In this document: in pieces, positions 1 through 64,000 of the stretch
Layout of the letters: each line of letters begins with the position of its first letter
Position numbering within the stretch: position 1 is the first letter of the stretch
From: Clostridiales bacterium
GTDB lineage: Bacteria > Bacillota > Clostridia > Oscillospirales > Acutalibacteraceae
Reading direction: 5' to 3'
Assembly: GCA_012524025.1 (NCBI GenBank)
Contig: JAAYSC010000017.1
Coordinates: forward strand, 1-64,000
DNA length: 64,000 bases
Made by a program: the position numbers and the translations under genes
The notes under the pieces: model-generated
What the model was told of the DNA's origin: nothing
The model's input: only the letters and a program-made list of their open reading frames with translations
Database searches by the model: none

Positions 1-135
1 CCGCGCTTAACAACCATACTCCTGCTCAGGTCGCAGGTTTGAACCTTGTAAAAAAACAAAAGCGGAGGTATCTGATTGTCGCTTGATTTTGTGCCCATTC
101 TTTCATTTTAACTTTACAGAGCCAAAATAATAAAA

Positions 136-579
136 TCAATTTGAATCTTGGTTTGACCTTTCAACGATAAGCTTGGCACCCTCAATTGCAATAACTGTAA
201 TTAAGGTGCCTTCTTCTATAATTTCCCCGTCTTTGGAACGGGCGGTCCAGTTCATGGAATTGACAGAAACCTGCCCAAGCGCGGCAATGTTATTTATGGT
301 TTCTGTGACAATACCTTGAGCACCGATGTTTCTGTCGGCATTTGTGGGCTGTATTTTGTTTTTAGTAAATTTTTTGACCAAGGGTCTGGTAGTAAGCAAG
401 CTGATCAAAGACACCGATATAAAAACAAGCCACTGGTAGCCGGGGGCAAGATTGAAAAGGCAGGCGACCAAGGCCGACAAAGAGCCCAGAGCAAACCAAA
501 CGGTTACCAACTGGACAGTTGCAGCCTCAATTGCGATCAAAACAACCGTAAAGAAAACCCAAAAGAATAAGATAAGCAT
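136..579 (-). CDS. NfeD-like membrane protein
   Basis: Small membrane protein of the NfeD family (147 aa). Three hydrophobic segments fill roughly residues 1-66. A soluble C-terminal part follows, with the beta-rich pattern of the NfeD OB-fold domain (the IGAQGIV stretch, then hydrophobic-alternating strands ending in KLIVER). Family members usually work with flotillin/SPFH proteins in membrane microdomains; that partner would lie beyond the left edge and is not seen. The ATG at 579 is preferred because AAGGAAGG lies directly upstream; an in-frame extension 29 codons longer has no ribosome site. A promoter-like pair lies 20-50 bases upstream. The family call is fairly secure; a specific role is not. 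Confidence 0.75.
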   Translation of the reverse strand: MLILFFWVFFTVVLIAIEAATVQLVTVWFALGSLSALVACLFNLAPGYQWLVFISVSLISLLTTRPLVKKFTKNKIQPTNADRNIGAQGIVTETINNIAALGQVSVNSMNWTARSKDGEIIEEGTLITVIAIEGAKLIVERSNQDSN

Positions 580-599
580 CACCTTCCTTAAACAGCTAA

Positions 600-628
600 A
601 TAATAACACAAAGCTAAAGTTTTCACAA
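600..628 (-). promoter_or_regulatory. Putative promoter of the NfeD-like gene
   Basis: On the minus strand TTGTGA (628-623) and TATTAT (605-600) are separated by exactly 17 bases, about 20 bases before the ATG at 579. This fits a sigma-A type promoter; no other candidate in the gap fits as well. Confidence 0.5.
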
Positions 629-699
629 TGCTTCACACCCCTAATATATGACAAGTTAGCTTCCAAACTTTAAAATTTGTAAATATCCCTTTTAAAAGC

Positions 700-728
700 T
701 TTATTTTGTCCTCCTTTTTATATATAAT
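700..728 (+). promoter_or_regulatory. Weak putative promoter of the alpha-galactosidase gene
   Basis: A perfect TATAAT lies at 723-728, but the -35 position 17 bases upstream is only TTTATT. The rest of the 580-797 gap is A+T-rich and shows no repeat or convincing operator. Confidence 0.35.
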
Positions 729-797
729 AGTACCGTGCGTTTTTATTGGTCAAATTTATATCAAAATATTAATACTGTTTTGAAAGGAAGTGCGATT

Positions 798-2528
798 GTG
801 GGTAAAAAAATATCTCGTATTTTTAAGCTAACCGGTCTTGCGGCAGGGGCGGCGGCCTTGGGCTATGCAATTAAGAAAAAGAGGGTGGAGCCGGTCAGCC
901 TAGCCAAGAAGACGGTTCGTGCAACAAAAGTCAGCTTGCCTGACAAGCCGGACTATGAAAACGGGTCTGCCCTGACCCCACCAATGGGGTGGTCCAGCTG
1001 GAACACTTTCAGCAACAACATTGATGAAAATTTAATCTATGACACAGCACTTGCAATGAAAAAAAGCGGCTTGGCCGATGCCGGCTATAACTTTGTTAAC
1101 CTGGATGACTGCTGGCAGTCATCGCTTAGAGATGAAAACAACTGTTTGCAAGGCGATTTGGTAAGATTCAAAAGCGGTATTAAAGGTCTTGTTGAAAAAA
1201 TAAATGAGTTAGGTCTCAAAGTAGGCATATACTCATCAAACGGCAGCCTGACTTGTGAGGATTTGCCGGCAAGTTTGGGCAATGAAGCAATTGATGCCCT
1301 AACCTTTGCCCGTTGGGGTGTTGAGTATTTTAAATATGATTTTTGCTACAATGTACCAATCCCGGCTCGTGCCCCCTTCATAGCTCAAATAAGCATTAGC
1401 AAGGCGGGGGAAGACGAACAAGTCTTTGAAGCCAAAGATGCTGTTTTAGACGGCGAAGCACGCTTTGTCGAAGACGAAAAACTCGATAACGGCCTTTACA
1501 TTGCCGGCTTGTCCGCCGGTGGGGGGAGTGCGGTTTTTGAAAACATAGTAGTTGAAGAAGCCGGCGAATATGTTTTAACTTTAGTGGTTCGCAAAAAGAG
1601 CAACAGCTTTAAATATTGTGAAATTGAAGTCAACGGCCAAGAGCTTTATACATCGACCTTCCCGCCGACCAAAGCTTGGAACGCTCAAGGTAGGCAACAG
1701 TTGCTTATAAAACTCAAAAAGGGCGAAAACAGTATAAAACTTTATAATCCCGTGGCATCACGCATGGACAGTTCTGCCCTTCAGTACATAAACATGGGGC
1801 AAGAGCTTAAAAAGGCTACCGCCTTGGTTGCCAAAGAAAGCGGTCAACCCGAAAAGCCCATAACCTATTCGATTTGTGAATGGGGCCTCAATATGCCCTG
1901 GAAATGGGGGCGCAAAGCCGGGAACCTCTGGCGAACCACCCCTGACATTAAAGCCTTCTGGCTTTCAATTGTGGGTATATATGAAGTGAATGTCTTATTG
2001 CACAAACATGCAAAACCGGGTTCTTGGAATGATCCTGACATGCTGGAAGTCGGCAACGGCAATCTCAGCAATGATGAAAACATTGCGCACTTCAGCCTTT
2101 GGTGTATGATGGCTGCTCCTTTAATTCTGGGCAATGATATCAGGAAGTTTTTAAAAGATGACGGCAGTGTTGACGAAGACAACTATACACTTAAGGTTGT
2201 GTCCAACAAAGATATGATTGCGGTTAATCAAGATGAATTGGGCCTTCAATGCCGCAGGATAAAAACCACCGGCTTTTGTGACACCTTGCTAAAACCCCTA
2301 AAAGGTGAGGAAGTAGCCCTGTGTTTCTTTAATAAAAGCAGTGAAGAAAAAGTGTTTGAGCAAAAGATTCAAGAACTTGCGGCTCAAATGTTTGTTGACC
2401 TACCATATGCCGATTCTTATGAAGTCTATGATCTTTGGGACAAAACGAAGGAAGAACTGTCGCACACAATATTTGCTTGTGTCCCGCCGCATGGTGTGAA
2501 GGTTTATAGGATAAAAGCCAAGCAATAA
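798..2528 (+). CDS. GH27 alpha-galactosidase with a module inserted in the catalytic barrel
   Basis: Glycoside hydrolase of family 27 (576 aa from the GTG), expected to release terminal alpha-galactose from oligosaccharides. The barrel opens with TPPMGWSSWNTF. The nucleophile is the Asp of YFKYDFCY (about residue 181) and the likely acid/base is the Asp of RTTPDI (about 383), followed by WNDPDML. Between these, residues about 186-339 form a beta-rich block unlike the barrel (VVEEAGEYVLTLVV, then KKGENSIKLYNP), reading like a CBM35/CBM6-type domain. The N-terminus has a short hydrophobic stretch (LTGLAAGAAALGYAI) then KKKR, more like an anchor than a cleaved signal. GTG 798 is chosen for AAAGGAAG seven bases upstream; an upstream ATG at 735 has no ribosome site. 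The family call is strong; substrate preference is inferred. Confidence 0.88.
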   Translation: MGKKISRIFKLTGLAAGAAALGYAIKKKRVEPVSLAKKTVRATKVSLPDKPDYENGSALTPPMGWSSWNTFSNNIDENLIYDTALAMKKSGLADAGYNFVNLDDCWQSSLRDENNCLQGDLVRFKSGIKGLVEKINELGLKVGIYSSNGSLTCEDLPASLGNEAIDALTFARWGVEYFKYDFCYNVPIPARAPFIAQISISKAGEDEQVFEAKDAVLDGEARFVEDEKLDNGLYIAGLSAGGGSAVFENIVVEEAGEYVLTLVVRKKSNSFKYCEIEVNGQELYTSTFPPTKAWNAQGRQQLLIKLKKGENSIKLYNPVASRMDSSALQYINMGQELKKATALVAKESGQPEKPITYSICEWGLNMPWKWGRKAGNLWRTTPDIKAFWLSIVGIYEVNVLLHKHAKPGSWNDPDMLEVGNGNLSNDENIAHFSLWCMMAAPLILGNDIRKFLKDDGSVDEDNYTLKVVSNKDMIAVNQDELGLQCRRIKTTGFCDTLLKPLKGEEVALCFFNKSSEEKVFEQKIQELAAQMFVDLPYADSYEVYDLWDKTKEELSHTIFACVPPHGVKVYRIKAKQ

Positions 2529-2568
2529 CCTTTAATCAATAGGTTTAGAAAATTTTAAGGAAGTATAT

Positions 2569-3486
2569 ATGCATTACATAATCATGGACCTGGAATGGAA
2601 CTATGCTTATGCCCACAAATTAAAAGGGTTTATTAACGAAATCATTGAAATCGGCGCGGTTAAGTTAAATGAAGAGTTAGAAATTGTTGATACCTTCTCA
2701 AGTTTTATAAAGGTGCAAATCGGTAAAAAACTGAAAGGAAAGGTTAAGAGAATTACAAACATCACAGCCCAAGACCTTGAGTCAGGCAAACCTTTCACCC
2801 AAGCTTTGGCCGAATTTAGGCATTGGGTGGGTGAAGGGGATTGTCTCACCTTAACCTGGGGTGATGGTGATATAAGGGTTTTAATTGACAACTATAAGTA
2901 TCTAAATGGTATAAGTTTCATACCTTTTCTGAAAAAATATGCGGACTTACAAGCCTTTTTCCACAAGGCTCACAAACTACCCACGACCACTCAGATAGGG
3001 CTTTCTACAGCAGCCGAAAAACTTGAAATTGATGTCAGCGCCTTTGACATTCACAGAGCCTTGGGGGACAGTCTCTTATCCGCAGAAATTTTTTCAAAAA
3101 GCTTCGATGCAGAACTTCTTGAAGAATTGACATTGGACTGTGATCAAAAATTTTATGACAGATTGTCTTTCAAGGCATATATCATTTCACGCCTGGATGA
3201 TCCGGATATTAAAAGCGAAGCCATGTATTGTGTTTGCAAAATATGCAAAATAAGGGCGGAGCAAGTCGATGAGTGGGCTTATAAAAACAAATATTTTCAT
3301 TCTGAGTTTCACTGCAAGGAGTGCGGTACGGACTACGAAGTGAGGATTAGATTTAAAAAACATTTTGACAAAGTAACCGTCCACAAGCGATATCGGACTA
3401 AAGTAGCCCCCGATGAATCTGCTCAAGATGATGCACTTGCTTCGCGCGAAGTCGGCGAAGCGCCGGAAGCACCGGCTAATATATAA
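2569..3486 (+). CDS. DEDDh-family 3'-5' exonuclease with C-terminal Cys cluster
   Basis: Predicted 3'-5' exonuclease of the DnaQ/DEDDh superfamily (305 aa). Exo I is MDLEW (Asp7, Glu9), Exo II has Asp101 in WGDGDIRVL, and Exo III is HRALGD (His162, Asp167), so all acidic and His ligands are present. It resembles the KapD/ERI-1-like group more than the polymerase epsilon subunits. After the nuclease fold comes CVCKIC (about 221-226) and, some 23 residues later, CKEC (249-252), a likely zinc ribbon that could bind RNA or DNA. The tail is Ala/Glu-rich and looks disordered. It starts 40 bases after the galactosidase and ends 15 bases before the amidase gene. Substrate is unknown. Confidence 0.82.
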   Translation: MHYIIMDLEWNYAYAHKLKGFINEIIEIGAVKLNEELEIVDTFSSFIKVQIGKKLKGKVKRITNITAQDLESGKPFTQALAEFRHWVGEGDCLTLTWGDGDIRVLIDNYKYLNGISFIPFLKKYADLQAFFHKAHKLPTTTQIGLSTAAEKLEIDVSAFDIHRALGDSLLSAEIFSKSFDAELLEELTLDCDQKFYDRLSFKAYIISRLDDPDIKSEAMYCVCKICKIRAEQVDEWAYKNKYFHSEFHCKECGTDYEVRIRFKKHFDKVTVHKRYRTKVAPDESAQDDALASREVGEAPEAPANI

Positions 3487-3501
3487 GCGAGGCATTTAGT
3501 A

Positions 3502-6500
3502 ATGCAACTCAAAACCAAGAAAAAATTAATAATAATCGTAGCAACCGCTTTGATGCTGAGCTTGACTTTGTTGGGCTTAACTTTAAGCGGTTTGTTGCCG
3601 GACTTTTTAAGGTTTGGGCCGGAAGAATCTACAAGCCAAACCGAAGACACGAGTTTGGTTGAAAGTACTGAAGAAGAACGAGTGGAGAGAGAGAAAACTT
3701 CCCAACCCGAAAAAATCAAAGGGATTTATTTTTTGAGCGGCTCAGACTTCAACTTAGACGAAGATGCCGATCAAGACGGTAAGGTCTTGGAAGAAGCTAA
3801 AGACAGGTTGCTTGAAGTGAAAGCAATGGGCTTTAACTGTGTCATTTTTGCCGGGCTTGACGAAGAAAAAAATCCATATGATGAAGATGACTTCTTTGCA
3901 GAACTCTTGGATTTTTCACGAAAAAACGATCTCTACACAATTGTTGACTTTGGTTTGAATCCACAGGCAAGAAAAAACGGCGAGAGCCTTACGGTAAAAC
4001 TTACAAAAAAATATAATTTTGACAGCGCAGTTGAAAGTATAGATGCTGACGAACTTTTCACTGACCATGAGTCAGTAGAAAAAAACTTAGAAAAATTAGA
4101 AAAGGAAATAAATAAAAAGCTGGACCAAGCCAATCAAGTTGATGACAGGCTTAAGTTGTGGTTTGGCTACGATGACAATCTTTTAGAATTATGCTTCTCG
4201 CAAACAGAAGAAAACCAATCAAATCCCAAGAGTATTTTCCTTAAGATGGATTCAAAGCTTAGCGATGAAAATGAAACTTTCGCTAAACACTTGAGCAAGA
4301 TTAGTGAGAAAAATTCAAGCTCGGCAAGTGAGTATCTATTGGCAGTGGGCCCTGCAATAAACATAAAAAGCGAGAAGCTTTACTACGAAAACATGTTGAC
4401 GGCACTCTTGTTTGCTGAACAAAACGAGGCGTTTAAAGGTGGCGTTTATACAAACTATTCAAGCTTGAAAAATTCACAAGGCAAAGAAAAAGATTCTTTT
4501 TTACTAAAGCTCAGCGACCTGTCCAAGGATGAAAAAGATATAGAACTTAGGGTTTTAAGCCCTGAAAAGACTGATTTTGTTACAAATGAATCCACGGTAA
4601 GTTTTGCCGGTACCTCAAGCCCTGCCTTCCCCTTATTATGTAATGGGGAAAAAATTGAAACCGATGAGCTTGGTGATTTTCTTGTGACCAAGAATCTGGA
4701 AATCGGTAAAAATAATTTTGTCTTTGAACAAAATGGTAAGAAGATAAGCTATAACATTTCCTACGATGTTAAAATCCTAAAGTCTGTCAGCCCGACAGGC
4801 AGTCTCACGGCACCCGGCGGAACAGAGCTTGAACTTTCCGCGGTAGCTCTAAAAGGGGCGGTGGTTCATGCCAAGATAGGCAGTTCAAGCATTAAAATGA
4901 CCCAGGGAAAAACGCTGGATACCCACGATGAAGAAAAGGCTTCTGTTAATAATTCAGACTTTGTAAGTTTTTATGCCAATTATAAACTGCCGGCATCAAA
5001 AACACAGGCACAAAATTTAGGCAATATTAAATTCAGTGCCAGTTATAGGGGATTGAGTAAAAGCTTAAACGGAGCCGCTGTTAAAGTCACAGCTAAACCG
5101 CCACCCGCTCCAATAATCCCTGAAACAATTTCCACAACAGTCACAAGCACATCACAGACTCAAACCCAACCCCCGCAAGAGTCTTCCGCGACAAATGATG
5201 TGACTGCTGATATCTCCGCTTCCGACGACATCGACAGTAGCGGCAGTCTGTCAACCACAAGCACGACAAAAATTACTACCACAAGCCAAACCACTTTGAC
5301 ACAGCAAGGAAAGCTTTTGAATCCACGGGTCTACAACGGGGTCTCCGGGCGTTCAAGAATGTGTGAAGTTAAAAAAGAACACTGTGGAACCATGGCCTTA
5401 TCGCCCTTTAATGATAGGTCCAATCCTTTTACGACACCTTTGTCCAAAGGAACCTTTGACTATATTGACGGTGAATCTTCTTACGAGGGTAATTTATATT
5501 ATAATTTGCGCAGCGGCAAGCGTGTTTATAGGGAAGATGTTGAGGTCATACTAAATGCTTACAACATGCCTTCAAATGAAATAGGGCTAATAAACTGTGT
5601 AAATGGGAAAACTACGGACATAACCCTATCCATGCTTTGGAAAGTTCCGATAAATTCCCTTGTGAGAGGGCAGAGTTACGCTAAGATTTATAATGACAGA
5701 GAGTTTGGAGTTAAAAGCTTTACCGGCAATTCAATTGACTTTGTCTTCTCCCATACAAACAAGGCTGTCGGAACCCCCAATGTATCGGCCTCAAATATTT
5801 TCAGTCGGGCTGAATGGATAAGCAATAAGTCAAACAACACCCAAACCTTGAGGCTTCATTTCAGGCGCGCAGGCATATACTACGGCTATAATATAGCTTA
5901 TAACTCCAACGGCAGTCTTACAATTTCGCTTAAAAACAAACCGGCTTCGCTTTCTGGCCATACCATCATGTTGGACCCGGGCCACGGCGGTAATGATCCC
6001 GGCGCCATATGTGTCGTGAAGGACAAGGCAGACATGCAATATGAAAGCCAAATAAATCTGGCCATAGCCTTGGAAATCCGAAAAGAATTACAGGCTAAAG
6101 GGGCCAAAGTGATAATGACCCGTGACAAAAATGTCAGGGTTGAACTTGCAGACAGAAGGCTCTTAACCTACTCGAAAAAACCGGACCTATTTATCAGTAT
6201 CCATTGCGATGCCGCAACCTCCGCCGGTGCCAAAGGAGTCAGCACTTTTTACTATTACGCCCAATCACAGCCCTTGGCAAATGCCATAAGAGAGCGTATT
6301 CTGACTTCTTACGCTAAGGAGATAAAGCATACAACCAACAACCGAAACACTGTTTTTTACCCCTTCCATGTTACGCGTACTGAAGTTTGCCCGGCTATTT
6401 TGATAGAGTATGGCTTTATTAGCAATGTGGCCGAGTGTAGAGTTTTACAAAATGCAACAAACCAGAAAAGGTTGGCAAAAGCCACGGTTGACGGAATAAT

Positions 6501-6519
6501 TGATTATATAGGGCGGTAA
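3502..6519 (+). CDS. Large multidomain N-acetylmuramoyl-L-alanine amidase
   Basis: Cell-wall hydrolase (1005 aa) that should cut the amide bond between MurNAc and the stem peptide. An N-terminal hydrophobic segment (about 8-27) acts as signal or anchor. Residues about 70-310 look like a glycosidase-like alpha/beta barrel (KGIYFLSGSDFN, then MGFNCVIFAGLDEEKNPY). Beta-rich regions follow, then a Thr/Ser/Gln/Pro-rich linker (about 540-603) and a second beta region. The amidase_3 domain begins near 815 with LDPGHGGNDPGA; zinc ligands are that His, the Glu of YESQINL and the His of SIHCDA. The catalytic Glu is in LIEYGFISN (about 968). The amidase call is strong; the N-terminal barrel assignment is tentative. 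A strong terminator follows directly. Confidence 0.88.
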   Translation: MQLKTKKKLIIIVATALMLSLTLLGLTLSGLLPDFLRFGPEESTSQTEDTSLVESTEEERVEREKTSQPEKIKGIYFLSGSDFNLDEDADQDGKVLEEAKDRLLEVKAMGFNCVIFAGLDEEKNPYDEDDFFAELLDFSRKNDLYTIVDFGLNPQARKNGESLTVKLTKKYNFDSAVESIDADELFTDHESVEKNLEKLEKEINKKLDQANQVDDRLKLWFGYDDNLLELCFSQTEENQSNPKSIFLKMDSKLSDENETFAKHLSKISEKNSSSASEYLLAVGPAINIKSEKLYYENMLTALLFAEQNEAFKGGVYTNYSSLKNSQGKEKDSFLLKLSDLSKDEKDIELRVLSPEKTDFVTNESTVSFAGTSSPAFPLLCNGEKIETDELGDFLVTKNLEIGKNNFVFEQNGKKISYNISYDVKILKSVSPTGSLTAPGGTELELSAVALKGAVVHAKIGSSSIKMTQGKTLDTHDEEKASVNNSDFVSFYANYKLPASKTQAQNLGNIKFSASYRGLSKSLNGAAVKVTAKPPPAPIIPETISTTVTSTSQTQTQPPQESSATNDVTADISASDDIDSSGSLSTTSTTKITTTSQTTLTQQGKLLNPRVYNGVSGRSRMCEVKKEHCGTMALSPFNDRSNPFTTPLSKGTFDYIDGESSYEGNLYYNLRSGKRVYREDVEVILNAYNMPSNEIGLINCVNGKTTDITLSMLWKVPINSLVRGQSYAKIYNDREFGVKSFTGNSIDFVFSHTNKAVGTPNVSASNIFSRAEWISNKSNNTQTLRLHFRRAGIYYGYNIAYNSNGSLTISLKNKPASLSGHTIMLDPGHGGNDPGAICVVKDKADMQYESQINLAIALEIRKELQAKGAKVIMTRDKNVRVELADRRLLTYSKKPDLFISIHCDAATSAGAKGVSTFYYYAQSQPLANAIRERILTSYAKEIKHTTNNRNTVFYPFHVTRTEVCPAILIEYGFISNVAECRVLQNATNQKRLAKATVDGIIDYIGR

Positions 6520-6534
6520 AGAAATTTAAATTGT

Positions 6535-6567
6535 AAAAGCGTCGGTAGCGAAGACCGACGCTTTTTT
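6535..6567. terminator. Bidirectional intrinsic terminator
   Basis: AAAAGCGTCGGT (6535-6546) pairs perfectly with ACCGACGCTTTT (6554-6565) around a 7-base loop. A T-run follows on the + strand and the flanking A-run gives a U-run on the - strand. It lies between the convergent amidase and epimerase genes and can serve both. Confidence 0.9.
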
Positions 6568-6590
6568 ATAAAACAAACCGTTTTTAAAAT

Positions 6591-7454
6591 TTAAATTTCT
6601 TCGAAACTCAATTTCCAAGAAAAACTGAAAACACCGCCCGCCGGCAGGGATTCGATAGCAGGCTTGTTTGCCAACTCGCCGTAGTCTTCTGGTGAATCAT
6701 TTATCCCATACCAAGGTTCTATACAAACATAGGGGGCGGCCGGCTTTGCCCATAAGCCCAAAAAACTCGGCCGGCCGAAATCAAACTTCAAGGATTGCCC
6801 CTTTTCTTGTCTTCTTAACCAAACAGACTGTGATTTCAGGCCTTCAAATATCAGGGCATCTTCTTCAAAGGTGTCTCTTTTTATTTCTATAATTTCGCTA
6901 TTGTTCAAGATAGGCTTTCTGATTTTTGTGAGCAGTGCATGGTTCGGATCTATCTGCAAGGAGGAAAGGGTTTCAGCCAATTCGAATTCCAAGAGATCAC
7001 CCATTGAGCAATTAAAACCCGGATGGGCACCGATTGAAAAATACATAATGTCTGTCTGGCTTAAGTTGTATACGAAGTGTGATACCACCAGGGCATGGCC
7101 TTCAAGTCGGTGGGATACAAGCAATTTAAACTTAAAGGGGTAAAGCTTGAGCGTTTCTGGGCTAAATTTTAACTCAAGGTCAAGTTTGTCGGGAGAGTGG
7201 GCCTTGACTTTAAAGTAGCTATTGCGTGCAAAACCATGTTTGGGCAGCTCATAACTTTTTCCGCAGTGCCTGTACTTGCCGTCCTTAAGTTGGCCGACGA
7301 TGGGGAATAAAATGGGGGCGCGCCCGCTCCAAACATCGGCATTGCCCTGCCAAAGATATTCATGATGATTATTTTTAGATTCTACACTGTGCAATTGAGC
7401 ACCATGGCTCTCGACTTGAACCGTCAAAAACTCATTTTCGATTTTATAGACCAT
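6591..7454 (-). CDS. Aldose 1-epimerase family protein (LacX type)
   Basis: Cytoplasmic sugar mutarotase of the galactose mutarotase superfamily, LacX-like branch (287 aa). It should interconvert alpha and beta anomers of aldohexoses or their phosphates. Family features are GAQLHSVE near the N-terminus, GRAPILFPIVGQLKDG, the catalytic-type His in GAHPGFN, and a C-terminal CIEPWYGI containing the expected Glu. I use the ATG at 7454 because MVYKIENEFLTV matches the usual family start; upstream in-frame codons lack a ribosome site. It is convergent with the amidase and divergent from recJ. With the alpha- and beta-galactosidases in this window it fits galactose use, though it shares no operon with them. 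Confidence 0.85.
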   Translation of the reverse strand: MVYKIENEFLTVQVESHGAQLHSVESKNNHHEYLWQGNADVWSGRAPILFPIVGQLKDGKYRHCGKSYELPKHGFARNSYFKVKAHSPDKLDLELKFSPETLKLYPFKFKLLVSHRLEGHALVVSHFVYNLSQTDIMYFSIGAHPGFNCSMGDLLEFELAETLSSLQIDPNHALLTKIRKPILNNSEIIEIKRDTFEEDALIFEGLKSQSVWLRRQEKGQSLKFDFGRPSFLGLWAKPAAPYVCIEPWYGINDSPEDYGELANKPAIESLPAGGVFSFSWKLSFEEI

Positions 7455-7483
7455 CCGATACCACATCCTTGTTTTTGATTGAC

Positions 7484-7512
7484 ATTGTAGCAATTTAAAT
7501 AAGTTTTTTCAA
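7484..7512 (-). promoter_or_regulatory. Putative promoter of the aldose epimerase gene
   Basis: Minus-strand TTGAAA (7512-7507) and TACAAT (7489-7484) have a 17-base spacer, about 30 bases before the ATG at 7454. This is close to the sigma-A consensus. Confidence 0.65.
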
Positions 7513-7550
7513 TTCTTATCGGACTATGGTGAAAAGACGGAGCTTACAGC

Positions 7551-7579
7551 TTGAATGTGTGATTTTATAGTGATATCAT
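7551..7579 (+). promoter_or_regulatory. Putative promoter of recJ
   Basis: TTGAAT (7551-7556) and TATCAT (7574-7579) with a 17-base spacer, just ahead of the recJ ribosome site. It is divergent from the epimerase promoter, so the two are about 40 bases apart. Confidence 0.6.
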
Positions 7580-7603
7580 ATACTAATCGAAAGGGTGAAG
7601 TTT

Positions 7604-9640
7604 TTGACTAAAAAGCTCTGGAAAGTTTCCGCTTATGATAAAAATATAGCTGCCGATTTGGCGGACGAATGCGGTATTGACCCTTTTGCGGCTCTTTTGG
7701 CTACTGCTCGCGGTTTGACTAAACCCGAAGATATAGCTGATTTCTTTGAAGACTCTTTGGATAATTTGGAAGACCCTTTTAACTTACCGGATATGGATAA
7801 GGCCGTGAGTCGGATAGAAGAAGCAATCACCAAGGGTGAGAAAATCATGATTTTCGGTGACTATGATGCCGACGGTATCACCGCTACTGCCATGTTGCAA
7901 ATGTATCTGGAAGCACAAGGTGCACTTGTTGAAAGTTATATACCCGACAGAATAACCGAAGGCTACGGCCTCAATTTTGAAAGCACCCAAGCAATAATTG
8001 ATGCGGGCGTTGACTTGTTGATAACGGTGGACAATGGCATCAGTGCCATAGAAGAAGCTGCTTTTTTGGCTGAAAACGGTGTGGAGATGATAATAACCGA
8101 CCACCACAAGCCCATGGAAGAATTACCCGGGGCAGTGGCCGTGGTCGACCCCCACCGTGAGGACTCAAAAACAATTTTCAAAGAATATTCGGGTGTGGGT
8201 GTTGTCTTCAATCTGATATGTGCCGTTGAAGGCGGAGTAGAAGAATTTTTGTTTGAAGAATTCGGTGATCTTCTGGCAATTGGCACCGTTGGCGATGTTG
8301 TGCCCCTGGTAGCACAAAACAGAACTTTAGTCAGGGCGGGCCTGCAAGCGCTTAACAGAAACAAGCGTGTCGGCATAGCGGCTCTTTTGAAGGTCGCCGA
8401 AGTTGAGAAAAACTTTTTAAACTCAAGGGATCTGGCTTTTAGCTTGGTTCCGCGCATAAATGCAGTGGGTAGGTTGGGCTGCCCAAAACGGGCCCTGGAT
8501 CTTTTATTGACAGACGACGAGGCAGAGGCTCAAAGGCTTGCAAGTGAAATTGAAGAGGATAATAAGAGACGAAAAGAAATAGAAAACGAAATATCCGACC
8601 AAATTAAAAAAATGATAAGGGAAAACCCCACAATAGTCTATGACAGAGTTATGGTAATCAGTGGGGAGGGTTGGCAAACGGGTGTTTTAGGGATTTTAGC
8701 TTCAAGGCTTGCCGAAAAGTACGGGCGCCCTTGCTTGGTAATGTCACAAGAAGGTGATCAAGCCAGAGGTTCGGGGCGCAGTATTGAAGGCTTTTCGCTT
8801 TTTGATGCCTTAAATGCCGTGTCCGATTGCCTAAGCCATTTTGGCGGTCATACCCTTGCAGCCGGCTTTGCACTTCCGGTGAAAGACATAGATCTTTTTC
8901 GCCGGCAAATTAATGAATATGCCGCAAGTGTGGAGATGCCATTCCAGGTTGAAGAAATTGATATTAAACTCAATCCCGGCGCGGTGAGCTTGGATTTACT
9001 GGAAGCACTGGAAATGTTTGAGCCCGTCGGCGCCGGTAACCCAGGGGCGGTATTTGGTTTATTTGGTGTGAAAATAAGCGGTATAACACCGCTGTCACAA
9101 GGCCGCCACACCAAAATTAAAGTGGAAAGAGCCGGTATGGCCTTAGATGCCTTAATCTTTAATAAAACAAGGGAATGCTTTGAATATGATTTAGGTGACA
9201 AGGTTGATTTGGCGGTAGAACTTTCATTAAATGTTTTTCGCAATGTTAAATCCGTGACCGTAAGGGTGAAGAATATACGCTTGAGCATGATGGACGACTT
9301 AAAACTATTGAGCTCAATCAGACTTTATGAAAGATTTACTCGCGGTGAAAGTTTAGAGCCGAGTCAAGCAAACTCAATTTATCCAAAGCGTGAGTTGTTC
9401 GTAAGCCTTTACCGATACTTGGCCTCAAGAGAAGGGCAAGCAGTGAATTTGGTAAAGTTGTGTAGTGATTTGGGCGATGAAGGTGAAATGTTTGCAGCCT
9501 TAAAGCTTGCACTTGATGCCTTGGTTGAGTTAGAACTTGTATCTGTGGAAAATGACTGCTTTGTCTCTTTACATCGGGAAAAGGAAAAAGTTGAACTTCA
9601 AAATGCTCCATCTCTGAAGAGGCTTGTTAAGTTTCTTTAG
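7604..9640 (+). CDS. recJ: Single-stranded-DNA-specific exonuclease RecJ
   Basis: 5'-3' single-strand exonuclease of the DHH phosphoesterase superfamily, acting in RecF-type recombination and mismatch repair (678 aa). Metal-binding motifs are FGDYDADGIT (about 85-94) and the eponymous TDHHKP (about 166). VPRINAVGRLG lies between the two DHH sub-lobes, and the DHHA1 signature GGHTLAAGF confirms the family. The C-terminal third is the OB-like extension plus a helical tail. I choose TTG 7604: AAAGGGTG lies at 7591-7598, which suits this codon but would abut the in-frame GTG at 7595. rel follows after 39 bases, the usual Firmicutes order. Confidence 0.95.
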   Translation: MTKKLWKVSAYDKNIAADLADECGIDPFAALLATARGLTKPEDIADFFEDSLDNLEDPFNLPDMDKAVSRIEEAITKGEKIMIFGDYDADGITATAMLQMYLEAQGALVESYIPDRITEGYGLNFESTQAIIDAGVDLLITVDNGISAIEEAAFLAENGVEMIITDHHKPMEELPGAVAVVDPHREDSKTIFKEYSGVGVVFNLICAVEGGVEEFLFEEFGDLLAIGTVGDVVPLVAQNRTLVRAGLQALNRNKRVGIAALLKVAEVEKNFLNSRDLAFSLVPRINAVGRLGCPKRALDLLLTDDEAEAQRLASEIEEDNKRRKEIENEISDQIKKMIRENPTIVYDRVMVISGEGWQTGVLGILASRLAEKYGRPCLVMSQEGDQARGSGRSIEGFSLFDALNAVSDCLSHFGGHTLAAGFALPVKDIDLFRRQINEYAASVEMPFQVEEIDIKLNPGAVSLDLLEALEMFEPVGAGNPGAVFGLFGVKISGITPLSQGRHTKIKVERAGMALDALIFNKTRECFEYDLGDKVDLAVELSLNVFRNVKSVTVRVKNIRLSMMDDLKLLSSIRLYERFTRGESLEPSQANSIYPKRELFVSLYRYLASREGQAVNLVKLCSDLGDEGEMFAALKLALDALVELELVSVENDCFVSLHREKEKVELQNAPSLKRLVKFL

Positions 9641-9679
9641 TAAAACAATCATTAAAAAAACGAAAGAAAGGGGAAGAAA

Positions 9680-11908
9680 ATGCAAAACATTGACATCAAT
9701 GACGACGGCTACAGCTCATTTAAAGAGAGTATAAAATCCGTCTATAACGAGAAAGAAAGAGCTTTGATTGAAAAAGCTTATAAATTTGCTGCCAAGGCCC
9801 ATAAAGGCCAACTTCGCCTTTCGGGTCAGCCTTTTGTCAGCCACCCCATAGCTGTCGCACAAATATTAGCTAAAATTAACCTTGATTGTGTCACTGTGGT
9901 GGCTGCGCTTTTACATGATACAGTTGAAGACACGAGTGTAAGCAAAGAAGAAGTAAAAAGAATTTTTGGTGAAGGCATAGCAGCCTTGGTAGACGGTGTA
10001 ACAAAACTGGGGCAAGTGCCTATACAGCCCAAAGATACCGACTGGGAAACGGAAAAGGAAGAAGAGCAAGCAGAAAACATACGCAAAATGCTCTTGGCCA
10101 TGTCCGAAGATATGAGAGTAATATTAATAAAACTCGCCGATCGCCTACATAATATGCGAACAATAAGCTTTATGCCGGAACAAAAAAGGCGTGACAAGGC
10201 CCTTGAAACAATTCAAATCTATGCACCCATTGCCCATCGACTGGGTATCAGGGCAATAAAAGAAGAACTTGAAGATCTGGCTATTCATGAACTTGATGCT
10301 TACGGATATGAAGAAATAAAAAAAGCCCTTGAACAGCAAAGTGAAAGCCGCAATGAGTTTTTAGAAAACATAAAAAAACAAATAAGCCAACGCATTAAAA
10401 CTGTTGTTCCCGACGCAATAGTTGACGGAAGAATCAAGAGTGTTCACGGTATTTACAGAAAAATGTTTATGCAAGAAAAGCATAAAGATTTTGATGAAAT
10501 CTATGATATCTATGCTGTGAGAATCATTGTTGACACAGAAATGAATTGTTATAACTGTTTGGGCTACATTCATGATATGTACCATCCGATTCATGGGCGT
10601 TTTAAGGATTACATATCCACCCCCAAGCCCAATATGTATCAATCACTGCACACAACGGTGATAGGCAATGACGGTATACCCTTTGAGGTACAGATCAGAA
10701 CTCAAGAAATGCATGATACAGCCGAATTTGGTATTGCCGCCCACTGGAAGTATAAGACAGGCAAAAAAGGCAAGGCGAAGTTTACCGAAAGCTTGGCCTG
10801 GGTGTCCAAGATAATTGAATTGCAAAACGAATCCGATGACAGTAAGGAAATTTTGCGCACCATAAAAAGTGATTTAACCCAGGAAGAAGTATATGTCTTC
10901 ACACCCAGAGGTGAAGTTAAAAGTCTTCCCGGCGGCTCAACGGTCATAGATTTTGCCTATTCCATACATTCGGAAGTTGGCAATAAAATGGTTGGCGCCA
11001 AAGTTGATGGACGCATAGTTCCCATAGACTATAAGATAAAAAACGGCGAGATTATTGAGGTGCTCACTACATCGCAACAAGGAAAAGGGCCAAGCAGAGA
11101 TTGGCTCAAAATTGTAAGAACAAGTGAAGCGCGCAATAAAATAAGAGCTTGGTATAAAAAAGAAAGAAGAGACGAAAACATCGTTCAAGGTAAGATTGAG
11201 TTGGAGCGCGAGTTCAGGCGCAACAGAATCCGCTTATCCGACGACGATCAAGCTCAAGAGTTTATTTTTGATATAGCAAAACGCCTGCATTTTAACAGTA
11301 TCGAAGATTTTTATGCGGCAATCGGCTATGGCGGTATAGCCCTCAGCCGCCAAATGCCCAGAATCCGCGACGAATATCTTAAAAAGATAAAGTCAAAAAC
11401 ACTGACCGTAGATCAGGTTGTGACCGTTCCCGAAAAGAAGAGGCGAAAAAGTAACGACGGTGTTATTGTTGAGGGCATGGATAGCATACTTGTTAAGTTT
11501 TCTAAATGTTGCAACCCCTTACCGGGTGATGAAATTATCGGCTATATAACACGCGGGCACGGGGTGTCTATACACAAAACCGACTGCAATAATGTCCCCA
11601 AATCAATCCTTACGGTAGATGAACCCGAACGCTGGGTCAAAGCTTATTGGGACAGAAACATAAAGTTCGATTTTCAGTCTACAATTTTGATTACCTGCCT
11701 TAACAGAGTAGGAATGTTGGCAGATGTCACCGGTCAGTTGGCCGGGATGAGCGTTATGATTCATGATGTTAACACGCGCCATACAAAAGACGGCAGAAGC
11801 TCTTTTACAATGACCATAAGTGTGAACGGACTGGAACACATGAAAAGTGTCATAGCAAAACTTGAAAAAGTGAACGGGGTTTTGAGTGTTGAAAGAACAG
11901 GCACATGA
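9680..11908 (+). CDS. rel: Bifunctional (p)ppGpp synthetase/hydrolase Rel
   Basis: Stringent-response enzyme (742 aa) making and degrading (p)ppGpp. The N-terminal HD hydrolase has HPIAVAQIL and ALLHDTVEDT (about 79-85). The synthetase domain contains VHGIYRKM, FKDYISTPKPN and YQSLHTTV, then AEFGIAAHWKYK. The C-terminal half carries the TGS domain (VYVFTPRGEVKSLPGG, then DFAYSIHSEVG), a Cys-bearing zinc-finger-like segment (KFSKCCNPLPGD) and an ACT domain (LNRVGMLADVTG). Both active sites look intact, as expected for the single long Rel of Firmicutes. It is preceded by AAAGAAAGGGG and followed 20 bases later by dtd, the classical rel-dtd pair. Confidence 0.95.
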   Translation: MQNIDINDDGYSSFKESIKSVYNEKERALIEKAYKFAAKAHKGQLRLSGQPFVSHPIAVAQILAKINLDCVTVVAALLHDTVEDTSVSKEEVKRIFGEGIAALVDGVTKLGQVPIQPKDTDWETEKEEEQAENIRKMLLAMSEDMRVILIKLADRLHNMRTISFMPEQKRRDKALETIQIYAPIAHRLGIRAIKEELEDLAIHELDAYGYEEIKKALEQQSESRNEFLENIKKQISQRIKTVVPDAIVDGRIKSVHGIYRKMFMQEKHKDFDEIYDIYAVRIIVDTEMNCYNCLGYIHDMYHPIHGRFKDYISTPKPNMYQSLHTTVIGNDGIPFEVQIRTQEMHDTAEFGIAAHWKYKTGKKGKAKFTESLAWVSKIIELQNESDDSKEILRTIKSDLTQEEVYVFTPRGEVKSLPGGSTVIDFAYSIHSEVGNKMVGAKVDGRIVPIDYKIKNGEIIEVLTTSQQGKGPSRDWLKIVRTSEARNKIRAWYKKERRDENIVQGKIELEREFRRNRIRLSDDDQAQEFIFDIAKRLHFNSIEDFYAAIGYGGIALSRQMPRIRDEYLKKIKSKTLTVDQVVTVPEKKRRKSNDGVIVEGMDSILVKFSKCCNPLPGDEIIGYITRGHGVSIHKTDCNNVPKSILTVDEPERWVKAYWDRNIKFDFQSTILITCLNRVGMLADVTGQLAGMSVMIHDVNTRHTKDGRSSFTMTISVNGLEHMKSVIAKLEKVNGVLSVERTGT

Positions 11909-11928
11909 GATTTTAAGGAGTTATTAAA

Positions 11929-12387
11929 GTGAAAGCTGTTATACAAAGAGTCAGTGAGTCTTCTGTTTTGGTTGACAATAAAGTCGTTGGTGAAATAAAG
12001 CAAGGTCTGACGGTTTTATTGGGGGTTTATCAAGGGGATGATGAGCGACACGCCGATATCTTAGCTGCCAAAATAGCGCGCTTGCGCATTTTTTCGGATG
12101 AAAATGACAAAATGAATCTGTCTGTAACCGATGTGAATGGAGCTGTTCTGGTTATTTCACAGTTTACCCTTTGTGCCGATTTAAAAAAGGGGAACAGGCC
12201 GTCTTTTACACCATCCGCCCCGCCGGAAAGAGCAAATGAGCTTTATGAGCATTTTATAGCCTGCTTGAAATCATACGGGGTTGAAAATATATCCACCGGG
12301 GTTTTTGCGGCAAAAATGCAAGTTAATATTGTTAACGAAGGGCCGGTAACCATCCTTATGGATTCCAAAACCTGGCTAAAAGACTAA
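11929..12387 (+). CDS. dtd: D-aminoacyl-tRNA deacylase
   Basis: Proofreading enzyme (152 aa) that hydrolyses D-amino acids, and Gly mischarged on tRNA-Ala, from tRNA. It begins MKAVIQRVSESSV from a GTG with AAGGAG eight bases upstream. It carries SQFTLCADLKKGNRPSF, the conserved active-site block, and later NEGPVTIL, the cross-subunit Gly-Pro motif. Length and motifs are standard. It sits directly after rel in the same transcription unit, with the metallo-hydrolase and hemZ downstream. Confidence 0.95.
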   Translation: MKAVIQRVSESSVLVDNKVVGEIKQGLTVLLGVYQGDDERHADILAAKIARLRIFSDENDKMNLSVTDVNGAVLVISQFTLCADLKKGNRPSFTPSAPPERANELYEHFIACLKSYGVENISTGVFAAKMQVNIVNEGPVTILMDSKTWLKD

Positions 12388-12405
12388 ACACAAAGAGGGG
12401 AAACA

Positions 12406-13041
12406 ATGATTATTAAACAAGTAAAATTGACCATGTTTTTAACAAATTGCTATATTCTGATTGATGAACAAAGCGGAAAGACCCTTGTAATAGATCCGGG
12501 TAAATTTAATGATCGTTTAATCGAAGAGCTTAAAAGCCCGCAGATTGGTTCAATTGAAGCTATTTTACTGACCCATGGCCATTATGATCACATAGGCGGG
12601 GTAAAAAAGCTAAAGGATTATTGCGCAGCCGATGTTTATATTCACGGTGAAGACGCCCAAAGCTTGCAAAGTGCACAGGTGAGCCTGGCCACACAGTTGA
12701 AGAATGCTCCCTTTGAAAAAACGAAAGCCGATAAACTCTTACAAGACGGGGATCTATTAAGTTTTGGTGCCATAGAACTACAAGTTATGCACACTCCCGG
12801 CCACTCACCGGGCAGTGTCTGCTTTTTGAGCCCTTCCACGGGCGATCTTTTTACCGGTGACACACTTTTTAAGCTGACTATAGGAAGGACGGACTTCCCC
12901 GGCAGTGACTGGGGTCAAATGCAAAAGTCCTTGAAAAAAATTGCAGCACTTGAAAGCGATTACAAAATTTACCCGGGCCATGAAGAACTTTCAAACCTGG
13001 CTTTTGAAAAAGCAAATAACCATTATTTGAGGTCTCTTTGA
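12406..13041 (+). CDS. Metallo-beta-lactamase-fold hydrolase, glyoxalase II-like (YqgX type)
   Basis: Zinc-dependent hydrolase of the glyoxalase II branch (211 aa). The metal motif is LTHGHYDHIGG (about 55-65), with further ligands in HTPGHSPGS, TGDTLF and the C-terminal YPGHEE. The likely reaction is thioester hydrolysis such as S-lactoylglutathione or a bacillithiol-like analogue, but small YqgX-type proteins are poorly defined biochemically. It lies 18 bases after dtd, and its stop overlaps the hemZ start (TGATG), so the two are probably translationally coupled. Confidence 0.85.
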   Translation: MIIKQVKLTMFLTNCYILIDEQSGKTLVIDPGKFNDRLIEELKSPQIGSIEAILLTHGHYDHIGGVKKLKDYCAADVYIHGEDAQSLQSAQVSLATQLKNAPFEKTKADKLLQDGDLLSFGAIELQVMHTPGHSPGSVCFLSPSTGDLFTGDTLFKLTIGRTDFPGSDWGQMQKSLKKIAALESDYKIYPGHEELSNLAFEKANNHYLRSL

Positions 13042-14513
13042 TGTTTTTGGTTATTGAAGGCCACAGCTTTGCTTATGAAATGGAAAGTCTCTGTAGGATT
13101 TTCTTTCCGCAAAAAAAGATTAAGGTCCTTAAAAATAATTTTGAGAGCCTTCAAGATGATTTTGTTTTATGTAAAATGCTTGAGCTTGAGCATGAATATA
13201 AAATATGGGTTTCGGCAGCTATAGATTCAAAGAAAGCAAAGTCAGTTGAGAAGGTCTTTAAAAGCGAATCAATGCAAGAGGCCGAGTGCGAACTAAAAAT
13301 GGCACAAGCTCTCTTTAAAGTCTTATCAGAGCTTACCGCCTATAGACCGCCTTGGGGGATTTTGACAGGTGTCAGACCGGCCAAACTTATGCTAAAGCTT
13401 ATTGAGGAGCTGGGCCCTAAGGGTGCAGAAGCGTATTTTAGGGACCACTTGCTTGTCAAGGAAGATAAAACAGCACTGGCTCAAGAAGTGGCCCTGTCTG
13501 AAAGCTCCTTAATTAAAAAAATCGATAAAAAAGCATTCAGTCTTTATGTTGCAATACCTTTTTGCCCAAGCCGGTGTGGATACTGTTCATTCGTATCACA
13601 CTCAATAGCCGGGCCTAAGGCGAAAAAATCGGTTGAGATCTACATAGAAAATTTGATTGAGGAACTGGAATATCTGGGCAAAACAGCCTGTGCACTGGGC
13701 ATGAAGGCGCAGAGTGTTTATTTCGGCGGCGGAACCCCAACCAGCTTGAGCGCAAATCAGCTTGAAAAATTATTTTCTACTCTTGAGGCCTCATTCGATC
13801 TATCTCAAGTAAAAGAGTACAGTGTGGAAGCCGGTAGGCCGGAAACCATTGACCAAGAAAAACTGAATTTGTTTAAAAAATATGAAGTTGACAGAATAAG
13901 TATTAATCCGCAAAGCTTTAACGACAAAGTTTTGCAAGATGTAAAAAGGGGCCACACCGCCGACTCCACATTGGCTGCTTACAGTTTAGCCCGAAAAGTC
14001 GGCTTTAAAACTATAAACATGGATTTAATTGCGGGCTTACCGGGCGATAGTATCGAAAGCTTTGAGCGCTCGGTCGAGCAAACTTTAGCGTTAGAGCCTG
14101 AAAACATAACAATTCACACATTGGCACTAAAAAGGGCAGCCGATATGCAGGCCAAAGAATTTGTTGGAGCAAAATCAGAAAATGTTTCACAAATGCTTAA
14201 CACCGCCTATGGTAAATTAAGAGGTAAATCTTATTTGCCATATTATATGTACAGGCAAAGCCTGACCTTGGGTAATTTAGAAAACACGGGCTGGTCAAAA
14301 GAAGGGCACGAATGTCTTTATAATATTATTATGATGGAAGAATGTCAGAGCGTTTTTGCAGCCGGCGCAGGGGCGGTTACAAAGCTTATAAAACCGGAAA
14401 AAAAGGGGCTTGAGAGGGTTTTTAATTTTAAGTATCCCTATGAGTATAATTCAAGGTTTTCCGAAATCTTGAAGCGCAAGGATGAAATAATAAGATTTTT
14501 TGAAAGTGCTTAA
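13041..14513 (+). CDS. hemZ: HemZ-type oxygen-independent coproporphyrinogen III oxidase-like radical SAM protein
   Basis: Radical SAM enzyme of the HemN/HemZ group (490 aa). The [4Fe-4S]-binding motif CPSRCGYC lies at about 175-182. Conserved surroundings are AIPFCPSRC, YFGGGTPTSL and the SAM-site stretch SVEAGRPETI, and the C-terminus has YMYRQ and GAVTKL as in HemZ. It precedes hisS in many Clostridia, but not here. A real role in haem synthesis is unproven for HemZ, so this may be a HemW-like or other radical SAM protein. ATG 13041 is chosen over the TTG one codon earlier because GAGG lies eight bases upstream and the ATG makes a TGATG junction with the preceding gene. Confidence 0.88.
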   Translation: MFLVIEGHSFAYEMESLCRIFFPQKKIKVLKNNFESLQDDFVLCKMLELEHEYKIWVSAAIDSKKAKSVEKVFKSESMQEAECELKMAQALFKVLSELTAYRPPWGILTGVRPAKLMLKLIEELGPKGAEAYFRDHLLVKEDKTALAQEVALSESSLIKKIDKKAFSLYVAIPFCPSRCGYCSFVSHSIAGPKAKKSVEIYIENLIEELEYLGKTACALGMKAQSVYFGGGTPTSLSANQLEKLFSTLEASFDLSQVKEYSVEAGRPETIDQEKLNLFKKYEVDRISINPQSFNDKVLQDVKRGHTADSTLAAYSLARKVGFKTINMDLIAGLPGDSIESFERSVEQTLALEPENITIHTLALKRAADMQAKEFVGAKSENVSQMLNTAYGKLRGKSYLPYYMYRQSLTLGNLENTGWSKEGHECLYNIIMMEECQSVFAAGAGAVTKLIKPEKKGLERVFNFKYPYEYNSRFSEILKRKDEIIRFFESA

Positions 14514-14522
14514 GCATACAAA

Positions 14523-14551
14523 TTGCCATTTGAATTCTATGATGATATAAT
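14523..14551 (+). promoter_or_regulatory. Strong putative promoter before the 99-aa protein gene
   Basis: TTGCCA (14523-14528) and a perfect TATAAT (14546-14551) separated by 17 bases. It marks the start of a new transcription unit after hemZ. Confidence 0.7.
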
Positions 14552-14588
14552 CACACAGATTTGAAAAAATGCAGGAGGGCAGGAATTT

Positions 14589-14888
14589 ATGAGTTTTTTT
14601 GATGATGCACTGATAACTGCCAAGGCAGTCGGGGAGACTGTAGGCAAAAAAGCGGAAGGCCTATTAATAATCTCTAAAAAGAAACTTGAAATTATTGAAA
14701 CTGAAAACAGACTTTCAAAGAACTTCGAAAAGTTAGGTAGACTTTATTTTGATTCTTTAAACTTTGATACGAGCAACCTGACTGACGATGTGGATAAGGA
14801 CAATCTTGTTGATGAAACGACAGTTTTATCAGAAAAGCTTTCACGGCTTAAAGAAGAGCTAAAAGACATAATTGAAAGCAAGGAATAA
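14589..14888 (+). CDS. Small coiled-coil protein of unknown function
   Basis: Unrecognised 99-aa soluble protein. It is highly charged, with heptad-like hydrophobic spacing over residues about 15-55 (KKAEGLLIISKKKLEIIE) and again at 75-97 (LSEKLSRLKEELKDII), suggesting two helices or a coiled coil with an acidic break between. There is no signal peptide and no Cys or His motif. It has its own strong promoter 38 bases upstream and GGAGGGCAGG before the ATG, so it is a real gene. The flippase gene follows after 22 bases in the same unit. I do not assign a function. Confidence 0.75.
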   Translation: MSFFDDALITAKAVGETVGKKAEGLLIISKKKLEIIETENRLSKNFEKLGRLYFDSLNFDTSNLTDDVDKDNLVDETTVLSEKLSRLKEELKDIIESKE

Positions 14889-14910
14889 TTATTAAAACAG
14901 GAGTATTTAT

Positions 14911-16740
14911 TTGTCACAAAGAAAAAATCAGACAATGCTAAACGGCGCATTGATTTTGTCACTCGCTGTCCTTATTGTGAAGATAATCGGTGCCGTTTAC
15001 AAAATACCCTTAACCTCGCTTATCGGTGGGGTGGGTAGGGGCTATTATAATTCGGCCTATGAAATCTATTTACCAATTTACGCTATCTCGATGGCCGGTT
15101 TACCCGTAGCCGTATCACGCTTGGTTTCCGAAAATGTAGCACTTAAACGCTATAGGGAAGCCGAAAGTATTTTTAAGACCGCACTTAAGATGTTTATTCT
15201 TATCGGAGTGGTGGGCAGCCTACTGATTGTAGCTGTTGCTTTCCCTTACACAAAGTTTATCGCAGGGGCAAAGAATCTTCCGGCCGTTCTTGCTATTGCG
15301 CCTTCTTTGTTTTTTTGCTGTGTTATGGCAGCCTACAGGGGTTATTACGAAGGCTTGCGCAATATGAAGCCTACCGCAATCTCACAGGTTTTAGAGGCCA
15401 TTGCAAAGCTGGGTATAGGTCTTGGTTTGGCATATTTTGCGGTGTCAATCGGTTTAAAACAATATGATACGGGCCTGGCCTTGTTAGAAAAAGCGGTTGC
15501 TGCCGGCTTAGATGAGTTGCCTCAAATATATGTTTTCGGTCAAGCGGTTAAGGACCTTCCCGAAGCCCATAGCGTTATATACCCTATTTCTGCCGCCGGT
15601 GCGATTTTGGGCGTGACTTCCGGCACTTTTTTTGGTGCTATCTACCTTTCTTTAAAACATAGATTTACCGGCTCTGCTTTTTCAAAAGAAGAGCTTGCCT
15701 TGTCGCCTGTGCCTTCAGCCGGCAAAGATATAGCCAAGAATCTTTTAAAAGTTGCAACACCCATTATTATGTCTTCGCTGGTATTAAGCATAACAAACTT
15801 GATAGATACTTTGACCATTCAAGCCCGTCTGGCTTATGCCTTGGGCAAAAACGCACAAATTATTAAAGAGATGTACGCCACATCCTTTTCAGCAGCTAAA
15901 ATTTTAGACAGTGATATAGTGAAATATCTGTGGGGGGTTCACGGCTCGGCAACCGACTTTAAAAACTTGATTCCCACGCTGATTATATCTTTGGGTGTAA
16001 GTGCTCTGCCGGCCATGGCGGCAGCCTGGGTAGTAAAAGACAAAAGCACTATAAAATCAACGACGGAAACTGTTATAAGAATAACTATGCTTGTAGCCTT
16101 GCCGGCGGGTATAGGCATAGGCGTTATGGCAAGGCCTATCCTAACTCTGATATACGGCAGTGGCTCAAGTGCGGATATTATTCCCGTCGCAGTACCTTTA
16201 GTTGCAGCTTACGGTTATTCCACAGCCTTGTTTTCAGTTTCAACACCCATCACAAACATGTTACAAGCTATCGGGCGAGCAGATATCCCCTTAAAGTCAC
16301 TGGCCTTGGGCGCGGGTGCTAAGATTCTTATAAATTATTTCTTGGTGGGAAACCCCCAAGTTAACATTATGGGCGCACCCATTGCTTCAATTGTTTGCTA
16401 CATAATCATAGTGGCTATAAATTTGATTTATTTGATTAAATTGACTCAAGTAAAGTTGAGCTTTTCTTCTATTTTTGTAAAACCGCTTGTTGCCGCTCTT
16501 CTTTGTGGGCTCACGGCCAAAATCAGCTATAGTGGGCTTTTAGAAATCTTAACAAGGCAGGGGGGGCAAGAAGGCCTAAAAGTCACAATTCTTGCAACGG
16601 CAGTTGCTGTTTCTTTAGCGGTCTTGGTCTTTGCTGTTTGCATTTTATCCTTAAAAGGTTTAGTTAAGGAAGATGTGATATCGCTGCCCAAGGGGGAAAA
16701 AATAGCGAAAGTCCTTGAAAAATATAGACTTTTAGGGTAG
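14911..16740 (+). CDS. MurJ/SpoVB-family lipid flippase (MOP superfamily)
   Basis: Polytopic membrane protein (609 aa, about 14 hydrophobic segments) of the oligosaccharidyl-lipid flippase superfamily. It starts at a TTG with ACAGGAG eight bases upstream. Sequence blocks typical of SpoVB/YtgP are ALILSLAVLIVKIIGAVYKIPL, with GAGRGYY-like GVGRGYYNSAYEIY and AGLPVAVSRLVSE close behind. The likely substrate is lipid II or a polysaccharide lipid carrier, flipped outward for peptidoglycan synthesis. SpoVB itself belongs to spore cortex formation, but the same family includes vegetative YtgP/MurJ-type flippases, so this gene alone does not show sporulation. mazG follows at once. Confidence 0.85.
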   Translation: MSQRKNQTMLNGALILSLAVLIVKIIGAVYKIPLTSLIGGVGRGYYNSAYEIYLPIYAISMAGLPVAVSRLVSENVALKRYREAESIFKTALKMFILIGVVGSLLIVAVAFPYTKFIAGAKNLPAVLAIAPSLFFCCVMAAYRGYYEGLRNMKPTAISQVLEAIAKLGIGLGLAYFAVSIGLKQYDTGLALLEKAVAAGLDELPQIYVFGQAVKDLPEAHSVIYPISAAGAILGVTSGTFFGAIYLSLKHRFTGSAFSKEELALSPVPSAGKDIAKNLLKVATPIIMSSLVLSITNLIDTLTIQARLAYALGKNAQIIKEMYATSFSAAKILDSDIVKYLWGVHGSATDFKNLIPTLIISLGVSALPAMAAAWVVKDKSTIKSTTETVIRITMLVALPAGIGIGVMARPILTLIYGSGSSADIIPVAVPLVAAYGYSTALFSVSTPITNMLQAIGRADIPLKSLALGAGAKILINYFLVGNPQVNIMGAPIASIVCYIIIVAINLIYLIKLTQVKLSFSSIFVKPLVAALLCGLTAKISYSGLLEILTRQGGQEGLKVTILATAVAVSLAVLVFAVCILSLKGLVKEDVISLPKGEKIAKVLEKYRLLG

Positions 16741-16773
16741 AATCTCATATGAGAATGATTGAGGGTGCAAAAC

Positions 16774-17574
16774 TTGCTTGATTTTGAGCAAAAAAAAGAA
16801 TACAAATTTGCCGATTTGGTAAAAATTATATCAATTCTCAGGGCACCCGACGGTTGCCCTTGGGACGCCCAACAAACACATGAGAGCATTAAGAAAAACC
16901 TTATAGAAGAAACTTACGAAGTTATCGAGGCTATCAACAAGGCTGACGCCGACATGTTACGCGAAGAATTGGGTGACCTTCTTATGCAGGTCGTTTTCCA
17001 TGCAGATATGGCATCTGACGACGGTAAGTTTGATATCGATGATGTAGCAGATGAAGTTTGCAAAAAACTGATAGTAAGGCATCCACACATTTTTTCCGAT
17101 ATCCCGGTGGGTGGGGTTGATGATGTTTTAACCAACTGGGAAGATATAAAGAAGAAAACAAAAGGTCATTCGAGCGCTAACCAATCAATGCGCTCGGTCG
17201 CACGCGAGCTACCGGCTCTTATGCGTGCATCCAAGGTGCAAAAGAGGGCAGCAGATGTCGGCTTTGACTGGCCCAATGCTTCCCATGCCTTAGAAAAACT
17301 TGAAGAGGAAGTCGGCGAATTAAAAAACGCTTTAAAACAAAATTCAAGCCAATCTGTTATGGAAGAGTTGGGCGATGTTTTGTTTTCAGCTGTTAATGTT
17401 ACAAGGCTTTATGATCTTGATGCTGAAGAAATGCTCACCATGGCTACCGAAAAATTTATAAGAAGATTTACATTGGTTGAAGAAAAGGCAATGGAATCAA
17501 ACTTAAAACTTAAGAATTTAACGCTTGATGACTTAAATCTTCTCTGGGATGAGGCCAAGAAAACCGAAGAATGA
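16774..17574 (+). CDS. mazG: Nucleoside triphosphate pyrophosphohydrolase MazG
   Basis: House-cleaning enzyme (266 aa) hydrolysing NTPs and aberrant dNTPs to monophosphates and pyrophosphate. Two MazG repeats are present. The first has [12 protein letters not shown] and the metal-binding [10 protein letters not shown] followed by [13 protein letters not shown]; the second has [13 protein letters not shown] and [16 protein letters not shown] 16774 is preferred because GAGGG is eight bases upstream; a TTG at 16759 gives a five-residue extension without a ribosome site. The gene opens the conserved mazG-hup-rqcP-divIC cluster. Confidence 0.92.
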
Positions 17575-17617
17575 TACACCATGTGTGTTTCATAATATAT
17601 TTAACGGAGGAATAAAA

Positions 17618-17887
17618 ATGAATAAGACGGATCTTATCAAGGTTGTTGAGGAACAAGGGCTCTCTAAGAAGGACGCTGCACTGGCCGTAAACACTGTTTT
17701 TGAAGCGATAGGCGACGCACTCGCAAGCGGCGACAAAGTTCAACTTATCGGCTTTGGAACCTTTGAAGTGCGTAACCGTGCTGCCAGACAAGGTCAGAAC
17801 CCCAAAACCGGCGAAAAAATCCAAATCCCCGCAAGCAAGGCACCGGCATTTAAAGCAGGCAAAGCTTTGAAAGAAAAAGTTAACTAA
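17618..17887 (+). CDS. hup: HU-family DNA-binding protein
   Basis: Nucleoid-associated dimeric protein (89 aa) that bends and compacts DNA. It has the full HU signature: [12 protein letters not shown], then [14 protein letters not shown], the DNA-gripping arm [15 protein letters not shown], and [12 protein letters not shown] at the end. The start is the ATG at 17618 with ACGGAGG eight bases upstream; an overlapping longer frame into mazG is not credible. A stable hairpin follows. Confidence 0.97.
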
Positions 17888-17904
17888 AAACATAAGCTTT
17901 AAAC

Positions 17905-17930
17905 ATCAGGGGCACATCAGTGCCCCTGAT
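17905..17930 (+). terminator. Hairpin after hup, probable terminator or processing site
   Basis: ATCAGGGGCAC (17905-17915) pairs perfectly with GTGCCCCTGAT (17920-17930) around a 4-base loop. The following AGTTTATT is only a weak T-run, so it may attenuate or stabilise hup mRNA rather than fully stop transcription into rqcP. Confidence 0.65.
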
Positions 17931-17953
17931 AGTTTATTGAACGGAGTTTTTAA

Positions 17954-18193
17954 ATGAGGTTAGACAAATTTTTAAAAGTTTCAAGGCTCATAAAACGCCG
18001 CACAGTTGCCAATGAAGTTTGCGACGCGGGTCAAGTGAGTGTTAATGAGAAAATAGCTCGTGCTTCCCACAAGGTCAAGCTTGGCGATATAGTTGAAATT
18101 CATGAAGGCCCCTTCAGTGTAAAAGTGAAAATAATCGGCTTGCATGAGCACGCGACCAAAGAAAATGCAAGTAATATGTACCAAAAAATTTAA
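17954..18193 (+). CDS. rqcP: RqcP, S4-domain ribosome quality-control protein
   Basis: Small RNA-binding protein (79 aa) with an S4 domain: MRLDKFLKVSRLIKRRTVANE then AGQVSVNEKIARASHKVKLGD. The Bacillus orthologue YabO/RqcP binds stalled 50S subunits and helps RqcH add C-terminal alanine tails. Position after mazG and hup supports orthology. In spore-formers yabP and yabQ come next; here 130 bases without an ORF lead straight to divIC. Confidence 0.88.
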   Translation: MRLDKFLKVSRLIKRRTVANEVCDAGQVSVNEKIARASHKVKLGDIVEIHEGPFSVKVKIIGLHEHATKENASNMYQKI

Positions 18194-18260
18194 ATTTACC
18201 GAAAAAGAAGACGAATTATCAAAAAAACAATAAGAAATCGAGAAAAATCTCCTTTTACTA

Positions 18261-18289
18261 TTGAAAATCATTGTAATTTTTAGTACAAT
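18261..18289 (+). promoter_or_regulatory. Strong putative promoter of divIC
   Basis: TTGAAA (18261-18266) and TACAAT (18284-18289) with a 17-base spacer, about 35 bases before the divIC TTG. It sits where yabP/yabQ would be expected. The other bases of the 18194-18323 gap are A-rich and show no coding trace. Confidence 0.7.
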
Positions 18290-18323
18290 CTCATAGAGTG
18301 AGTTAGGTGGGGAGGGGTCATTT

Positions 18324-18662
18324 TTGAGCAAATCCGAAAAAAAGGAAAAACCAAAACGCAGCTACATATTAATGGCCGCTTTATCCATAATGGTTATCTT
18401 TACCCTGATTTCAAGCTTCAACTCATATCTTGAGGCAGAAGAATGCCGGCTTGAGTGTGAAAGTTATGTGCAGGCCAACAGAGCATTAGAGGCCGCCATA
18501 CAAAAAGATCAAGATTTGCTTGACGGCAGGGCTGAGGGTGAAAACCAAGATCCTGATACCATTAAGAGGTTTGACGAACTTCTTGAGTTAAAGGCTCGTC
18601 AGGAAGGCTATGCTTATCCCGATGAACATATTTATTTTTTCCAGAGAGTGGAAAACAATTAA
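18324..18662 (+). CDS. divIC: DivIC/FtsB-like septum formation initiator
   Basis: Bitopic cell-division protein (112 aa). A Lys-rich cytoplasmic tail is followed by one membrane helix (about 15-32, ILMAALSIMVIFTLISSF). An extracytoplasmic coiled coil comes next, then the family's C-terminal ARQEGYAYPDEHIYFFQ. DivIC joins FtsL and DivIB in the divisome and helps activate septal peptidoglycan synthesis. The start is TTG with GGAGGGG at 18311-18317. The adjacent S1-domain gene is the usual partner. Confidence 0.85.
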   Translation: MSKSEKKEKPKRSYILMAALSIMVIFTLISSFNSYLEAEECRLECESYVQANRALEAAIQKDQDLLDGRAEGENQDPDTIKRFDELLELKARQEGYAYPDEHIYFFQRVENN

Positions 18663-18680
18663 GGAGGATATTTCTTTTTT

Positions 18681-19139
18681 ATGCAGGTAGAGGTTGGAAC
18701 AATTGTCGAAGGCAAAGTTACCGGGCTTACAAATTACGGTGCATTTGTTGAGCTTGAATGCGGTTCCACGGGTATGGTGCACATATCCGAGGTTGCAAAT
18801 ACTTATGTTACCGACATAAAAGATCATTTAACAATGGAGCAAGAAGTTAAGGTTAAAGTTATAAGTGTTGATGATGATGGCAAAATTGGGCTGTCAATCA
18901 AAAAAGCAGACGATAACCCCGAAGCTAAAGAAGAAAGGCGCTCGCGCCCACCCCTTAAGAAAAGGCCGGCCCCTATAGTCTGGCAAGGCCCAAAAAAGGC
19001 ACAGGCAGATGAGCCTCAAAGTTTTGAAGACATGATGTCGAAATTTAAGAAGGTCAGCGAAGAAAAAATGACTGACTTAAAACATTCCAACGAAGCAAAA
19101 CACGGTGGCGGTTATTCAAGGCGCGGCGGTCGGCGGTAA
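18681..19139 (+). CDS. S1-domain RNA-binding protein (YabR-like)
   Basis: One N-terminal S1/OB domain (about 1-73): VGTIVEGKVTGLTNYGAFVE, then GMVHISEVA and VKVKVISVDDDGKIGLSIK. A low-complexity basic, Pro-rich linker and an Arg/Gly-rich tail (RRGGRR) follow. Such proteins bind RNA or the ribosome; the Bacillus homologue YabR sits in the same place after divIC. It starts 18 bases after divIC with AAGGAGG. A terminator follows, ending the cluster. Confidence 0.88.
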   Translation: MQVEVGTIVEGKVTGLTNYGAFVELECGSTGMVHISEVANTYVTDIKDHLTMEQEVKVKVISVDDDGKIGLSIKKADDNPEAKEERRSRPPLKKRPAPIVWQGPKKAQADEPQSFEDMMSKFKKVSEEKMTDLKHSNEAKHGGGYSRRGGRR

Positions 19140-19157
19140 TTTAAATAGTTTGATCAG

Positions 19158-19190
19158 TCGGGGGCGGGTAAACCGTTCCCGATTCTTGTT
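19158..19190 (+). terminator. Intrinsic terminator after the S1-domain gene
   Basis: TCGGGGGCGG (19158-19167) pairs with CCGTTCCCGA (19173-19182), ten pairs including two G-U, loop of five, followed by TTCTTGTTT. It closes the mazG-to-S1 region. Confidence 0.75.
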
Positions 19191-19205
19191 TAAGGAGAAT
19201 GTTAA

Positions 19206-20336
19206 ATGAAAATTATAAATGCAAAAATTTTCACAATGGCAGACGGTGTAATTGAAAACGGGTTTGTGGAATTCACAAACAAGATTGAAGCGGTCGGCTC
19301 TATGAAAAACTGCCAACCCAAAGCGGGGGATTTGGATGCCAAGGGTGCAATGCTTTACCCGGGTTTTATAGACGCACACACTCACTTGGGTATTTTAGAA
19401 GATTCATTGGGCTTTGAAGGTGACGATTGCAACGAAACCACCAACCCCTGTACGCCCAATTTGCGTGCCGTAGATGCTGTGAACAATTTAGATTATTGTT
19501 TTGAAGAAGCGGTCGCGGCAGGTGTGACCACGGTGGTTACGGGTCCGGGCAGTGCAAACCCCGTGGCCGGAACATCGCTTGCTTTAAAAACAAAAGGGGA
19601 CTGTCTTGACAGCATGATTATCAAAGACCCTTTGGCTATGAAATTTGCCTTGGGCGAAAACCCTAAAAGAGTCTACGGGCAGAAAAAGACAACTCCTAAC
19701 ACCCGTATGGCGACAGCGGCCTTGATACGAGAGCAGCTTTATAAAGCCAAAGACTATTATGAGAAGCAGATGCAAGGCGAAAAGATAGAAAAGGATTTAA
19801 ATTTAGAAGCTCTCAGTCTTCTGTTTAAAGAAGACTTGCCGGCTCATTTCCACGCCCACAGAGTTGATGATATTTTTACCGCAATTAGAATCGCAGAAGA
19901 ATTTAATCTCAACTTTGCAATAATCCACGGCACACAAGGTCACAAAACAGCAGATATTTTGGCAAAAACAGATGCGGTTGTTATGAGCGGCCCCTTGTTT
20001 TCCGATCGAAGCAAACCGGAACTTAAAGACGCCACACCGGCCACACCCGGTATTTTGAGCAAGGCCGGGGTAACTACAGCAATAATTACAGATCACCCTA
20101 TTATTCCCATACAGTACTTGGCCCTATGTGCAGGCTTGGCGGTGAGAGAGGGCATGGATTACAATAAAGCGCTTGAAGCCATAACATGCTTGCCGGCAAA
20201 AATATGTGGAATTTTCGATAGAGTGGGTTCGATTGAAGTGGGTAAAGACGCCGACTTGCTCTTGTTTGACCAAGATCCTTTGACCTTGGCAGCCAAACCC
20301 AAAAAAGTTTTTATCGATGGGCTTTCTGCCTTATAA
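19206..20336 (+). CDS. Amidohydrolase-superfamily protein (imidazolonepropionase-like)
   Basis: Metal-dependent hydrolase (376 aa). It has the composite beta sandwich at both ends (MKIINAKIFT at the start, KDADLLLFDQDPL near the end) and a TIM barrel with metal motif DAHTHLG (about 57-63). Further candidate ligands are HFHAH, IIHGTQGHK and TDHP, the last supplying the catalytic Asp. This pattern is close to imidazolonepropionase-like and adenine-deaminase-like groups. No histidine- or purine-degradation genes surround it, so the substrate cannot be named. AAGGAGAA precedes the ATG. The fumarase alpha gene follows after 16 bases. Confidence 0.85.
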   Translation: MKIINAKIFTMADGVIENGFVEFTNKIEAVGSMKNCQPKAGDLDAKGAMLYPGFIDAHTHLGILEDSLGFEGDDCNETTNPCTPNLRAVDAVNNLDYCFEEAVAAGVTTVVTGPGSANPVAGTSLALKTKGDCLDSMIIKDPLAMKFALGENPKRVYGQKKTTPNTRMATAALIREQLYKAKDYYEKQMQGEKIEKDLNLEALSLLFKEDLPAHFHAHRVDDIFTAIRIAEEFNLNFAIIHGTQGHKTADILAKTDAVVMSGPLFSDRSKPELKDATPATPGILSKAGVTTAIITDHPIIPIQYLALCAGLAVREGMDYNKALEAITCLPAKICGIFDRVGSIEVGKDADLLLFDQDPLTLAAKPKKVFIDGLSAL

Positions 20337-20352
20337 GAGAAGGTGTGTCAGA

Positions 20353-21195
20353 GTGAGAAAAATTGATCTGAACATAGTTAAAGACACTGTAAGGGATCTT
20401 TGTATCAAGGCTAATATAAGCTTGCCAAAAGGCCTGGAAAGTGCTTTAGCGACTGCCGCCGAAAACGAAGAGCTTCCTTCGGCAAGGGGAATTCTTGGGG
20501 ATTTGCAAGAAAACCTTTCAGCCGCAAAAGAGTTAAACATTCCGATTTGTCAGGACACGGGCATGACCCTTGTTTTTATCGAACTCGGTCAGGAAGTTTG
20601 CTTTACCGGCGGAAATTTTGAAGAGGCTATAAACCTTGGTGTTGCAGAAGGCTACCAAAAGGGGTTTTTGAGAACATCCATTGTCGCCGACCCCTTGAGA
20701 CGGGTTAATACCGGTGATAATACCCCCGCATTGATTTATACAAAGATTGTGCCCGGCGATAAGCTTAAAATCACCGTTGCGCCCAAGGGCTTTGGCAGTG
20801 AAAACAAAAGCCGTTTAAAAATGCTAAACCCTTCCGACGGCAAAGCTGAAATAGCACAATTTGTTATCGAAACCGTTGAACTGGCAGGAAGCAGCGCCTG
20901 CCCACCCTTTGTGATAGGTGTGGGTATCGGCGGTAATTTTGAGTATTGTGCCTTCCTTGCCAAAAAAGCTCTTTGTCGCCCACTTGACCAAAAAAATTCA
21001 GATGACTTCTATGCGAATTTTGAGGAAGAGCTTTTAGAAAGAGTGAACAAGTTGAATATTGGTCCCCAAGGTTTCGGGGGCAGCACTACGGCCCTGGCCT
21101 TGGCTGTTGAGCAAGCACCTACCCATATAGCAGGCCTTCCTTTGGCAGTGAATATCGGATGCCATGCTACTCGTCACGCATCAAAACTAATATAA
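20353..21195 (+). CDS. Class I fumarate hydratase (or L-tartrate dehydratase) alpha subunit
   Basis: Iron-sulfur hydro-lyase alpha subunit (280 aa from GTG 20353). Motifs are PICQDTGMTLVF, RRVNTGDNTPA, GSSACPPFVIGVGIGG and IGPQGFGGSTTALA, with the cluster-binding Cys residues present. In two-subunit enzymes the alpha chain carries the [4Fe-4S] site and the beta chain completes the active site, catalysing fumarate-malate (or tartrate-oxaloacetate) interconversion. GTG 20353 is chosen because AAGGTG is eight bases upstream and it gives the family's usual length; an upstream ATG overlaps the preceding gene. No beta subunit gene follows: hpf comes next. Confidence 0.9.
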   Translation: MRKIDLNIVKDTVRDLCIKANISLPKGLESALATAAENEELPSARGILGDLQENLSAAKELNIPICQDTGMTLVFIELGQEVCFTGGNFEEAINLGVAEGYQKGFLRTSIVADPLRRVNTGDNTPALIYTKIVPGDKLKITVAPKGFGSENKSRLKMLNPSDGKAEIAQFVIETVELAGSSACPPFVIGVGIGGNFEYCAFLAKKALCRPLDQKNSDDFYANFEEELLERVNKLNIGPQGFGGSTTALALAVEQAPTHIAGLPLAVNIGCHATRHASKLI

Positions 21196-21222
21196 AAGCT
21201 GCAAATTACTGTGAAGTCGGCC

Positions 21223-21251
21223 TTTATAAATTTGTGTTTTTATGCTATCAT
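21223..21251 (+). promoter_or_regulatory. Putative extended -10 promoter of hpf
   Basis: TTTATA (21223-21228), a 17-base spacer ending in TGC, and TATCAT (21246-21251). The TG before the -10 box compensates for a weak -35. It lies about 50 bases before hpf. Confidence 0.5.
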
Positions 21252-21299
21252 TTATCTACAATCCCGATGGACGGGAATAATAATAAAGGGGATGACATT

Positions 21300-21827
21300 A
21301 TGAAAATTACTATTACGGGAAGAAAATGCTCACCCAGGGATTCTTTTAAAGAACGGGTTCAAAAAAAACTAACTAAAATCGAAAAGTTTTTCGGTGAAGG
21401 TGTTGAGGCAAAAGTAACCGTAACGGTTGAAAAAGCCGAGCAGATAGTTGAAATAACTCTAAAAAACAGAGGCCTTATTTTCAGAGCCGAAGAAAGTGCT
21501 GAAAACATGAACGATGCCTTTGATAAATGTGTTAATTCCTTAATTCGCCAGATAAGAAAAAACAAAACCAGGGTAGAAAAAAGATTAAGAAGCGGTTCAT
21601 TGGATGACCTTGTCGGCGCTTCAAACGAAAATGAAGAAGCAAGCTTTGACCTGGTGCGTTCAAAAACAATCAGACTTAAACCCGAGGATATTGACGAAGC
21701 TATTTTACAGATGAATATGTTGGGTCATCAGTTTTATATGTTTCTAAATGCTCAAACCAATGCAATAAATGTTGTTTATTTAAGAAAAGACGGCGGCTAC
21801 GGCTTGTTGGAGCCGGGCGAGGAATAA
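21300..21827 (+). CDS. hpf: Long-form ribosome hibernation promoting factor
   Basis: Ribosome-associated factor (175 aa) that dimerises 70S ribosomes into inactive 100S particles in stationary phase. The N-terminal domain has MKITITGRKCSPRDSF and VTVTVEKAEQIVEIT. The C-terminal dimerisation domain begins VRSKTIRLKPEDIDEAI and ends AINVVYLRKDGGYGLLEP. The ATG at 21300 has AAAGGGGATG upstream; a longer frame into fumarase is spurious. The gene has its own promoter and terminator, fitting growth-phase control. Confidence 0.95.
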   Translation: MKITITGRKCSPRDSFKERVQKKLTKIEKFFGEGVEAKVTVTVEKAEQIVEITLKNRGLIFRAEESAENMNDAFDKCVNSLIRQIRKNKTRVEKRLRSGSLDDLVGASNENEEASFDLVRSKTIRLKPEDIDEAILQMNMLGHQFYMFLNAQTNAINVVYLRKDGGYGLLEPGEE

Positions 21828-21838
21828 GAAATTGATTT

Positions 21839-21869
21839 TCAGGGCGAACTTTAAGTTTGCCCTGATTTT
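21839..21869 (+). terminator. Intrinsic terminator of hpf
   Basis: TCAGGGCGAAC (21839-21849) pairs with GTTTGCCCTGA (21855-21865), 11 pairs with one G-U, 5-base loop, followed by TTTT. Confidence 0.8.
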
Positions 21870-21881
21870 GAAAGGGTAGAA

Positions 21882-22997
21882 ATGGAAATAAATCTTACGG
21901 TCCCTTGCCTTTTGGGTGTTGAAAGTTTAGTGGCTAATGAATTAAAAGAACTTGGGGCCGGTAATGTCAAATCTGAAAACGGCAGAGTCTTCTTTACGGG
22001 TGACTGCCATATTTTAGCCAGAGCAAATATTAATTCAAGGTTTGCCGAACGAATACAAGTTTTGGTCGGCAGCTTTAAAGCAGAAAGCTTTGTTGAGCTT
22101 TTTGATCAAGTGAAGGCTTTGCCTTGGGAGGAGTGGATAGGCGAGGCCGATTCCTTCCCGGTTAAAGGCTATTCTAAGGACTCAACCCTTTTTTCTGTCA
22201 GCGACTGCCAATCAATTATAAAAAAAGCAATTGTTGAAAGATTGAAACAAAAATATAAACTTGAATGGTTTGATGAAACGGGGCCCTTACACCAAGTTCA
22301 ATTTTCAATTATTAAAGACAGGGTATTGATCTTGCTTGACACTACGGGCACCGGCCTACACAAGAGAGGCTATCGCCTGGAAGCTACTCAAGCGCCCATC
22401 AAAGAAACACTTGCGGCGGCCTTATGTCAAATTTCAAGGCTTCGCCCTTATCATACACTTTATGACCCTTTGTGCGGTTCGGGTACGATTTTGATAGAAG
22501 GGGCCATGATGGCTCTTAACAAAGCTCCGGGCCTCAACCGCAACTTCAGTGCTGTAAGATGGGGAAAGATAAACCAAGAGGTTTGGGTGCAAGAGAGGGA
22601 TCGAGCTCGGTCGCTTGAACAAAAAGCAGATGACTTTTTTGCCTATGGCTCCGACATGGATGAGACCGCTCTAAATTATGCGAAAGAAAACGCTAAAAGA
22701 GCCGGTGTGAAAAATCAAATCGAGTTTGGTTTGTTAAAATTATCTGATTTTAAGCCTAAAAGTGAGCGCGGGACTCTTATTTGCAACCCTCCCTATGGTG
22801 AACGCTTGCTTGATATGGAGCAGAGCGAGGCTCTATACAAGGAAATGGGGCAAATTTTTGAAAGAAAAAGGGGTTGGTCCTACACTATCATTAGCTCTTC
22901 TGAAACTTTTGAAGATTCTTTTGGGAGAAAGGCAGATAAAAGGCGAAAACTTTATAACGGTATGATCAAATGTCAAGCATTTATGTACTTTAAGTAG
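21882..22997 (+). CDS. THUMP-domain 23S rRNA (guanine-N2) methyltransferase, RlmL/YpsC-like
   Basis: SAM-dependent RNA methyltransferase (371 aa). The N-terminal THUMP region (about 40-150) contains the characteristic FDQVKALPWEEWI. The Rossmann methyltransferase part has the SAM-binding YDPLCGSGTILIEGAMMA and the N6/N2-type catalytic motif CNPPYGERL. Bacterial relatives methylate a guanine in 23S rRNA; here the exact base is inferred from family. It starts just after the hpf terminator with GAAAGGG upstream and ends 11 bases before the lipid kinase gene. Confidence 0.88.
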   Translation: MEINLTVPCLLGVESLVANELKELGAGNVKSENGRVFFTGDCHILARANINSRFAERIQVLVGSFKAESFVELFDQVKALPWEEWIGEADSFPVKGYSKDSTLFSVSDCQSIIKKAIVERLKQKYKLEWFDETGPLHQVQFSIIKDRVLILLDTTGTGLHKRGYRLEATQAPIKETLAAALCQISRLRPYHTLYDPLCGSGTILIEGAMMALNKAPGLNRNFSAVRWGKINQEVWVQERDRARSLEQKADDFFAYGSDMDETALNYAKENAKRAGVKNQIEFGLLKLSDFKPKSERGTLICNPPYGERLLDMEQSEALYKEMGQIFERKRGWSYTIISSSETFEDSFGRKADKRRKLYNGMIKCQAFMYFK

Positions 22998-23008
22998 GAG
23001 GATGCCAG

Positions 23009-23941
23009 ATGAAGCATATCTTTATTATCAACCCGGCAGCGGGAAAAAACAAAGCAGCTTGTGACATGATACCAAAGATAAAGTCTTTTGGTGAGACCAA
23101 GAAGTTAGATTTTGAAATTTATGAAACAAAAGGGCCGGGGGATGCGACCGAATATATTAAATCCTTACCCGAAAGTGAGACTATCACAAGGTTTTATGCT
23201 TGCGGAGGGGACGGTACGGTTTTTGAAGTCGTAAACGGAGCTTATGGCAGAGAAAACACTCAAATTGCAGTAATCCCATTGGGTTCGGGGAATGACTTTA
23301 TCAGGCTTTTTGGGAAAAAAGAAGATTTGTTGGATTTAGATATCCATCTAAACGGTAAGCCGACAGAATTAGATTTGATTAAATGCGGCGATATCTATGC
23401 TATAAACCAATGCTCCATGGGCTTGGATGCAGAGGTAAACGCGAAGCAATCCTACTTCAAAAAAGTGCCTTTTATGACGGGCGAAACCGCTTATGTTGCT
23501 TCAGTTTTATATTGTTTCCTGAAAAAAGTAAACAATACTTTTACCATTCAAATAGACGACGGAGAACCATACACGCAAGACACTGTTTTCTGTGTAGCCG
23601 CCAACGGCAGATGGTATGGCGGAGGCTTTATGGCAGCACCGCTTGCTATTCCTGACGACGGTCTCTTGGACTTTATAATTGTAAAGAAAAACATGAGTCG
23701 GGCCAAGCTGCTTTCGCTGATGGGTAAGTATAAGGCCGGCAAACATTTAGACTGGGATTGTACTACCTTTGTTCGCGGCAAAAAAATAAAACTGCACTGC
23801 GACGAAGTCGCGGCAGTTAATTGTGACGGCGAGAAGAAATATGTAAATGACATTACCTTTGAATTGGCAGAAAAGCGAATTACCTTTGTCGTTCCATCAA
23901 ACTCATCTTATTTTGAAAATAAGTCTTCAGAAAAAAAATAA
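23009..23941 (+). CDS. Diacylglycerol/lipid kinase family protein (DagK/YegS type)
   Basis: Cytoplasmic lipid kinase (310 aa). The DAGK catalytic domain starts HIFIINPAAGKNKA, with the nucleotide-binding GGDGTVFEVVNGA (about 66-78) and IPLGSGNDFIRL. The C-terminal beta-sandwich half has NQCSMGLDAEV and GGGFMAAPLAIPDDGLLD. In Gram-positive bacteria DgkB recycles diacylglycerol left by lipoteichoic acid synthesis; the same reaction is likely but not provable here. The start has AGGAGGATG. It ends four bases from the stop of the convergent PHP gene. Confidence 0.9.
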   Translation: MKHIFIINPAAGKNKAACDMIPKIKSFGETKKLDFEIYETKGPGDATEYIKSLPESETITRFYACGGDGTVFEVVNGAYGRENTQIAVIPLGSGNDFIRLFGKKEDLLDLDIHLNGKPTELDLIKCGDIYAINQCSMGLDAEVNAKQSYFKKVPFMTGETAYVASVLYCFLKKVNNTFTIQIDDGEPYTQDTVFCVAANGRWYGGGFMAAPLAIPDDGLLDFIIVKKNMSRAKLLSLMGKYKAGKHLDWDCTTFVRGKKIKLHCDEVAAVNCDGEKKYVNDITFELAEKRITFVVPSNSSYFENKSSEKK

Positions 23942-23945
23942 AGGG

Positions 23946-24611
23946 CTACAGCCTCAAAGAATATTCTCTACTGCGCAGGGCTTTAACAAGCTCTGCGTTG
24001 GTATTTATAGGGTTTTTAAACAGTATACCACCGGGCTTCATACGAAAATAATAATGAAAGTCAGTGCCGGATGTTTCTATGAGATTATATTCTTGAGCCC
24101 AGGCTTTAGCTATATTATTTGACGAGTTATGGCCGGAATTACCATTGTAAACTTCAATTCCATCCAATAAAGAAGGATTTACTATGCGCATATTTTTTCT
24201 GAAAGGGTGTGCTTGAACCAGTAAATAATTATTTTCACGCACTAAATCAGACAAGTGCTTTATATCTAAAGAACATAAATTTTTGTTTTTGTGCAAAAAT
24301 TCTTCTTCCACGCCAAAAATCAGATAGTCGTTGGGGTCACCGTCAAGTGAAATTTCAAGCCCTAAAAAGACTTTCATCTTGTTGCCGGCATAGGCCTTGG
24401 CAGCCCTGTAACCTGACAGGTATTTGTCCACTTGCTCCTTATAATTTAAATGACTGTTTCTTTTGAAAAAATGAAGATGGAAGTGGTCGGTTATTACGAT
24501 AGCGTCATAGCCTTCATCAATATAAGAATCAATCACTTGATTTGAATAAAGGTTGCCGCAAGAACTGACTTCGGCTGTATGGGCGTGGGTTTCAAGCAGA
24601 AAAACAGACAT
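23946..24611 (-). CDS. PHP-domain metal-dependent phosphoesterase
   Basis: PHP-family hydrolase (221 aa). The metal-binding signatures are LLETHAHTAEVSSCG near the N-terminus, VITDHFHLHF, a Glu in GLEISLDG, AHPFRK, and SGTDFHYY near the C-terminus. Relatives include histidinol phosphatase and nucleotide-processing phosphoesterases; the substrate here is unknown. ATG 24611 is chosen because AAAGGTG is nearby upstream; five extra in-frame codons have no ribosome site. The gene is monocistronic and convergent with the lipid kinase. Confidence 0.85.
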   Translation of the reverse strand: MSVFLLETHAHTAEVSSCGNLYSNQVIDSYIDEGYDAIVITDHFHLHFFKRNSHLNYKEQVDKYLSGYRAAKAYAGNKMKVFLGLEISLDGDPNDYLIFGVEEEFLHKNKNLCSLDIKHLSDLVRENNYLLVQAHPFRKNMRIVNPSLLDGIEVYNGNSGHNSSNNIAKAWAQEYNLIETSGTDFHYYFRMKPGGILFKNPINTNAELVKALRSREYSLRL

Positions 24612-24633
24612 TTTGTCACCTTTCAAAATTTTA

Positions 24634-24662
24634 ATTATGGATACAATGGGACAATATTACAA
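24634..24662 (-). promoter_or_regulatory. Putative promoter of the PHP gene
   Basis: Minus-strand TTGTAA (24662-24657) and CATAAT (24639-24634) with a 17-base spacer, about 22 bases before the ATG. Confidence 0.45.
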
Positions 24663-24719
24663 TGTTAAAATATGTATATCAAATAGGCTCAATCAATTGC
24701 GGGCAAAATTCACACTGCG

Positions 24720-24749
24720 TTAATTGTTTTAGCTTACATATGCTATAGA
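24720..24749 (+). promoter_or_regulatory. Weak putative promoter of the DUF5685 operon
   Basis: TTAATT (24720-24725), an 18-base spacer and TATAGA (24744-24749). It is the best candidate in the divergent gap and is followed by GTAGGTGG before the DUF5685 ATG. Confidence 0.4.
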
Positions 24750-24777
24750 ATATAGAGTGGTCGGTAGGTGGTGTTAA

Positions 24778-25641
24778 ATGCTTGGTTATGTTAAAATTTA
24801 TAAGCCTCAATTAAAAATGTACGAGTATGAGACATACAAGGGGTTTTATTGCTCGCTTTGTAAGGAATTGGGTCGCTCATATTCTCATTTGGCACCTATT
24901 TTGCTTAATTATGATTATGTATTCTTATTACTCTTGAAACACTCACTTAAAGAGCAAGCGCCGGCATTTAGCCCCGGGCGCTGTTCATACAATCCCTTTG
25001 TTAAGTGCTCACGCTTTAAAGATGAAGAATTTTTAAAAAAGTGCTCGGACCTGATAATAATTATATCCTACTATAGCTTAAAAGACAATTTGTCTGACGA
25101 GGGTGGCCTTAAAAAACTTTCTTATTTGATTTTTTATCCTGTTTTGCGGCTTATGTGGCGCAAAGCTCGGAAAAGGGCAGGCCAATATGATAGAATAGTT
25201 GCCGATGCCATGCGAGAACAAGCAGAACTTGAAAAACAAAGTGGGCCGAGTATTGATGCCGTCTCGCACCCAACCGCACACGCCTTGGGTCAAATTTTCT
25301 CCGCCGATGAAACAAAGAGTGAACAGAAAAAAATACTTTACACTTTGGGTTACATGTTGGGGCGCTGGGTTTACTTTGCAGATGCAGTGGATGATATAGA
25401 AGACGATATCAAACAAAAAAATTTCAACCCCTTTATGGACCAATTTCTTAAAGATGAAAATAAAGACAAAAGTGAATTCTCCGATTACGCTCTATGTGTT
25501 TTACGCCAAAGTGCAGGTGAAGCAACCTTGGCATTTGAATTGTTAAATGTAAAGCGATACAAAGGTGTATTAGAAAATATTCTCTATGAAGGTTTGGAAG
25601 AAGTGGAAGCCGAAATCTTAAATAAGAGGGGAAAAGATTAG
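24778..25641 (+). CDS. DUF5685-family protein of unknown function
   Basis: Helical soluble protein (287 aa) recognised as DUF5685. It starts MLGYVKIYKPQLKMYEYE and carries a CxxC (FYCSLCKELG, about 23-32) plus further Cys residues around 62-85. A strongly acidic segment, YFADAVDDIEDDI followed by FNPF, resembles the Asp-rich metal sites of all-alpha prenyl synthase-like enzymes; that similarity is my inference only. It is immediately followed (one base) by the J-protein gene and then a membrane protein, a grouping that recurs in Clostridia as far as I recall. Function is undescribed. Confidence 0.8.
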   Translation: MLGYVKIYKPQLKMYEYETYKGFYCSLCKELGRSYSHLAPILLNYDYVFLLLLKHSLKEQAPAFSPGRCSYNPFVKCSRFKDEEFLKKCSDLIIIISYYSLKDNLSDEGGLKKLSYLIFYPVLRLMWRKARKRAGQYDRIVADAMREQAELEKQSGPSIDAVSHPTAHALGQIFSADETKSEQKKILYTLGYMLGRWVYFADAVDDIEDDIKQKNFNPFMDQFLKDENKDKSEFSDYALCVLRQSAGEATLAFELLNVKRYKGVLENILYEGLEEVEAEILNKRGKD

Positions 25642-25642
25642 C

Positions 25643-26266
25643 GTGAAAACACCGTATCAAATTTTAGGGATTCCCGAACAAGCCGATGCGCAGACTGTAA
25701 AAAACGCTTACAGAGAACTTGCGCGAAAATTCAGCGGTGAAAACTATTCGGCAGGCCCTCTTGACGAGATTGCTCAAACCAGGATGAAAGAAATTGACCA
25801 AGCTTATGATGCAATCGTCCAAGCACGCCCTGCGGATTTTCAAGCCGACACAAACTACGGCAAAGCGTCAGGCAGCCGAACCGGAACCTATGCCCGTGAT
25901 TACTCCGATTTGGATGATATCAGAGCAAAACTGCAGGCTGGAAGACTTGATGATGTTCAAATTTTGCTGGATGGCATACCACCTTCAAAAAGAAAGGCTG
26001 AATGGTATTTCTTGAAGGGCACGGTTCATCACCGCAGGGGCTGGCTTGAGGAAGCCTTCAATAATTACAGCAAAGCTTACAATATGGAACCCGGTAATCC
26101 TGAATACAGAAACGCCTATAACAATCTGTCGGCATCTCGCCAAGGGGCACATCGGCAGAGGAGAAGGGCTAAGCGGGGTTGCACGGGTTGCGATATTTGC
26201 ACCGCATTAATATGTGCGGATTTTTGTTGTGAATGTATGGGTTCTGACTTAATCAGGTGTTGTTAA
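25643..26266 (+). CDS. J-domain/TPR protein lacking HPD, with Cys-rich tail
   Basis: Protein of 207 aa. Residues 1-60 form a J-domain (TPYQILGIPEQADAQTVKNA, then ELARKF) but the obligatory HPD is replaced by Ser-Gly-Glu at 31-33. The middle (about 95-170) has helical TPR-like repeats (AEWYFLKGTVHHRRGWLEEA). The last 29 residues contain nine Cys, including CTGCDIC and CCECMGSDL, a likely metal- or cluster-binding end. GTG start with GAGGGG upstream. Loss of HPD means it probably cannot stimulate Hsp70 ATPase. Tightly linked to DUF5685 upstream and a membrane protein downstream. Confidence 0.82.
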   Translation: MKTPYQILGIPEQADAQTVKNAYRELARKFSGENYSAGPLDEIAQTRMKEIDQAYDAIVQARPADFQADTNYGKASGSRTGTYARDYSDLDDIRAKLQAGRLDDVQILLDGIPPSKRKAEWYFLKGTVHHRRGWLEEAFNNYSKAYNMEPGNPEYRNAYNNLSASRQGAHRQRRRAKRGCTGCDICTALICADFCCECMGSDLIRCC

Positions 26267-26278
26267 GTGGGGGTGACT

Positions 26279-26815
26279 ATGAAAAACAGCTCTAAAACCG
26301 CCTTGGGCGGTATCATTGCAGCCTTGTCCTTGACACTTTTGTTTTCTGTATCGATTGTTCCTTTTTTCACATATGCTCTACCGGCAGCTGCGGCGACACT
26401 TTTGATACCGCTTGTTATTGAAGTCAATAAAAGATGGGCTCTGGGGGTGTATGCCGGGGTCAGCCTGCTTAGTTTTTTCATTGTTCCCGACAAAGAAGTT
26501 GCGGTTATGTATGCCGCATTTTTCGGTTATTATGTAATATTGAAATTTTCACTTGAAAGCAAATTCAATAAAGTTATATCTTGGTTGTTTAAATGTGCTT
26601 TGTTTAATATTTCGGCCCTAATCTCTTATTTTTTGATGATTCGCTTTATGGGGATTGAGCTCGATGAGCTTGAAAAATTTGGTATGGTAGCAATTCCCAT
26701 TCTACTTGCTTTGGGCACTTTTGCATTTGTCCTTTATGACATTGCCTTAACAAGGGTAATTTACTACTATCTTGCGAGATGGAGAAAACACATACTAAAG
26801 CTTATAAAATTCTAA
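26279..26815 (+). CDS. Small polytopic membrane protein, ECF S-component-like
   Basis: Hydrophobic protein of 178 aa with five or so membrane segments (for example GGIIAALSLTLLFSVSIVPF, then LPAAAATLLIPLVIEV). The size, opening and topology resemble S-components of energy-coupling factor transporters or related DUF membrane proteins, but I see no conserved substrate motif and no ECF ATPase genes nearby. The ATG at 26279 is used, with GGGGGTG just upstream; a GTG four codons earlier is possible. It is the third gene of the DUF5685 unit. Transport of a small molecule is only a guess. Confidence 0.7.
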   Translation: MKNSSKTALGGIIAALSLTLLFSVSIVPFFTYALPAAAATLLIPLVIEVNKRWALGVYAGVSLLSFFIVPDKEVAVMYAAFFGYYVILKFSLESKFNKVISWLFKCALFNISALISYFLMIRFMGIELDELEKFGMVAIPILLALGTFAFVLYDIALTRVIYYYLARWRKHILKLIKF

Positions 26816-26842
26816 AAAATCTCCGATCTCTCTTCCGGCTTC

Positions 26843-26871
26843 TTGTACAGCAACTGCGTTTGGTTTATAAT
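26843..26871 (+). promoter_or_regulatory. Strong putative promoter of the GH109-like/kinase/GH4 operon
   Basis: TTGTAC (26843-26848) and a perfect TATAAT (26866-26871) with a 17-base spacer, 30 bases before the first ATG. No obvious operator palindrome or cre-like site was recognised beside it. Confidence 0.7.
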
Positions 26872-26900
26872 GTTAAAAACTTTTTATGGAGATGTGTCTT

Positions 26901-28139
26901 ATGGCTAAAGAAAAAACAAATTTTGCAATTATCGGTTTAAGTGGTCGAGGGCTGGGTATGCTTTCAGAATTTGTCAGCATTGAAGGTGTTCAAGTAACCG
27001 CTGTTTGCGATATATATGAAGACCGGGTTGAAAAAGGGGCTAAAATTGTTGAGGAAAAGGCCGGCAACACACCGGACAAATACCTGGATTACAAAGAACT
27101 CTTAAAAAGAGACGATATTGCCGCTGTCTTGTGTTGTACAACATGGATTACACATGCGCGCATTGCCGTTGATTCTATGCGGGCGGGCAAGCATGTTGCA
27201 ATTGAAGTAGGGGGCGCAGCTTCTCTTGAAGAATGTTGGCAAATGGTAAGAGCATCGGAAGAAACCGGTAAGTTTTGTATGCTGTTGGAAAATTGTTGTT
27301 ATGACCGAAATGAGTTGGCGCTTTTCAACATGCAACGCCAGGGCTTATTTGGTGAAATGATACATGCACAGGGCGGTTATTTACATGACTTGCGTGAAGA
27401 AATATTGCAAGGCCGAGAAAACCGCCATGGAAGATTGGTAAACTTTATGAATAGAAACGGTGATGTTTACCCCACCCATCAACTTGGACCCATAGCAAAA
27501 ATGTTTAATATAAACAGGGGTAACAGGCTCTTGACTCTTACCTCAATGGCCAGCAAGGCCAGGGGACTCAATGAAAGAATAAAAAACACCAGGCCTGCGG
27601 ATTATGACCTAAGGGATTTTGCCTTCGCACAAGGCGATATTGTAACAACCATGATTAAATGTGCCCATGGCGAAACCATCTTGCTTACACACGCCTGTAC
27701 TTTACCACGCCCTTATTCCAGGGATTACAGAATCCAGGGCACTAAAGGGATCTGGATGGAAGACGGTAATCTTATTCATCTTGAAGATTTTAGTCCGGAA
27801 GAAAAATGGGAACCTTTTGAAACTTACAGGGAAAAATATGAGCATCCCTTGTGGCGACAATATGAAAAGGATGGTATAAGAACGAGTGGGCACGGCGGCA
27901 TGGACTATTTGGTTCTCTGTGCCTTTGCGGAAAGTGCCATAAAAGATTCAAAACCCCCAATCGATGTTTATGATACAGCCCTTTGGATGTCAATTACATG
28001 TTTGTCAGAACAATCGGTTGCGTTGGGCAGTGCACCTGTTGCAATCCCTGATTTTACCAATGGCGCTTGGATAGAGCGTGAGCCCTTTAGAAGGGGAATA
28101 TATTGCCTGGAAGAAGTATGTGAAGAATTTTTTGAATAA
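26901..28139 (+). CDS. Gfo/Idh/MocA-family NAD-dependent protein, GH109-like glycosidase
   Basis: Protein of 412 aa with an N-terminal Rossmann fold (FAIIGLSGRGLGML) and a Gfo/Idh C-terminal half. Blocks match GH109 NAD-dependent alpha-N-acetylgalactosaminidases: SLEECWQMVRASEETGKFCM, then MLLENCCYDRNEL, GLFGEMIHAQGGYLHDLRE, YPTHQLGPIAKMFNINRG and GHGGMDYLVL. GH109 enzymes use bound NAD to oxidise C3 transiently and hydrolyse the glycosidic bond. No export signal is visible, so it probably acts in the cytoplasm. ATG 26901 has GGAGATG upstream; a start five codons earlier is less likely. First of a three-gene operon with a sugar kinase and GH4. A plain sugar dehydrogenase is the alternative. 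Confidence 0.82.
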   Translation: MAKEKTNFAIIGLSGRGLGMLSEFVSIEGVQVTAVCDIYEDRVEKGAKIVEEKAGNTPDKYLDYKELLKRDDIAAVLCCTTWITHARIAVDSMRAGKHVAIEVGGAASLEECWQMVRASEETGKFCMLLENCCYDRNELALFNMQRQGLFGEMIHAQGGYLHDLREEILQGRENRHGRLVNFMNRNGDVYPTHQLGPIAKMFNINRGNRLLTLTSMASKARGLNERIKNTRPADYDLRDFAFAQGDIVTTMIKCAHGETILLTHACTLPRPYSRDYRIQGTKGIWMEDGNLIHLEDFSPEEKWEPFETYREKYEHPLWRQYEKDGIRTSGHGGMDYLVLCAFAESAIKDSKPPIDVYDTALWMSITCLSEQSVALGSAPVAIPDFTNGAWIEREPFRRGIYCLEEVCEEFFE

Positions 28140-28158
28140 TAAGCGGAGGTAGTTGAAG

Positions 28159-29100
28159 ATGAAATATTTTATTGGCGTTGACGGTGGCGGGACCAAAACA
28201 GAGTTTACCCTTTACGATGAAAACAAGAATGCCTTGGCCACAGTTCTGGGGCCGGGCAGCAATCATGAAAATTATGAAGAAGCTTTTGACAAAGCGGCAG
28301 AAATTATTTGGGACGGATTGACCCGACTTGTTGAAAAGATGAATATTGACATTAAAGATGTCAGCTTTACCTTAATGGGCTTGGCCGGCATAGACCATAG
28401 CTTCCAATATGACGCAATGTGTGAAATCTTACGCAAAAAGGGTCTGGAAAGGTTCGAAATTTTTAACGACGGTTTTATTGTAGTTAAAGCCGGCTCAAAA
28501 AGCGGCGCAGCAATCGGTTTGAATTGTGGCACCGGTACTTGCTGCAATGCCATCGACTCCAAGGGTAAGATGTTGCAGTTGGCGGGTTTGGGTGATTTTT
28601 CAGGTGATGTTGGCAACGGGCAATGGATCGCACTTAAAACTTTTAAGACGATCTATGATCAATTATACTTATTTTTAGACGAAAGCTTGCTGACAAAACT
28701 TTTATTTGAAAAGTTAAATCTCAAAAATCGTGAAGAATTTCTGGGTTTATTGGAAAAACTGGAAAGCGACGAAGCCAATGAACTTATTATGCTGCTTATC
28801 TCTATATTTTTTGAAGCTGCTAACGCAGGGGATAAAGTTACACTTGCTTTGGTTGATGAGATGGCTCTTCGCGGTGCCCAATTGATTGCCGCCCATTGCG
28901 CACAGTTGGATTTTGATTCAGATCCGGTTGAAGTAATACTGTCTGGCTCCATCCACACTAAACTACCCTCGGATGTCTATATTGAAAGACTGATCGAAAA
29001 AACTAAAGAATTGGCCAAGAGGGAGTTTGATTTTATCAAACTGGATAAACCACCCGTTTATGGTTGCATAAATTGGATTTTGCAATCATATAACAAATAA
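28159..29100 (+). CDS. BadF/BadG-type sugar kinase, N-acetylglucosamine kinase-like
   Basis: ASKHA-fold kinase (313 aa) of the BadF/BadG/BcrA/BcrD family, NagK-like branch. Phosphate-binding motif IGVDGGGTKTEF opens the protein. GLAGIDHSFQ, FNDGFIVVKAGS, the second phosphate loop LNCGTGTC and GDFSGDVGNG follow. It should phosphorylate an amino sugar or glycoside at O6 with ATP. Position between a GH109-like glycosidase and a GH4 phospho-glycosidase suggests it makes the 6-phospho substrate of the latter. ATG 28159 has GCGGAGG upstream and is 19 bases after the previous gene. Confidence 0.85.
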   Translation: MKYFIGVDGGGTKTEFTLYDENKNALATVLGPGSNHENYEEAFDKAAEIIWDGLTRLVEKMNIDIKDVSFTLMGLAGIDHSFQYDAMCEILRKKGLERFEIFNDGFIVVKAGSKSGAAIGLNCGTGTCCNAIDSKGKMLQLAGLGDFSGDVGNGQWIALKTFKTIYDQLYLFLDESLLTKLLFEKLNLKNREEFLGLLEKLESDEANELIMLLISIFFEAANAGDKVTLALVDEMALRGAQLIAAHCAQLDFDSDPVEVILSGSIHTKLPSDVYIERLIEKTKELAKREFDFIKLDKPPVYGCINWILQSYNK

Positions 29101-29130
29101 CCAATTAAAACCTTGGAAAGGTGAAATGAA

Positions 29131-30414
29131 ATGAAAGAAATTAATGTAGCTGTTATAGGTTCCGGTAGCACATATTGTCCGGAGCTGATCGATGGATTTA
29201 TAAAGGCGCAAGACAGCCTTAAGCTTAAGAAATTAGCCTTGATGGATATAGATCAACGAAAGAGAGATATAGTAGGCAATCTATGTGTGCGCATGCTCGA
29301 TGAAGCCGATATAGATTGTGAAGTGCTTATGACCGATGATTTGGCCTTGGCCTTGCAAGGGGCAGACTTTGTTGTAACACAAATCAGAGTAGGCAAGTTG
29401 CCGGCAAGGCATCTTGACGAGACCATCCCCTTAAAACATGGCCTAATCGGTCAAGAGACTACGGGAATAGGGGGCTTTTTTAAAGCTCTCAGAACCATTC
29501 CGGTTATGAAAGACATATGCGATAAAATCGAAAAGATTTGTCCCGATGCTTGGTTAATTAATTTCACTAACCCATCAGGCATAATCACTGAATATGTTTT
29601 GAATCATACCAATGTCAAATGCATGGGTTTGTGTAATGTTCCCATAAATATGGTTGACGACACTAAAGAGGTAAGCGGTGAAGACAGCGATATTGTTTAT
29701 CTTGGTTTAAACCATCTCAGCTGGATCACATCTGTAAAAAAAGACGGTGAAGAAATGCTTACCAAGCTATTAGATGAGGGTTTTTCCACAAAAGTAATGG
29801 AAAACATAAAAGATGATGGCTTTTCACTTGAAGCTTTGGCGACTATCGAAGCAATTCCTTCTTCCTATCTTCAGTACTTCTATGGCAGACAAAAAAAGCT
29901 TGACAGTTTGATAGAAGCGCAACAAAGCAGGGCGCAAGAGTGCATTGACATTGAAGAAAGCTTATTAGAACTATATTCGGACGAAAGCATTACAAAAAAG
30001 CCGGACTTGCTCGATAAGCGGGGAGGGCATAAGTATTCTTTGGCAGCTGTATCACTAATAGATGCAATTGCAAATGATACGCAAGCCATTAACATTGTAA
30101 ACATTAAAAACAAGGGTGCCTTGCCTTTCATGGAAGATAATGATGTGGTAGAAGTAGCTGCCTATGTTGGCAAGGACGGTGCGCAAGCGGTTGAAATTCC
30201 GGTATGTGATAACCGCCATATAGTCGGTTTAATGCGCATAGTTAAAGATTATGAAAAGTTCACAGTCCAAGCCGGTGCAAACGGTGATGATAAGGCTGCC
30301 ATGAATGCTCTTATTATCCACCCCTTGATTGGTGACTGGGACAAGGCCGATGCTTGCTACAAGGAAATGAAAGAAGCTCACAAAAGTTTCTTACCACAGT
30401 TTTTCAACAAATAA
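29131..30414 (+). CDS. GH4 family 6-phospho-glycosidase
   Basis: NAD- and Mn-dependent glycosidase (427 aa) of family GH4, closest in feel to 6-phospho-beta-glucosidases. Rossmann motif VAVIGSGSTYCPELIDGF is followed by QIRVGKLPAR, the substrate-binding GQETTGIGGFFKALRT, and NFTNPSGIITEY. The metal-binding Cys is in MGLCNVP (about 168) and the His in GLNHLSW (about 194). It cleaves by transient oxidation at C3. The last gene of the operon, with AAAGGTG upstream and a strong terminator downstream. The exact sugar is not readable from sequence. Confidence 0.9.
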   Translation: MKEINVAVIGSGSTYCPELIDGFIKAQDSLKLKKLALMDIDQRKRDIVGNLCVRMLDEADIDCEVLMTDDLALALQGADFVVTQIRVGKLPARHLDETIPLKHGLIGQETTGIGGFFKALRTIPVMKDICDKIEKICPDAWLINFTNPSGIITEYVLNHTNVKCMGLCNVPINMVDDTKEVSGEDSDIVYLGLNHLSWITSVKKDGEEMLTKLLDEGFSTKVMENIKDDGFSLEALATIEAIPSSYLQYFYGRQKKLDSLIEAQQSRAQECIDIEESLLELYSDESITKKPDLLDKRGGHKYSLAAVSLIDAIANDTQAINIVNIKNKGALPFMEDNDVVEVAAYVGKDGAQAVEIPVCDNRHIVGLMRIVKDYEKFTVQAGANGDDKAAMNALIIHPLIGDWDKADACYKEMKEAHKSFLPQFFNK

Positions 30415-30432
30415 ATGGTTCATATTCTAATA

Positions 30433-30466
30433 AAAAAGGCCGCCTTTTGAGGCGGCTTTTTTATTC
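30433..30466. terminator. Bidirectional terminator between GH4 and beta-galactosidase
   Basis: GCCGCC (30439-30444) and GGCGGC (30451-30456) form the core stem around a 6-base loop, extended by the flanking A and T runs to about 12 pairs. It can end transcription from both convergent genes. Confidence 0.9.
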
Positions 30467-30482
30467 AAAACAGTTAAATTTT

Positions 30483-33512
<3,030 letters not shown>

Positions 33513-33515
33513 TTA

Positions 33516-34889
33516 TTATTTTACTTTATCTATCATTATTTGCGCAACCTTATAGACATCGCCGCACCCCAGCGTTATAACGAGATCACCGCTTTGTGCC
33601 TTTTCGACAACATGTGCGGCTACTTTTTCAAAAGTGTCAAACCAAACGCTGCCCTCTATTTTTTCGGCAAGATGATAAGTATAAATGTGGTAGGTGTTTA
33701 CTTCCCTTGACCCCATTACCTCCGTCATTACAACCTTATCTGCAAGGCTTAAGGCTTCTGCAAACTCATTTAAAAGTAAGGATGTGCGCGAGAAGGTAAA
33801 GGGTTGAAAAACCGCCCAAACTCTTTTGTAACCCATTTGCAAAGCGGCTTTGAGGGTGGCTTCAATTTCCTTTGGATGGTGAGCATAATCATCTGCAAAG
33901 GTGATGCCTTTGTAGCTGCCTAAAAGTTCAAAGCGTCTGCCGGCGCCTCTGAATTCAGCCAAAGAATTTTTGCAAACTTCAAAGTCGACTCCGACTTCCA
34001 AGGCCAGCAAGCAAGTAACAAGTGCATTTAAAATATTGTGTTCACCCGGTACGGCTAAATCTAAACGCCCGATAAAGCTCTCGCCCTTATATACATCAAA
34101 AGAGGGAAAACCCCTTTCGATAATAGTGTTTCTTGCACTGTAATCATTACCGAGGCTATGGCCAAAAGTTATAGTTTTCCGGTTCTTTAGCGATGCGGTG
34201 GCCTTTAATACCTTAGGGTCATCGCCGTTAAAAACAATTAAATTACTTGCCTTTGCCGCAAACTTTTTAAAAGATGCTATAAGGTTTTCAACCGTTTTAA
34301 AATAATCAAGGTGATCGGCGCCTATATTCAAAATGACAGAAATATCGGGGAAAAGCTCCAAAAATGTGTCTTCAAACTCGCAAGCTTCACAAATTAGGTG
34401 GTCACTGTCGCCTAATACGGAGTTGGTTTGTGTTGACATGAGCTTGCCGCCGATAATAGCCGATGGTGAAAAATCAGCATCGAGCAAAACCTGGGTCAAC
34501 ATTGAAGAAACAGTGGTTTTCCCGTGTGTACCGCTTATACCAATGCAGTTTTTATAACGACGGGTAATTTCACCAAGAAGTTTGGCACGCCCGAAAGTCG
34601 GTATACCCGACGATTTTGCGGCAAGTAGTTCGGGATTGTCCGGCAAAAGGGCTGCCGTATATATTATTAAATCGGCGCCGACAATATTTTCCGGCCTTTG
34701 GCCTATGCTTACATCAAATCCCAGGGATTTTATGCGGTCAAAGGTTTCACTTTCATTATTGTCGGAACCGCTTACCCTATAACCTAAATTATGCATGATT
34801 TCAGCCAATGGCGCCATTCCGGCACCACCAATCCCGATAAAATGCACTCTTTTGACAGTTTTAAGAAGTTGGGGGAGGGAAGCTTGCAA
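33516..34889 (-). CDS. murC: UDP-N-acetylmuramate--L-alanine ligase
   Basis: Cytoplasmic ligase (457 aa) adding L-Ala to UDP-MurNAc, the first peptide step of peptidoglycan synthesis. N-terminal UDP-binding motif VHFIGIGGAGMAPLA, central P-loop IGISGTHGKTTVSSM, then CEACEFEDTFL and IGADHLDYF; the C-terminal domain includes FADDYAHHPKEIEATL. TTG 34889 is preferred: TTGGAGTG lies at optimal distance, and an ATG six codons upstream lacks a site. It starts a two-gene unit with lacZ downstream. Confidence 0.95.
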   Translation of the reverse strand: MQASLPQLLKTVKRVHFIGIGGAGMAPLAEIMHNLGYRVSGSDNNESETFDRIKSLGFDVSIGQRPENIVGADLIIYTAALLPDNPELLAAKSSGIPTFGRAKLLGEITRRYKNCIGISGTHGKTTVSSMLTQVLLDADFSPSAIIGGKLMSTQTNSVLGDSDHLICEACEFEDTFLELFPDISVILNIGADHLDYFKTVENLIASFKKFAAKASNLIVFNGDDPKVLKATASLKNRKTITFGHSLGNDYSARNTIIERGFPSFDVYKGESFIGRLDLAVPGEHNILNALVTCLLALEVGVDFEVCKNSLAEFRGAGRRFELLGSYKGITFADDYAHHPKEIEATLKAALQMGYKRVWAVFQPFTFSRTSLLLNEFAEALSLADKVVMTEVMGSREVNTYHIYTYHLAEKIEGSVWFDTFEKVAAHVVEKAQSGDLVITLGCGDVYKVAQIMIDKVK

Positions 34890-34928
34890 GAAAAACACTC
34901 CAATCAATCAAAGAATCAACATAAACCT

Positions 34929-34957
34929 AATATAGTATATATCACAAGCCCTCAAAA
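34929..34957 (-). promoter_or_regulatory. Weak putative promoter of murC-lacZ
   Basis: Minus-strand TTTTGA (34957-34952) and TATATT (34934-34929) with a 17-base spacer, about 40 bases before the murC TTG. The -35 is poor. Confidence 0.35.
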
Positions 34958-35022
34958 AGGAATAGATAAAAGGACTTTCTTAAATAACAAAAAGAAAAGC
35001 TGAAAACTTGTATGCCTAACAG

Positions 35023-35051
35023 TTAACTTAAGTTGAAATTTGTGATATAAT
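35023..35051 (+). promoter_or_regulatory. Putative promoter of radC
   Basis: TTAACT (35023-35028) and a perfect TATAAT (35046-35051) with a 17-base spacer, 36 bases before the radC ATG. Confidence 0.6.
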
Positions 35052-35086
35052 TTCCTTTGTTTAATTCATATAACAAGGGGATTCAT

Positions 35087-35788
35087 ATGCGAGCTAACGA
35101 TTCAGCCAAGCATAATCATCATGGTCACAGGGACAGGTTGAGAAAAAAATTTATTAACAACCCTTCTTCCTTGGAAGAACATGAACTTTTGGAAATACTT
35201 CTGTTTTATGCCATACCCAGAAAAAATACAAACGAAATTGCTAAAAAGATGATTGCGACTTATGGTTCCCTGCAAGAAGTGTTGGCGGAAAATCCGCTGG
35301 ACCTGTCCAATACAATGAAGATTTCAGAAAACACAGCAGTACTCTTATCTCTGACCAACTTTATCTCTATAAGCAATAAGCAGGCAAAACTTAAAAAAGA
35401 AAGTAAAAATACAAGCGTCTTGACTAAAAGCGAACTTGCAAAAGAATATGCCAAAAGCCTTTTTTTATCGGTGGCTTATGAGCGTTTCTATTTGATTTGC
35501 TTAAACTCGCAAAAAAAGATCCTAAAATCCGTCCTGGTAAAAGAAGGCACATTAGATGAAGTACCCGTATATGCTCGTGAGGTTCTGGAACTGGTATTGC
35601 GCCATAAAGCTCACAGTGTTATTTTGGCCCACAATCATCCGGGTGGCTCTCTATCCCCATCACAGGCAGATTTGGCCCTGACAAACAATATTTCAAAAGC
35701 TCTGGAGCCCATTGGGGTAGTTGTTAATGACCATATAATTGTGGCAGGTGAAAAGACGATGAGCTTTAGAGAAGAAGGCTATATATAA
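35087..35788 (+). CDS. radC: RadC family JAB-domain protein
   Basis: Protein of 233 aa with an N-terminal helix-hairpin-helix-like region (LEEHELLEILLFYAI, then GSLQEVLAENP) and a C-terminal JAB1/MPN metalloprotease-like domain. The metal motif is HNHPGGSLSPSQAD (about 181-194), with an upstream Glu in KEGTLDEVPVYAREV. Despite the name, a DNA repair role is not established for this family. ATG 35087 has AAGGGGA upstream; a frame ten codons longer overlaps the promoter. Divergent from murC. Confidence 0.9.
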   Translation: MRANDSAKHNHHGHRDRLRKKFINNPSSLEEHELLEILLFYAIPRKNTNEIAKKMIATYGSLQEVLAENPLDLSNTMKISENTAVLLSLTNFISISNKQAKLKKESKNTSVLTKSELAKEYAKSLFLSVAYERFYLICLNSQKKILKSVLVKEGTLDEVPVYAREVLELVLRHKAHSVILAHNHPGGSLSPSQADLALTNNISKALEPIGVVVNDHIIVAGEKTMSFREEGYI

Positions 35789-35813
35789 AGTAAACCTTGC
35801 CCAAGCCCGCATA

Positions 35814-35843
35814 TTGAAGTTATTCAACCTCTTATGCTACAAT
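35814..35843 (+). promoter_or_regulatory. Putative promoter of tmk operon
   Basis: TTGAAG (35814-35819) and TACAAT (35838-35843) with an 18-base spacer. A second TATAAT-like box occurs at about 35873 without a good -35. Confidence 0.55.
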
Positions 35844-35904
35844 GTGTGTAGTTTGGGAAATTTTGTGATTAGTATAATTTTCTCTGCGCCGGGAGGCTTG
35901 TGAT

Positions 35905-36588
35905 TTGATGGGTAAACTTTTTGTGATTGAAGGTCTGGACGGAAGCGGTAAGACCACTCAGTTAAATTTACTGGATAAAAACATAAAAAAAATGGGTTAT
36001 TCCACCCGACAAATCAAGCTGCCAAATTATGAAGACCCTTCCAGCGAACTGGTTAAAATGTATCTTCAAGGTCGCTTTGGTACAAGGCCCCAAGATGTAA
36101 ATATATTTGCGGCCTCATCTTTTTTTGCGGTTGACAGATATGTCAGTTACAACTGTTACTGGAAGGAAGATTATTCTCAAGGCAAGTTGATTTTGGCTGA
36201 TCGCTATACTACTTCAAACGCTTATCATCAAATGATTAAAGTACCGAAAAACAGCTGGAATGACTATCTTGAGTGGCTTGAAGATTATGAATATAATAAA
36301 CTGGGCATACCCAGGCCCGATACGGTCATTTATCTTGATGTGCCGGTTGAAGTGTCACAAAATCTTTTGACCGAGAGATACAAAGGCGATGAAATAAAGA
36401 AAGATATACATGAGAAAAATGTCTCTTATCTTTTAGAATGCAGGCAGGCAGCACTTTTTGCTTGCGAAAAGTTGAAATGGCACAGAATTGACTGTGTCCA
36501 AGGGCAGGGGATTAAAACAATCCAAGCCATTGCCCAAGAAGTTTTTTCTATTATTTTAAAGGAGTTAAACATAGATGCTGGAATTTAG
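35905..36588 (+). CDS. tmk: Thymidylate kinase
   Basis: dTMP kinase (about 227 aa) making dTDP with ATP. P-loop FVIEGLDGSGKTTQ, the TMP-site block LILADRYTTSNAYHQ (DRYTTS), and IYLDVPVEVSQNLLTER with a LID-like charged stretch KGDEIKKDIHEKN. The start is either TTG 35905 or ATG 35908; the ribosome site GGGAGG suits the TTG by distance. tmk is usually near holB in Firmicutes; here it leads a unit with a DUF2156 protein, whose gene overlaps by 14 bases. A paralogous tmk elsewhere cannot be excluded. Confidence 0.9.
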   Translation: MMGKLFVIEGLDGSGKTTQLNLLDKNIKKMGYSTRQIKLPNYEDPSSELVKMYLQGRFGTRPQDVNIFAASSFFAVDRYVSYNCYWKEDYSQGKLILADRYTTSNAYHQMIKVPKNSWNDYLEWLEDYEYNKLGIPRPDTVIYLDVPVEVSQNLLTERYKGDEIKKDIHEKNVSYLLECRQAALFACEKLKWHRIDCVQGQGIKTIQAIAQEVFSIILKELNIDAGI

Positions 36589-37480
36589 GTATCCGGAAAT
36601 GTCAGACAAACAATGGGCGGAAGAAATGCTGGAGCACTCACAATATATGGGTAGCGAATATTCATTCGGTAACATCTTCATGTGGAGCCGTTCATATAAA
36701 ACAAAAATAACAAAGCACAAAAACAGCCTTATAACAAAAAGTAGCGGGGAAAAGCCCTCATACTGTTGCCCTGCAGGCAGTGACAGTTTTGAAGAAATTT
36801 TGCCCGATTTGCTTGAAGATGCCAAAAGTTGCGGTCATCCCTTTAAAATGCACGGGATTACTCGCGAATGTACGGTTGAATTAAAAAAACTTTTTCCGGG
36901 TCGTTTTAAATTTAGGGAAGAAAGAAATACCTTTGATTATATCTACCTGACAGAAGACTTAATAAATTTGTCAGGAAGAAAATTTAGGGATAAACGCAAT
37001 CATATTTCTGCTTTTAAGCGTGAAAACAAATGGTCTTTTGAAGTTATTGATGCCGGCAATTTGGAAGAGTGCATTGCTTTAAACGAAGCCTGGGATGAGC
37101 AAAAACGCGCAAGCGACCCTGATTCCATCTATAAAGAACAAGATGCCATAGCCAGGGGGTTTGATAAGTTTTTTGAACTCGGTATGGAGGGCGGGCTTAT
37201 AAGAAGTAGTGGCCAAGCAGTTGCTTTCACAATAGGGGAAAGGCTTAATATAAACACCTTTTGTGTCCACTATGAAAAAGCTTTTGCCGAAGTCAGAGGG
37301 GCTTACCCTATGATTAACAGGGAATTTGCAGATAATTGTTTAAGGGACTATTTATATGTAAACAGAGAAGAGGATGTCGGCGACCCGGGTTTGCGCAAGG
37401 CCAAGCTCTCATACAACCCCGTAATACTGCTTGAAAAATATTCTGTTCTGCTTAAAGATGAGTTTTCATATAAACTATAA
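36575..37480 (+). CDS. DUF2156 (phosphatidylglycerol lysyltransferase C-terminal-like) protein
   Basis: Soluble protein (301 aa) of the DUF2156 family, a double GNAT-like fold related to the catalytic part of MprF and FemX-type aminoacyl transferases. Features are EYSFGNIFMWSRSYK near the start, then LIDLSGRKFRDKRNHI-like LSGRKFRDKRNHISAFK, and REEDVGDPGLRKAKLSYNP near the end. Soluble stand-alone members have no proven substrate; transfer of an amino acid from tRNA is a reasonable inference. AAGGAG precedes the ATG, which overlaps tmk by 14 bases. The GNAT gene next to it is a common partner. Confidence 0.85.
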   Translation: MLEFRYPEMSDKQWAEEMLEHSQYMGSEYSFGNIFMWSRSYKTKITKHKNSLITKSSGEKPSYCCPAGSDSFEEILPDLLEDAKSCGHPFKMHGITRECTVELKKLFPGRFKFREERNTFDYIYLTEDLINLSGRKFRDKRNHISAFKRENKWSFEVIDAGNLEECIALNEAWDEQKRASDPDSIYKEQDAIARGFDKFFELGMEGGLIRSSGQAVAFTIGERLNINTFCVHYEKAFAEVRGAYPMINREFADNCLRDYLYVNREEDVGDPGLRKAKLSYNPVILLEKYSVLLKDEFSYKL

Positions 37481-37504
37481 AATCGGATGCGGGAAGGTAA
37501 AACA

Positions 37505-38383
37505 ATGATACGATTTGGAAAAGAATCAGATTTTTCCTCGATAAAAACACTGTGGCAAGCCTGTTTCGGCGATGACATAGATTATATAGAAAACTTTTTG
37601 CAAGAAATTTTCAAACCCGATAACTGCCTGATTTATGAAGAAGAAGGTGAGGTTCTTTCCTTCCTATTTATACTAAATGCCGAGCTCAAGGCAGGCGAGA
37701 GAGTTTTATCGGCAGGCTACATTTATGCTGCTTGTACAAGAGAAGACCGCAGAAGGCAAGGTCATATGTCTGCTCTCATGGCGAAATCAAGAGAACATGC
37801 CCGTGAGCTTAATTTAGACTTGTTGTTTTTGGTGCCTGCCAAGAAAGAGCTTTTTAATTATTATGAAAAATTCGGATTTAAAAAAGCGTTTAAAAGAAAA
37901 GAGTTTATCCTGGACCGTGAAATAATGACAATATTAGCCGACTCCGAGAGTAGTCAAGGGGAATTTGACCTTGAAAAACTTCATGACATAAGGCGTGCAA
38001 CCCTGCTCAAGCAAGCTGGAATTATCTGGCCCAAAGATATTTTCTCTTACTCTTTCAGTGAAAATGAACTTGCCGGCGGTGAAAATATATACGCATCCTT
38101 AAAAGGCCAACTTGTGGGCTATGCTCAAGCTTATTCGAAAGATGACAAATGTTACATAAAAGAGTTCTGTGCCCAAAGCAAGGGGCCGGGGGCACTGATT
38201 AAGCAAATATTAGATCGTTTTACTCTTGCCGAGTCTTTTGAATTTAGCCTTGCTATGGACTTTCCCTTTTCCTGCGATGATTTTGTTATAATCGAGAATG
38301 CGATGGCTCTGCCCCTGACCGACGAAGCAAAAAACAGACTTGACGAAAATAAAAACGCTTATATGGGTTTGACACTTGGTTGA
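37505..38383 (+). CDS. GNAT-family N-acetyltransferase
   Basis: Acetyltransferase-like protein (292 aa), longer than a single GNAT domain and similar in layout to Eis-type proteins with a second domain. Residues about 1-140 hold the acyl-CoA site: YIYAACTREDRRRQGHMSAL has the R/Q-x-x-G-x-G/A-like pyrophosphate loop, followed by NYYEKFGFKKAF. The C-terminal half has no motif I recognise. Substrate unknown. ATG 37505 has GGGAAGG upstream, favoured over an ATG six codons earlier. Confidence 0.82.
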   Translation: MIRFGKESDFSSIKTLWQACFGDDIDYIENFLQEIFKPDNCLIYEEEGEVLSFLFILNAELKAGERVLSAGYIYAACTREDRRRQGHMSALMAKSREHARELNLDLLFLVPAKKELFNYYEKFGFKKAFKRKEFILDREIMTILADSESSQGEFDLEKLHDIRRATLLKQAGIIWPKDIFSYSFSENELAGGENIYASLKGQLVGYAQAYSKDDKCYIKEFCAQSKGPGALIKQILDRFTLAESFEFSLAMDFPFSCDDFVIIENAMALPLTDEAKNRLDENKNAYMGLTLG

Positions 38384-38402
38384 AAACACAGGAGGTTTTA
38401 AT

Positions 38403-38945
38403 ATGGTATTGGTTTTATTGGCAGATGGCTTTGAAGAAATTGAAGCCCTGGCTGTTGTGGACATTTTGAGAAGGGTAGACCTTGATGTAAAGACTGTTGG
38501 TGTCGGTAACAAAAAAATTGTGGGTTCGCATGATATTGCAATTGAGTGTGACTTACTCTTAACGGATGAACTTTTGCAGGCAGATCTTGAAGCCCTTGTT
38601 TTACCCGGTGGGATGCCCGGCACACTCAACCTTGAAAGATCGGAAAAAGTTATAAAACTCATTAAAAAAGCCTATGAAAATGAGATTTTATTGGCTGCCA
38701 TATGTGCCGCGCCAATGGTTTTGGGTAAACTCGGACTCTTAAAAGGTTTAGAAGCGACCTGCTATCCCGGCTTTGAAGAGCACCTTACAGGCGCGACTAT
38801 CAGTGAAAAAAGTGTGGTCAAAAGCGGCAATATAATCACCGGAAAAGGTATGGGCTGTTCCATCGAATTCGCCTTGAAGATACTTGAAAGCCTTACTACA
38901 GCGGGGGAAGCCGCTGTAATGAGAGAGAGCTTGCAATGCATGTAA
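38403..38945 (+). CDS. DJ-1/PfpI family protein (YajL-like)
   Basis: Protein of 180 aa of the DJ-1 superfamily. Hallmarks are LADGFEEIEALAVVDILRR (with the conserved Glu), VLPGGMPGTLNL, and the nucleophile elbow AAICAAPMVLGK with Cys. It ends GAAVMRESLQCM-like. Such proteins have been assigned roles in protein/nucleotide deglycation or chaperoning; activity here is not provable. GGAGG precedes ATG 38403. Its 3' end overlaps the fthC start by ten bases, implying coupling. Confidence 0.9.
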   Translation: MVLVLLADGFEEIEALAVVDILRRVDLDVKTVGVGNKKIVGSHDIAIECDLLLTDELLQADLEALVLPGGMPGTLNLERSEKVIKLIKKAYENEILLAAICAAPMVLGKLGLLKGLEATCYPGFEEHLTGATISEKSVVKSGNIITGKGMGCSIEFALKILESLTTAGEAAVMRESLQCM

Positions 38946-39541
38946 AAAAATTCACCGATATACGGGTTCAGAAGAACTTGCTTCGTGAAAAATCGAAAGC
39001 CTATAGGGAAAACTTAAATCCGGATGAAAAAGAAAGATTGGACAGAAAAATTTCCAATAGGTTTTTGAATCTTTGGCACTACAGGGAAGCTGACTTAATC
39101 TTAATTTTTGTTTCGACCGAAGTTGAGGTAGACACTTACCTAATAATGGCAGATGCCTTGCAAAAAGGCAAAAGAGTGGCCGTTCCGCGTTGTGTGGAAG
39201 GAACAAGAAATATTGAATATTATCTGATTGACAGTCCGGATGATTTAGAACCCGGGACCTTTGGCGTTCCGGAGCCCAATCCACAAAAAAACTTAAAACT
39301 AACCGAATTTGACGGGGCAGTCTGTGTTGTACCTGCTTTGGTTTATGATAAATCAGGCTTTCGCATAGGCTTTGGCAAAGGCTATTTTGATCGCTTCTTA
39401 TCAAGCGTGCAATTAAAAACCATCGGTTTAATATACGATGCTTGTTTATTGGACAGTGTGCCAAGAGGAAAATACGACAAAAGAATAGACATGATTGTTA
39501 CGGAAAGCAAGATACTTGATTTCTCCGGCAAGCATGTTTAG
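38936..39541 (+). CDS. fthC: 5-formyltetrahydrofolate cyclo-ligase
   Basis: Folate enzyme (201 aa) converting 5-formyl-THF to 5,10-methenyl-THF with ATP. The N-terminus has KNLLREKSKAYRENL, then ISNRFLNL, and the family's ATP-site GFGKGYFDRFL appears near residue 142. The end has DKRIDMIVTES (usual form DxxvdxivTE). It overlaps the DJ-1 gene and is followed ten bases later by mltG. Confidence 0.92.
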   Translation: MHVKKFTDIRVQKNLLREKSKAYRENLNPDEKERLDRKISNRFLNLWHYREADLILIFVSTEVEVDTYLIMADALQKGKRVAVPRCVEGTRNIEYYLIDSPDDLEPGTFGVPEPNPQKNLKLTEFDGAVCVVPALVYDKSGFRIGFGKGYFDRFLSSVQLKTIGLIYDACLLDSVPRGKYDKRIDMIVTESKILDFSGKHV

Positions 39542-39551
39542 AGGTGAAAGA

Positions 39552-40793
39552 ATGGCAAATAAATTTTATAAGGGCAAAAGTAAACAGTCCCAAAATTCAG
39601 GGACAGATGAGCCTTATTATAGAGGTGAAGTTTACTTTTCAAATCCACCCCAAGCCTATCATGAGGCGCAAAAGCAACCTGATGTGGCCAAAGATTCAAA
39701 CTTTGAAAAACTAAAAAAACAGATTAGGCAAAAAAATAAAAAGTTGCTGGCCCTTATTTTGGCTGTTGTGCTAACTTCAGCTGCCTTGTCCTATGTTGCT
39801 ATTTCAAGCATAAACGATGTTTTGGCATTGAGAAGAAAAGATACGGTAATCAGTGTAAATATTCCGGAGGGTGCCAATACAAATGAGATTATTAATATTT
39901 TGCATGATGCGGGGCTTATAAAACAAAAAACGTTCTGTAAAGTCTTTATGAAATTTATTGGCAGTGTAATGGAGGACTCAAATCCCAAGTATCTTGGGGG
40001 AGTATATTATTTGAACAAAAATTCCGGGCTTGAGAGCATGCTCAATGAAGTCAAATCCGTACAAACGGCCGCAAAAACCGTAAAACTCGTATTCCCCGAA
40101 GGTTGGTCACTATACCAAATAATTTCAAAACTTGATGAGTACAAAGTCTGCAAGGAAGATTATCTATATACGGCCCTGAAAGAATCGGGTTTTAATTTCA
40201 CTTTCGTTGCCGAAATTGAGACAAATGAAAAAAGAACACAGAAGCTTGAAGGCTATCTTTTTCCCGATACCTATGATTTTTTCTTAAACGAAAATGCAAA
40301 TAGTGTCATAAACAGGTTGCTTGAAAACTTTCAAGCAAAATGGACAGATAAATATGATGACAGGGCCAAAGAGCTTGGTTTGTCTATTGATGAAATTATT
40401 AACATAGCTTCAATTATACAAAAAGAAGCGGCAAATTCAGACCAAATGGCCTTGGTTTCTTCGGTTTTACACAATAGACTAAACAAAGTCAATGTTTTTC
40501 CTGCCTTGGAATGTAATGCCACCAAAGATTATATAACAAGGTTTGTAAGGCCCGTGATTGGTGAAGCCTATGCCGCCGGTTATTATGAAGCTTACAATAC
40601 TTATAAGGCTTTTGGTTTGCCGCCGGGCCCAATCTGCAACCCCGGCCTTAATGCCATTGAAGCTGCCTTGTATCCGAAAGAAACCAATTATTACTATTTC
40701 CAACATGACAAGAACGGTAAAATATATATGGCCAGAACTTTCAACGAACATAATGCCAACACCTTGGAAGTTTTGAGAGTAAACAACAAATGA
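39552..40793 (+). CDS. mltG: Endolytic murein transglycosylase
   Basis: Membrane-anchored lytic transglycosylase (413 aa) that cuts nascent glycan strands and may set their length. A cytoplasmic N-tail is followed by one membrane helix (KKLLALILAVVLTSAALSYV). A LysM-like domain comes next (VNIPEGANTNEIINIL), and the catalytic core carries IASIIQKEAAN with the catalytic Glu. The C-terminus has LPPGPICNPGLNAIEAAL. ATG 39552 has GAGGTGAAAG upstream. It overlaps the trhP start (ATGA). Confidence 0.93.
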   Translation: MANKFYKGKSKQSQNSGTDEPYYRGEVYFSNPPQAYHEAQKQPDVAKDSNFEKLKKQIRQKNKKLLALILAVVLTSAALSYVAISSINDVLALRRKDTVISVNIPEGANTNEIINILHDAGLIKQKTFCKVFMKFIGSVMEDSNPKYLGGVYYLNKNSGLESMLNEVKSVQTAAKTVKLVFPEGWSLYQIISKLDEYKVCKEDYLYTALKESGFNFTFVAEIETNEKRTQKLEGYLFPDTYDFFLNENANSVINRLLENFQAKWTDKYDDRAKELGLSIDEIINIASIIQKEAANSDQMALVSSVLHNRLNKVNVFPALECNATKDYITRFVRPVIGEAYAAGYYEAYNTYKAFGLPPGPICNPGLNAIEAALYPKETNYYYFQHDKNGKIYMARTFNEHNANTLEVLRVNNK

Positions 40794-42064
40794 GCAAGAA
40801 AGTACACTCAAGTATCAAAAAACCGGAATTGCTTTCACCGGCAGGTTCACTTGAAAGTTTGGATTTCGCCATAAGATATGGGGCAGATGCCGTTTATTTG
40901 GGTACTAACGAGTACAGTATGCGCTCTGTTTCAAAAGGATTTACAAGTGAAAATCTCTCGGAAGGTGTTAGAAAAGCACATGATGCGGGCCTTTGTGTTT
41001 ACTTGGCTTGCAATATTATTGCCCACAATTTTGATTTGCTCGGGCTTGACAATTTTCTTTTGAGTGCGGCCGCTGCCGGAGTGGATGCCCTAATCGTTTC
41101 TGATTTAGGTCTAATGTCAAGGGCAAAAAAACTGTTACCGCAAATGGAAATTCACATCTCAACCCAACTGGGCGTGACAAATTACGAAACGGCGCGTGTT
41201 TTATACGAGATGGGGGCCAAAAGGGTTGTGTTGGCAAGGGAGCTGGGCTTGGAAGAAATCGCCGAGATCAGAGATAAAACGCCCACGGACCTGGAAATAG
41301 AATGTTTTGTACATGGGGCTATGTGCGTGTCTTTTTCCGGGCGTTGCCTTTTGTCAAATTTGTTGACAGGGCGTGACGCAAACAGAGGAAACTGCGCTCA
41401 ACCCTGCAGATGGAATTATGCCCTTATGGAAGAAAAGAGACCGGGCGAATTTATCCCGGTTTTCCAAGATGAAAAGGGAACTTTTGTCTTAAACTCAAAA
41501 GATCTAAACTTGCTAGAACATTTGGATTTGCTGGCAGCAGCGGGAATAAGCAGTTTTAAAATAGAGGGAAGGGCTAAAAACGCCTATTACACCGGGGTCG
41601 TTACAAATGCCTATAGAATCGCAACCGATTTATTGACGAGCAGTGCGGAAGATAAAACGAGGCTACAACCTTGGGTTATTGAAGAACTTGAAAAAATAAG
41701 CCATCGCCCTTATTCTACCGGTTTTTATTTTGACAAGCCTAAAGAAAATGCGCAAGTTTCATTCAAGGGTGGTTATATAAGGCAGTGGGCTTGGGTCGCA
41801 ACCGTTTCGGGGCATTCAAACGGATTCCTACACTTGGTTCAAAGAAATCGTTTCTTTAACGGTGATTGCTTGGAAATACTGGAACCGGGTAAAAAGCCTT
41901 ATACTGTTTTGGCATATGGGCTCACCGATGATGAAGGAACACCTATTGAAAGTGCACGGCATCCTTTAATGAAAGTTAAATTTCCTTGCGAAAAAAAGCC
42001 CCAAATCGGAAGTATTGTGCGCTTAAAAAGATCTGACAGGTTTGACAAAGCGACAAATCAATAA
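40790..42064 (+). CDS. trhP: U32-family peptidase-like protein TrhP (tRNA hydroxylation)
   Basis: U32 family protein (424 aa). It opens PELLSPAGSLESLDFAIRYG and carries the U32 signature around ELECFVHGAMCVSFSGRC and LTGRDANRGNCAQPCRW, with the Cys cluster thought to hold an iron-sulfur centre. Bacterial YrrN/YrrO-TrhP relatives introduce the prephenate-dependent hydroxyl of 5-hydroxyuridine at tRNA wobble position 34. It follows mltG as in Bacillus. The alaS promoter lies inside its last 20 bases. Confidence 0.88.
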   Translation: MSKKVHSSIKKPELLSPAGSLESLDFAIRYGADAVYLGTNEYSMRSVSKGFTSENLSEGVRKAHDAGLCVYLACNIIAHNFDLLGLDNFLLSAAAAGVDALIVSDLGLMSRAKKLLPQMEIHISTQLGVTNYETARVLYEMGAKRVVLARELGLEEIAEIRDKTPTDLEIECFVHGAMCVSFSGRCLLSNLLTGRDANRGNCAQPCRWNYALMEEKRPGEFIPVFQDEKGTFVLNSKDLNLLEHLDLLAAAGISSFKIEGRAKNAYYTGVVTNAYRIATDLLTSSAEDKTRLQPWVIEELEKISHRPYSTGFYFDKPKENAQVSFKGGYIRQWAWVATVSGHSNGFLHLVQRNRFFNGDCLEILEPGKKPYTVLAYGLTDDEGTPIESARHPLMKVKFPCEKKPQIGSIVRLKRSDRFDKATNQ

Positions 42065-42070
42065 TATAAT
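42042..42070 (+). promoter_or_regulatory. Perfect consensus promoter of the alaS T-box transcript
   Basis: TTGACA (42042-42047), exactly 17 bases, TATAAT (42065-42070). This is the strongest promoter in the window and overlaps the end of trhP. Confidence 0.85.
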
Positions 42071-42076
42071 TTAATT

Positions 42077-42317
42077 GCTTGAAATCAGGCCGAGCAGTTC
42101 AAACAGAGAGGGGAACACTCGCTGTTAGCGTTGGTTGTAATGTTCCCTTTGAAAACACTCGGTTCAGCCGTTTCGATGTCAGTTTTAACTGACGCTACAA
42201 GCACCGCTGTGACGAATAGCGGCGTTGCCTGCGTTAAGGGTTTAAAGCGATGCGTTTGCATAACTTGGGTGGTACCGCGGATTTTCCGCCCCAAGGTGTC
42301 GAAGGCATCTTCTTTTT
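42077..42317 (+). promoter_or_regulatory. tRNA-Ala-sensing T-box riboswitch controlling alaS
   Basis: The highly conserved T-box TGGTACC at 42270-42276 is the bulge of the antiterminator: CTTGGG (42264-42269) pairs with CCCAAG (42290-42295) and GCGG (42277-42280) with CCGC (42286-42289). The stem I base pairs 42095-42104 with 42182-42191 (nine of ten pairs), with AGAGA on the 5' side and GATG on the 3' side as in the kink-turn. The codon GCC at 42167-42169, next to the short stem GGAAC/GTTTC, is a good Ala specifier. Competing terminator AAGGTGTC (42293-42300) pairs with GGCATCTT (42304-42311), then a T-run. Uncharged tRNA-Ala would stabilise the antiterminator and allow alaS transcription. 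Confidence 0.92.
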
Positions 42318-42337
42318 ATTTTACAGAGGTGAAAGTT

Positions 42338-44959
42338 ATGAAAAAAACAGGACTAAATCAACTGCGCGAAATGTTTTTAAGTTATTTTGAAGCAAAGGGT
42401 CACAAGAGATTGCCGAGCTTTTCGCTTGTTCCCGAAGCGGATAAAAGCTTGCTTTTGGTCAATGCCGGCATGGCACCAATGAAAAAATATTTTACAGGCG
42501 AAGCAAAGCCGCCAAGCTTAAGGGTTACGACTTGTCAAAAATGCATAAGAACGCCCGACATTGAAATTGTGGGTAAAACTTCCAGGCATGCCACTTATTT
42601 TGAAATGTTAGGTAACTTTTCTTTCGGTGATTATTTTAAGCGTGAAGCTATTGAATGGGCTTGGGATTTTTCTGTAAACACAGTAGGCCTTTCACCCGAT
42701 GAAATATATATAAGTGTTTATGAAGAAGATGATGAAACTTACGATATCTGGAAAAACAAGATTGGAATAGCAAAAGAAAAAATTGTCCGCTTGGGTAAGG
42801 AAGACAACTTTTGGGAGTTAGGCCCGGGGCCATGCGGACCTTGCACTGAAATGTACCATGATAAGGGTGTAGAATATGGCTGCGGTTCCGAAGACTGCAT
42901 GCCCGGCTGTGAATGTGACCGTTTTGTTGAGTACTGGAACTTGGTTTTCACACAATTTGAAAGTGACGGCAAGGGTAACTATACAGAGCTCAAGAAGAAA
43001 AATATTGACACAGGTATGGGCTTGGAGCGACTGGCTTGCATTATTCAAGGCGTGGGCAATATTTTTGAAGTTGACACAGTGCAAAATATAATGCAAAAGA
43101 TAAGCGATCTGACGGGAAAAAAATATGGCCAAGATGAAGAGGTTGATACCTCCTTGCGTGTTATAACAGACCATATTCGAAGCACAAGTTTTCTGATAGC
43201 AGACGGCGTTTTGCCTTCAAATGAAGGAAGGGGCTATGTTCTTAGGCGATTGATAAGGCGTGCGGCACGGCATGGAAGGCTTTTGGGTGTAACCAAACCT
43301 TTTCTTTTTCAAGTATGTGATTGTGTTATAGATGAAAATTTGAGTGCCTATCCTTACCTTGAAGAAAAGCGTGACCTTGTCAAAAGAGTAATGAAAAATG
43401 AAGAAGAAAACTTTGAGAGAACAATTGATAAAGGGCTTGAACTTTTAGGGCAAATAATGGATGCCTCAAAAGATAAGAGCATCAGTGGTGAAGAGGCTTT
43501 CAAGCTTGCTGATACTTTTGGCTTCCCGCTTGAGTTAACGATCGAAATTGCAGAAGAAGAAGGGTTTTATGTTGATCAAAAAACTTTTTCGGAACTTATG
43601 GCCCAACAGCGCCAAAGAGCTCGCGAGGCGCGAAAAAATGCAGGCGAAGACGGCTGGGAAAAATCTTATGACGAGTTAACAACCTTTCCACCGACAAAGA
43701 AAACCGCTTATTCGGTTTTAGAGACAGAAACTGTTATCAAAGCGGTTTTTGAAGATGAAGACGATGCTATGAGCCTTCAACTCGTCCCGGAAGAAAGCCC
43801 CTTTTATGTTGAGAGCGGTGGTCAGCTGGGCGATGAAGGAAGAATTTTTAACGACAGCTTTGACTTTCATGTTGAGTTTGTCGCAAGCTCACCAAATGAT
43901 GTTCTTATTCATGGCGGGCGCCTCCTTCAAGGTAGCTTACCTAAAGTGGGTGACAAGGTTAAAATAGTGGTTGACAAAGACTTACGCGAAGCAACCGCGA
44001 AAAATCACACAAGCGCTCATCTGCTTCATGCCGCACTCAGGGAAGTCTTAGGTGACCATGTGAGTCAAGCGGGGCAAGAGGTGGGGGCAGATTTAATGCG
44101 CCTTGATTTCACTCACTTTGCCGCCCTAAATGAAGAAGAAATATCAGCCGTAGAAGATTTGGTTAATAATACAATAATGGAAGCCCTACCTGTAAGTGAG
44201 GAATTTATGAGCCTTGAAGCAGCAAAAGCTTCGGGGGCGGTGGCGCTTTTTGACGAAAAATACGGTGAGGATGTCAGGGTAATACGCACAGGTGGTTTTT
44301 CAGCAGAGCTTTGCGGTGGCACTCATGTAGAAAACACCGGTAATATAGGTTTGTTTAAAATTACAAGTGAATCTTCGGTTGCGGCGGGTGTAAGGCGCAT
44401 TGAGGCAGTGACAGGCTTTAATGCAATCGGTCACCTTCGCATGACTGAAAATAAAATCAAAAACATTGCACAACTCGTAAAGGGGAATGTGAATGATCCG
44501 GAAAAACGAATCCAATCGATTTTAGCAAAGCTTAAAGAAGAAGAAAATAAAAACTCAGCCTTAAGCTCCAAATTACTAAAATACGATGCAGAACAACTAA
44601 TCAAAAATGCTAAAGACTACCGTGGCCTTAAGTTAGTTACGGCTAAAAAGCAAATGGCCAACCCGAAGGATATCAGACAGTTGTGCGATGATATAAAAGC
44701 GACCGACGAATTAATGCTTGTTGTTTTGGCCGGAGTCAGTGAAGATAAATCCAGCCTGTCTTTTTGTGCGGCTGCCGGCAAGGGGGCTGTTTCCCTTGGA
44801 GTCCATTGCGGTAATCTTGTAAGAGAAGTTGCTAAACTCGCCGGGGGTTCCGGCGGTGGTAGGCCTGATAGTGCCATGGCAGGTGCCAAAGATATTTCAA
44901 AGGTCGACAAAGCCTTGAAAGCGGTAGAAAGCTTAATAAACTCACAACTTGAAAAATAA
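42338..44959 (+). CDS. alaS: Alanyl-tRNA synthetase
   Basis: Class II synthetase (873 aa) charging tRNA-Ala. The catalytic domain begins NQLREMFLSYFEAKGHKR and includes LVNAGMAPMKKYF and RTPDIEIVGKTSRH. The editing domain has the zinc-binding HTSAHLLH (about 556-563) and CGGTHV (about 658-663), and the C-Ala oligomerisation domain ends AGAKDISKVDKAL. An intact CGGTH means mischarged Ser/Gly can be cleared. ATG 42338 has GAGGTG upstream and matches the family start. Expression is under the T-box upstream; a HIT-family gene follows after 15 bases. Confidence 0.97.
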   Translation: MKKTGLNQLREMFLSYFEAKGHKRLPSFSLVPEADKSLLLVNAGMAPMKKYFTGEAKPPSLRVTTCQKCIRTPDIEIVGKTSRHATYFEMLGNFSFGDYFKREAIEWAWDFSVNTVGLSPDEIYISVYEEDDETYDIWKNKIGIAKEKIVRLGKEDNFWELGPGPCGPCTEMYHDKGVEYGCGSEDCMPGCECDRFVEYWNLVFTQFESDGKGNYTELKKKNIDTGMGLERLACIIQGVGNIFEVDTVQNIMQKISDLTGKKYGQDEEVDTSLRVITDHIRSTSFLIADGVLPSNEGRGYVLRRLIRRAARHGRLLGVTKPFLFQVCDCVIDENLSAYPYLEEKRDLVKRVMKNEEENFERTIDKGLELLGQIMDASKDKSISGEEAFKLADTFGFPLELTIEIAEEEGFYVDQKTFSELMAQQRQRAREARKNAGEDGWEKSYDELTTFPPTKKTAYSVLETETVIKAVFEDEDDAMSLQLVPEESPFYVESGGQLGDEGRIFNDSFDFHVEFVASSPNDVLIHGGRLLQGSLPKVGDKVKIVVDKDLREATAKNHTSAHLLHAALREVLGDHVSQAGQEVGADLMRLDFTHFAALNEEEISAVEDLVNNTIMEALPVSEEFMSLEAAKASGAVALFDEKYGEDVRVIRTGGFSAELCGGTHVENTGNIGLFKITSESSVAAGVRRIEAVTGFNAIGHLRMTENKIKNIAQLVKGNVNDPEKRIQSILAKLKEEENKNSALSSKLLKYDAEQLIKNAKDYRGLKLVTAKKQMANPKDIRQLCDDIKATDELMLVVLAGVSEDKSSLSFCAAAGKGAVSLGVHCGNLVREVAKLAGGSGGGRPDSAMAGAKDISKVDKALKAVESLINSQLEK

Positions 44960-44974
44960 TACAGGAGGTATTTT

Positions 44975-45313
44975 ATGAGTTGTATTTTTTGTAAAATTGT
45001 TAAAGGCGAAATTCCTTGTTCAAAGGTTTATGAAGATGACCTTGTTTTAGTTTTTAATGACATAGATCCGCAAGCACCTAAACATATGCTTGTTATACCA
45101 AAAGAACATATTGGCGGAGCTGCCGATATCAATAAAGGCAACAGCCATGTGGTTGCAAGAATTTTTGAGGTTATTGCGGACTTGTCAAAGTCTGAAGGCA
45201 TGCTTGAGGGCTTTAGAGTGGTAACCAACAACGGAAAAGACGCAGGTCAAAGTGTGGATCACCTTCATTTTCACCTTATGGGCGGAAGAAAATTTTCATG
45301 GCCGGCCGGCTGA
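44975..45313 (+). CDS. HIT-family nucleotide hydrolase (Hint-like)
   Basis: Histidine-triad protein (112 aa): CIFCKIVKGEIPCSKVYEDD at the start, then HLHFHLMGG (about 98-106) with the H-x-H-x-H triad. Relatives hydrolyse AMP-linked phosphoramidates such as adenylated amino acids and lysyl-AMP. Position behind alaS on the same transcript suggests cleaning up alanyl-AMP or related side products; that link is inference. AGGAGG precedes the ATG. Confidence 0.93.
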   Translation: MSCIFCKIVKGEIPCSKVYEDDLVLVFNDIDPQAPKHMLVIPKEHIGGAADINKGNSHVVARIFEVIADLSKSEGMLEGFRVVTNNGKDAGQSVDHLHFHLMGGRKFSWPAG

Positions 45314-45343
45314 AAGAACTAAAAAATAAAGGATAGTGATTCA

Positions 45344-47587
45344 ATGCCGCGCCCTTTTGCCATTATCGGAACTGTGTTTTTCACAAGCTTGATAATTCTG
45401 ACCTTTTTAGGGTTTGAGTTTGCGTGGCTTTGTCTTGGCTTGGCACTGGCTGTCTTCATTCTTGTTCTTTCTTTGGAGCGCTTTAAATCACCTATGATTT
45501 TTACTTACTCAAGCTTTACCGTCTTGATTGCTTGTTTGCTTTTTGTCTCCTTCATTGAAATTTCTTATAAGCCCGTGATTGCACAGGCAAAAAAATATGA
45601 ACAGGCAAGTGTTAATGGGCAGGTAATTCAAATTGAACAAACAGCTAACGGCAAAACCGCATGTATAATAAAGGGCAAGAGTTTAGAAGGGGAAAAACAT
45701 AGTTTTTCAGTGAGGTTATATTTCGAAAGCTACCCTGAATTTGAAATTTACGACCGGCTTGAGTTTAGAACAAAATTGTCCCCAATTAATTCGACTGATA
45801 AAACTCTTCAACATAATTATTTGTCTAAAAACATTTTTTTCAGCGGTTCGGGGGACGATGTTAACTTCAAAATACTGAAGCGAACTTCGACTATGAATCC
45901 ACTCAAAGCAACCTTTCTTGCCAGGCAAAAACTTACCGGTGCCCTTAAGAACGCCTTACCGTCGGAAAACGGCTCTTTGGTGGTTGCCTTTATATTCGGT
46001 GATACTTCCCATTTAACACCGGGAACCATTGAGGGGTTCAGAAGTGTAGGGGCCGCACATTTAGTGGCCGTGTCGGGTTTGCATTTCTCTGTTTTTTTGC
46101 ACTCATTAGCAATTTTTTTAAAAAGGATTAGGCTGGGAAATAAATTAAGTAGCCTTGTAATCCTGGTCTTTGCTTTTTTCTTCATGGCCTTGGCTTCTTT
46201 TACGCCTTCGGTTATTAGGGCTGGTCTAATGTTTTTCATTTCAAGGTTAGCCTTGCTTTTTCACAGGCGAAGTGATGCCTTCAACTCTTTGGGTATTGCG
46301 GTGACCATAATTTGCCTCTTGAAGCCCATGGTGTGGGCAAATGTAGGTTTACAATTATCTTTTTTTGCAAGTTTGGGTGTAATCAGCGCAAACAATCTTT
46401 ACGAGAAAAATTTTAAAGATAAACTTTTACGGGTAAAAAACACCTTTTATCAAAAAATATTGACTATAGTCACACAAAGTGTCCTAATGTCTTTCGTTGT
46501 CGGCGCCTTTACACTCCCGATACTTATGGTGAGCTTTGGCAAGGTTTCTATCTTATCTGCTTTCACAAATCTCTTTATTACCTTTTTGGCGGCTCCCACA
46601 ATGATTTTCGGTGCTTTGGCTGCAGTTCTCACTCTTGTTCCTGGCATGAGCTTCGCGACCAATCCTCTTTACTTGATCAGCGGTGGCTTATCCAAATACA
46701 TCTTATGGTTTTCAGCTAAACTTGCCGGGTTACCGATAAGCACAATTGTTCTCAAGCACAGGTTTTTGGCGATATGGTTGGCGGCGGTTCTTTTGCTTTT
46801 TGCTTTGGCTGCCATCCTGTCAAAAAAGAGTAAAAAAAGTTATATAATAACAAACTTGAGCCTTTCAATCGGGCTTTTGCTTGTGGTAGGCATATCAAAC
46901 TATTTTTTAAATCAAAACACAGTAAGTATCAGAGTACTGGATAACTATAACCAAAGTTTTATAATATTGAACAATAATAAGAAGGCGGCGGTCTTAAGTT
47001 GTGGGGGCAACAGCTTTACTGCTTCAAAGGCAAAAAAACATCTTGACATGGCGGGTGCAAAAAAGCTGGATCTGCTCCTTTTGCCGCAAAAAGATTCCTA
47101 TTCCACAGGTGCAGCTCCTTACTTGTTGAGGGACTATGAGCCTGAAAAAATCATTTTGAATGATGATGATTTTCAATTTAGCTTTTTAAGTGAATTTGCA
47201 AATATTGAAACCGAGCAGGAATACGAAGGTTTTTTGTGGGATAAAGTAGCCCTAAAGGCTGTAAATAACAAGGGCTCAAGCTATTGTTTGATTGATATAA
47301 TGGGCACGCGTGTTTTACTTGTGCATAAAATTACAAAACATGCTGTGGAAGATTTACGCCCCCTGATCTTAAATGCCGATCTTGTAATAACAAGAGTAAA
47401 TTTAACCTTTAAAGAAAATGAATATTCCGATAAAACAGTAATTTTTATCAGGAAAAACGAATTTACATTGCAGGAAAAAAATGAGTACGCAAAGCAAAAC
47501 ATAAAGTTCCTTACGACTGCCGGGCAGGGTGATATTATTGTAAAAACTCGCGGCAATAAAGCTTTTAGCCTTGAGAGGGGATATTGA
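45344..47587 (+). CDS. comEC: ComEC/Rec2 DNA uptake channel with degenerate C-terminal domain
   Basis: Polytopic protein (747 aa) of the ComEC/Rec2 family, the inner-membrane channel for transforming DNA. The competence core includes LVAFIFGDTSHL-like VVAFIFGDTSHLTPGTIEGF and the signature HLVAVSGLHFSVF (about 243-255), then LIRAGLMFF-like VIRAGLMFF. About ten membrane segments are visible. The C-terminal part (about 520-747) aligns by position with the metallo-beta-lactamase-like nuclease domain, but where THxHxDHxGG is expected the sequence reads LLLPQKDSYSTGAAPYLL, so no metal ligands remain. The gene abuts holA, as is common. Confidence 0.88.
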   Translation: MPRPFAIIGTVFFTSLIILTFLGFEFAWLCLGLALAVFILVLSLERFKSPMIFTYSSFTVLIACLLFVSFIEISYKPVIAQAKKYEQASVNGQVIQIEQTANGKTACIIKGKSLEGEKHSFSVRLYFESYPEFEIYDRLEFRTKLSPINSTDKTLQHNYLSKNIFFSGSGDDVNFKILKRTSTMNPLKATFLARQKLTGALKNALPSENGSLVVAFIFGDTSHLTPGTIEGFRSVGAAHLVAVSGLHFSVFLHSLAIFLKRIRLGNKLSSLVILVFAFFFMALASFTPSVIRAGLMFFISRLALLFHRRSDAFNSLGIAVTIICLLKPMVWANVGLQLSFFASLGVISANNLYEKNFKDKLLRVKNTFYQKILTIVTQSVLMSFVVGAFTLPILMVSFGKVSILSAFTNLFITFLAAPTMIFGALAAVLTLVPGMSFATNPLYLISGGLSKYILWFSAKLAGLPISTIVLKHRFLAIWLAAVLLLFALAAILSKKSKKSYIITNLSLSIGLLLVVGISNYFLNQNTVSIRVLDNYNQSFIILNNNKKAAVLSCGGNSFTASKAKKHLDMAGAKKLDLLLLPQKDSYSTGAAPYLLRDYEPEKIILNDDDFQFSFLSEFANIETEQEYEGFLWDKVALKAVNNKGSSYCLIDIMGTRVLLVHKITKHAVEDLRPLILNADLVITRVNLTFKENEYSDKTVIFIRKNEFTLQEKNEYAKQNIKFLTTAGQGDIIVKTRGNKAFSLERGY

Positions 47588-48669
47588 TGTCATATTACAA
47601 TAAAAAACGAAATAAGGGTGAAAGTGAGTTAGCTGCCCACTTAAGAAAAGAAAAACTTAAGGGGCCCTACCTAATTTTCGGTGACGACAGCTTCTTAAAA
47701 GTTTATTATGCCAATGAAATTGTAAAAAAGGCTGTTAATGGTCAATTCACCGATTTCAATCTAAAGAAAATAGACGGTACAAACGCAAGCATTGAGCTGA
47801 TAAGGGATGCGGTTGAAGCGGTGCCGATGTTTTCAGAAAGTACCGGGGTATTGGTTACGGATTTACCTATAAATGATTTAAGCGCAAATGACTTTGAAAA
47901 TTTGTTGTTAATCATAGAAAACATGCCAGATACTTGTGCCTTGGTTTTTTTGATGCAGACCGTTGAGTCTAAAAGCAGTTCGAAAAAACCCTCAAACGCT
48001 AATTTAAGAAAGAACAGTTGGAAGGACTTCAAAGCAGCCATAGAGCAAAGGGGTCTTGTGTTTGAATTAGGTCACAGAGCAGCGTCAAGGCTTGTAAACC
48101 TACTTATAAAAGGGGCGAGCGAAAGGGGTAAAACGCTGGATACAAATCTTGCACACTATATGGTTGAAAACCTGGGCAATGACATTAATATGTTAAGAAA
48201 TGAATTAGATAAAGTTTGCAACTTTGCAAGAGAAGATAAGATCAAAAAAACAGACATTGACGGCGTTACCATCAAAACTCTTGAAGCCAATATTTTTCAT
48301 TTAGCGGATAAGGTGCTCTTAAAAGAGTCAGACGAAGCCTTTGAAATTTTGAGAATATTATTGGAACAAAGGGCCGAGCCTATAATGATAGTTGCTACAC
48401 TGATCGCTCCTTTTGTTGACCTTTATAGGGTCAGAGCAGCCTTAAAGGCCGGATATTCGGCGGAAGATGCAGCCAAACATTATGATTATAGAAATAAGGG
48501 TTTTCGCCTGACAAAAATAAGAAGCCAAGCCGGTAAGCTTTCAACACAAAAAATAGTAGCTTGCCTTGATTGTTTGGACGAGGCAGATGAAGCCTTAAAG
48601 AGTCGTTCTTTCATTGATGAAGATTTGGTTTTGGAAAAAACAGTTGCTAAATTAATAAGCATAATATAA
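47587..48669 (+). CDS. holA: DNA polymerase III delta subunit
   Basis: Clamp-loader delta subunit (360 aa) which opens the beta clamp. It begins with a short Lys/Glu-rich stretch then YLIFGDDSFLKVYYANEIVK, a region IELIRDAVEAVPMFSES with the clamp-contacting segment, and DINMLRNELDKVCNFA and VTIKTLEANIFHLADKVL typical of HolA. Residues VVKEIIA-like ATP motifs are absent, as normal for delta. ATG 47587 is preferred over TTG 47584, with GAGAGGGG upstream; start and the comEC stop overlap in TGATG. Confidence 0.9.
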   Translation: MSYYNKKRNKGESELAAHLRKEKLKGPYLIFGDDSFLKVYYANEIVKKAVNGQFTDFNLKKIDGTNASIELIRDAVEAVPMFSESTGVLVTDLPINDLSANDFENLLLIIENMPDTCALVFLMQTVESKSSSKKPSNANLRKNSWKDFKAAIEQRGLVFELGHRAASRLVNLLIKGASERGKTLDTNLAHYMVENLGNDINMLRNELDKVCNFAREDKIKKTDIDGVTIKTLEANIFHLADKVLLKESDEAFEILRILLEQRAEPIMIVATLIAPFVDLYRVRAALKAGYSAEDAAKHYDYRNKGFRLTKIRSQAGKLSTQKIVACLDCLDEADEALKSRSFIDEDLVLEKTVAKLISII

Positions 48670-48688
48670 GTGTATCGGATGAGTTAAA

Positions 48689-49303
48689 ATGATAAAAATA
48701 AAACAGACTGTAATAGTCGAAGGCAAATATGATAAAATAAAGCTCTCATCTTTTTTAGACGCCCTAATCATAGAAACAGACGGTTTCAAAATATTTAAAA
48801 ACAAACAAAAGCAAGAAATGATAAGGAAGCTTGCAAATAAAAACGGCCTTGTAATATTCACGGACAGTGATAGGGCGGGCTTTAAAATCAGAGCTTTCAT
48901 AAAGAGTTTTTGTGATTGTGAAGATGTTTATCATGCCTATATCCCGGACATTAATGGTAAAGAAAAGCGCAAGAATCTCCCCTCCAAAGAGGGGAAGATC
49001 GGCCTTGAAGGTATGACAAAAGAGGTGATCTTAAATGCATTAGAGAGGGCAGGTGTTTTATTTGAAGAAGACTTCAAAGCAGAGCCGGAAAGACCCATTA
49101 CCATTGTCGACTTATTTAATGACGGTTTGAGCGGTCAGAGGAACAGCAAGCAAAAGAAAAACAAGTTGCTCAAACATCTGGACCTACCTTCCGCACTTTC
49201 AACAAAATCTTTCTTGCAAATTATTAATCTTTTTTTGACCTACGATAAGTACAAAGAAACTTTAAACTATTTGGGTTTAACCCATACGGAAGCAGGGGAT
49301 TGA
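48689..49303 (+). CDS. rnmV: Toprim-domain ribonuclease M5-like protein with DUF4093 tail
   Basis: Protein of 204 aa. The N-terminal toprim domain has the metal-binding Glu in [12 protein letters not shown] and the Asp pair in [15 protein letters not shown]. The C-terminal half matches DUF4093 ([15 protein letters not shown], then [19 protein letters not shown]). RNase M5 matures the 5S rRNA ends. Canonical rnmV sits beside rsmA (ksgA); here it lies between holA and ispF, so orthology by function is likely but not proven. Confidence 0.82.
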
Positions 49304-49304
49304 T

Positions 49305-49787
49305 ATGATTAGAGTTGGGCAAGGCTATGATGTCCATCGCCTTGAAGAAGGCAGAAAACTTATTGTCGGTGGCCTTGAAATACCCTTTGAAAAGGGCTTG
49401 CAAGGGCATTCAGACGCCGATGTCTTGCTACATGCCATTACCGATTCGCTTTTGGGTGCGGCAGCCTTGGGGGATATAGGCAGTCACTTTCCCGACAATG
49501 ATGAAAAATACAAAAATGCCGACAGCATGAAGCTCTTGAGCCTTGCGGTGAAACTTTTGCACAATGATTCTTGGAAGATAATTAATATCGACTCTACCAT
49601 AATAGCTCAAAAGCCAAAGTTTAAACCGTATATAGAGCGGATGAGGCAAAACATAGCAGATGCTTGTATAATGGAAATTGAAAATGTTAGCGTCAAAGCC
49701 ACCACCGAAGAGGGCTTGGGCTTCACGGGCAGCGGATTGGGGATGGCCGCAAGGGCAGTTTCTTTAATAAAAAAAGAATCGGATTAA
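49305..49787 (+). CDS. ispF: 2-C-methyl-D-erythritol 2,4-cyclodiphosphate synthase
   Basis: MEP-pathway enzyme (160 aa) of isoprenoid synthesis, zinc dependent. Signature [20 protein letters not shown] with metal-binding Asp and His, [28 protein letters not shown]-type core (HSDADV, GDIGSHF), and the C-terminal [13 protein letters not shown]. One base separates it from the toprim gene. ispD is not in the window. Confidence 0.97.
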
Positions 49788-49844
49788 TATTGTGTTAATT
49801 TTTTGAAAATTAAATCGAATATAGATGCGTTTTAATCTGATTAG

Positions 49845-49853
49845 TGTTATTAT
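49845..49853 (+). promoter_or_regulatory. Putative extended -10 promoter of cdaA
   Basis: TGT directly followed by TATTAT (49848-49853) forms an extended -10 box; no good -35 is seen. A small inverted pair TGGA/TCCA follows at about 49859-49875. Confidence 0.35.
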
Positions 49854-49896
49854 ATGAATGGATATTTTTAGTCCATAATTAAAAAAGGATGTCATT

Positions 49897-50781
49897 ATGA
49901 CCGCAATTGAAAGTATTATTATGTTTTGGAGTCGGGTTACCACAATTTTTTCCGGTTTTAGGTTTGTTGACTTACTGGATATTTTGCTTGTGGCCTTGGT
50001 GCTCTATAACCTAATCAAGTTGATAAGAGAAACGCGGGCCTTTCAACTGGCCAAGGGTTTCGCTTTATTGGGTATTGCATACATAATAATTCTAACCCTT
50101 AAGATGCAGGCCAGTGCTTTTATATTTCAAAGGCTCATTTCGGACTTTATTATTTTGATTATAATTCTGTTTCAACCTGAAATTCGTCACGCTCTGGAAA
50201 GTGTCGGTGGCAGCAGCCTCTCTAAAGTCGGTTCTTTGGGGTTTCGCAGTTCCGACACCGATCTGCTTGAAGCTACAAAAATGTCAATAAATGAAGCCTG
50301 CAGAGCATGCACGGAATTAAGCTCAAGCAAAACCGGGGCAATAATTGTTTTCGAAAACAAAACTCCTCTTGGTGACCATATTTCAACGGGTACACCGATT
50401 GACGCAAAAACCAGTAAAGAATTGATTGGTAATATATTCTTTCCCATGTCACCCTTGCATGACGGTGCCGTTATCGTCAAGGAAGGTCGGGTCAGTGCGG
50501 CAGGTTGTATTCTACCCTTAAGTCAAAACGGGGATATAAGCCGTGAACTTGGGACCAGGCACCGCGCCGCTATCGGTTTGAGCGAACACAGTGATGCGGC
50601 AATTGTGGTTGTATCCGAAGAAACCGGTCATATATCACTGGCCTATAAAGGGCAGTTGGAAAGGAAGCTTTCACCATCGGTTGTTAAAGAACGACTGCTT
50701 GAGATTCTTGTTTCGCCAAACGAGGCAGACAATTTAAACGGAAACTTCCTTAAGCGTATCTTTGGGGGCCTTAAAAAATGA
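49897..50781 (+). CDS. cdaA: Diadenylate cyclase CdaA
   Basis: Membrane-bound c-di-AMP synthase (294 aa). Three N-terminal membrane helices (for example LLDILLVALVLYNLIKLI) precede the DisA_N catalytic domain. Catalytic motifs are PLHDGAVIVKEG (DGA, about 189) and GTRHRAAIGLSE (RHR, about 219). c-di-AMP controls potassium and osmolyte balance and cell-wall homeostasis. The cdaR gene overlaps by four bases (ATGA). The usual third gene glmM is absent. Confidence 0.95.
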   Translation: MTAIESIIMFWSRVTTIFSGFRFVDLLDILLVALVLYNLIKLIRETRAFQLAKGFALLGIAYIIILTLKMQASAFIFQRLISDFIILIIILFQPEIRHALESVGGSSLSKVGSLGFRSSDTDLLEATKMSINEACRACTELSSSKTGAIIVFENKTPLGDHISTGTPIDAKTSKELIGNIFFPMSPLHDGAVIVKEGRVSAAGCILPLSQNGDISRELGTRHRAAIGLSEHSDAAIVVVSEETGHISLAYKGQLERKLSPSVVKERLLEILVSPNEADNLNGNFLKRIFGGLKK

Positions 50782-52058
50782 AAAGAAAAAAAATATCATT
50801 GGACAAGTTATTTTACGACAATAAATTTGCTCTTTTGTTTTCGCTCTTGCTTTCACTGATTTTGTGGCTTACGGTGGCCATCGAGTTCAGTCCGCTGGAA
50901 GAACGAATTGTTAAAGATGTGCCGGTTAAAATAGAAAACTCCCAAAGCGTGCAGGCTTTTGATCTTAATATTTTCGGTAACGAGAATTTTTTTGTCGATA
51001 TAACGGTGAAGGGTAAAAGATTTGTTGTAGCTCAAAGGGCTTTGACGGCGGATGACATTATTGTCACAGCTTCGACAAACTATGTTGATTCAGCGGGGAA
51101 ATATTCCCTCAAGCTTGATGTCAGGAAGAAAAACGAGTCTGCCGATTTTGAGATAATTAAGCTTTCAGAAGAACATATCGATGTTTATTATGATGTCTAT
51201 AAAGAAATTGAATTTCCGCTCACAATCGATATAAAATCAGATACAAGCCTTATTCCAAAAGGCTATTACAAAGATGATGAGATTCTTTCCGAAAAATCTG
51301 TTCTTATCGCCGGCCCCGCCACTGAAGTGAATAAAGTGAAAAAAGTTTACGCTCGAGTTAAGCTTGAAAATGAGTTGACGGCAACCCAAACATTTGAAGC
51401 GAAAATTGTGCCCGTTGATGAATATGCGGCATCGCCTCGCTTTTTAACCATTAATAACGATAATGTTGACATCAGCTTGACTATTCCGGTTTACAAGCAG
51501 GCACAACTGCCGGTAGAGCTTGCTTTTAAAAATGCTCCCTTGCTTTATTTAGAAAATCCGCCAACTTACAGCGTCACTCCTGGTTTTGCCTTATTTGGCA
51601 TTGAAGAAAACATATTGGAAGACATGACGGCCGTTGATATCGGAACAGTCGATTTCAGCGAGCTCAAGCCCGGCGAAAATAAATTCAATTTTAAGAGTAG
51701 TGATGTTAAAGAAGCAAAGGTTTTGGACAAAACAGAACAATTCACGGTTGTCATAAAACTTGAAAAAAATAATGAAAAAACATTAGATTTTAAAAAGTCT
51801 AATGTTTCAATACTTCGATTGACTGAAAATGCTAAAGCTGAGCCGATAAAAATGAACTTTTCGGAGATTACCGTTTACGGTTCGTCAGAGTCTTTGGAAA
51901 ACATTACAAGGGACGACATATTTGCCGAGGTTGACTTTAATAACGAAGAGATTGGTCCCGGCTTAATGACAAAGCCGGTAAAAATCTTTGCAAAGGGTTA
52001 TGATGATTGTTGGGTTTACGGAAAATACGAAATTACTTACGATATAAAAATAGACTAA
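50778..52058 (+). CDS. cdaR: YbbR-domain regulator of CdaA
   Basis: Single-pass membrane protein (426 aa) with an N-terminal helix (FALLFSLLLSLILWLTVAI) and a large extracytoplasmic part of about four YbbR repeats. These are seen as recurring segments of the type EFPLTIDIKSDTSLIPKGYY and KSVLIAGPATEVNKVKKVYA. CdaR binds CdaA and modulates c-di-AMP synthesis, possibly from a cell-wall signal. The ATGA overlap with cdaA supports equal translation. Confidence 0.92.
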   Translation: MKRKKISLDKLFYDNKFALLFSLLLSLILWLTVAIEFSPLEERIVKDVPVKIENSQSVQAFDLNIFGNENFFVDITVKGKRFVVAQRALTADDIIVTASTNYVDSAGKYSLKLDVRKKNESADFEIIKLSEEHIDVYYDVYKEIEFPLTIDIKSDTSLIPKGYYKDDEILSEKSVLIAGPATEVNKVKKVYARVKLENELTATQTFEAKIVPVDEYAASPRFLTINNDNVDISLTIPVYKQAQLPVELAFKNAPLLYLENPPTYSVTPGFALFGIEENILEDMTAVDIGTVDFSELKPGENKFNFKSSDVKEAKVLDKTEQFTVVIKLEKNNEKTLDFKKSNVSILRLTENAKAEPIKMNFSEITVYGSSESLENITRDDIFAEVDFNNEEIGPGLMTKPVKIFAKGYDDCWVYGKYEITYDIKID

Positions 52059-52113
52059 AATTCTTTTGCACACACATATTGCTAACGCTTTTTTGGCGGG
52101 AGTGGAGATACCT

Positions 52114-53136
52114 ATGAAGAAAAAGACAAAGAAAAAACAAACATTTGCTTCAGTCGGCGGGCAAGCACTGATGGAAGGTATCCTCATGCGTGGCCCTGCC
52201 GGCACTTCCATGGCCTTGCGTTTACCCGATGGTTCAATAGAGACCAGCAAGAAAACAGTCCGACAGTTAAAAGATAAATATAAGCTTTTGGGTTGGCCCT
52301 TTGTAAGGGGAATAGTGGGTTTTATTGAAACCATGTCGCTGGGTTATAAAAGCCTCATGGAATCGGCAGAAAAAACCACTTTAAATTCAGAAGAATTTGA
52401 AGCCGAATCAAAGTTCGAAAAATGGCTTTCGAAATATTTCGGCCCTAAATTGATGGAAATTGTAGGCTTTATATCAGCTTTGTTGGGCATGGCCTTGGCT
52501 TTTTTGCTGTTTTTTTACCTGCCCACCTTTTTATTTAATCTGATTAATCACAATGATGCACTTGTCATGTGGAAGACTGTTGTAGAAGGTCTTATAAGGA
52601 TTGTAATATTTTTAGTCTACATGGTCTTAGTTGCACAAATGAAGGATATTAAGCGCCTCTATATGTACCATGGCGCCGAACATAAGGCTATTTTTTGTTA
52701 TGAAAATTCAGAAGAATTAACGGTTGAAAATGTTCGCAAACAAAGCCGGTTTCACCCCAGGTGCGGCACCAGCTTTATGTTTGTTATGATAATATTGAGT
52801 ATTTTGATTTCCTCTTTAATTTACTATATTTTTCCGCAGCTAAAAGATATGACCTTGGTTTGGATGCTGGTCAAACTGTCTATTATGCCGATTATTTTAG
52901 GCTTGGGTTATGAATTTATAAAATATGCCGGTTGCCATCAAAATCTTTTTGTAAAAGTTTTGTCGGCTCCGGGTCTATGGATGCAGAGAATTACAACCAA
53001 AGAACCCACGGATGATATAATAGAAGTCGCCATTGCCGCATTAAAAGCCGTCCTGCCTGAATATGCCCATATAATGGCAGAAGAAAAAACACAAGAAGAC
53101 ATTTCAGATCCGGCTAACACAAATTTAGATGACTAA
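52114..53136 (+). CDS. DUF1385 membrane protein
   Basis: Membrane protein (340 aa) of the DUF1385 family. It begins KKKTKKKQTFASVGGQALM, then EGILMRGP, typical of the family. Four or five membrane segments follow (ALLGMALAFLLFFYLPTFLF and others). The likely metal-site motif YHGAEHKAIFCYE is at about 188-200, with RFHPRCGTSFMF behind it and YAGCHQNLF near the end. Function is unknown; it is usually upstream of prmC and prfA. ATG 52114 has GTGGAG upstream; a longer frame from TTG 52066 is less likely. It overlaps prmC by eight bases. Confidence 0.9.
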   Translation: MKKKTKKKQTFASVGGQALMEGILMRGPAGTSMALRLPDGSIETSKKTVRQLKDKYKLLGWPFVRGIVGFIETMSLGYKSLMESAEKTTLNSEEFEAESKFEKWLSKYFGPKLMEIVGFISALLGMALAFLLFFYLPTFLFNLINHNDALVMWKTVVEGLIRIVIFLVYMVLVAQMKDIKRLYMYHGAEHKAIFCYENSEELTVENVRKQSRFHPRCGTSFMFVMIILSILISSLIYYIFPQLKDMTLVWMLVKLSIMPIILGLGYEFIKYAGCHQNLFVKVLSAPGLWMQRITTKEPTDDIIEVAIAALKAVLPEYAHIMAEEKTQEDISDPANTNLDD

Positions 53137-54022
53137 TCTTGAGCTTATAAAAAAAGCGACCTTGCTTTTGCAAAAAAGAGGCTTTGAAAATTCCGACTTT
53201 GAAGTTGCTTGCATCCTATGCCACTTGAGTGCACTTGATAAAAGCCATTTGGTTCTTGAATATGGAAAGCCTGTAAACGAAAATCTTGCCAATGAGCTTT
53301 TTGAAGCTCTTGAGCGCCGCATAGCAGGGGAACCCTTGCAATACATCTTGGGTGAATGGTCTTTTATGGGCCTGGATTTTAATCTGGGCCCCGGTGTTTT
53401 AATACCAAGGCGTGAAACTGAAACATTGGTAGAAAAAGTTTTACAAAAAGCAAAATCCTTTGAGTCGCCTATAATTTTCGACTTGTGTGCAGGCACCGGT
53501 TGTATCGGAATCAGTATAGCTTTAAAACGCCCCGATGCTACACTTTATTTGCTTGAAAAATCCGAACAAGCTTACCCTTATATGTTGGAAAACATCAGAA
53601 GATATAATCTGTCTAATATCAAGCCGGTCAAGGGCGATTTGTTTTCCGGCTTTAGCAATTTCGATCTGCCAAGACCGGACATTATCGTTTCAAACCCGCC
53701 TTATATCAAAAGCTGTCGAATAAATGACCTTCAGTCAGAAGTTAAGCATGAACCTTATCTTGCCTTGGATGGTGGGGAAGATGGCTTGGATTTCTACAGA
53801 GCTTTATTTGAAAAGTGGTTTCCGTGTTTAAGGCACGGGGGTTTTATGGCTTTGGAATGTGCGGATGACCAAGCCGATACTATAAGCAAAATTTTTTCAG
53901 ATCCTAAACAAGAAATCTTGATTGAAAAGGATCTTTTTAATATTGAACGCTTTGTTTTTATAAGAAAACAGCAAGAATGGATGCAAATATTATGTCGGAA
54001 TGGAGAAAACAATGTTAATTGA
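53129..54022 (+). CDS. prmC: Release factor glutamine methyltransferase
   Basis: SAM-dependent enzyme (297 aa) methylating the GGQ glutamine of peptide chain release factors. The N-terminal helical domain has EPLQYILGEWSFMGLDF, then VLIPRRETETLV. SAM site IFDLCAGTGCIGISIAL and catalytic VSNPPYIKS. prfA, often adjacent, is not here. Starts inside the DUF1385 gene and ends 11 bases into the M50 gene. Confidence 0.95.
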   Translation: MTNLELIKKATLLLQKRGFENSDFEVACILCHLSALDKSHLVLEYGKPVNENLANELFEALERRIAGEPLQYILGEWSFMGLDFNLGPGVLIPRRETETLVEKVLQKAKSFESPIIFDLCAGTGCIGISIALKRPDATLYLLEKSEQAYPYMLENIRRYNLSNIKPVKGDLFSGFSNFDLPRPDIIVSNPPYIKSCRINDLQSEVKHEPYLALDGGEDGLDFYRALFEKWFPCLRHGGFMALECADDQADTISKIFSDPKQEILIEKDLFNIERFVFIRKQQEWMQILCRNGENNVN

Positions 54023-54680
54023 TTTTATCAGGCACGGCTTTAGCCTACAACTTTTTATATTATTCGCAACTCGACTTTTTGTGGTTTTTTGCATACTGCC
54101 TGTTCACGAGTTTGCGCATGCGCTGATAGCGACAAAGTTAGGTGACCCTACTCCAAAGCAAAACGGTCGCCTCACCCTAAACCCCTTAGCTCACATTGAC
54201 CCTATTGGCGGTTTAATGATATTCCTTGCCGGTGTAGGTTACGCTAAAGCTGTTCCGGTGAATACTTATTATTTTAAGGATAAGAAAAAAGGTATGGCAC
54301 TAACTGCCCTTGCAGGGCCGCTCTCAAATTTGATTTTGGCCTTTATATCTGTTGTTTTTTTGTTTTTATCGCAAATGCTTTTTAAAGACACCTTGGGAAG
54401 TGTTATCTATTGGTTTTTATATTATGTTGCCTTTATCAATATAAGCTTGGCGGTTTTCAATTTGCTTCCGATTCCGCCGCTTGACGGGTCACGCTTGGCC
54501 GCAGTGATTTTACCGGACAGATATTATTACAAGCTTGTTGAATATGAACGCTATTTGATGTACCTTGTCTTGATTTTGGCCATAACCGGTTTTATTTCGA
54601 AACCCATTATGTTTCTGTCCGAAAACATCATGAGATTATTCTTTAATATGGTCGGGTTTTTCTTTACTTTTGGAAGGTAG
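54012..54680 (+). CDS. M50 site-2 protease-family membrane metallopeptidase
   Basis: Intramembrane zinc protease (222 aa) of the small M50 clade. Four to six membrane helices. HEFAHALIATKLGD carries the HExxH (about 33-37), and the second ligand motif is NLLPIPPLDGSRL. NGRLTLNPLAHIDPIGGLM lies between. No PDZ domain, so unlike RseP. Substrate unknown. ATG 54012 has GGAG seven bases upstream; it overlaps prmC by 11 bases. scpA follows after 10 bases. Confidence 0.92.
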   Translation: MLIDFIRHGFSLQLFILFATRLFVVFCILPVHEFAHALIATKLGDPTPKQNGRLTLNPLAHIDPIGGLMIFLAGVGYAKAVPVNTYYFKDKKKGMALTALAGPLSNLILAFISVVFLFLSQMLFKDTLGSVIYWFLYYVAFINISLAVFNLLPIPPLDGSRLAAVILPDRYYYKLVEYERYLMYLVLILAITGFISKPIMFLSENIMRLFFNMVGFFFTFGR

Positions 54681-54690
54681 TTGGTGAGTT

Positions 54691-55416
54691 TTGCAAAAAC
54701 TACAATTTAAACTTGAAGTTTTTGAAGGTCCCATGGATCTTCTGTTGCATCTGATCAGTAAGCACAAGCTCAGCATCAGTGATGTTCCTATACTCTTGCT
54801 TGTTGAGCAATATTTGGAATATGTTGAGCAAATGCAAAGTGAAAACTTAGAAATTGCAAGTGAATTTCTTGAAATGGCTGCAAGGTTGGTATATATAAAA
54901 ACAGTTTTTCTTTTGCCTACCCACGAAGAGGCCGAAAAACTTGCGGAAGAGTTAAAAGGTGAATTAACAGAGTATTGGGATTGTCAGATTGTTGCGGGTA
55001 AGTTACAAAACCTGTCTTCCGGTTTTAATCTGTTTGCTCGCTTGCCGGAAGAATTTGAAATAGACCCAACCTATACAAGATTACACGAGCCGCTTGAACT
55101 TTTGAGAGCTTACGATGATGCAATAGGTAAAGGCAAGCGAAAGCTACCACCGCCCATAGAGGCCTTTAGCGGAATCGTGAGCGGGAAAATTGTTTCGGTT
55201 TCTTCAAGAATTAGTTTTATATTCAGGTCGTTTTTTGGAAGAAGTAAAAAAAAGTTTCTATCTTTTTTTGAGACCGCTGAATCAAAATCAGAAATGGTGG
55301 CAACATTTTTGGCTTTCCTTACGCTGGCAAAAGCTAAAAGAGTAGCCTTTGACGGTGAAGGGGAAGAGGTAGAAGTTTTATTGCTGAAGAAGGGGAAGGG
55401 GGCAAATGAAGAGTGA
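54691..55416 (+). CDS. scpA: Segregation and condensation protein A
   Basis: Kleisin subunit (241 aa) of the SMC-ScpAB condensin. N-terminal KLEVFEGPMDLLLHLISKHK, then EFLEMAARLVYIKTVFLLP, and a C-terminal winged-helix end around FLAFLTLAKAKRVAF. It bridges SMC heads and binds the ScpB dimer. Starts at TTG with GGTGAG nearby; scpB starts within its stop codon region, so the two are coupled. Confidence 0.93.
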   Translation: MQKLQFKLEVFEGPMDLLLHLISKHKLSISDVPILLLVEQYLEYVEQMQSENLEIASEFLEMAARLVYIKTVFLLPTHEEAEKLAEELKGELTEYWDCQIVAGKLQNLSSGFNLFARLPEEFEIDPTYTRLHEPLELLRAYDDAIGKGKRKLPPPIEAFSGIVSGKIVSVSSRISFIFRSFFGRSKKKFLSFFETAESKSEMVATFLAFLTLAKAKRVAFDGEGEEVEVLLLKKGKGANEE

Positions 55417-56003
55417 ATACATTCAATTCGGGTGCTCTTATAGAAGCAGTGCTTTTTGCCTCGGGTGAACCGCTTGAAATTGCCAGAATTGCCGAAGCCT
55501 TAGATGCTGACATAGAGGCCACACGCGTTTTGTTGGCAGATTTTTCAAGAGACTTAGATGAAAGAGGCAGTGGGATACGCCTTGTAAAGATGGAAGATAA
55601 ATATCAACTCACAACAAGAGCTGAATATGCCGATACGGTGAGGAATATTTTAGAAATTAAAAGGAATACGCCCTTGTCCCAAGCGGCATTTGAAGTTTTA
55701 GCCGTTGTGGCTTATAATCAACCGATCACCAAAGCTTATGTTGAACAAGTCAGGGGAGTTGATTGTTCCGGTGTTATTGCAACCTTGAGCCAAAGAGGAT
55801 TGATTGAGGAAAAAGGGCGTTTAGACTTACCGGGAAGACCTCTTTTGTATGGTACCACGGCAGAGTTTTTAAAATGTTTTGGTTTAACCACATTAAACGA
55901 TTTACCCGACCTACCGCAGAGAGAAGCTGTGCAAGACGGTGAACAACAGCTTACCTTTGCACAAGATGAGTCCGACCCGACAAAAGAGGAAGAGGAGCAG
56001 TAG
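55413..56003 (+). CDS. scpB: Segregation and condensation protein B
   Basis: Dimeric winged-helix partner of ScpA (196 aa). IEAVLFASGEPLEIARIAEAL and RNTPLSQAAFEVLAVVAYNQ mark the family, followed by VRGVDCSGVIATLSQRGLIEE and LPGRPLLYGTT. Start is GTG 55413, overlapping the scpA stop by four bases. The Glu-rich tail leads directly into the TTG of the DUF2953 gene. Confidence 0.93.
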   Translation: MNTFNSGALIEAVLFASGEPLEIARIAEALDADIEATRVLLADFSRDLDERGSGIRLVKMEDKYQLTTRAEYADTVRNILEIKRNTPLSQAAFEVLAVVAYNQPITKAYVEQVRGVDCSGVIATLSQRGLIEEKGRLDLPGRPLLYGTTAEFLKCFGLTTLNDLPDLPQREAVQDGEQQLTFAQDESDPTKEEEEQ

Positions 56004-56004
56004 A

Positions 56005-56676
56005 TTGCCTTTTTTATATTCAATTTTAATTGTTTTTTTCATTCTTTTCTTACTACTGTGCATAAAGTTTAAGTTAGTCCTTGTCTATGCAGAAGAAGTA
56101 AGGTTTGAAGTTCGTTGGCTGTTTATTAAATATACTGTTTATCCGGCCAAAGCCAAAGTGAAAAAGACAAAAGAAAAAGAAAAAAAAGAAAAGGTCAAAG
56201 AAGAAAAAACAGAAGAGAAGAAAGAAAAGAAGCCCAACATTCTAACAAAGTTTTATAACAACCAAGGTGTGCCGGGTTTATTGGATTTACTTTCGGAATT
56301 ATTGGCAGTACTCGGCAGACTTTCCAAACGGCTCTTGTCTGCACTTGTTTTTGATAAGTTTGATTTGGCAATCAATGTCGGAGGGGATGATGCGGCAGCG
56401 GTTGCCTTAAGATACGGTAAGGTGTGTTCTGTTTTATATCCGGTTTTAGGTCAAATCTTTTCATTGGTGAAGGTTAAAAAGAGCGACATAGATGTTAAAG
56501 CAAACTTTACAAGTGAAGAAAGCGAAGCTTCTTTTCATATTGTGCTTGCCTTGTTTCCAATAATTCTTCTTTATGCTATCATAATATTATTGATAGAACT
56601 TTTATTTAAAGTGCTTTTAAAATTATTGCAAGGCAGTAGGGTAAAAACCAAAGAAAGAAAGGCGGAAGAAAAATGA
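56005..56676 (+). CDS. DUF2953 membrane protein
   Basis: Protein of 223 aa with an N-terminal hydrophobic helix (LYSILIVFFILFLLLCIKF). A beta-rich stretch follows (EVRFEVRWLFIKYTVYP), then a run of Lys/Glu (about 50-77) that should be disordered, and a C-terminal part with a second membrane segment (IVLALFPIILLYAIIILLI). This is the layout of DUF2953 (YtfI-like in Bacillus). Always found with gerW, whose start overlaps by four bases. Start is TTG 56005, seven bases after GAGGAG; an ATG 22 codons upstream overlaps scpB. Function unknown, linked to sporulation proteins by neighbour only. Confidence 0.85.
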   Translation: MPFLYSILIVFFILFLLLCIKFKLVLVYAEEVRFEVRWLFIKYTVYPAKAKVKKTKEKEKKEKVKEEKTEEKKEKKPNILTKFYNNQGVPGLLDLLSELLAVLGRLSKRLLSALVFDKFDLAINVGGDDAAAVALRYGKVCSVLYPVLGQIFSLVKVKKSDIDVKANFTSEESEASFHIVLALFPIILLYAIIILLIELLFKVLLKLLQGSRVKTKERKAEEK

Positions 56677-57077
56677 AAGAAAAATCAGCGGCAGGTTTAC
56701 TGGGAACTGCAGTCGAAAAAATCAGAGATCTTGTGAATGTGAGTACGATTATCGGTGACCCGATTTTTGTAGGCGAAGGCGTCTCCATAATCCCGGTTTC
56801 TAAAGTAACCTATGGGTTTGCTTCAGGCGGGACCGACTTCCCATCTAAGAGCAATGCGGAACTTTTTGGCGGTGGCGGCGGAGCAGGCATAACCATAAAC
56901 CCGGTAGCTTTTTTGGTCGTAAATAACGGTGAGGTAACCATAAAGCATATTTCTACCGGTGAAAATTCTGCTGAACGCATTGTCGGTATGGTACCCGAAG
57001 TTGTAGAAAAGGTATCGGATGTTGTAAATATGTTTATTAACAAGGGTGACAAAGAGGACACCGAGAGCCAAGATTAG
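56673..57077 (+). CDS. gerW: GerW family protein (YtfJ-like)
   Basis: Protein of 134 aa with VSTIIGDPIFVGEGVSIIPV and SKVTYGFASGG as the GerW/YtfJ signature. A Gly-rich segment (FGGGGGAGITINPVAFLVV) and IVGMVPEVVEKVSDVV follow. In Bacillus YtfJ is made in the forespore and needed for germination, yet homologues occur widely in non-sporulating bacteria. In this genome, where yabP and yabQ are absent from their normal place, a non-spore role is plausible. Starts within the DUF2953 stop. Confidence 0.9.
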   Translation: MKEKSAAGLLGTAVEKIRDLVNVSTIIGDPIFVGEGVSIIPVSKVTYGFASGGTDFPSKSNAELFGGGGGAGITINPVAFLVVNNGEVTIKHISTGENSAERIVGMVPEVVEKVSDVVNMFINKGDKEDTESQD

Positions 57078-57111
57078 TTAAAGTCCGTAAGTATTGTTAT
57101 AGGATGTTTTA

Positions 57112-57831
57112 TTGAAAGAAAATTTTATGAGAGTGCAAAAATATATTTCAAACTGCGGCTTCACTTCACGCCGCAAAGCAGAAGCACTTATTCTCGAAGG
57201 CAAAGTTCTTATAAATGACAAAACAGCACAGATAGGTGACAAAATAAACCCCGAAACAGACCAGGTAAGAGTTTCGGGCAAGCTTATAAAGCCGCTTAAA
57301 AGTAGGCACTACATCGCGCTCTACAAGCCGCGCGGCTACCTCACAACTATGAGTGACGACCGCGGTCGTAAATGTGTTACAGACCTTGTAAAAGAGCTGG
57401 ACAAGCGCATATACCCCATAGGCCGTTTGGACAAGGATTCAGAAGGCCTACTCTTATTGACTGATGACGGTGACTTTCATAATTATGTTGAACACCCAAA
57501 ATTTTCCGTGCCAAAGGTTTATCGTGTCACCGTAAACTCCGGAGTGACGGAAGAGCAAATTACAGAAATGATGACTCAATCCGGCATGGATTCTAAAAGT
57601 GATATCCCGGTCAAAATAAATCCTTTGGTAGAGGGGGATGAAAGGTCAGTTTTGGAATTCATTCTCCTTGAAGGCAAAAACAGGCAAATCAGAAAACTCT
57701 GCCAAAGCGTAGGTCTTGAAGTAATGCGCCTTAAAAGAGTGGCGGTGGGCCCTGTAAGATTAGGTCGTTTGGGTGTAGGGAAGTGGAGGGAACTGACAGC
57801 ACAAGAGATTGCATCGCTTTATAAGAAGTGA
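57112..57831 (+). CDS. rluB: RsuA/RluB-family rRNA pseudouridine synthase
   Basis: Pseudouridine synthase (239 aa). N-terminal S4 domain MRVQKYISNCGFTSRRKAEAL. Catalytic domain YKPRGYLTTMSDDRGR followed by YPIGRLDKDSEGLLLLTDDG, which holds the catalytic Asp; then LLEGKNRQIRKLCQSVG. It modifies 23S (RluB) or 16S (RsuA) rRNA. TTG 57112 has AGGA seven bases upstream; ATG 57127 five codons later gives the usual family start, so either may be used. It follows scpAB as in most Firmicutes. Confidence 0.92.
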   Translation: MKENFMRVQKYISNCGFTSRRKAEALILEGKVLINDKTAQIGDKINPETDQVRVSGKLIKPLKSRHYIALYKPRGYLTTMSDDRGRKCVTDLVKELDKRIYPIGRLDKDSEGLLLLTDDGDFHNYVEHPKFSVPKVYRVTVNSGVTEEQITEMMTQSGMDSKSDIPVKINPLVEGDERSVLEFILLEGKNRQIRKLCQSVGLEVMRLKRVAVGPVRLGRLGVGKWRELTAQEIASLYKK

Positions 57832-57876
57832 TGTGATTAGTGCGGGTGTCGGTCCGTTTTGTTTGGAGGATTATTT

Positions 57877-58755
57877 ATGATAAGGAGCATGACCGGCTTT
57901 GGGCGTGCAAATGAAAAGATAGAAGGCTTCGATGTCACTTTCGAGATTAAAAGTGTTAATCATCGCTATTTTGAGTTTTACTCCAGGTTGCCCAGAAATT
58001 ACAGTTTTTTAGAAGAAAAAATTAAGTCGCTGGTAAAAGAACAAGTTTCGCGCGGCAAGATAGAGTGTCAAGTACAAATTGATACGGGGGAGAGGGAGAA
58101 AACTCAAGTAAAGCTTAACGGAGCATTGGTGGATGGCTATTTACGAGCTTTAGACAGTCTGGAAAAATTATATGGTGTTGAAAATGATGTGAGAGCGTCC
58201 GACATGATAGGCCTTAATGATTTTTTCACTCTTGAAAAAGAAAAAGATGATGAAGCCGAAGTTGAACAAGCAGTTATAAGCGTTGCACAAAAAGCCTTGG
58301 AAAACTTTCTCTTGATGCGTCATCATGAAGGCGAAAAACTTAAGAAAGATATTTTGTCCAGAGTTAAACAAATTAAATTTAACTTAGGTTTTATAGAAAA
58401 AAAATCCCCGGAAACATTAAAACAATACGAAGCAAAACTTTTATCGAAAATACAAGAATTATTGGAAGACGCTGAAATAGACAGACAACGCTTGCTTACT
58501 GAAACGGCTATCTTTGCCGATAAAATCGCAGTCGCGGAAGAAACCGTTCGCTTACACAGCCATTTGACTCAACTTGAAGAATTGTTGGCATCCGGCGGAG
58601 TCGTCGGCAGGAAGATGGACTTTCTGCTACAAGAACTTAACAGAGAAGTTAATACGATTGGGTCAAAAGCCCAAGATCTTGAAATAGCCAAGCTCGTCGT
58701 AGACATGAAGGCGGATATTGAAAAGATCAGAGAGCAAGTGCAGAATATAGAATAG
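57877..58755 (+). CDS. YicC family endoribonuclease-like protein
   Basis: YicC family (292 aa): MIRSMTGFGRANEK at the N-terminus, NHRYFEFYSRLPRNYSFLEE, and the C-terminal DUF1808-type FADKIAVAEETVRLHSHL with LLQELNREVNTIGSKAQD. Homologues are reported as metal-dependent RNases affecting small RNA decay. ATG 57877 has GGAGG upstream; an ATG six codons earlier is less likely. First gene of the yicC-remA-gmk-rpoZ-priA-def-fmt operon. Confidence 0.93.
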   Translation: MIRSMTGFGRANEKIEGFDVTFEIKSVNHRYFEFYSRLPRNYSFLEEKIKSLVKEQVSRGKIECQVQIDTGEREKTQVKLNGALVDGYLRALDSLEKLYGVENDVRASDMIGLNDFFTLEKEKDDEAEVEQAVISVAQKALENFLLMRHHEGEKLKKDILSRVKQIKFNLGFIEKKSPETLKQYEAKLLSKIQELLEDAEIDRQRLLTETAIFADKIAVAEETVRLHSHLTQLEELLASGGVVGRKMDFLLQELNREVNTIGSKAQDLEIAKLVVDMKADIEKIREQVQNIE

Positions 58756-58780
58756 TTAACATACAAATTTGGGGGAAAAC

Positions 58781-59062
58781 ATGAAGCTTGTTAATATAGG
58801 TTTTGGAAATCTCATTAACGCTGACAGACTGGTTGCCATAGTCAGCCCGGAGCCTGCACCGATAAAGCGCATTATTCAAGAGAGTAAAGAAGAAGGCAAT
58901 CTTATCGATGCAACGCACGGTAGGCGAACACGGGCAGTCTTGATCACAGACAGTGGCCATATAATACTGACTTACCTTCAAAGCGAGACCGTGGCCGGTC
59001 GTTTAAATGATGAGAATTACAATGTCGCAGATGATTTTGAGGAGGAGCGGGAAAATGAATGA
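58781..59062 (+). CDS. remA: RemA-like DUF370 DNA-binding protein
   Basis: Small regulator (93 aa) with the DUF370 core: [20 protein letters not shown], then [19 protein letters not shown]. In Bacillus RemA forms ring-shaped DNA binders and activates biofilm and osmoprotectant genes. The family is standard before gmk. The ATG at 58781 has GGGGG upstream; a TTG four codons earlier is possible. Overlaps gmk by eight bases. Confidence 0.92.
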
Positions 59063-59666
59063 AAAAGGCCTTTTACTTGTCTTGTCCGGCCCTTCCGGCT
59101 CCGGCAAAGATACCATATTAACAGAACTTGAAAAAAGGGAATCTAATGTAAAAATTTCGATTTCCATGACAACAAGAAAACCCAGGGAATGGGAAATTGA
59201 CGGTGTTCATTATTATTTTGTTACCGAAGCCTATTTCATGCGCCAGTTGGAAAGCGGTCAAGTGCTTGAACACGCTCAATATGGTGGAAATTATTACGGA
59301 ACACCTAAAAATCCGGTAGATACCTGGCTTAATGAAGGCAAGACGGTTATTTTAAAAATAGAAGTTCAAGGTGCGGAAAAAATTCGTAACCTTTATCCAA
59401 GTTCTGTAAGCGTATTTTTAATGCCCCCATCATTAAAAGTTTTGGAAGAGCGTTTAAGAAAAAGAGAAAGTGAAGAAGAAGAAGAAATTTCAAGAAGGAT
59501 ACTAACGGCCATTGGTGAAATAAAACGGTCGATAGATTATGACTATTATATTATTAACGACATAGTAAACTATGCAGTAAGTGATATTTGTGCTATAATA
59601 CAGGCCGAAAAACAAAAAACAAGTAGAATGAAAAATATTATTAGTGAGGTAATAAACAATGCTTAA
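59055..59666 (+). CDS. gmk: Guanylate kinase
   Basis: GMP kinase (203 aa): P-loop [16 protein letters not shown]-binding [17 protein letters not shown] and YGTPKNPVD, then [13 protein letters not shown]-like [16 protein letters not shown] 59055 has GAGGAGG upstream; a longer frame within remA is spurious. Overlaps rpoZ by eight bases. Confidence 0.96.
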
Positions 59667-59868
59667 CCCTGATTTGAGGCCTATTTTGAAAAACCGTTTG
59701 AGCAGGTATTCTTTAGTAACCGCTACTGCCAAGCGAGCCCGTGAAATATCAGACAAAATGGAAGAAAAAAAGATAGTTCTGACCGAAAAGCCTGTTAGTA
59801 TGGCACTGGAAGAACTGTTAGACGGCATTTATGAAATTGTTGAACCCGAAGAAATTAGGAATATATAA
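59659..59868 (+). CDS. rpoZ: RNA polymerase omega subunit
   Basis: Omega subunit (69 aa). SRYSLVTATAKRAREIS is the conserved beta'-contacting block, and KPVSMALEELLDGIYEI completes it. Small, as is normal in Firmicutes. It starts in the gmk stop codon region, the standard gmk-rpoZ pair. coaBC, which often follows, is absent; priA comes next after 27 bases. Confidence 0.95.
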   Translation: MLNPDLRPILKNRLSRYSLVTATAKRAREISDKMEEKKIVLTEKPVSMALEELLDGIYEIVEPEEIRNI

Positions 59869-59895
59869 AATATAATTTATTCTTTTGGTGAATCG

Positions 59896-62370
59896 ATGAA
59901 AACAGAAATTGCAAATGTCGTTGTTGACAAGGCGACTTATAGCTACGACAAAGAGTATGCTTATTTGGTTCCCGCACACCTGAAAGATTTAGCTCAAGTT
60001 GGGTGTCGCGTGCTGGTTGGATTTGGTCGTGGGCACCAAAAGCGAGTTGGGTTGATTACCGGATTTGGCAACTTAAACGATCTTAAAACTCAAAAACTCA
60101 AGTCGATTGAAGCGGTGCTTGATAAAGCGCCGCTTTTTAACGATGAAATGCTTTCTTTAATCCACTGGATGAAAGAGCTGACTTTTTGCACGGCTTATGA
60201 GGCCGCAAAAGCGATTTTGCCACCGGGTATAAACTTAAAAAAGATAAAATATTACAGCCTGTCACAAGTAGCAGACGGTTGTGATTTGACACAATTATCC
60301 GCAACATCAATCCAAGTGTTGGAACTGCTCAAAAAAACGCAAAAGCCCTTACACGAGAAAAGTATTTCAAATCGATTGCAAATATCTGAAATAGCTGGCC
60401 ATTTGGAAGAGCTGGAAGACAAAGGATTATTGCAATCCCACAGTGAAGTCAAACAAAAAGTTGGCGATTTAACTCAAAAAATGGCAAGGTTGTCCGAGGG
60501 AATTGACAGGGAAGACTTTGACAGTTTTAAATTAACACCAAAGCAAAGCGCTCTTGCTGATATTTTAGCGGATGTGGGTACAGCAGCGGTAAAAGAACTT
60601 TGCTATTTAACCGGGGTAACTCAATCCGTTGTATCAGCCTTAAGTAAAAAGAAAGTAATTGAAGTTTTCGAAATGCCGGTTATGCGAAGTCCTGCCGTAA
60701 AGAAAAGCCAAGGTGATTTTTATAATAAAAAAATCAACCTTACCGCTGAACAAAATAAAGCTTACACAGAGCTTGAAGCTTTATTGGAATCAGAAAATTT
60801 TGAAACTTCTTTATTGTTTGGTGTAACCGGCAGCGGTAAAACTTTAGTTTATTTAAAGCTGATTGACCGTGCCATATCAGTTGGTGACGGCGTTATTGTG
60901 ATGGTGCCGGAAATCGCCTTAACCCCGCAATTATTACAAATCTTTAAGTCAAGATATGGTGAAAAAGTTGCCATTTTTCACAGTGCCCTTCCCTTGGGTG
61001 AAAGGGCTGACGAGTGGAAGCGAGTTAAAAATGGCTTGGCTAAAATTGTCGTGGGCACCCGGTCTGCTGTTTTTGCCCCTTTGGAAAATATCGGCTTAAT
61101 CATAATTGACGAAGAGCAGGAATCCACTTATAAGTCTGACATGTCGCCACGATATCATACTCATGACCTAGCACGCTTCAGATCTGCCTACCATAAAGCC
61201 TTGCTCCTTCTGGCGTCTGCCACACCCAGTATTGAAAGCTATACCGCGGCGCTCCAAGGTAAATATAAGTTAAGTGTTTTAAATGAACGCTATGGCAAAG
61301 CCCAATTACCGGAAGTCATAACCGTTGATATGAGGCAAGAGCTTATTGAAGGCCAAACCTCGGAAATTAGCAGCGTTTTGCGCTCGGCTCTTGAAGAAAA
61401 TCTTGAAAATGGCTTTCAGTCTATACTCATGATAAACAGAAGGGGCTATAACACCTTGGCAACCTGCACCGCCTGCGGGTCTGTGGTAACTTGCCCCCAT
61501 TGCAGCATATCATTAAGATACCACAGTGCAAACAATAGGTTGATGTGCCATTATTGCGGGTATTCAAAGCCCTTTAGCAACACTTGCGATGAGTGTCAAA
61601 AACAAAGCATAAGATATACCGGTTTCGGTACACAAAAAATTGAGGAAGAGTTAAAAAAAATCTTGCCCGGGGCGCGTATAATGCGAATGGACACCGACTC
61701 CACCATGACACGCTACTCACATGAAAACAAACTGGATGATTTCAGGCAAAAGAAATTTGATATTATGTTAGGGACGCAAATGGTTGCCAAGGGCTTAGAC
61801 TTTGAAAATGTCACTCTCGTTGGTGTTGTCTCTATTGATCAACAGCTTTATAACGACGACTTCAGGAGTATGGAAAGTACATTTTCGCTCTTAACCCAAG
61901 TTGTCGGCAGGTCGGGGCGCGGTAAACACCCCGGCAAGGCAATAATACAAACATTTGCACCAAGTAATGATGTTATAAATTTAGCGGCAAAACAAGATTA
62001 CGAAGCCTTTTATGAAAAAGAAATAGAAATCAGGCGCCTCCTTATTTACCCGCCCTATTGTGATTTGTGCCAAGTTTCATTGTCCTCAACAGATGAGGCA
62101 CTTTCAAAAACAAGCGCAGATGAATTCTTGAAAATTTTAAAAAGTTTGTCAGTAAAAAAATATCCGGAGCAAAAAATCATAGTTTTAGGGCCTGTTCAGG
62201 CACGCATTGCCAAGATAAGCAATAAATACCGCTATAGGCTAATTATTAAATGTAAAAACACACGAACCTTTAGGCAGATGGTGTCTGATGCCGTGATAGA
62301 ATTTGCCGGTTTGAATAAGTACAAGCGTGTTACCTTGCATGTTGACATAAATCCCTCCGGTATTGTATGA
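59896..62370 (+). CDS. priA: Primosomal replication restart helicase PriA
   Basis: DNA helicase (824 aa) restarting stalled forks. N-terminal 3'-DNA-binding domain (VVDKATYSYDKEYAYLVP), Walker A GVTGSGKTLVYLKL (about 313-326), DEEQ box in LIIIDEEQESTYKS, and the zinc-binding Cys region around TCTACGSVVTCPHC and MCHYCGYSK. Helicase motif VVGRSGRGKHPG lies near 670. All family domains are intact. ATG 59896 is 27 bases after rpoZ. Confidence 0.96.
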   Translation: MKTEIANVVVDKATYSYDKEYAYLVPAHLKDLAQVGCRVLVGFGRGHQKRVGLITGFGNLNDLKTQKLKSIEAVLDKAPLFNDEMLSLIHWMKELTFCTAYEAAKAILPPGINLKKIKYYSLSQVADGCDLTQLSATSIQVLELLKKTQKPLHEKSISNRLQISEIAGHLEELEDKGLLQSHSEVKQKVGDLTQKMARLSEGIDREDFDSFKLTPKQSALADILADVGTAAVKELCYLTGVTQSVVSALSKKKVIEVFEMPVMRSPAVKKSQGDFYNKKINLTAEQNKAYTELEALLESENFETSLLFGVTGSGKTLVYLKLIDRAISVGDGVIVMVPEIALTPQLLQIFKSRYGEKVAIFHSALPLGERADEWKRVKNGLAKIVVGTRSAVFAPLENIGLIIIDEEQESTYKSDMSPRYHTHDLARFRSAYHKALLLLASATPSIESYTAALQGKYKLSVLNERYGKAQLPEVITVDMRQELIEGQTSEISSVLRSALEENLENGFQSILMINRRGYNTLATCTACGSVVTCPHCSISLRYHSANNRLMCHYCGYSKPFSNTCDECQKQSIRYTGFGTQKIEEELKKILPGARIMRMDTDSTMTRYSHENKLDDFRQKKFDIMLGTQMVAKGLDFENVTLVGVVSIDQQLYNDDFRSMESTFSLLTQVVGRSGRGKHPGKAIIQTFAPSNDVINLAAKQDYEAFYEKEIEIRRLLIYPPYCDLCQVSLSSTDEALSKTSADEFLKILKSLSVKKYPEQKIIVLGPVQARIAKISNKYRYRLIIKCKNTRTFRQMVSDAVIEFAGLNKYKRVTLHVDINPSGIV

Positions 62371-62409
62371 TATAAATAGGAAAACTTGATTATATAAGAG
62401 GTGAGCACT

Positions 62410-62874
62410 ATGGCTTTAAGAAATATTGTTAAAGAAGGGGACCCTATATTGTTGAAAAAAAGCAGAGTGGTTGACAAGTTTGACCGTCGCTTAGCTACTT
62501 TGCTTGATGATATGGCCGAAACAATGTATGCAAATGAAGGTCTTGGCTTGGCGGCCGTTCAGGTTGGCGTTTTAAAGCGAGCTTTTGTTGCAGATACCGG
62601 GGATGGACTAAAAGAGTTCGTTAACCCGGAAATTATTGATACACAAGGCCAACAAAATGAGCTTGAAGGCTGTCTATCACTTCCGGGTCGTTCGGGAACA
62701 ACACAAAGGCCGGAAACTGTAAAAATAAAAGCACAAGATCGTCACGGCAAATGGCATATTTTTAAAGCACAGGGCCTGAAAGCGCGTTGCTACTGCCACG
62801 AAAATGACCATTTGGATGGTATTTTATTTACCGAAAGAATAGTTAACACGGTGCCCGATCTCAAAGAAGAATAG
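62410..62874 (+). CDS. def: Peptide deformylase
   Basis: Metalloenzyme (154 aa) removing the N-formyl group from nascent proteins. All three motifs are present: GLGLAAVQVG, EGCLSLPG and HENDHLDG (HExxH-like with the metal His pair). Type 1 length. ATG 62410 has AGAGG eight bases upstream; a GTG three codons earlier is less likely. fmt follows after eight bases, the usual pair. Confidence 0.97.
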   Translation: MALRNIVKEGDPILLKKSRVVDKFDRRLATLLDDMAETMYANEGLGLAAVQVGVLKRAFVADTGDGLKEFVNPEIIDTQGQQNELEGCLSLPGRSGTTQRPETVKIKAQDRHGKWHIFKAQGLKARCYCHENDHLDGILFTERIVNTVPDLKEE

Positions 62875-62882
62875 GTGAAAAT

Positions 62883-63812
62883 ATGAAGATTCTTTTTATG
62901 GGGACACCGGATTTTGCCGTAAAATCTTTAGCGAAACTACATGAAGACGGATACGAAATCTCGGCTGTTTTCACTCAAGAAGACAGAATCAGAGGGCGTG
63001 GAAACAAATTATCGCCTTCGCCTGTCAAAACTATGAGCAATGAACTTGGCTTGAAGGTGTATCACCCAAGGTCTCTAAAGAGCGATGAAACGATAGAACT
63101 TGTTAAAAAAATCAATCCGGACATTATTGTTGTTGTTGCCTATGGGAAAATTTTGCCCAAAGAAATCTTAGATATACCGCCTCATGGCTGTGTCAACATC
63201 CATGCATCTTTACTTCCGAAATATAGGGGAGCCGCACCTATCCAATGGGCGATAATAAACGGTGAAAAAGAAACCGGTGTAACATCAATGCTTATGGATG
63301 TCGGAATGGATACCGGTGACATTCTTTTGAGCCGTAAAACCCCAATAGCCGAAGACGAAACATCTGCTGATCTTTTTATAAGATTGGCAGATCTTGGCGC
63401 AGATTTATTAATCGAAACCATCAAAGCGATGCAGAAAGGTGTGCTTGAGCCTAAAATTCAAGATGAAAGTCAAGCGACCTATGCCCCAATGTTGGACAAA
63501 TCAATGTGTGAAATTGACTGGGAAATGTCAGCTCAACAAATTAATAACCTCATAAGAGGGCTCTCACCCTTTTTTTGCGCTTGCAGTAAACTTGATGGGA
63601 AAAGGGTTAGGTTTATTGAGTCGGAAGTTTCTGAATCCGCTTGTGATTTGGATGCGGGTGAGATTATCTGTAAAGACGGCTCTCTGATTGTTGCCTGCGG
63701 CAATGATAGCGCCTTGGAAATTAAAATGTTGCAAGCCGAGGGTAAAAAGGCCATGGATTCAGAGGCATATTTATTGGGCAACAAAATTGAAGAAGGTAAT
63801 AAGTTTGAATAG
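62883..63812 (+). CDS. fmt: Methionyl-tRNA formyltransferase
   Basis: Adds a formyl group from 10-formyl-THF to initiator Met-tRNA (309 aa). N-terminal formyltransferase fold with ILFMGTPDFAVKSL, the catalytic NIHASLLPKYRGAAPIQWAI (Asn, His, Asp region with the later VGMDTGDIL), and a C-terminal tRNA-binding domain (INNLIRGLSPFF). Pairs with def upstream. Confidence 0.97.
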   Translation: MKILFMGTPDFAVKSLAKLHEDGYEISAVFTQEDRIRGRGNKLSPSPVKTMSNELGLKVYHPRSLKSDETIELVKKINPDIIVVVAYGKILPKEILDIPPHGCVNIHASLLPKYRGAAPIQWAIINGEKETGVTSMLMDVGMDTGDILLSRKTPIAEDETSADLFIRLADLGADLLIETIKAMQKGVLEPKIQDESQATYAPMLDKSMCEIDWEMSAQQINNLIRGLSPFFCACSKLDGKRVRFIESEVSESACDLDAGEIICKDGSLIVACGNDSALEIKMLQAEGKKAMDSEAYLLGNKIEEGNKFE

Positions 63813-63826
63813 GAGGCTTTTAAAAA

Positions 63827-64000
63827 ATGGGCTTGTTTTATGATTATTATTATATAGTGCTTGTTTTGCCGGCAATGTTAATTGCTGTGGCAGCTCAAAT
63901 CTACTTAAAATCAATATACAAAAAGATGTCAAATGTAAACAGTCTTCGCGGTTTGACAGGCGCACAGGCAGCATATCAAGTGTTGGCTCACTATGGAATT
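63827..64000 (+). CDS. YugP-like zinc metallopeptidase, partial at window edge
   Basis: The first 58 codons of a gene running off the right edge. It starts ATG with AGGAGG 6-11 bases upstream. The protein opens MGLFYDYYYIVLVLPAMLI, a membrane segment, then SIYKKMSNVNSLRGLTGAQA and AYQVLAHYGI. This is the N-terminus of the YugP/Zn_peptidase_2 family (DUF3267/ZMP-like) that usually follows fmt. The HExxH motif lies beyond the window. Confidence 0.85.
   Translation, partial: MGLFYDYYYIVLVLPAMLIAVAAQIYLKSIYKKMSNVNSLRGLTGAQAAYQVLAHYGI

Follow-up and report, generated by a model that had tools for sequence, protein, structure and literature searches.

GH4 phospho-glycosidases are normally treated as PTS partners, and the E. 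coli chb operon encodes the ChbBCA PTS, the deacetylase ChbG and the GH4 enzyme ChbF. Klebsiella BglK, a ROK kinase, phosphorylates glycosides at C6 in an ATP-dependent manner. Its products serve as substrates for 6-phospho-glycosidases, including those of GH4 (PMC8660893, PMC10628242). The B. thetaiotaomicron PUL BT4240-50 combines a sugar kinase with two glycosidases, a GH109 alpha-N-acetylgalactosaminidase and a GH2 beta-galactosidase (PMC11992087). The three-gene locus described here, which encodes a GH109-like protein, a BadF/NagK-type kinase and a GH4 enzyme, is a variation on the known phosphorylate-then-cleave strategy; given the Klebsiella BglK precedent, ATP-dependent phosphorylation feeding a 6-phospho-glycosidase is not new as a general idea. 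We found no paper describing this trio in the open-access literature, to which our search was confined.

The trio resembles and departs from each of these systems in distinct ways. Its GH4 enzyme is 39% identical over its full length to ChbF, which is annotated as a monoacetylchitobiose-6-phosphate hydrolase; a YdjC-family deacetylase lies near the trio in some relatives; and the same chemistry on a 6-phospho disaccharide is expected. Unlike chb, however, the trio resides in a host without detected PTS EIIC or enzyme I, always carries an adjacent BadF kinase, has an additional GH109-like gene, and has YdjC neighbours that are only ~23–29% identical to ChbG. The ATP-dependent C6 phosphorylation of glycosides performed by BglK is what we propose for the trio kinase, but the latter is of the BadF/NagK type rather than ROK, and its setting suggests amino sugars. 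BT4240-50 differs in having a periplasmic GH109, Sus-type import, no described GH4 and an APH-type kinase that makes a 1-phosphate (PMC11992087), whereas the trio kinase proved to be BadF-type and not an APH-type HexNAc 1-kinase. The GH109-like protein shares fold, NAD use and the GH109 catalytic Tyr/His/His with the GH109 enzymes 2ixa and 6t2b and with NAD-dependent sulfoquinovosidases; unlike the trio, characterised GH109 enzymes have no reported GH4 neighbour in the open-access literature that we found.

The window analysed is a 64,000-nucleotide stretch of a Clostridiales contig, in which the trio occupies positions 26901–30414 of the + strand (Table 1). The gene families, gene order and tight spacing read by the first-pass annotation are borne out by Pfam domains and by intergenic gaps of 19 nt (GH109–kinase) and 30 nt (kinase–GH4), both of which contain a Shine-Dalgarno-like sequence (GGAGG or GGAAAGG). 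The inverted repeat, flanked by T runs, lies between the GH4 gene and a convergent lacZ-type (GH2) gene and could act as a terminator for both. The “one strong promoter” claimed by the same annotation is poorly supported: the match is plausible, but the region contains 43 promoter-type matches against 30 expected, a mild excess, and relatives do not keep the spacing to the upstream gene, past which the trio begins by 10–27 nt in 6/9 of them.

Table 1. Features of the trio locus in window coordinates
Feature	Position	Strand	Remarks
Sigma-70-like promoter match TGTACA-16-TATAAT	26844..26871	+	10/12 consensus matches
GH109-like NAD-dependent protein	26901..28139	+	GFO_IDH_MocA N-domain + Glyco_hydro_109_C; likely start 26901, stop codon ends 28139
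BadF/NagK-type sugar kinase	28159..29100	+	BcrAD_BadFG domain; ORF-list tool start is TTG 28153
GH4 enzyme, 6-phospho-beta-glucosidase/ChbF clade	29131..30414	+	Glyco_hydro_4 + Glyco_hydro_4C
Terminator-like inverted repeat	30439..30456	.	+ strand GCCGCC-loop-GGCGGC then TTTTTT

The two putative redox glycosidases retain every published, mappable catalytic residue, invariant among orthologues, as the first-pass annotation would predict. The GH109-like protein matches Glyco_hydro_109_C at 219.4 bits (cut-off 27) and GFO_IDH_MocA at 43.2 bits (cut-off 24), can be aligned almost end to end with the alpha-N-acetylgalactosaminidases 2ixa (309 bits) and 6t2b (265 bits), and is presumably cytoplasmic, as its N-terminus, MAKEKTNFAIIG, contains no evident signal peptide. 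Its GGYLHDLR, YPTH and GHGG motifs are invariant across 26 orthologues; aligned with 6t2b, GGYLHDLR, YPTH and SGHGG supply all three residues corresponding to Tyr226, His259 and His404 (the GGHGG loop) of AmGH109A, for which catalytic roles have been proposed (PMC10755693). We do not take the family name as proof of GalNAc specificity, since the activity of this clade is assigned by sequence and may differ. The GH4 enzyme scores above cut-off for both Pfam domains (Glyco_hydro_4, 198 bits; Glyco_hydro_4C, 163 bits), and its match scores place it in the 6-phospho-beta clade (1s6y, 330 bits; BglT 1up7, 256 bits; 6-phospho-alpha members, ≤175 bits; non-phospho members, ≤79 bits), in agreement with its predicted role as a 6-phospho enzyme. 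Its Cys (LCNVP), His (NHLSW) and Tyr (SSYLQY) align with BglT and are conserved in 40 orthologues; the SSYLQY Tyr corresponds to the Tyr base of BglT. The Cys and His have a metal-binding role (PMC10755693). We also looked for a kinase neighbourhood of BglT in a Thermotoga regulon paper, which does not discuss BglT.

The kinase (BcrAD_BadFG, 84 bits; ATP-site motif present) has the NagK/MurK fold: its AlphaFold model has a mean pLDDT of 90.5, and Clostridium acetobutylicum MurK with GlcNAc (8zo3) is among its best PDB folds (TM-score 0.83/0.85). Its closest solved relatives by both sequence and fold are MurK, a MurNAc/GlcNAc kinase, and human NAGK, at an identity of only ~20%; it is related to NagK but falls below the curated equivalog cut-off (NF046058, 81.6 bits vs. 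370), and is not assigned to it. Among the sampled genomes no close relative occurs outside the host's family, the next best being 28% identical. The kinase belongs to an uncharacterised BadF/NagK-type subgroup; it is probably an N-acetylhexosamine 6-kinase and possibly works on a glycoside.

Class-wide searches for the GH4 enzyme and the kinase at strict cut-offs returned the host genome only, apart from the 28%-identical kinases, and we therefore measured distribution within the host's family. There, the kinase gene is directly upstream of the GH4 gene in 43/43 assessable loci, usually with a gap of 10–50 nt, and the GH109 gene immediately precedes the kinase in 30/42; in the remaining 12 it is missing from the locus, with a close orthologue kept elsewhere in the genome in 7. 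GH109 is present in 41 of 45 GH4-carrying genomes vs. 30 of 255 without the GH4 gene (p=1.4e-26), and at the genus level in 17/19 vs. 19/116 (p=6.5e-10). The three-gene association is far beyond chance. The first-pass annotation had named a lack of joint conservation as grounds for refutation; the trio withstands that check, but its fixed order is not supported: the core is the kinase–GH4 pair, which is never split, and GH109 often accompanies this pair but can relocate or be lost. The search for the trio together with its transporters, which the first-pass annotation had proposed, succeeded for the genes alone; neither the window nor the recurrent neighbourhood in relatives revealed a transporter gene next to the trio, and this counts against the model proposed below. 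An upstream membrane protein considered as a component of a known transporter has no Pfam match.

The setting of the trio appears to be PTS-independent, as had been supposed. Neither PTS enzyme I (PF05524) nor PTS_EIIC (PF02378) has a match in the host genome, which is 97.5% complete, whereas each search was positive in 7/14 control genomes. Across the family, PTS_EIIC occurs in 2/45 carriers vs. 91/255 other genomes and enzyme I in 3/45 vs. 109/255; the contrast is weaker at the genus level (enzyme I, p=0.013; EIIC, p=0.08), related genomes not being independent. Given that enzyme I and PTS_EIIC are undetectable, the ATP-dependent kinase is the likely source of the 6-phosphate that this GH4 clade requires. 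Enzyme I or PTS_EIIC was detected in four carriers, all of which belong to the five assessable carriers lacking a close GH109 orthologue (p~4.5e-5), a pattern that represents only ~3 independent events.

We propose, with confidence evenly balanced for and against, that bacteria with no detectable PTS use the trio as a catabolic module in the cytoplasm, where it would break down a glycoside of the N-acetylhexosamine type (e.g. a disaccharide containing GlcNAc or GalNAc) that enters the cell unphosphorylated. The kinase would transfer phosphate from ATP to O6 of the non-reducing sugar; GH4 would split the resulting 6-phospho-glycoside by oxidising C3 with the help of NAD, followed by elimination, hydration and re-reduction; the co-inherited GH109-like enzyme would remove a terminal, unphosphorylated N-acetylhexosamine that GH4 cannot handle, giving a product usable by the same kinase; and NagA together with an isomerase of the NagB type would convert hexosamine 6-phosphate into fructose 6-phosphate. 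NagA is found in 35/45 carriers, and the host has NagA and one Glucosamine_iso-family gene. In five loci of relatives a NagA gene (above its curated cut-off) flanks the trio in divergent orientation, and three loci of three genera have a YdjC/ChbG-like carbohydrate deacetylase nearby; these neighbours point to N-acetylhexosamine substrates, although most loci lack them beside the cluster and in the window neither adjoins the trio, which counts against the model. So does the use of a C1-substituted sugar by the kinase, which we infer: NagK/MurK-type kinases are known to act on free sugars. A DapA-like neighbour considered as a sialate lyase scores below every curated cut-off.

The closeness of the kinase to the free-sugar kinases NagK/MurK lends some weight to an alternative that we consider unlikely, free amino-sugar salvage, in which GH109 frees terminal alpha-GalNAc/GlcNAc from imported glycopeptide or oligosaccharide fragments, the kinase phosphorylates the free sugar only, and GH4 is co-transcribed but has a separate 6-phospho substrate. 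The intact GH109 catalytic residues fit this reading, as does a GH2 beta-galactosidase gene, which in the window follows the trio in convergent orientation and which seven loci from three genera also have close to the cluster. Such a route would resemble that of the mucin locus BT4240-50 (GH2, GH109 and GalNAc kinase), where the kinase is significantly active only once GH109 has released GalNAc (PMC11992087). However, salvage would leave GH4 with no source of phosphorylated substrate where PTS_EIIC and enzyme I are undetected, yet GH4 is never separated from the kinase, and the gene that goes missing from the locus is GH109, not GH4. Cell-wall recycling, in which a GlcNAc/MurNAc disaccharide or muropeptide fragment would be phosphorylated by the MurK-like kinase and cut by GH4 to feed NagA, we judge improbable: Clostridium MurK is the closest solved sequence relative of the kinase, and in several genera the trio follows conserved non-carbohydrate genes (DUF5685, DnaJ-like, membrane protein) in a stretch that looks housekeeping, but a non-systematic look at the neighbours recognised no MurQ-type etherase or muramidase, elsewhere the cluster adjoins beta-galactosidases and other sugar genes, and we know of no GH4 enzyme described as acting on a 6-phospho-MurNAc substrate. 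Very improbable is a reading in which the GH109-like protein acts as an ordinary sugar dehydrogenase, making or reducing a 3-keto sugar, and the three genes form a redox pathway in place of hydrolytic and kinase steps: GFO_IDH_MocA proteins do include glycoside 3-dehydrogenases, seen among its weaker matches, but its C-terminal family score, its nearly full-length GH109 alignment and its three retained catalytic residues argue otherwise, and its scores against the dehydrogenase models of NCBIfam all stay well below cut-off.

Returning to the phosphorylate-then-cleave module, the trio is shared across many related Clostridia and probably lets PTS-lacking cells phosphorylate an imported amino-sugar compound and then cut it. 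A sharper version, which we advance tentatively and would not yet favour, holds that the kinases form a new BadF-type subfamily acting on amino-sugar disaccharides while these are still intact, and that kinase and obligate GH4 partner together replace the PTS by ATP-driven phosphorylate-then-cleave in PTS-lacking Clostridia, the flanking GH109 being dispensable where a PTS is present. A kinase–GH4 unit in genomes without detected PTS_EIIC and enzyme I would show how bacteria retain 6-phospho chemistry without a PTS; if true, it would also add a disaccharide- or glycoside-acting member to BadF/NagK, a family known for free amino sugars. The trio proteins are small, apparently cytoplasmic and easily assayed, which puts the claim within reach of direct experiment. 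Some carrier genomes come from the guts of ruminants and other animals, in which amino-sugar glycans are common.

The three ORFs proposed in the first-pass annotation were confirmed on the + strand at the claimed position, and their assignment to the GH109-like, BadF/NagK-type kinase and GH4 families was recovered by both domain and structure-relative matches. All three proteins appear intact; the intergenic gaps are 19 and 30 nt, each with a ribosome-binding-site-like sequence. As the N-terminus of the GH109 protein (MAKEKTNFAIIG) carries no evident signal peptide, the three proteins are taken to be cytoplasmic.

Genes of the trio and other features of the window
Feature	Position	Strand	Remarks
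GH27-type alpha-galactosidase-like protein	735-2528		resemblance; PPMGWSSWNTF motif
DUF5685 protein, DnaJ-like protein with cysteine-rich tail, small membrane protein	24778-26815		upstream of trio
GH109-like gene	26901-28139	+	best start ATG 26901; GFO_IDH_MocA protein with GH109 C-terminal domain
BadF/NagK-type kinase gene	28159-29100	+	
GH4 gene	29131-30414	+	
LacZ-type GH2 gene	30483-33494		convergent with GH4

The trio had been expected to be conserved across genomes, and it is, with the kinase and GH4 genes as its core: the kinase lies directly 5' of GH4 in 43 of 43 loci whose contig extends far enough (41, plus two more viewed from the other contig end). Of 300 genomes sampled from the host's family, Acutalibacteraceae, 45 in 19 genera carry a GH4 orthologue; a class-wide sample (n=391) yielded it in the host genome alone. 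In 30 of 42 assessable genomes the gene immediately before the kinase is GH109; among the other 12, seven have a close GH109 orthologue elsewhere (63-69% identity), four have a distant one only (41-49% identity), and in one no GH109 was found at all. At two loci (L082 and L084) the flanking genes are unchanged and GH109 is absent from between them; at locus L126 of genome G645, from a carrier genus, GH109 and the kinase are retained and a GH35-like gene stands where GH4 would be. The identical three genes in identical order were found on 9 of 43 public contigs carrying a GH109 relative. At the genome level GH109 occurs in 41/45 GH4 carriers vs. 30/255 non-carriers (p=1.4e-26, a value inflated by relatedness); counted by genus (17/19 with GH4 vs. 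19/116 without) the association is still strong (p=6.5e-10).

The GH109 protein aligns near full length with two GH109 alpha-N-acetylgalactosaminidases (2ixa and 6t2b). Its GGYLHDLR, YPTH and SGHGG motifs occupy, in the 6t2b alignment, the positions of Tyr226, His259 and His404, the catalytic residues proposed for AmGH109A (PMC10755693), whose numbering was matched via the 33-residue Tyr-His spacing; each of these positions is kept in 95% or more of 26 orthologues. The top matches of the GH4 protein are 6-phospho-beta-glucosidases, and it shares 39% identity with E. coli ChbF. Its Cys (LCNVP), His (NHLSW) and Tyr (SSYLQY) line up with BglT and are conserved in 40 orthologues; the Tyr is the base in BglT. 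The Cys and His serve a metal role (PMC10755693).

The kinase belongs to the BadF/BcrA family, its nearest solved relatives being a clostridial MurNAc/GlcNAc kinase, an archaeal hexokinase and human N-acetylglucosamine kinase. Its AlphaFold model is of good quality (mean pLDDT 90.5); among its best structural matches are MurK with GlcNAc (TM-score 0.83/0.85), Sulfolobus hexokinase and human NAGK. Given that it scores far under the NagK equivalog cut-off, and that its next best relatives beyond the host's family are only 28% identical in the class sample, the kinase represents an uncharacterised subgroup. In another family, at locus L162, a distant kinase relative adjoins a GFO_IDH-like gene and a gene reading as NagB-type.

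Family searches of the host genome (97.5% complete) found neither PTS_EIIC (EIIC) nor the N-terminal domain of PTS enzyme I (EI), and each search was positive in seven control genomes; the survey covered these two families, other PTS permease families being excluded solely via the missing enzyme I. Within the host's family, EIIC occurs in 2/45 carriers vs. 91/255 others (p=6e-6) and EI in 3/45 vs. 109/255 (p=6.5e-7), a contrast that is weaker by genus (p=0.08 and p=0.013, respectively). All four carriers with EI or EIIC (G399, G404, G451 and G609) belong to the group of five assessable genomes without a close GH109 orthologue, compared with 0/37 of those with one; this coincidence of PTS genes with a missing close GH109, in about three independent lineages, is a lead only. 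PTS genes are present as well in G645, the genome with the GH35-like gene in the place of GH4.

GH4 enzymes of the 6-phospho-beta-glucosidase clade require phosphate on the substrate. Because of this requirement, because no PTS was detected in the host, and because the two genes were not seen apart in GH4 carriers, we favour a kinase-GH4 core in which the kinase would make a 6-phospho-glycoside and GH4 would then cleave it; GH109, able to act without phosphate, would be a co-inherited accessory. The main rival is salvage, in which the kinase would act solely on sugar released by GH109: this release-then-kinase logic is seen in the B. theta BT4240-50 locus, which uses a different kinase and for which no GH4 is described (PMC11992087). 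The strict order proposed in the first-pass annotation (GH109 trimming, phosphorylation, GH4 cleavage) is one version of these two models, and our data do not single it out. The phosphorylate-then-cleave strategy is already known: ATP-dependent glycoside phosphorylation followed by a phospho-glycosidase is established for Klebsiella BglK (PMC8660893; PMC10628242), and the E. coli chb operon is a PTS version of the phosphorylation route with GH4. The trio would be a variant of that strategy; no paper on it was found in the open-access literature.

The order of the three upstream genes is kept in several genera; the small membrane protein gave no Pfam match. The proposed single strong promoter is at most plausible for the window, where the gap of ~85 nt between the membrane-protein gene and the trio contains a TATAAT-type match. 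In six of nine relatives sharing that gene, just 10-27 nt separate it from the start of the trio, which may there belong to a longer transcript. A terminator-like hairpin is situated between GH4 and the GH2 gene.

NagA is divergent to the trio at five loci in two genera (the one representative tested passed the curated cut-off), NagA-like genes adjoin the GH109 homologue at three loci (L011, L012 and L024; recognised by eye from the first residues of the protein), and a YdjC-family deacetylase follows in relatives from three genera. NagA is present in 35/45 carriers; in the host, NagA and one Glucosamine_iso gene both lie away from the cluster. Combined with the NagB-type context of L162, these genes point to a probable link with N-acetylhexosamine metabolism. 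A DapA-like gene (DHDPS-family aldolase-like) recurs downstream of GH4 at six loci in several genera (including L107:10276-11193, L115, L114, L105 and L102), its product falling under every curated cut-off for DapA or sialate lyase. In seven genomes (L114:10241-12439, L088, L089, L096, L102, L105 and L109) GH4 is directly followed by a gene for a ~700-residue beta-propeller protein with Reg_prop repeats only, present in three tandem copies in L102. Relatives of the GH2 gene lie near the cluster at seven loci in three genera.
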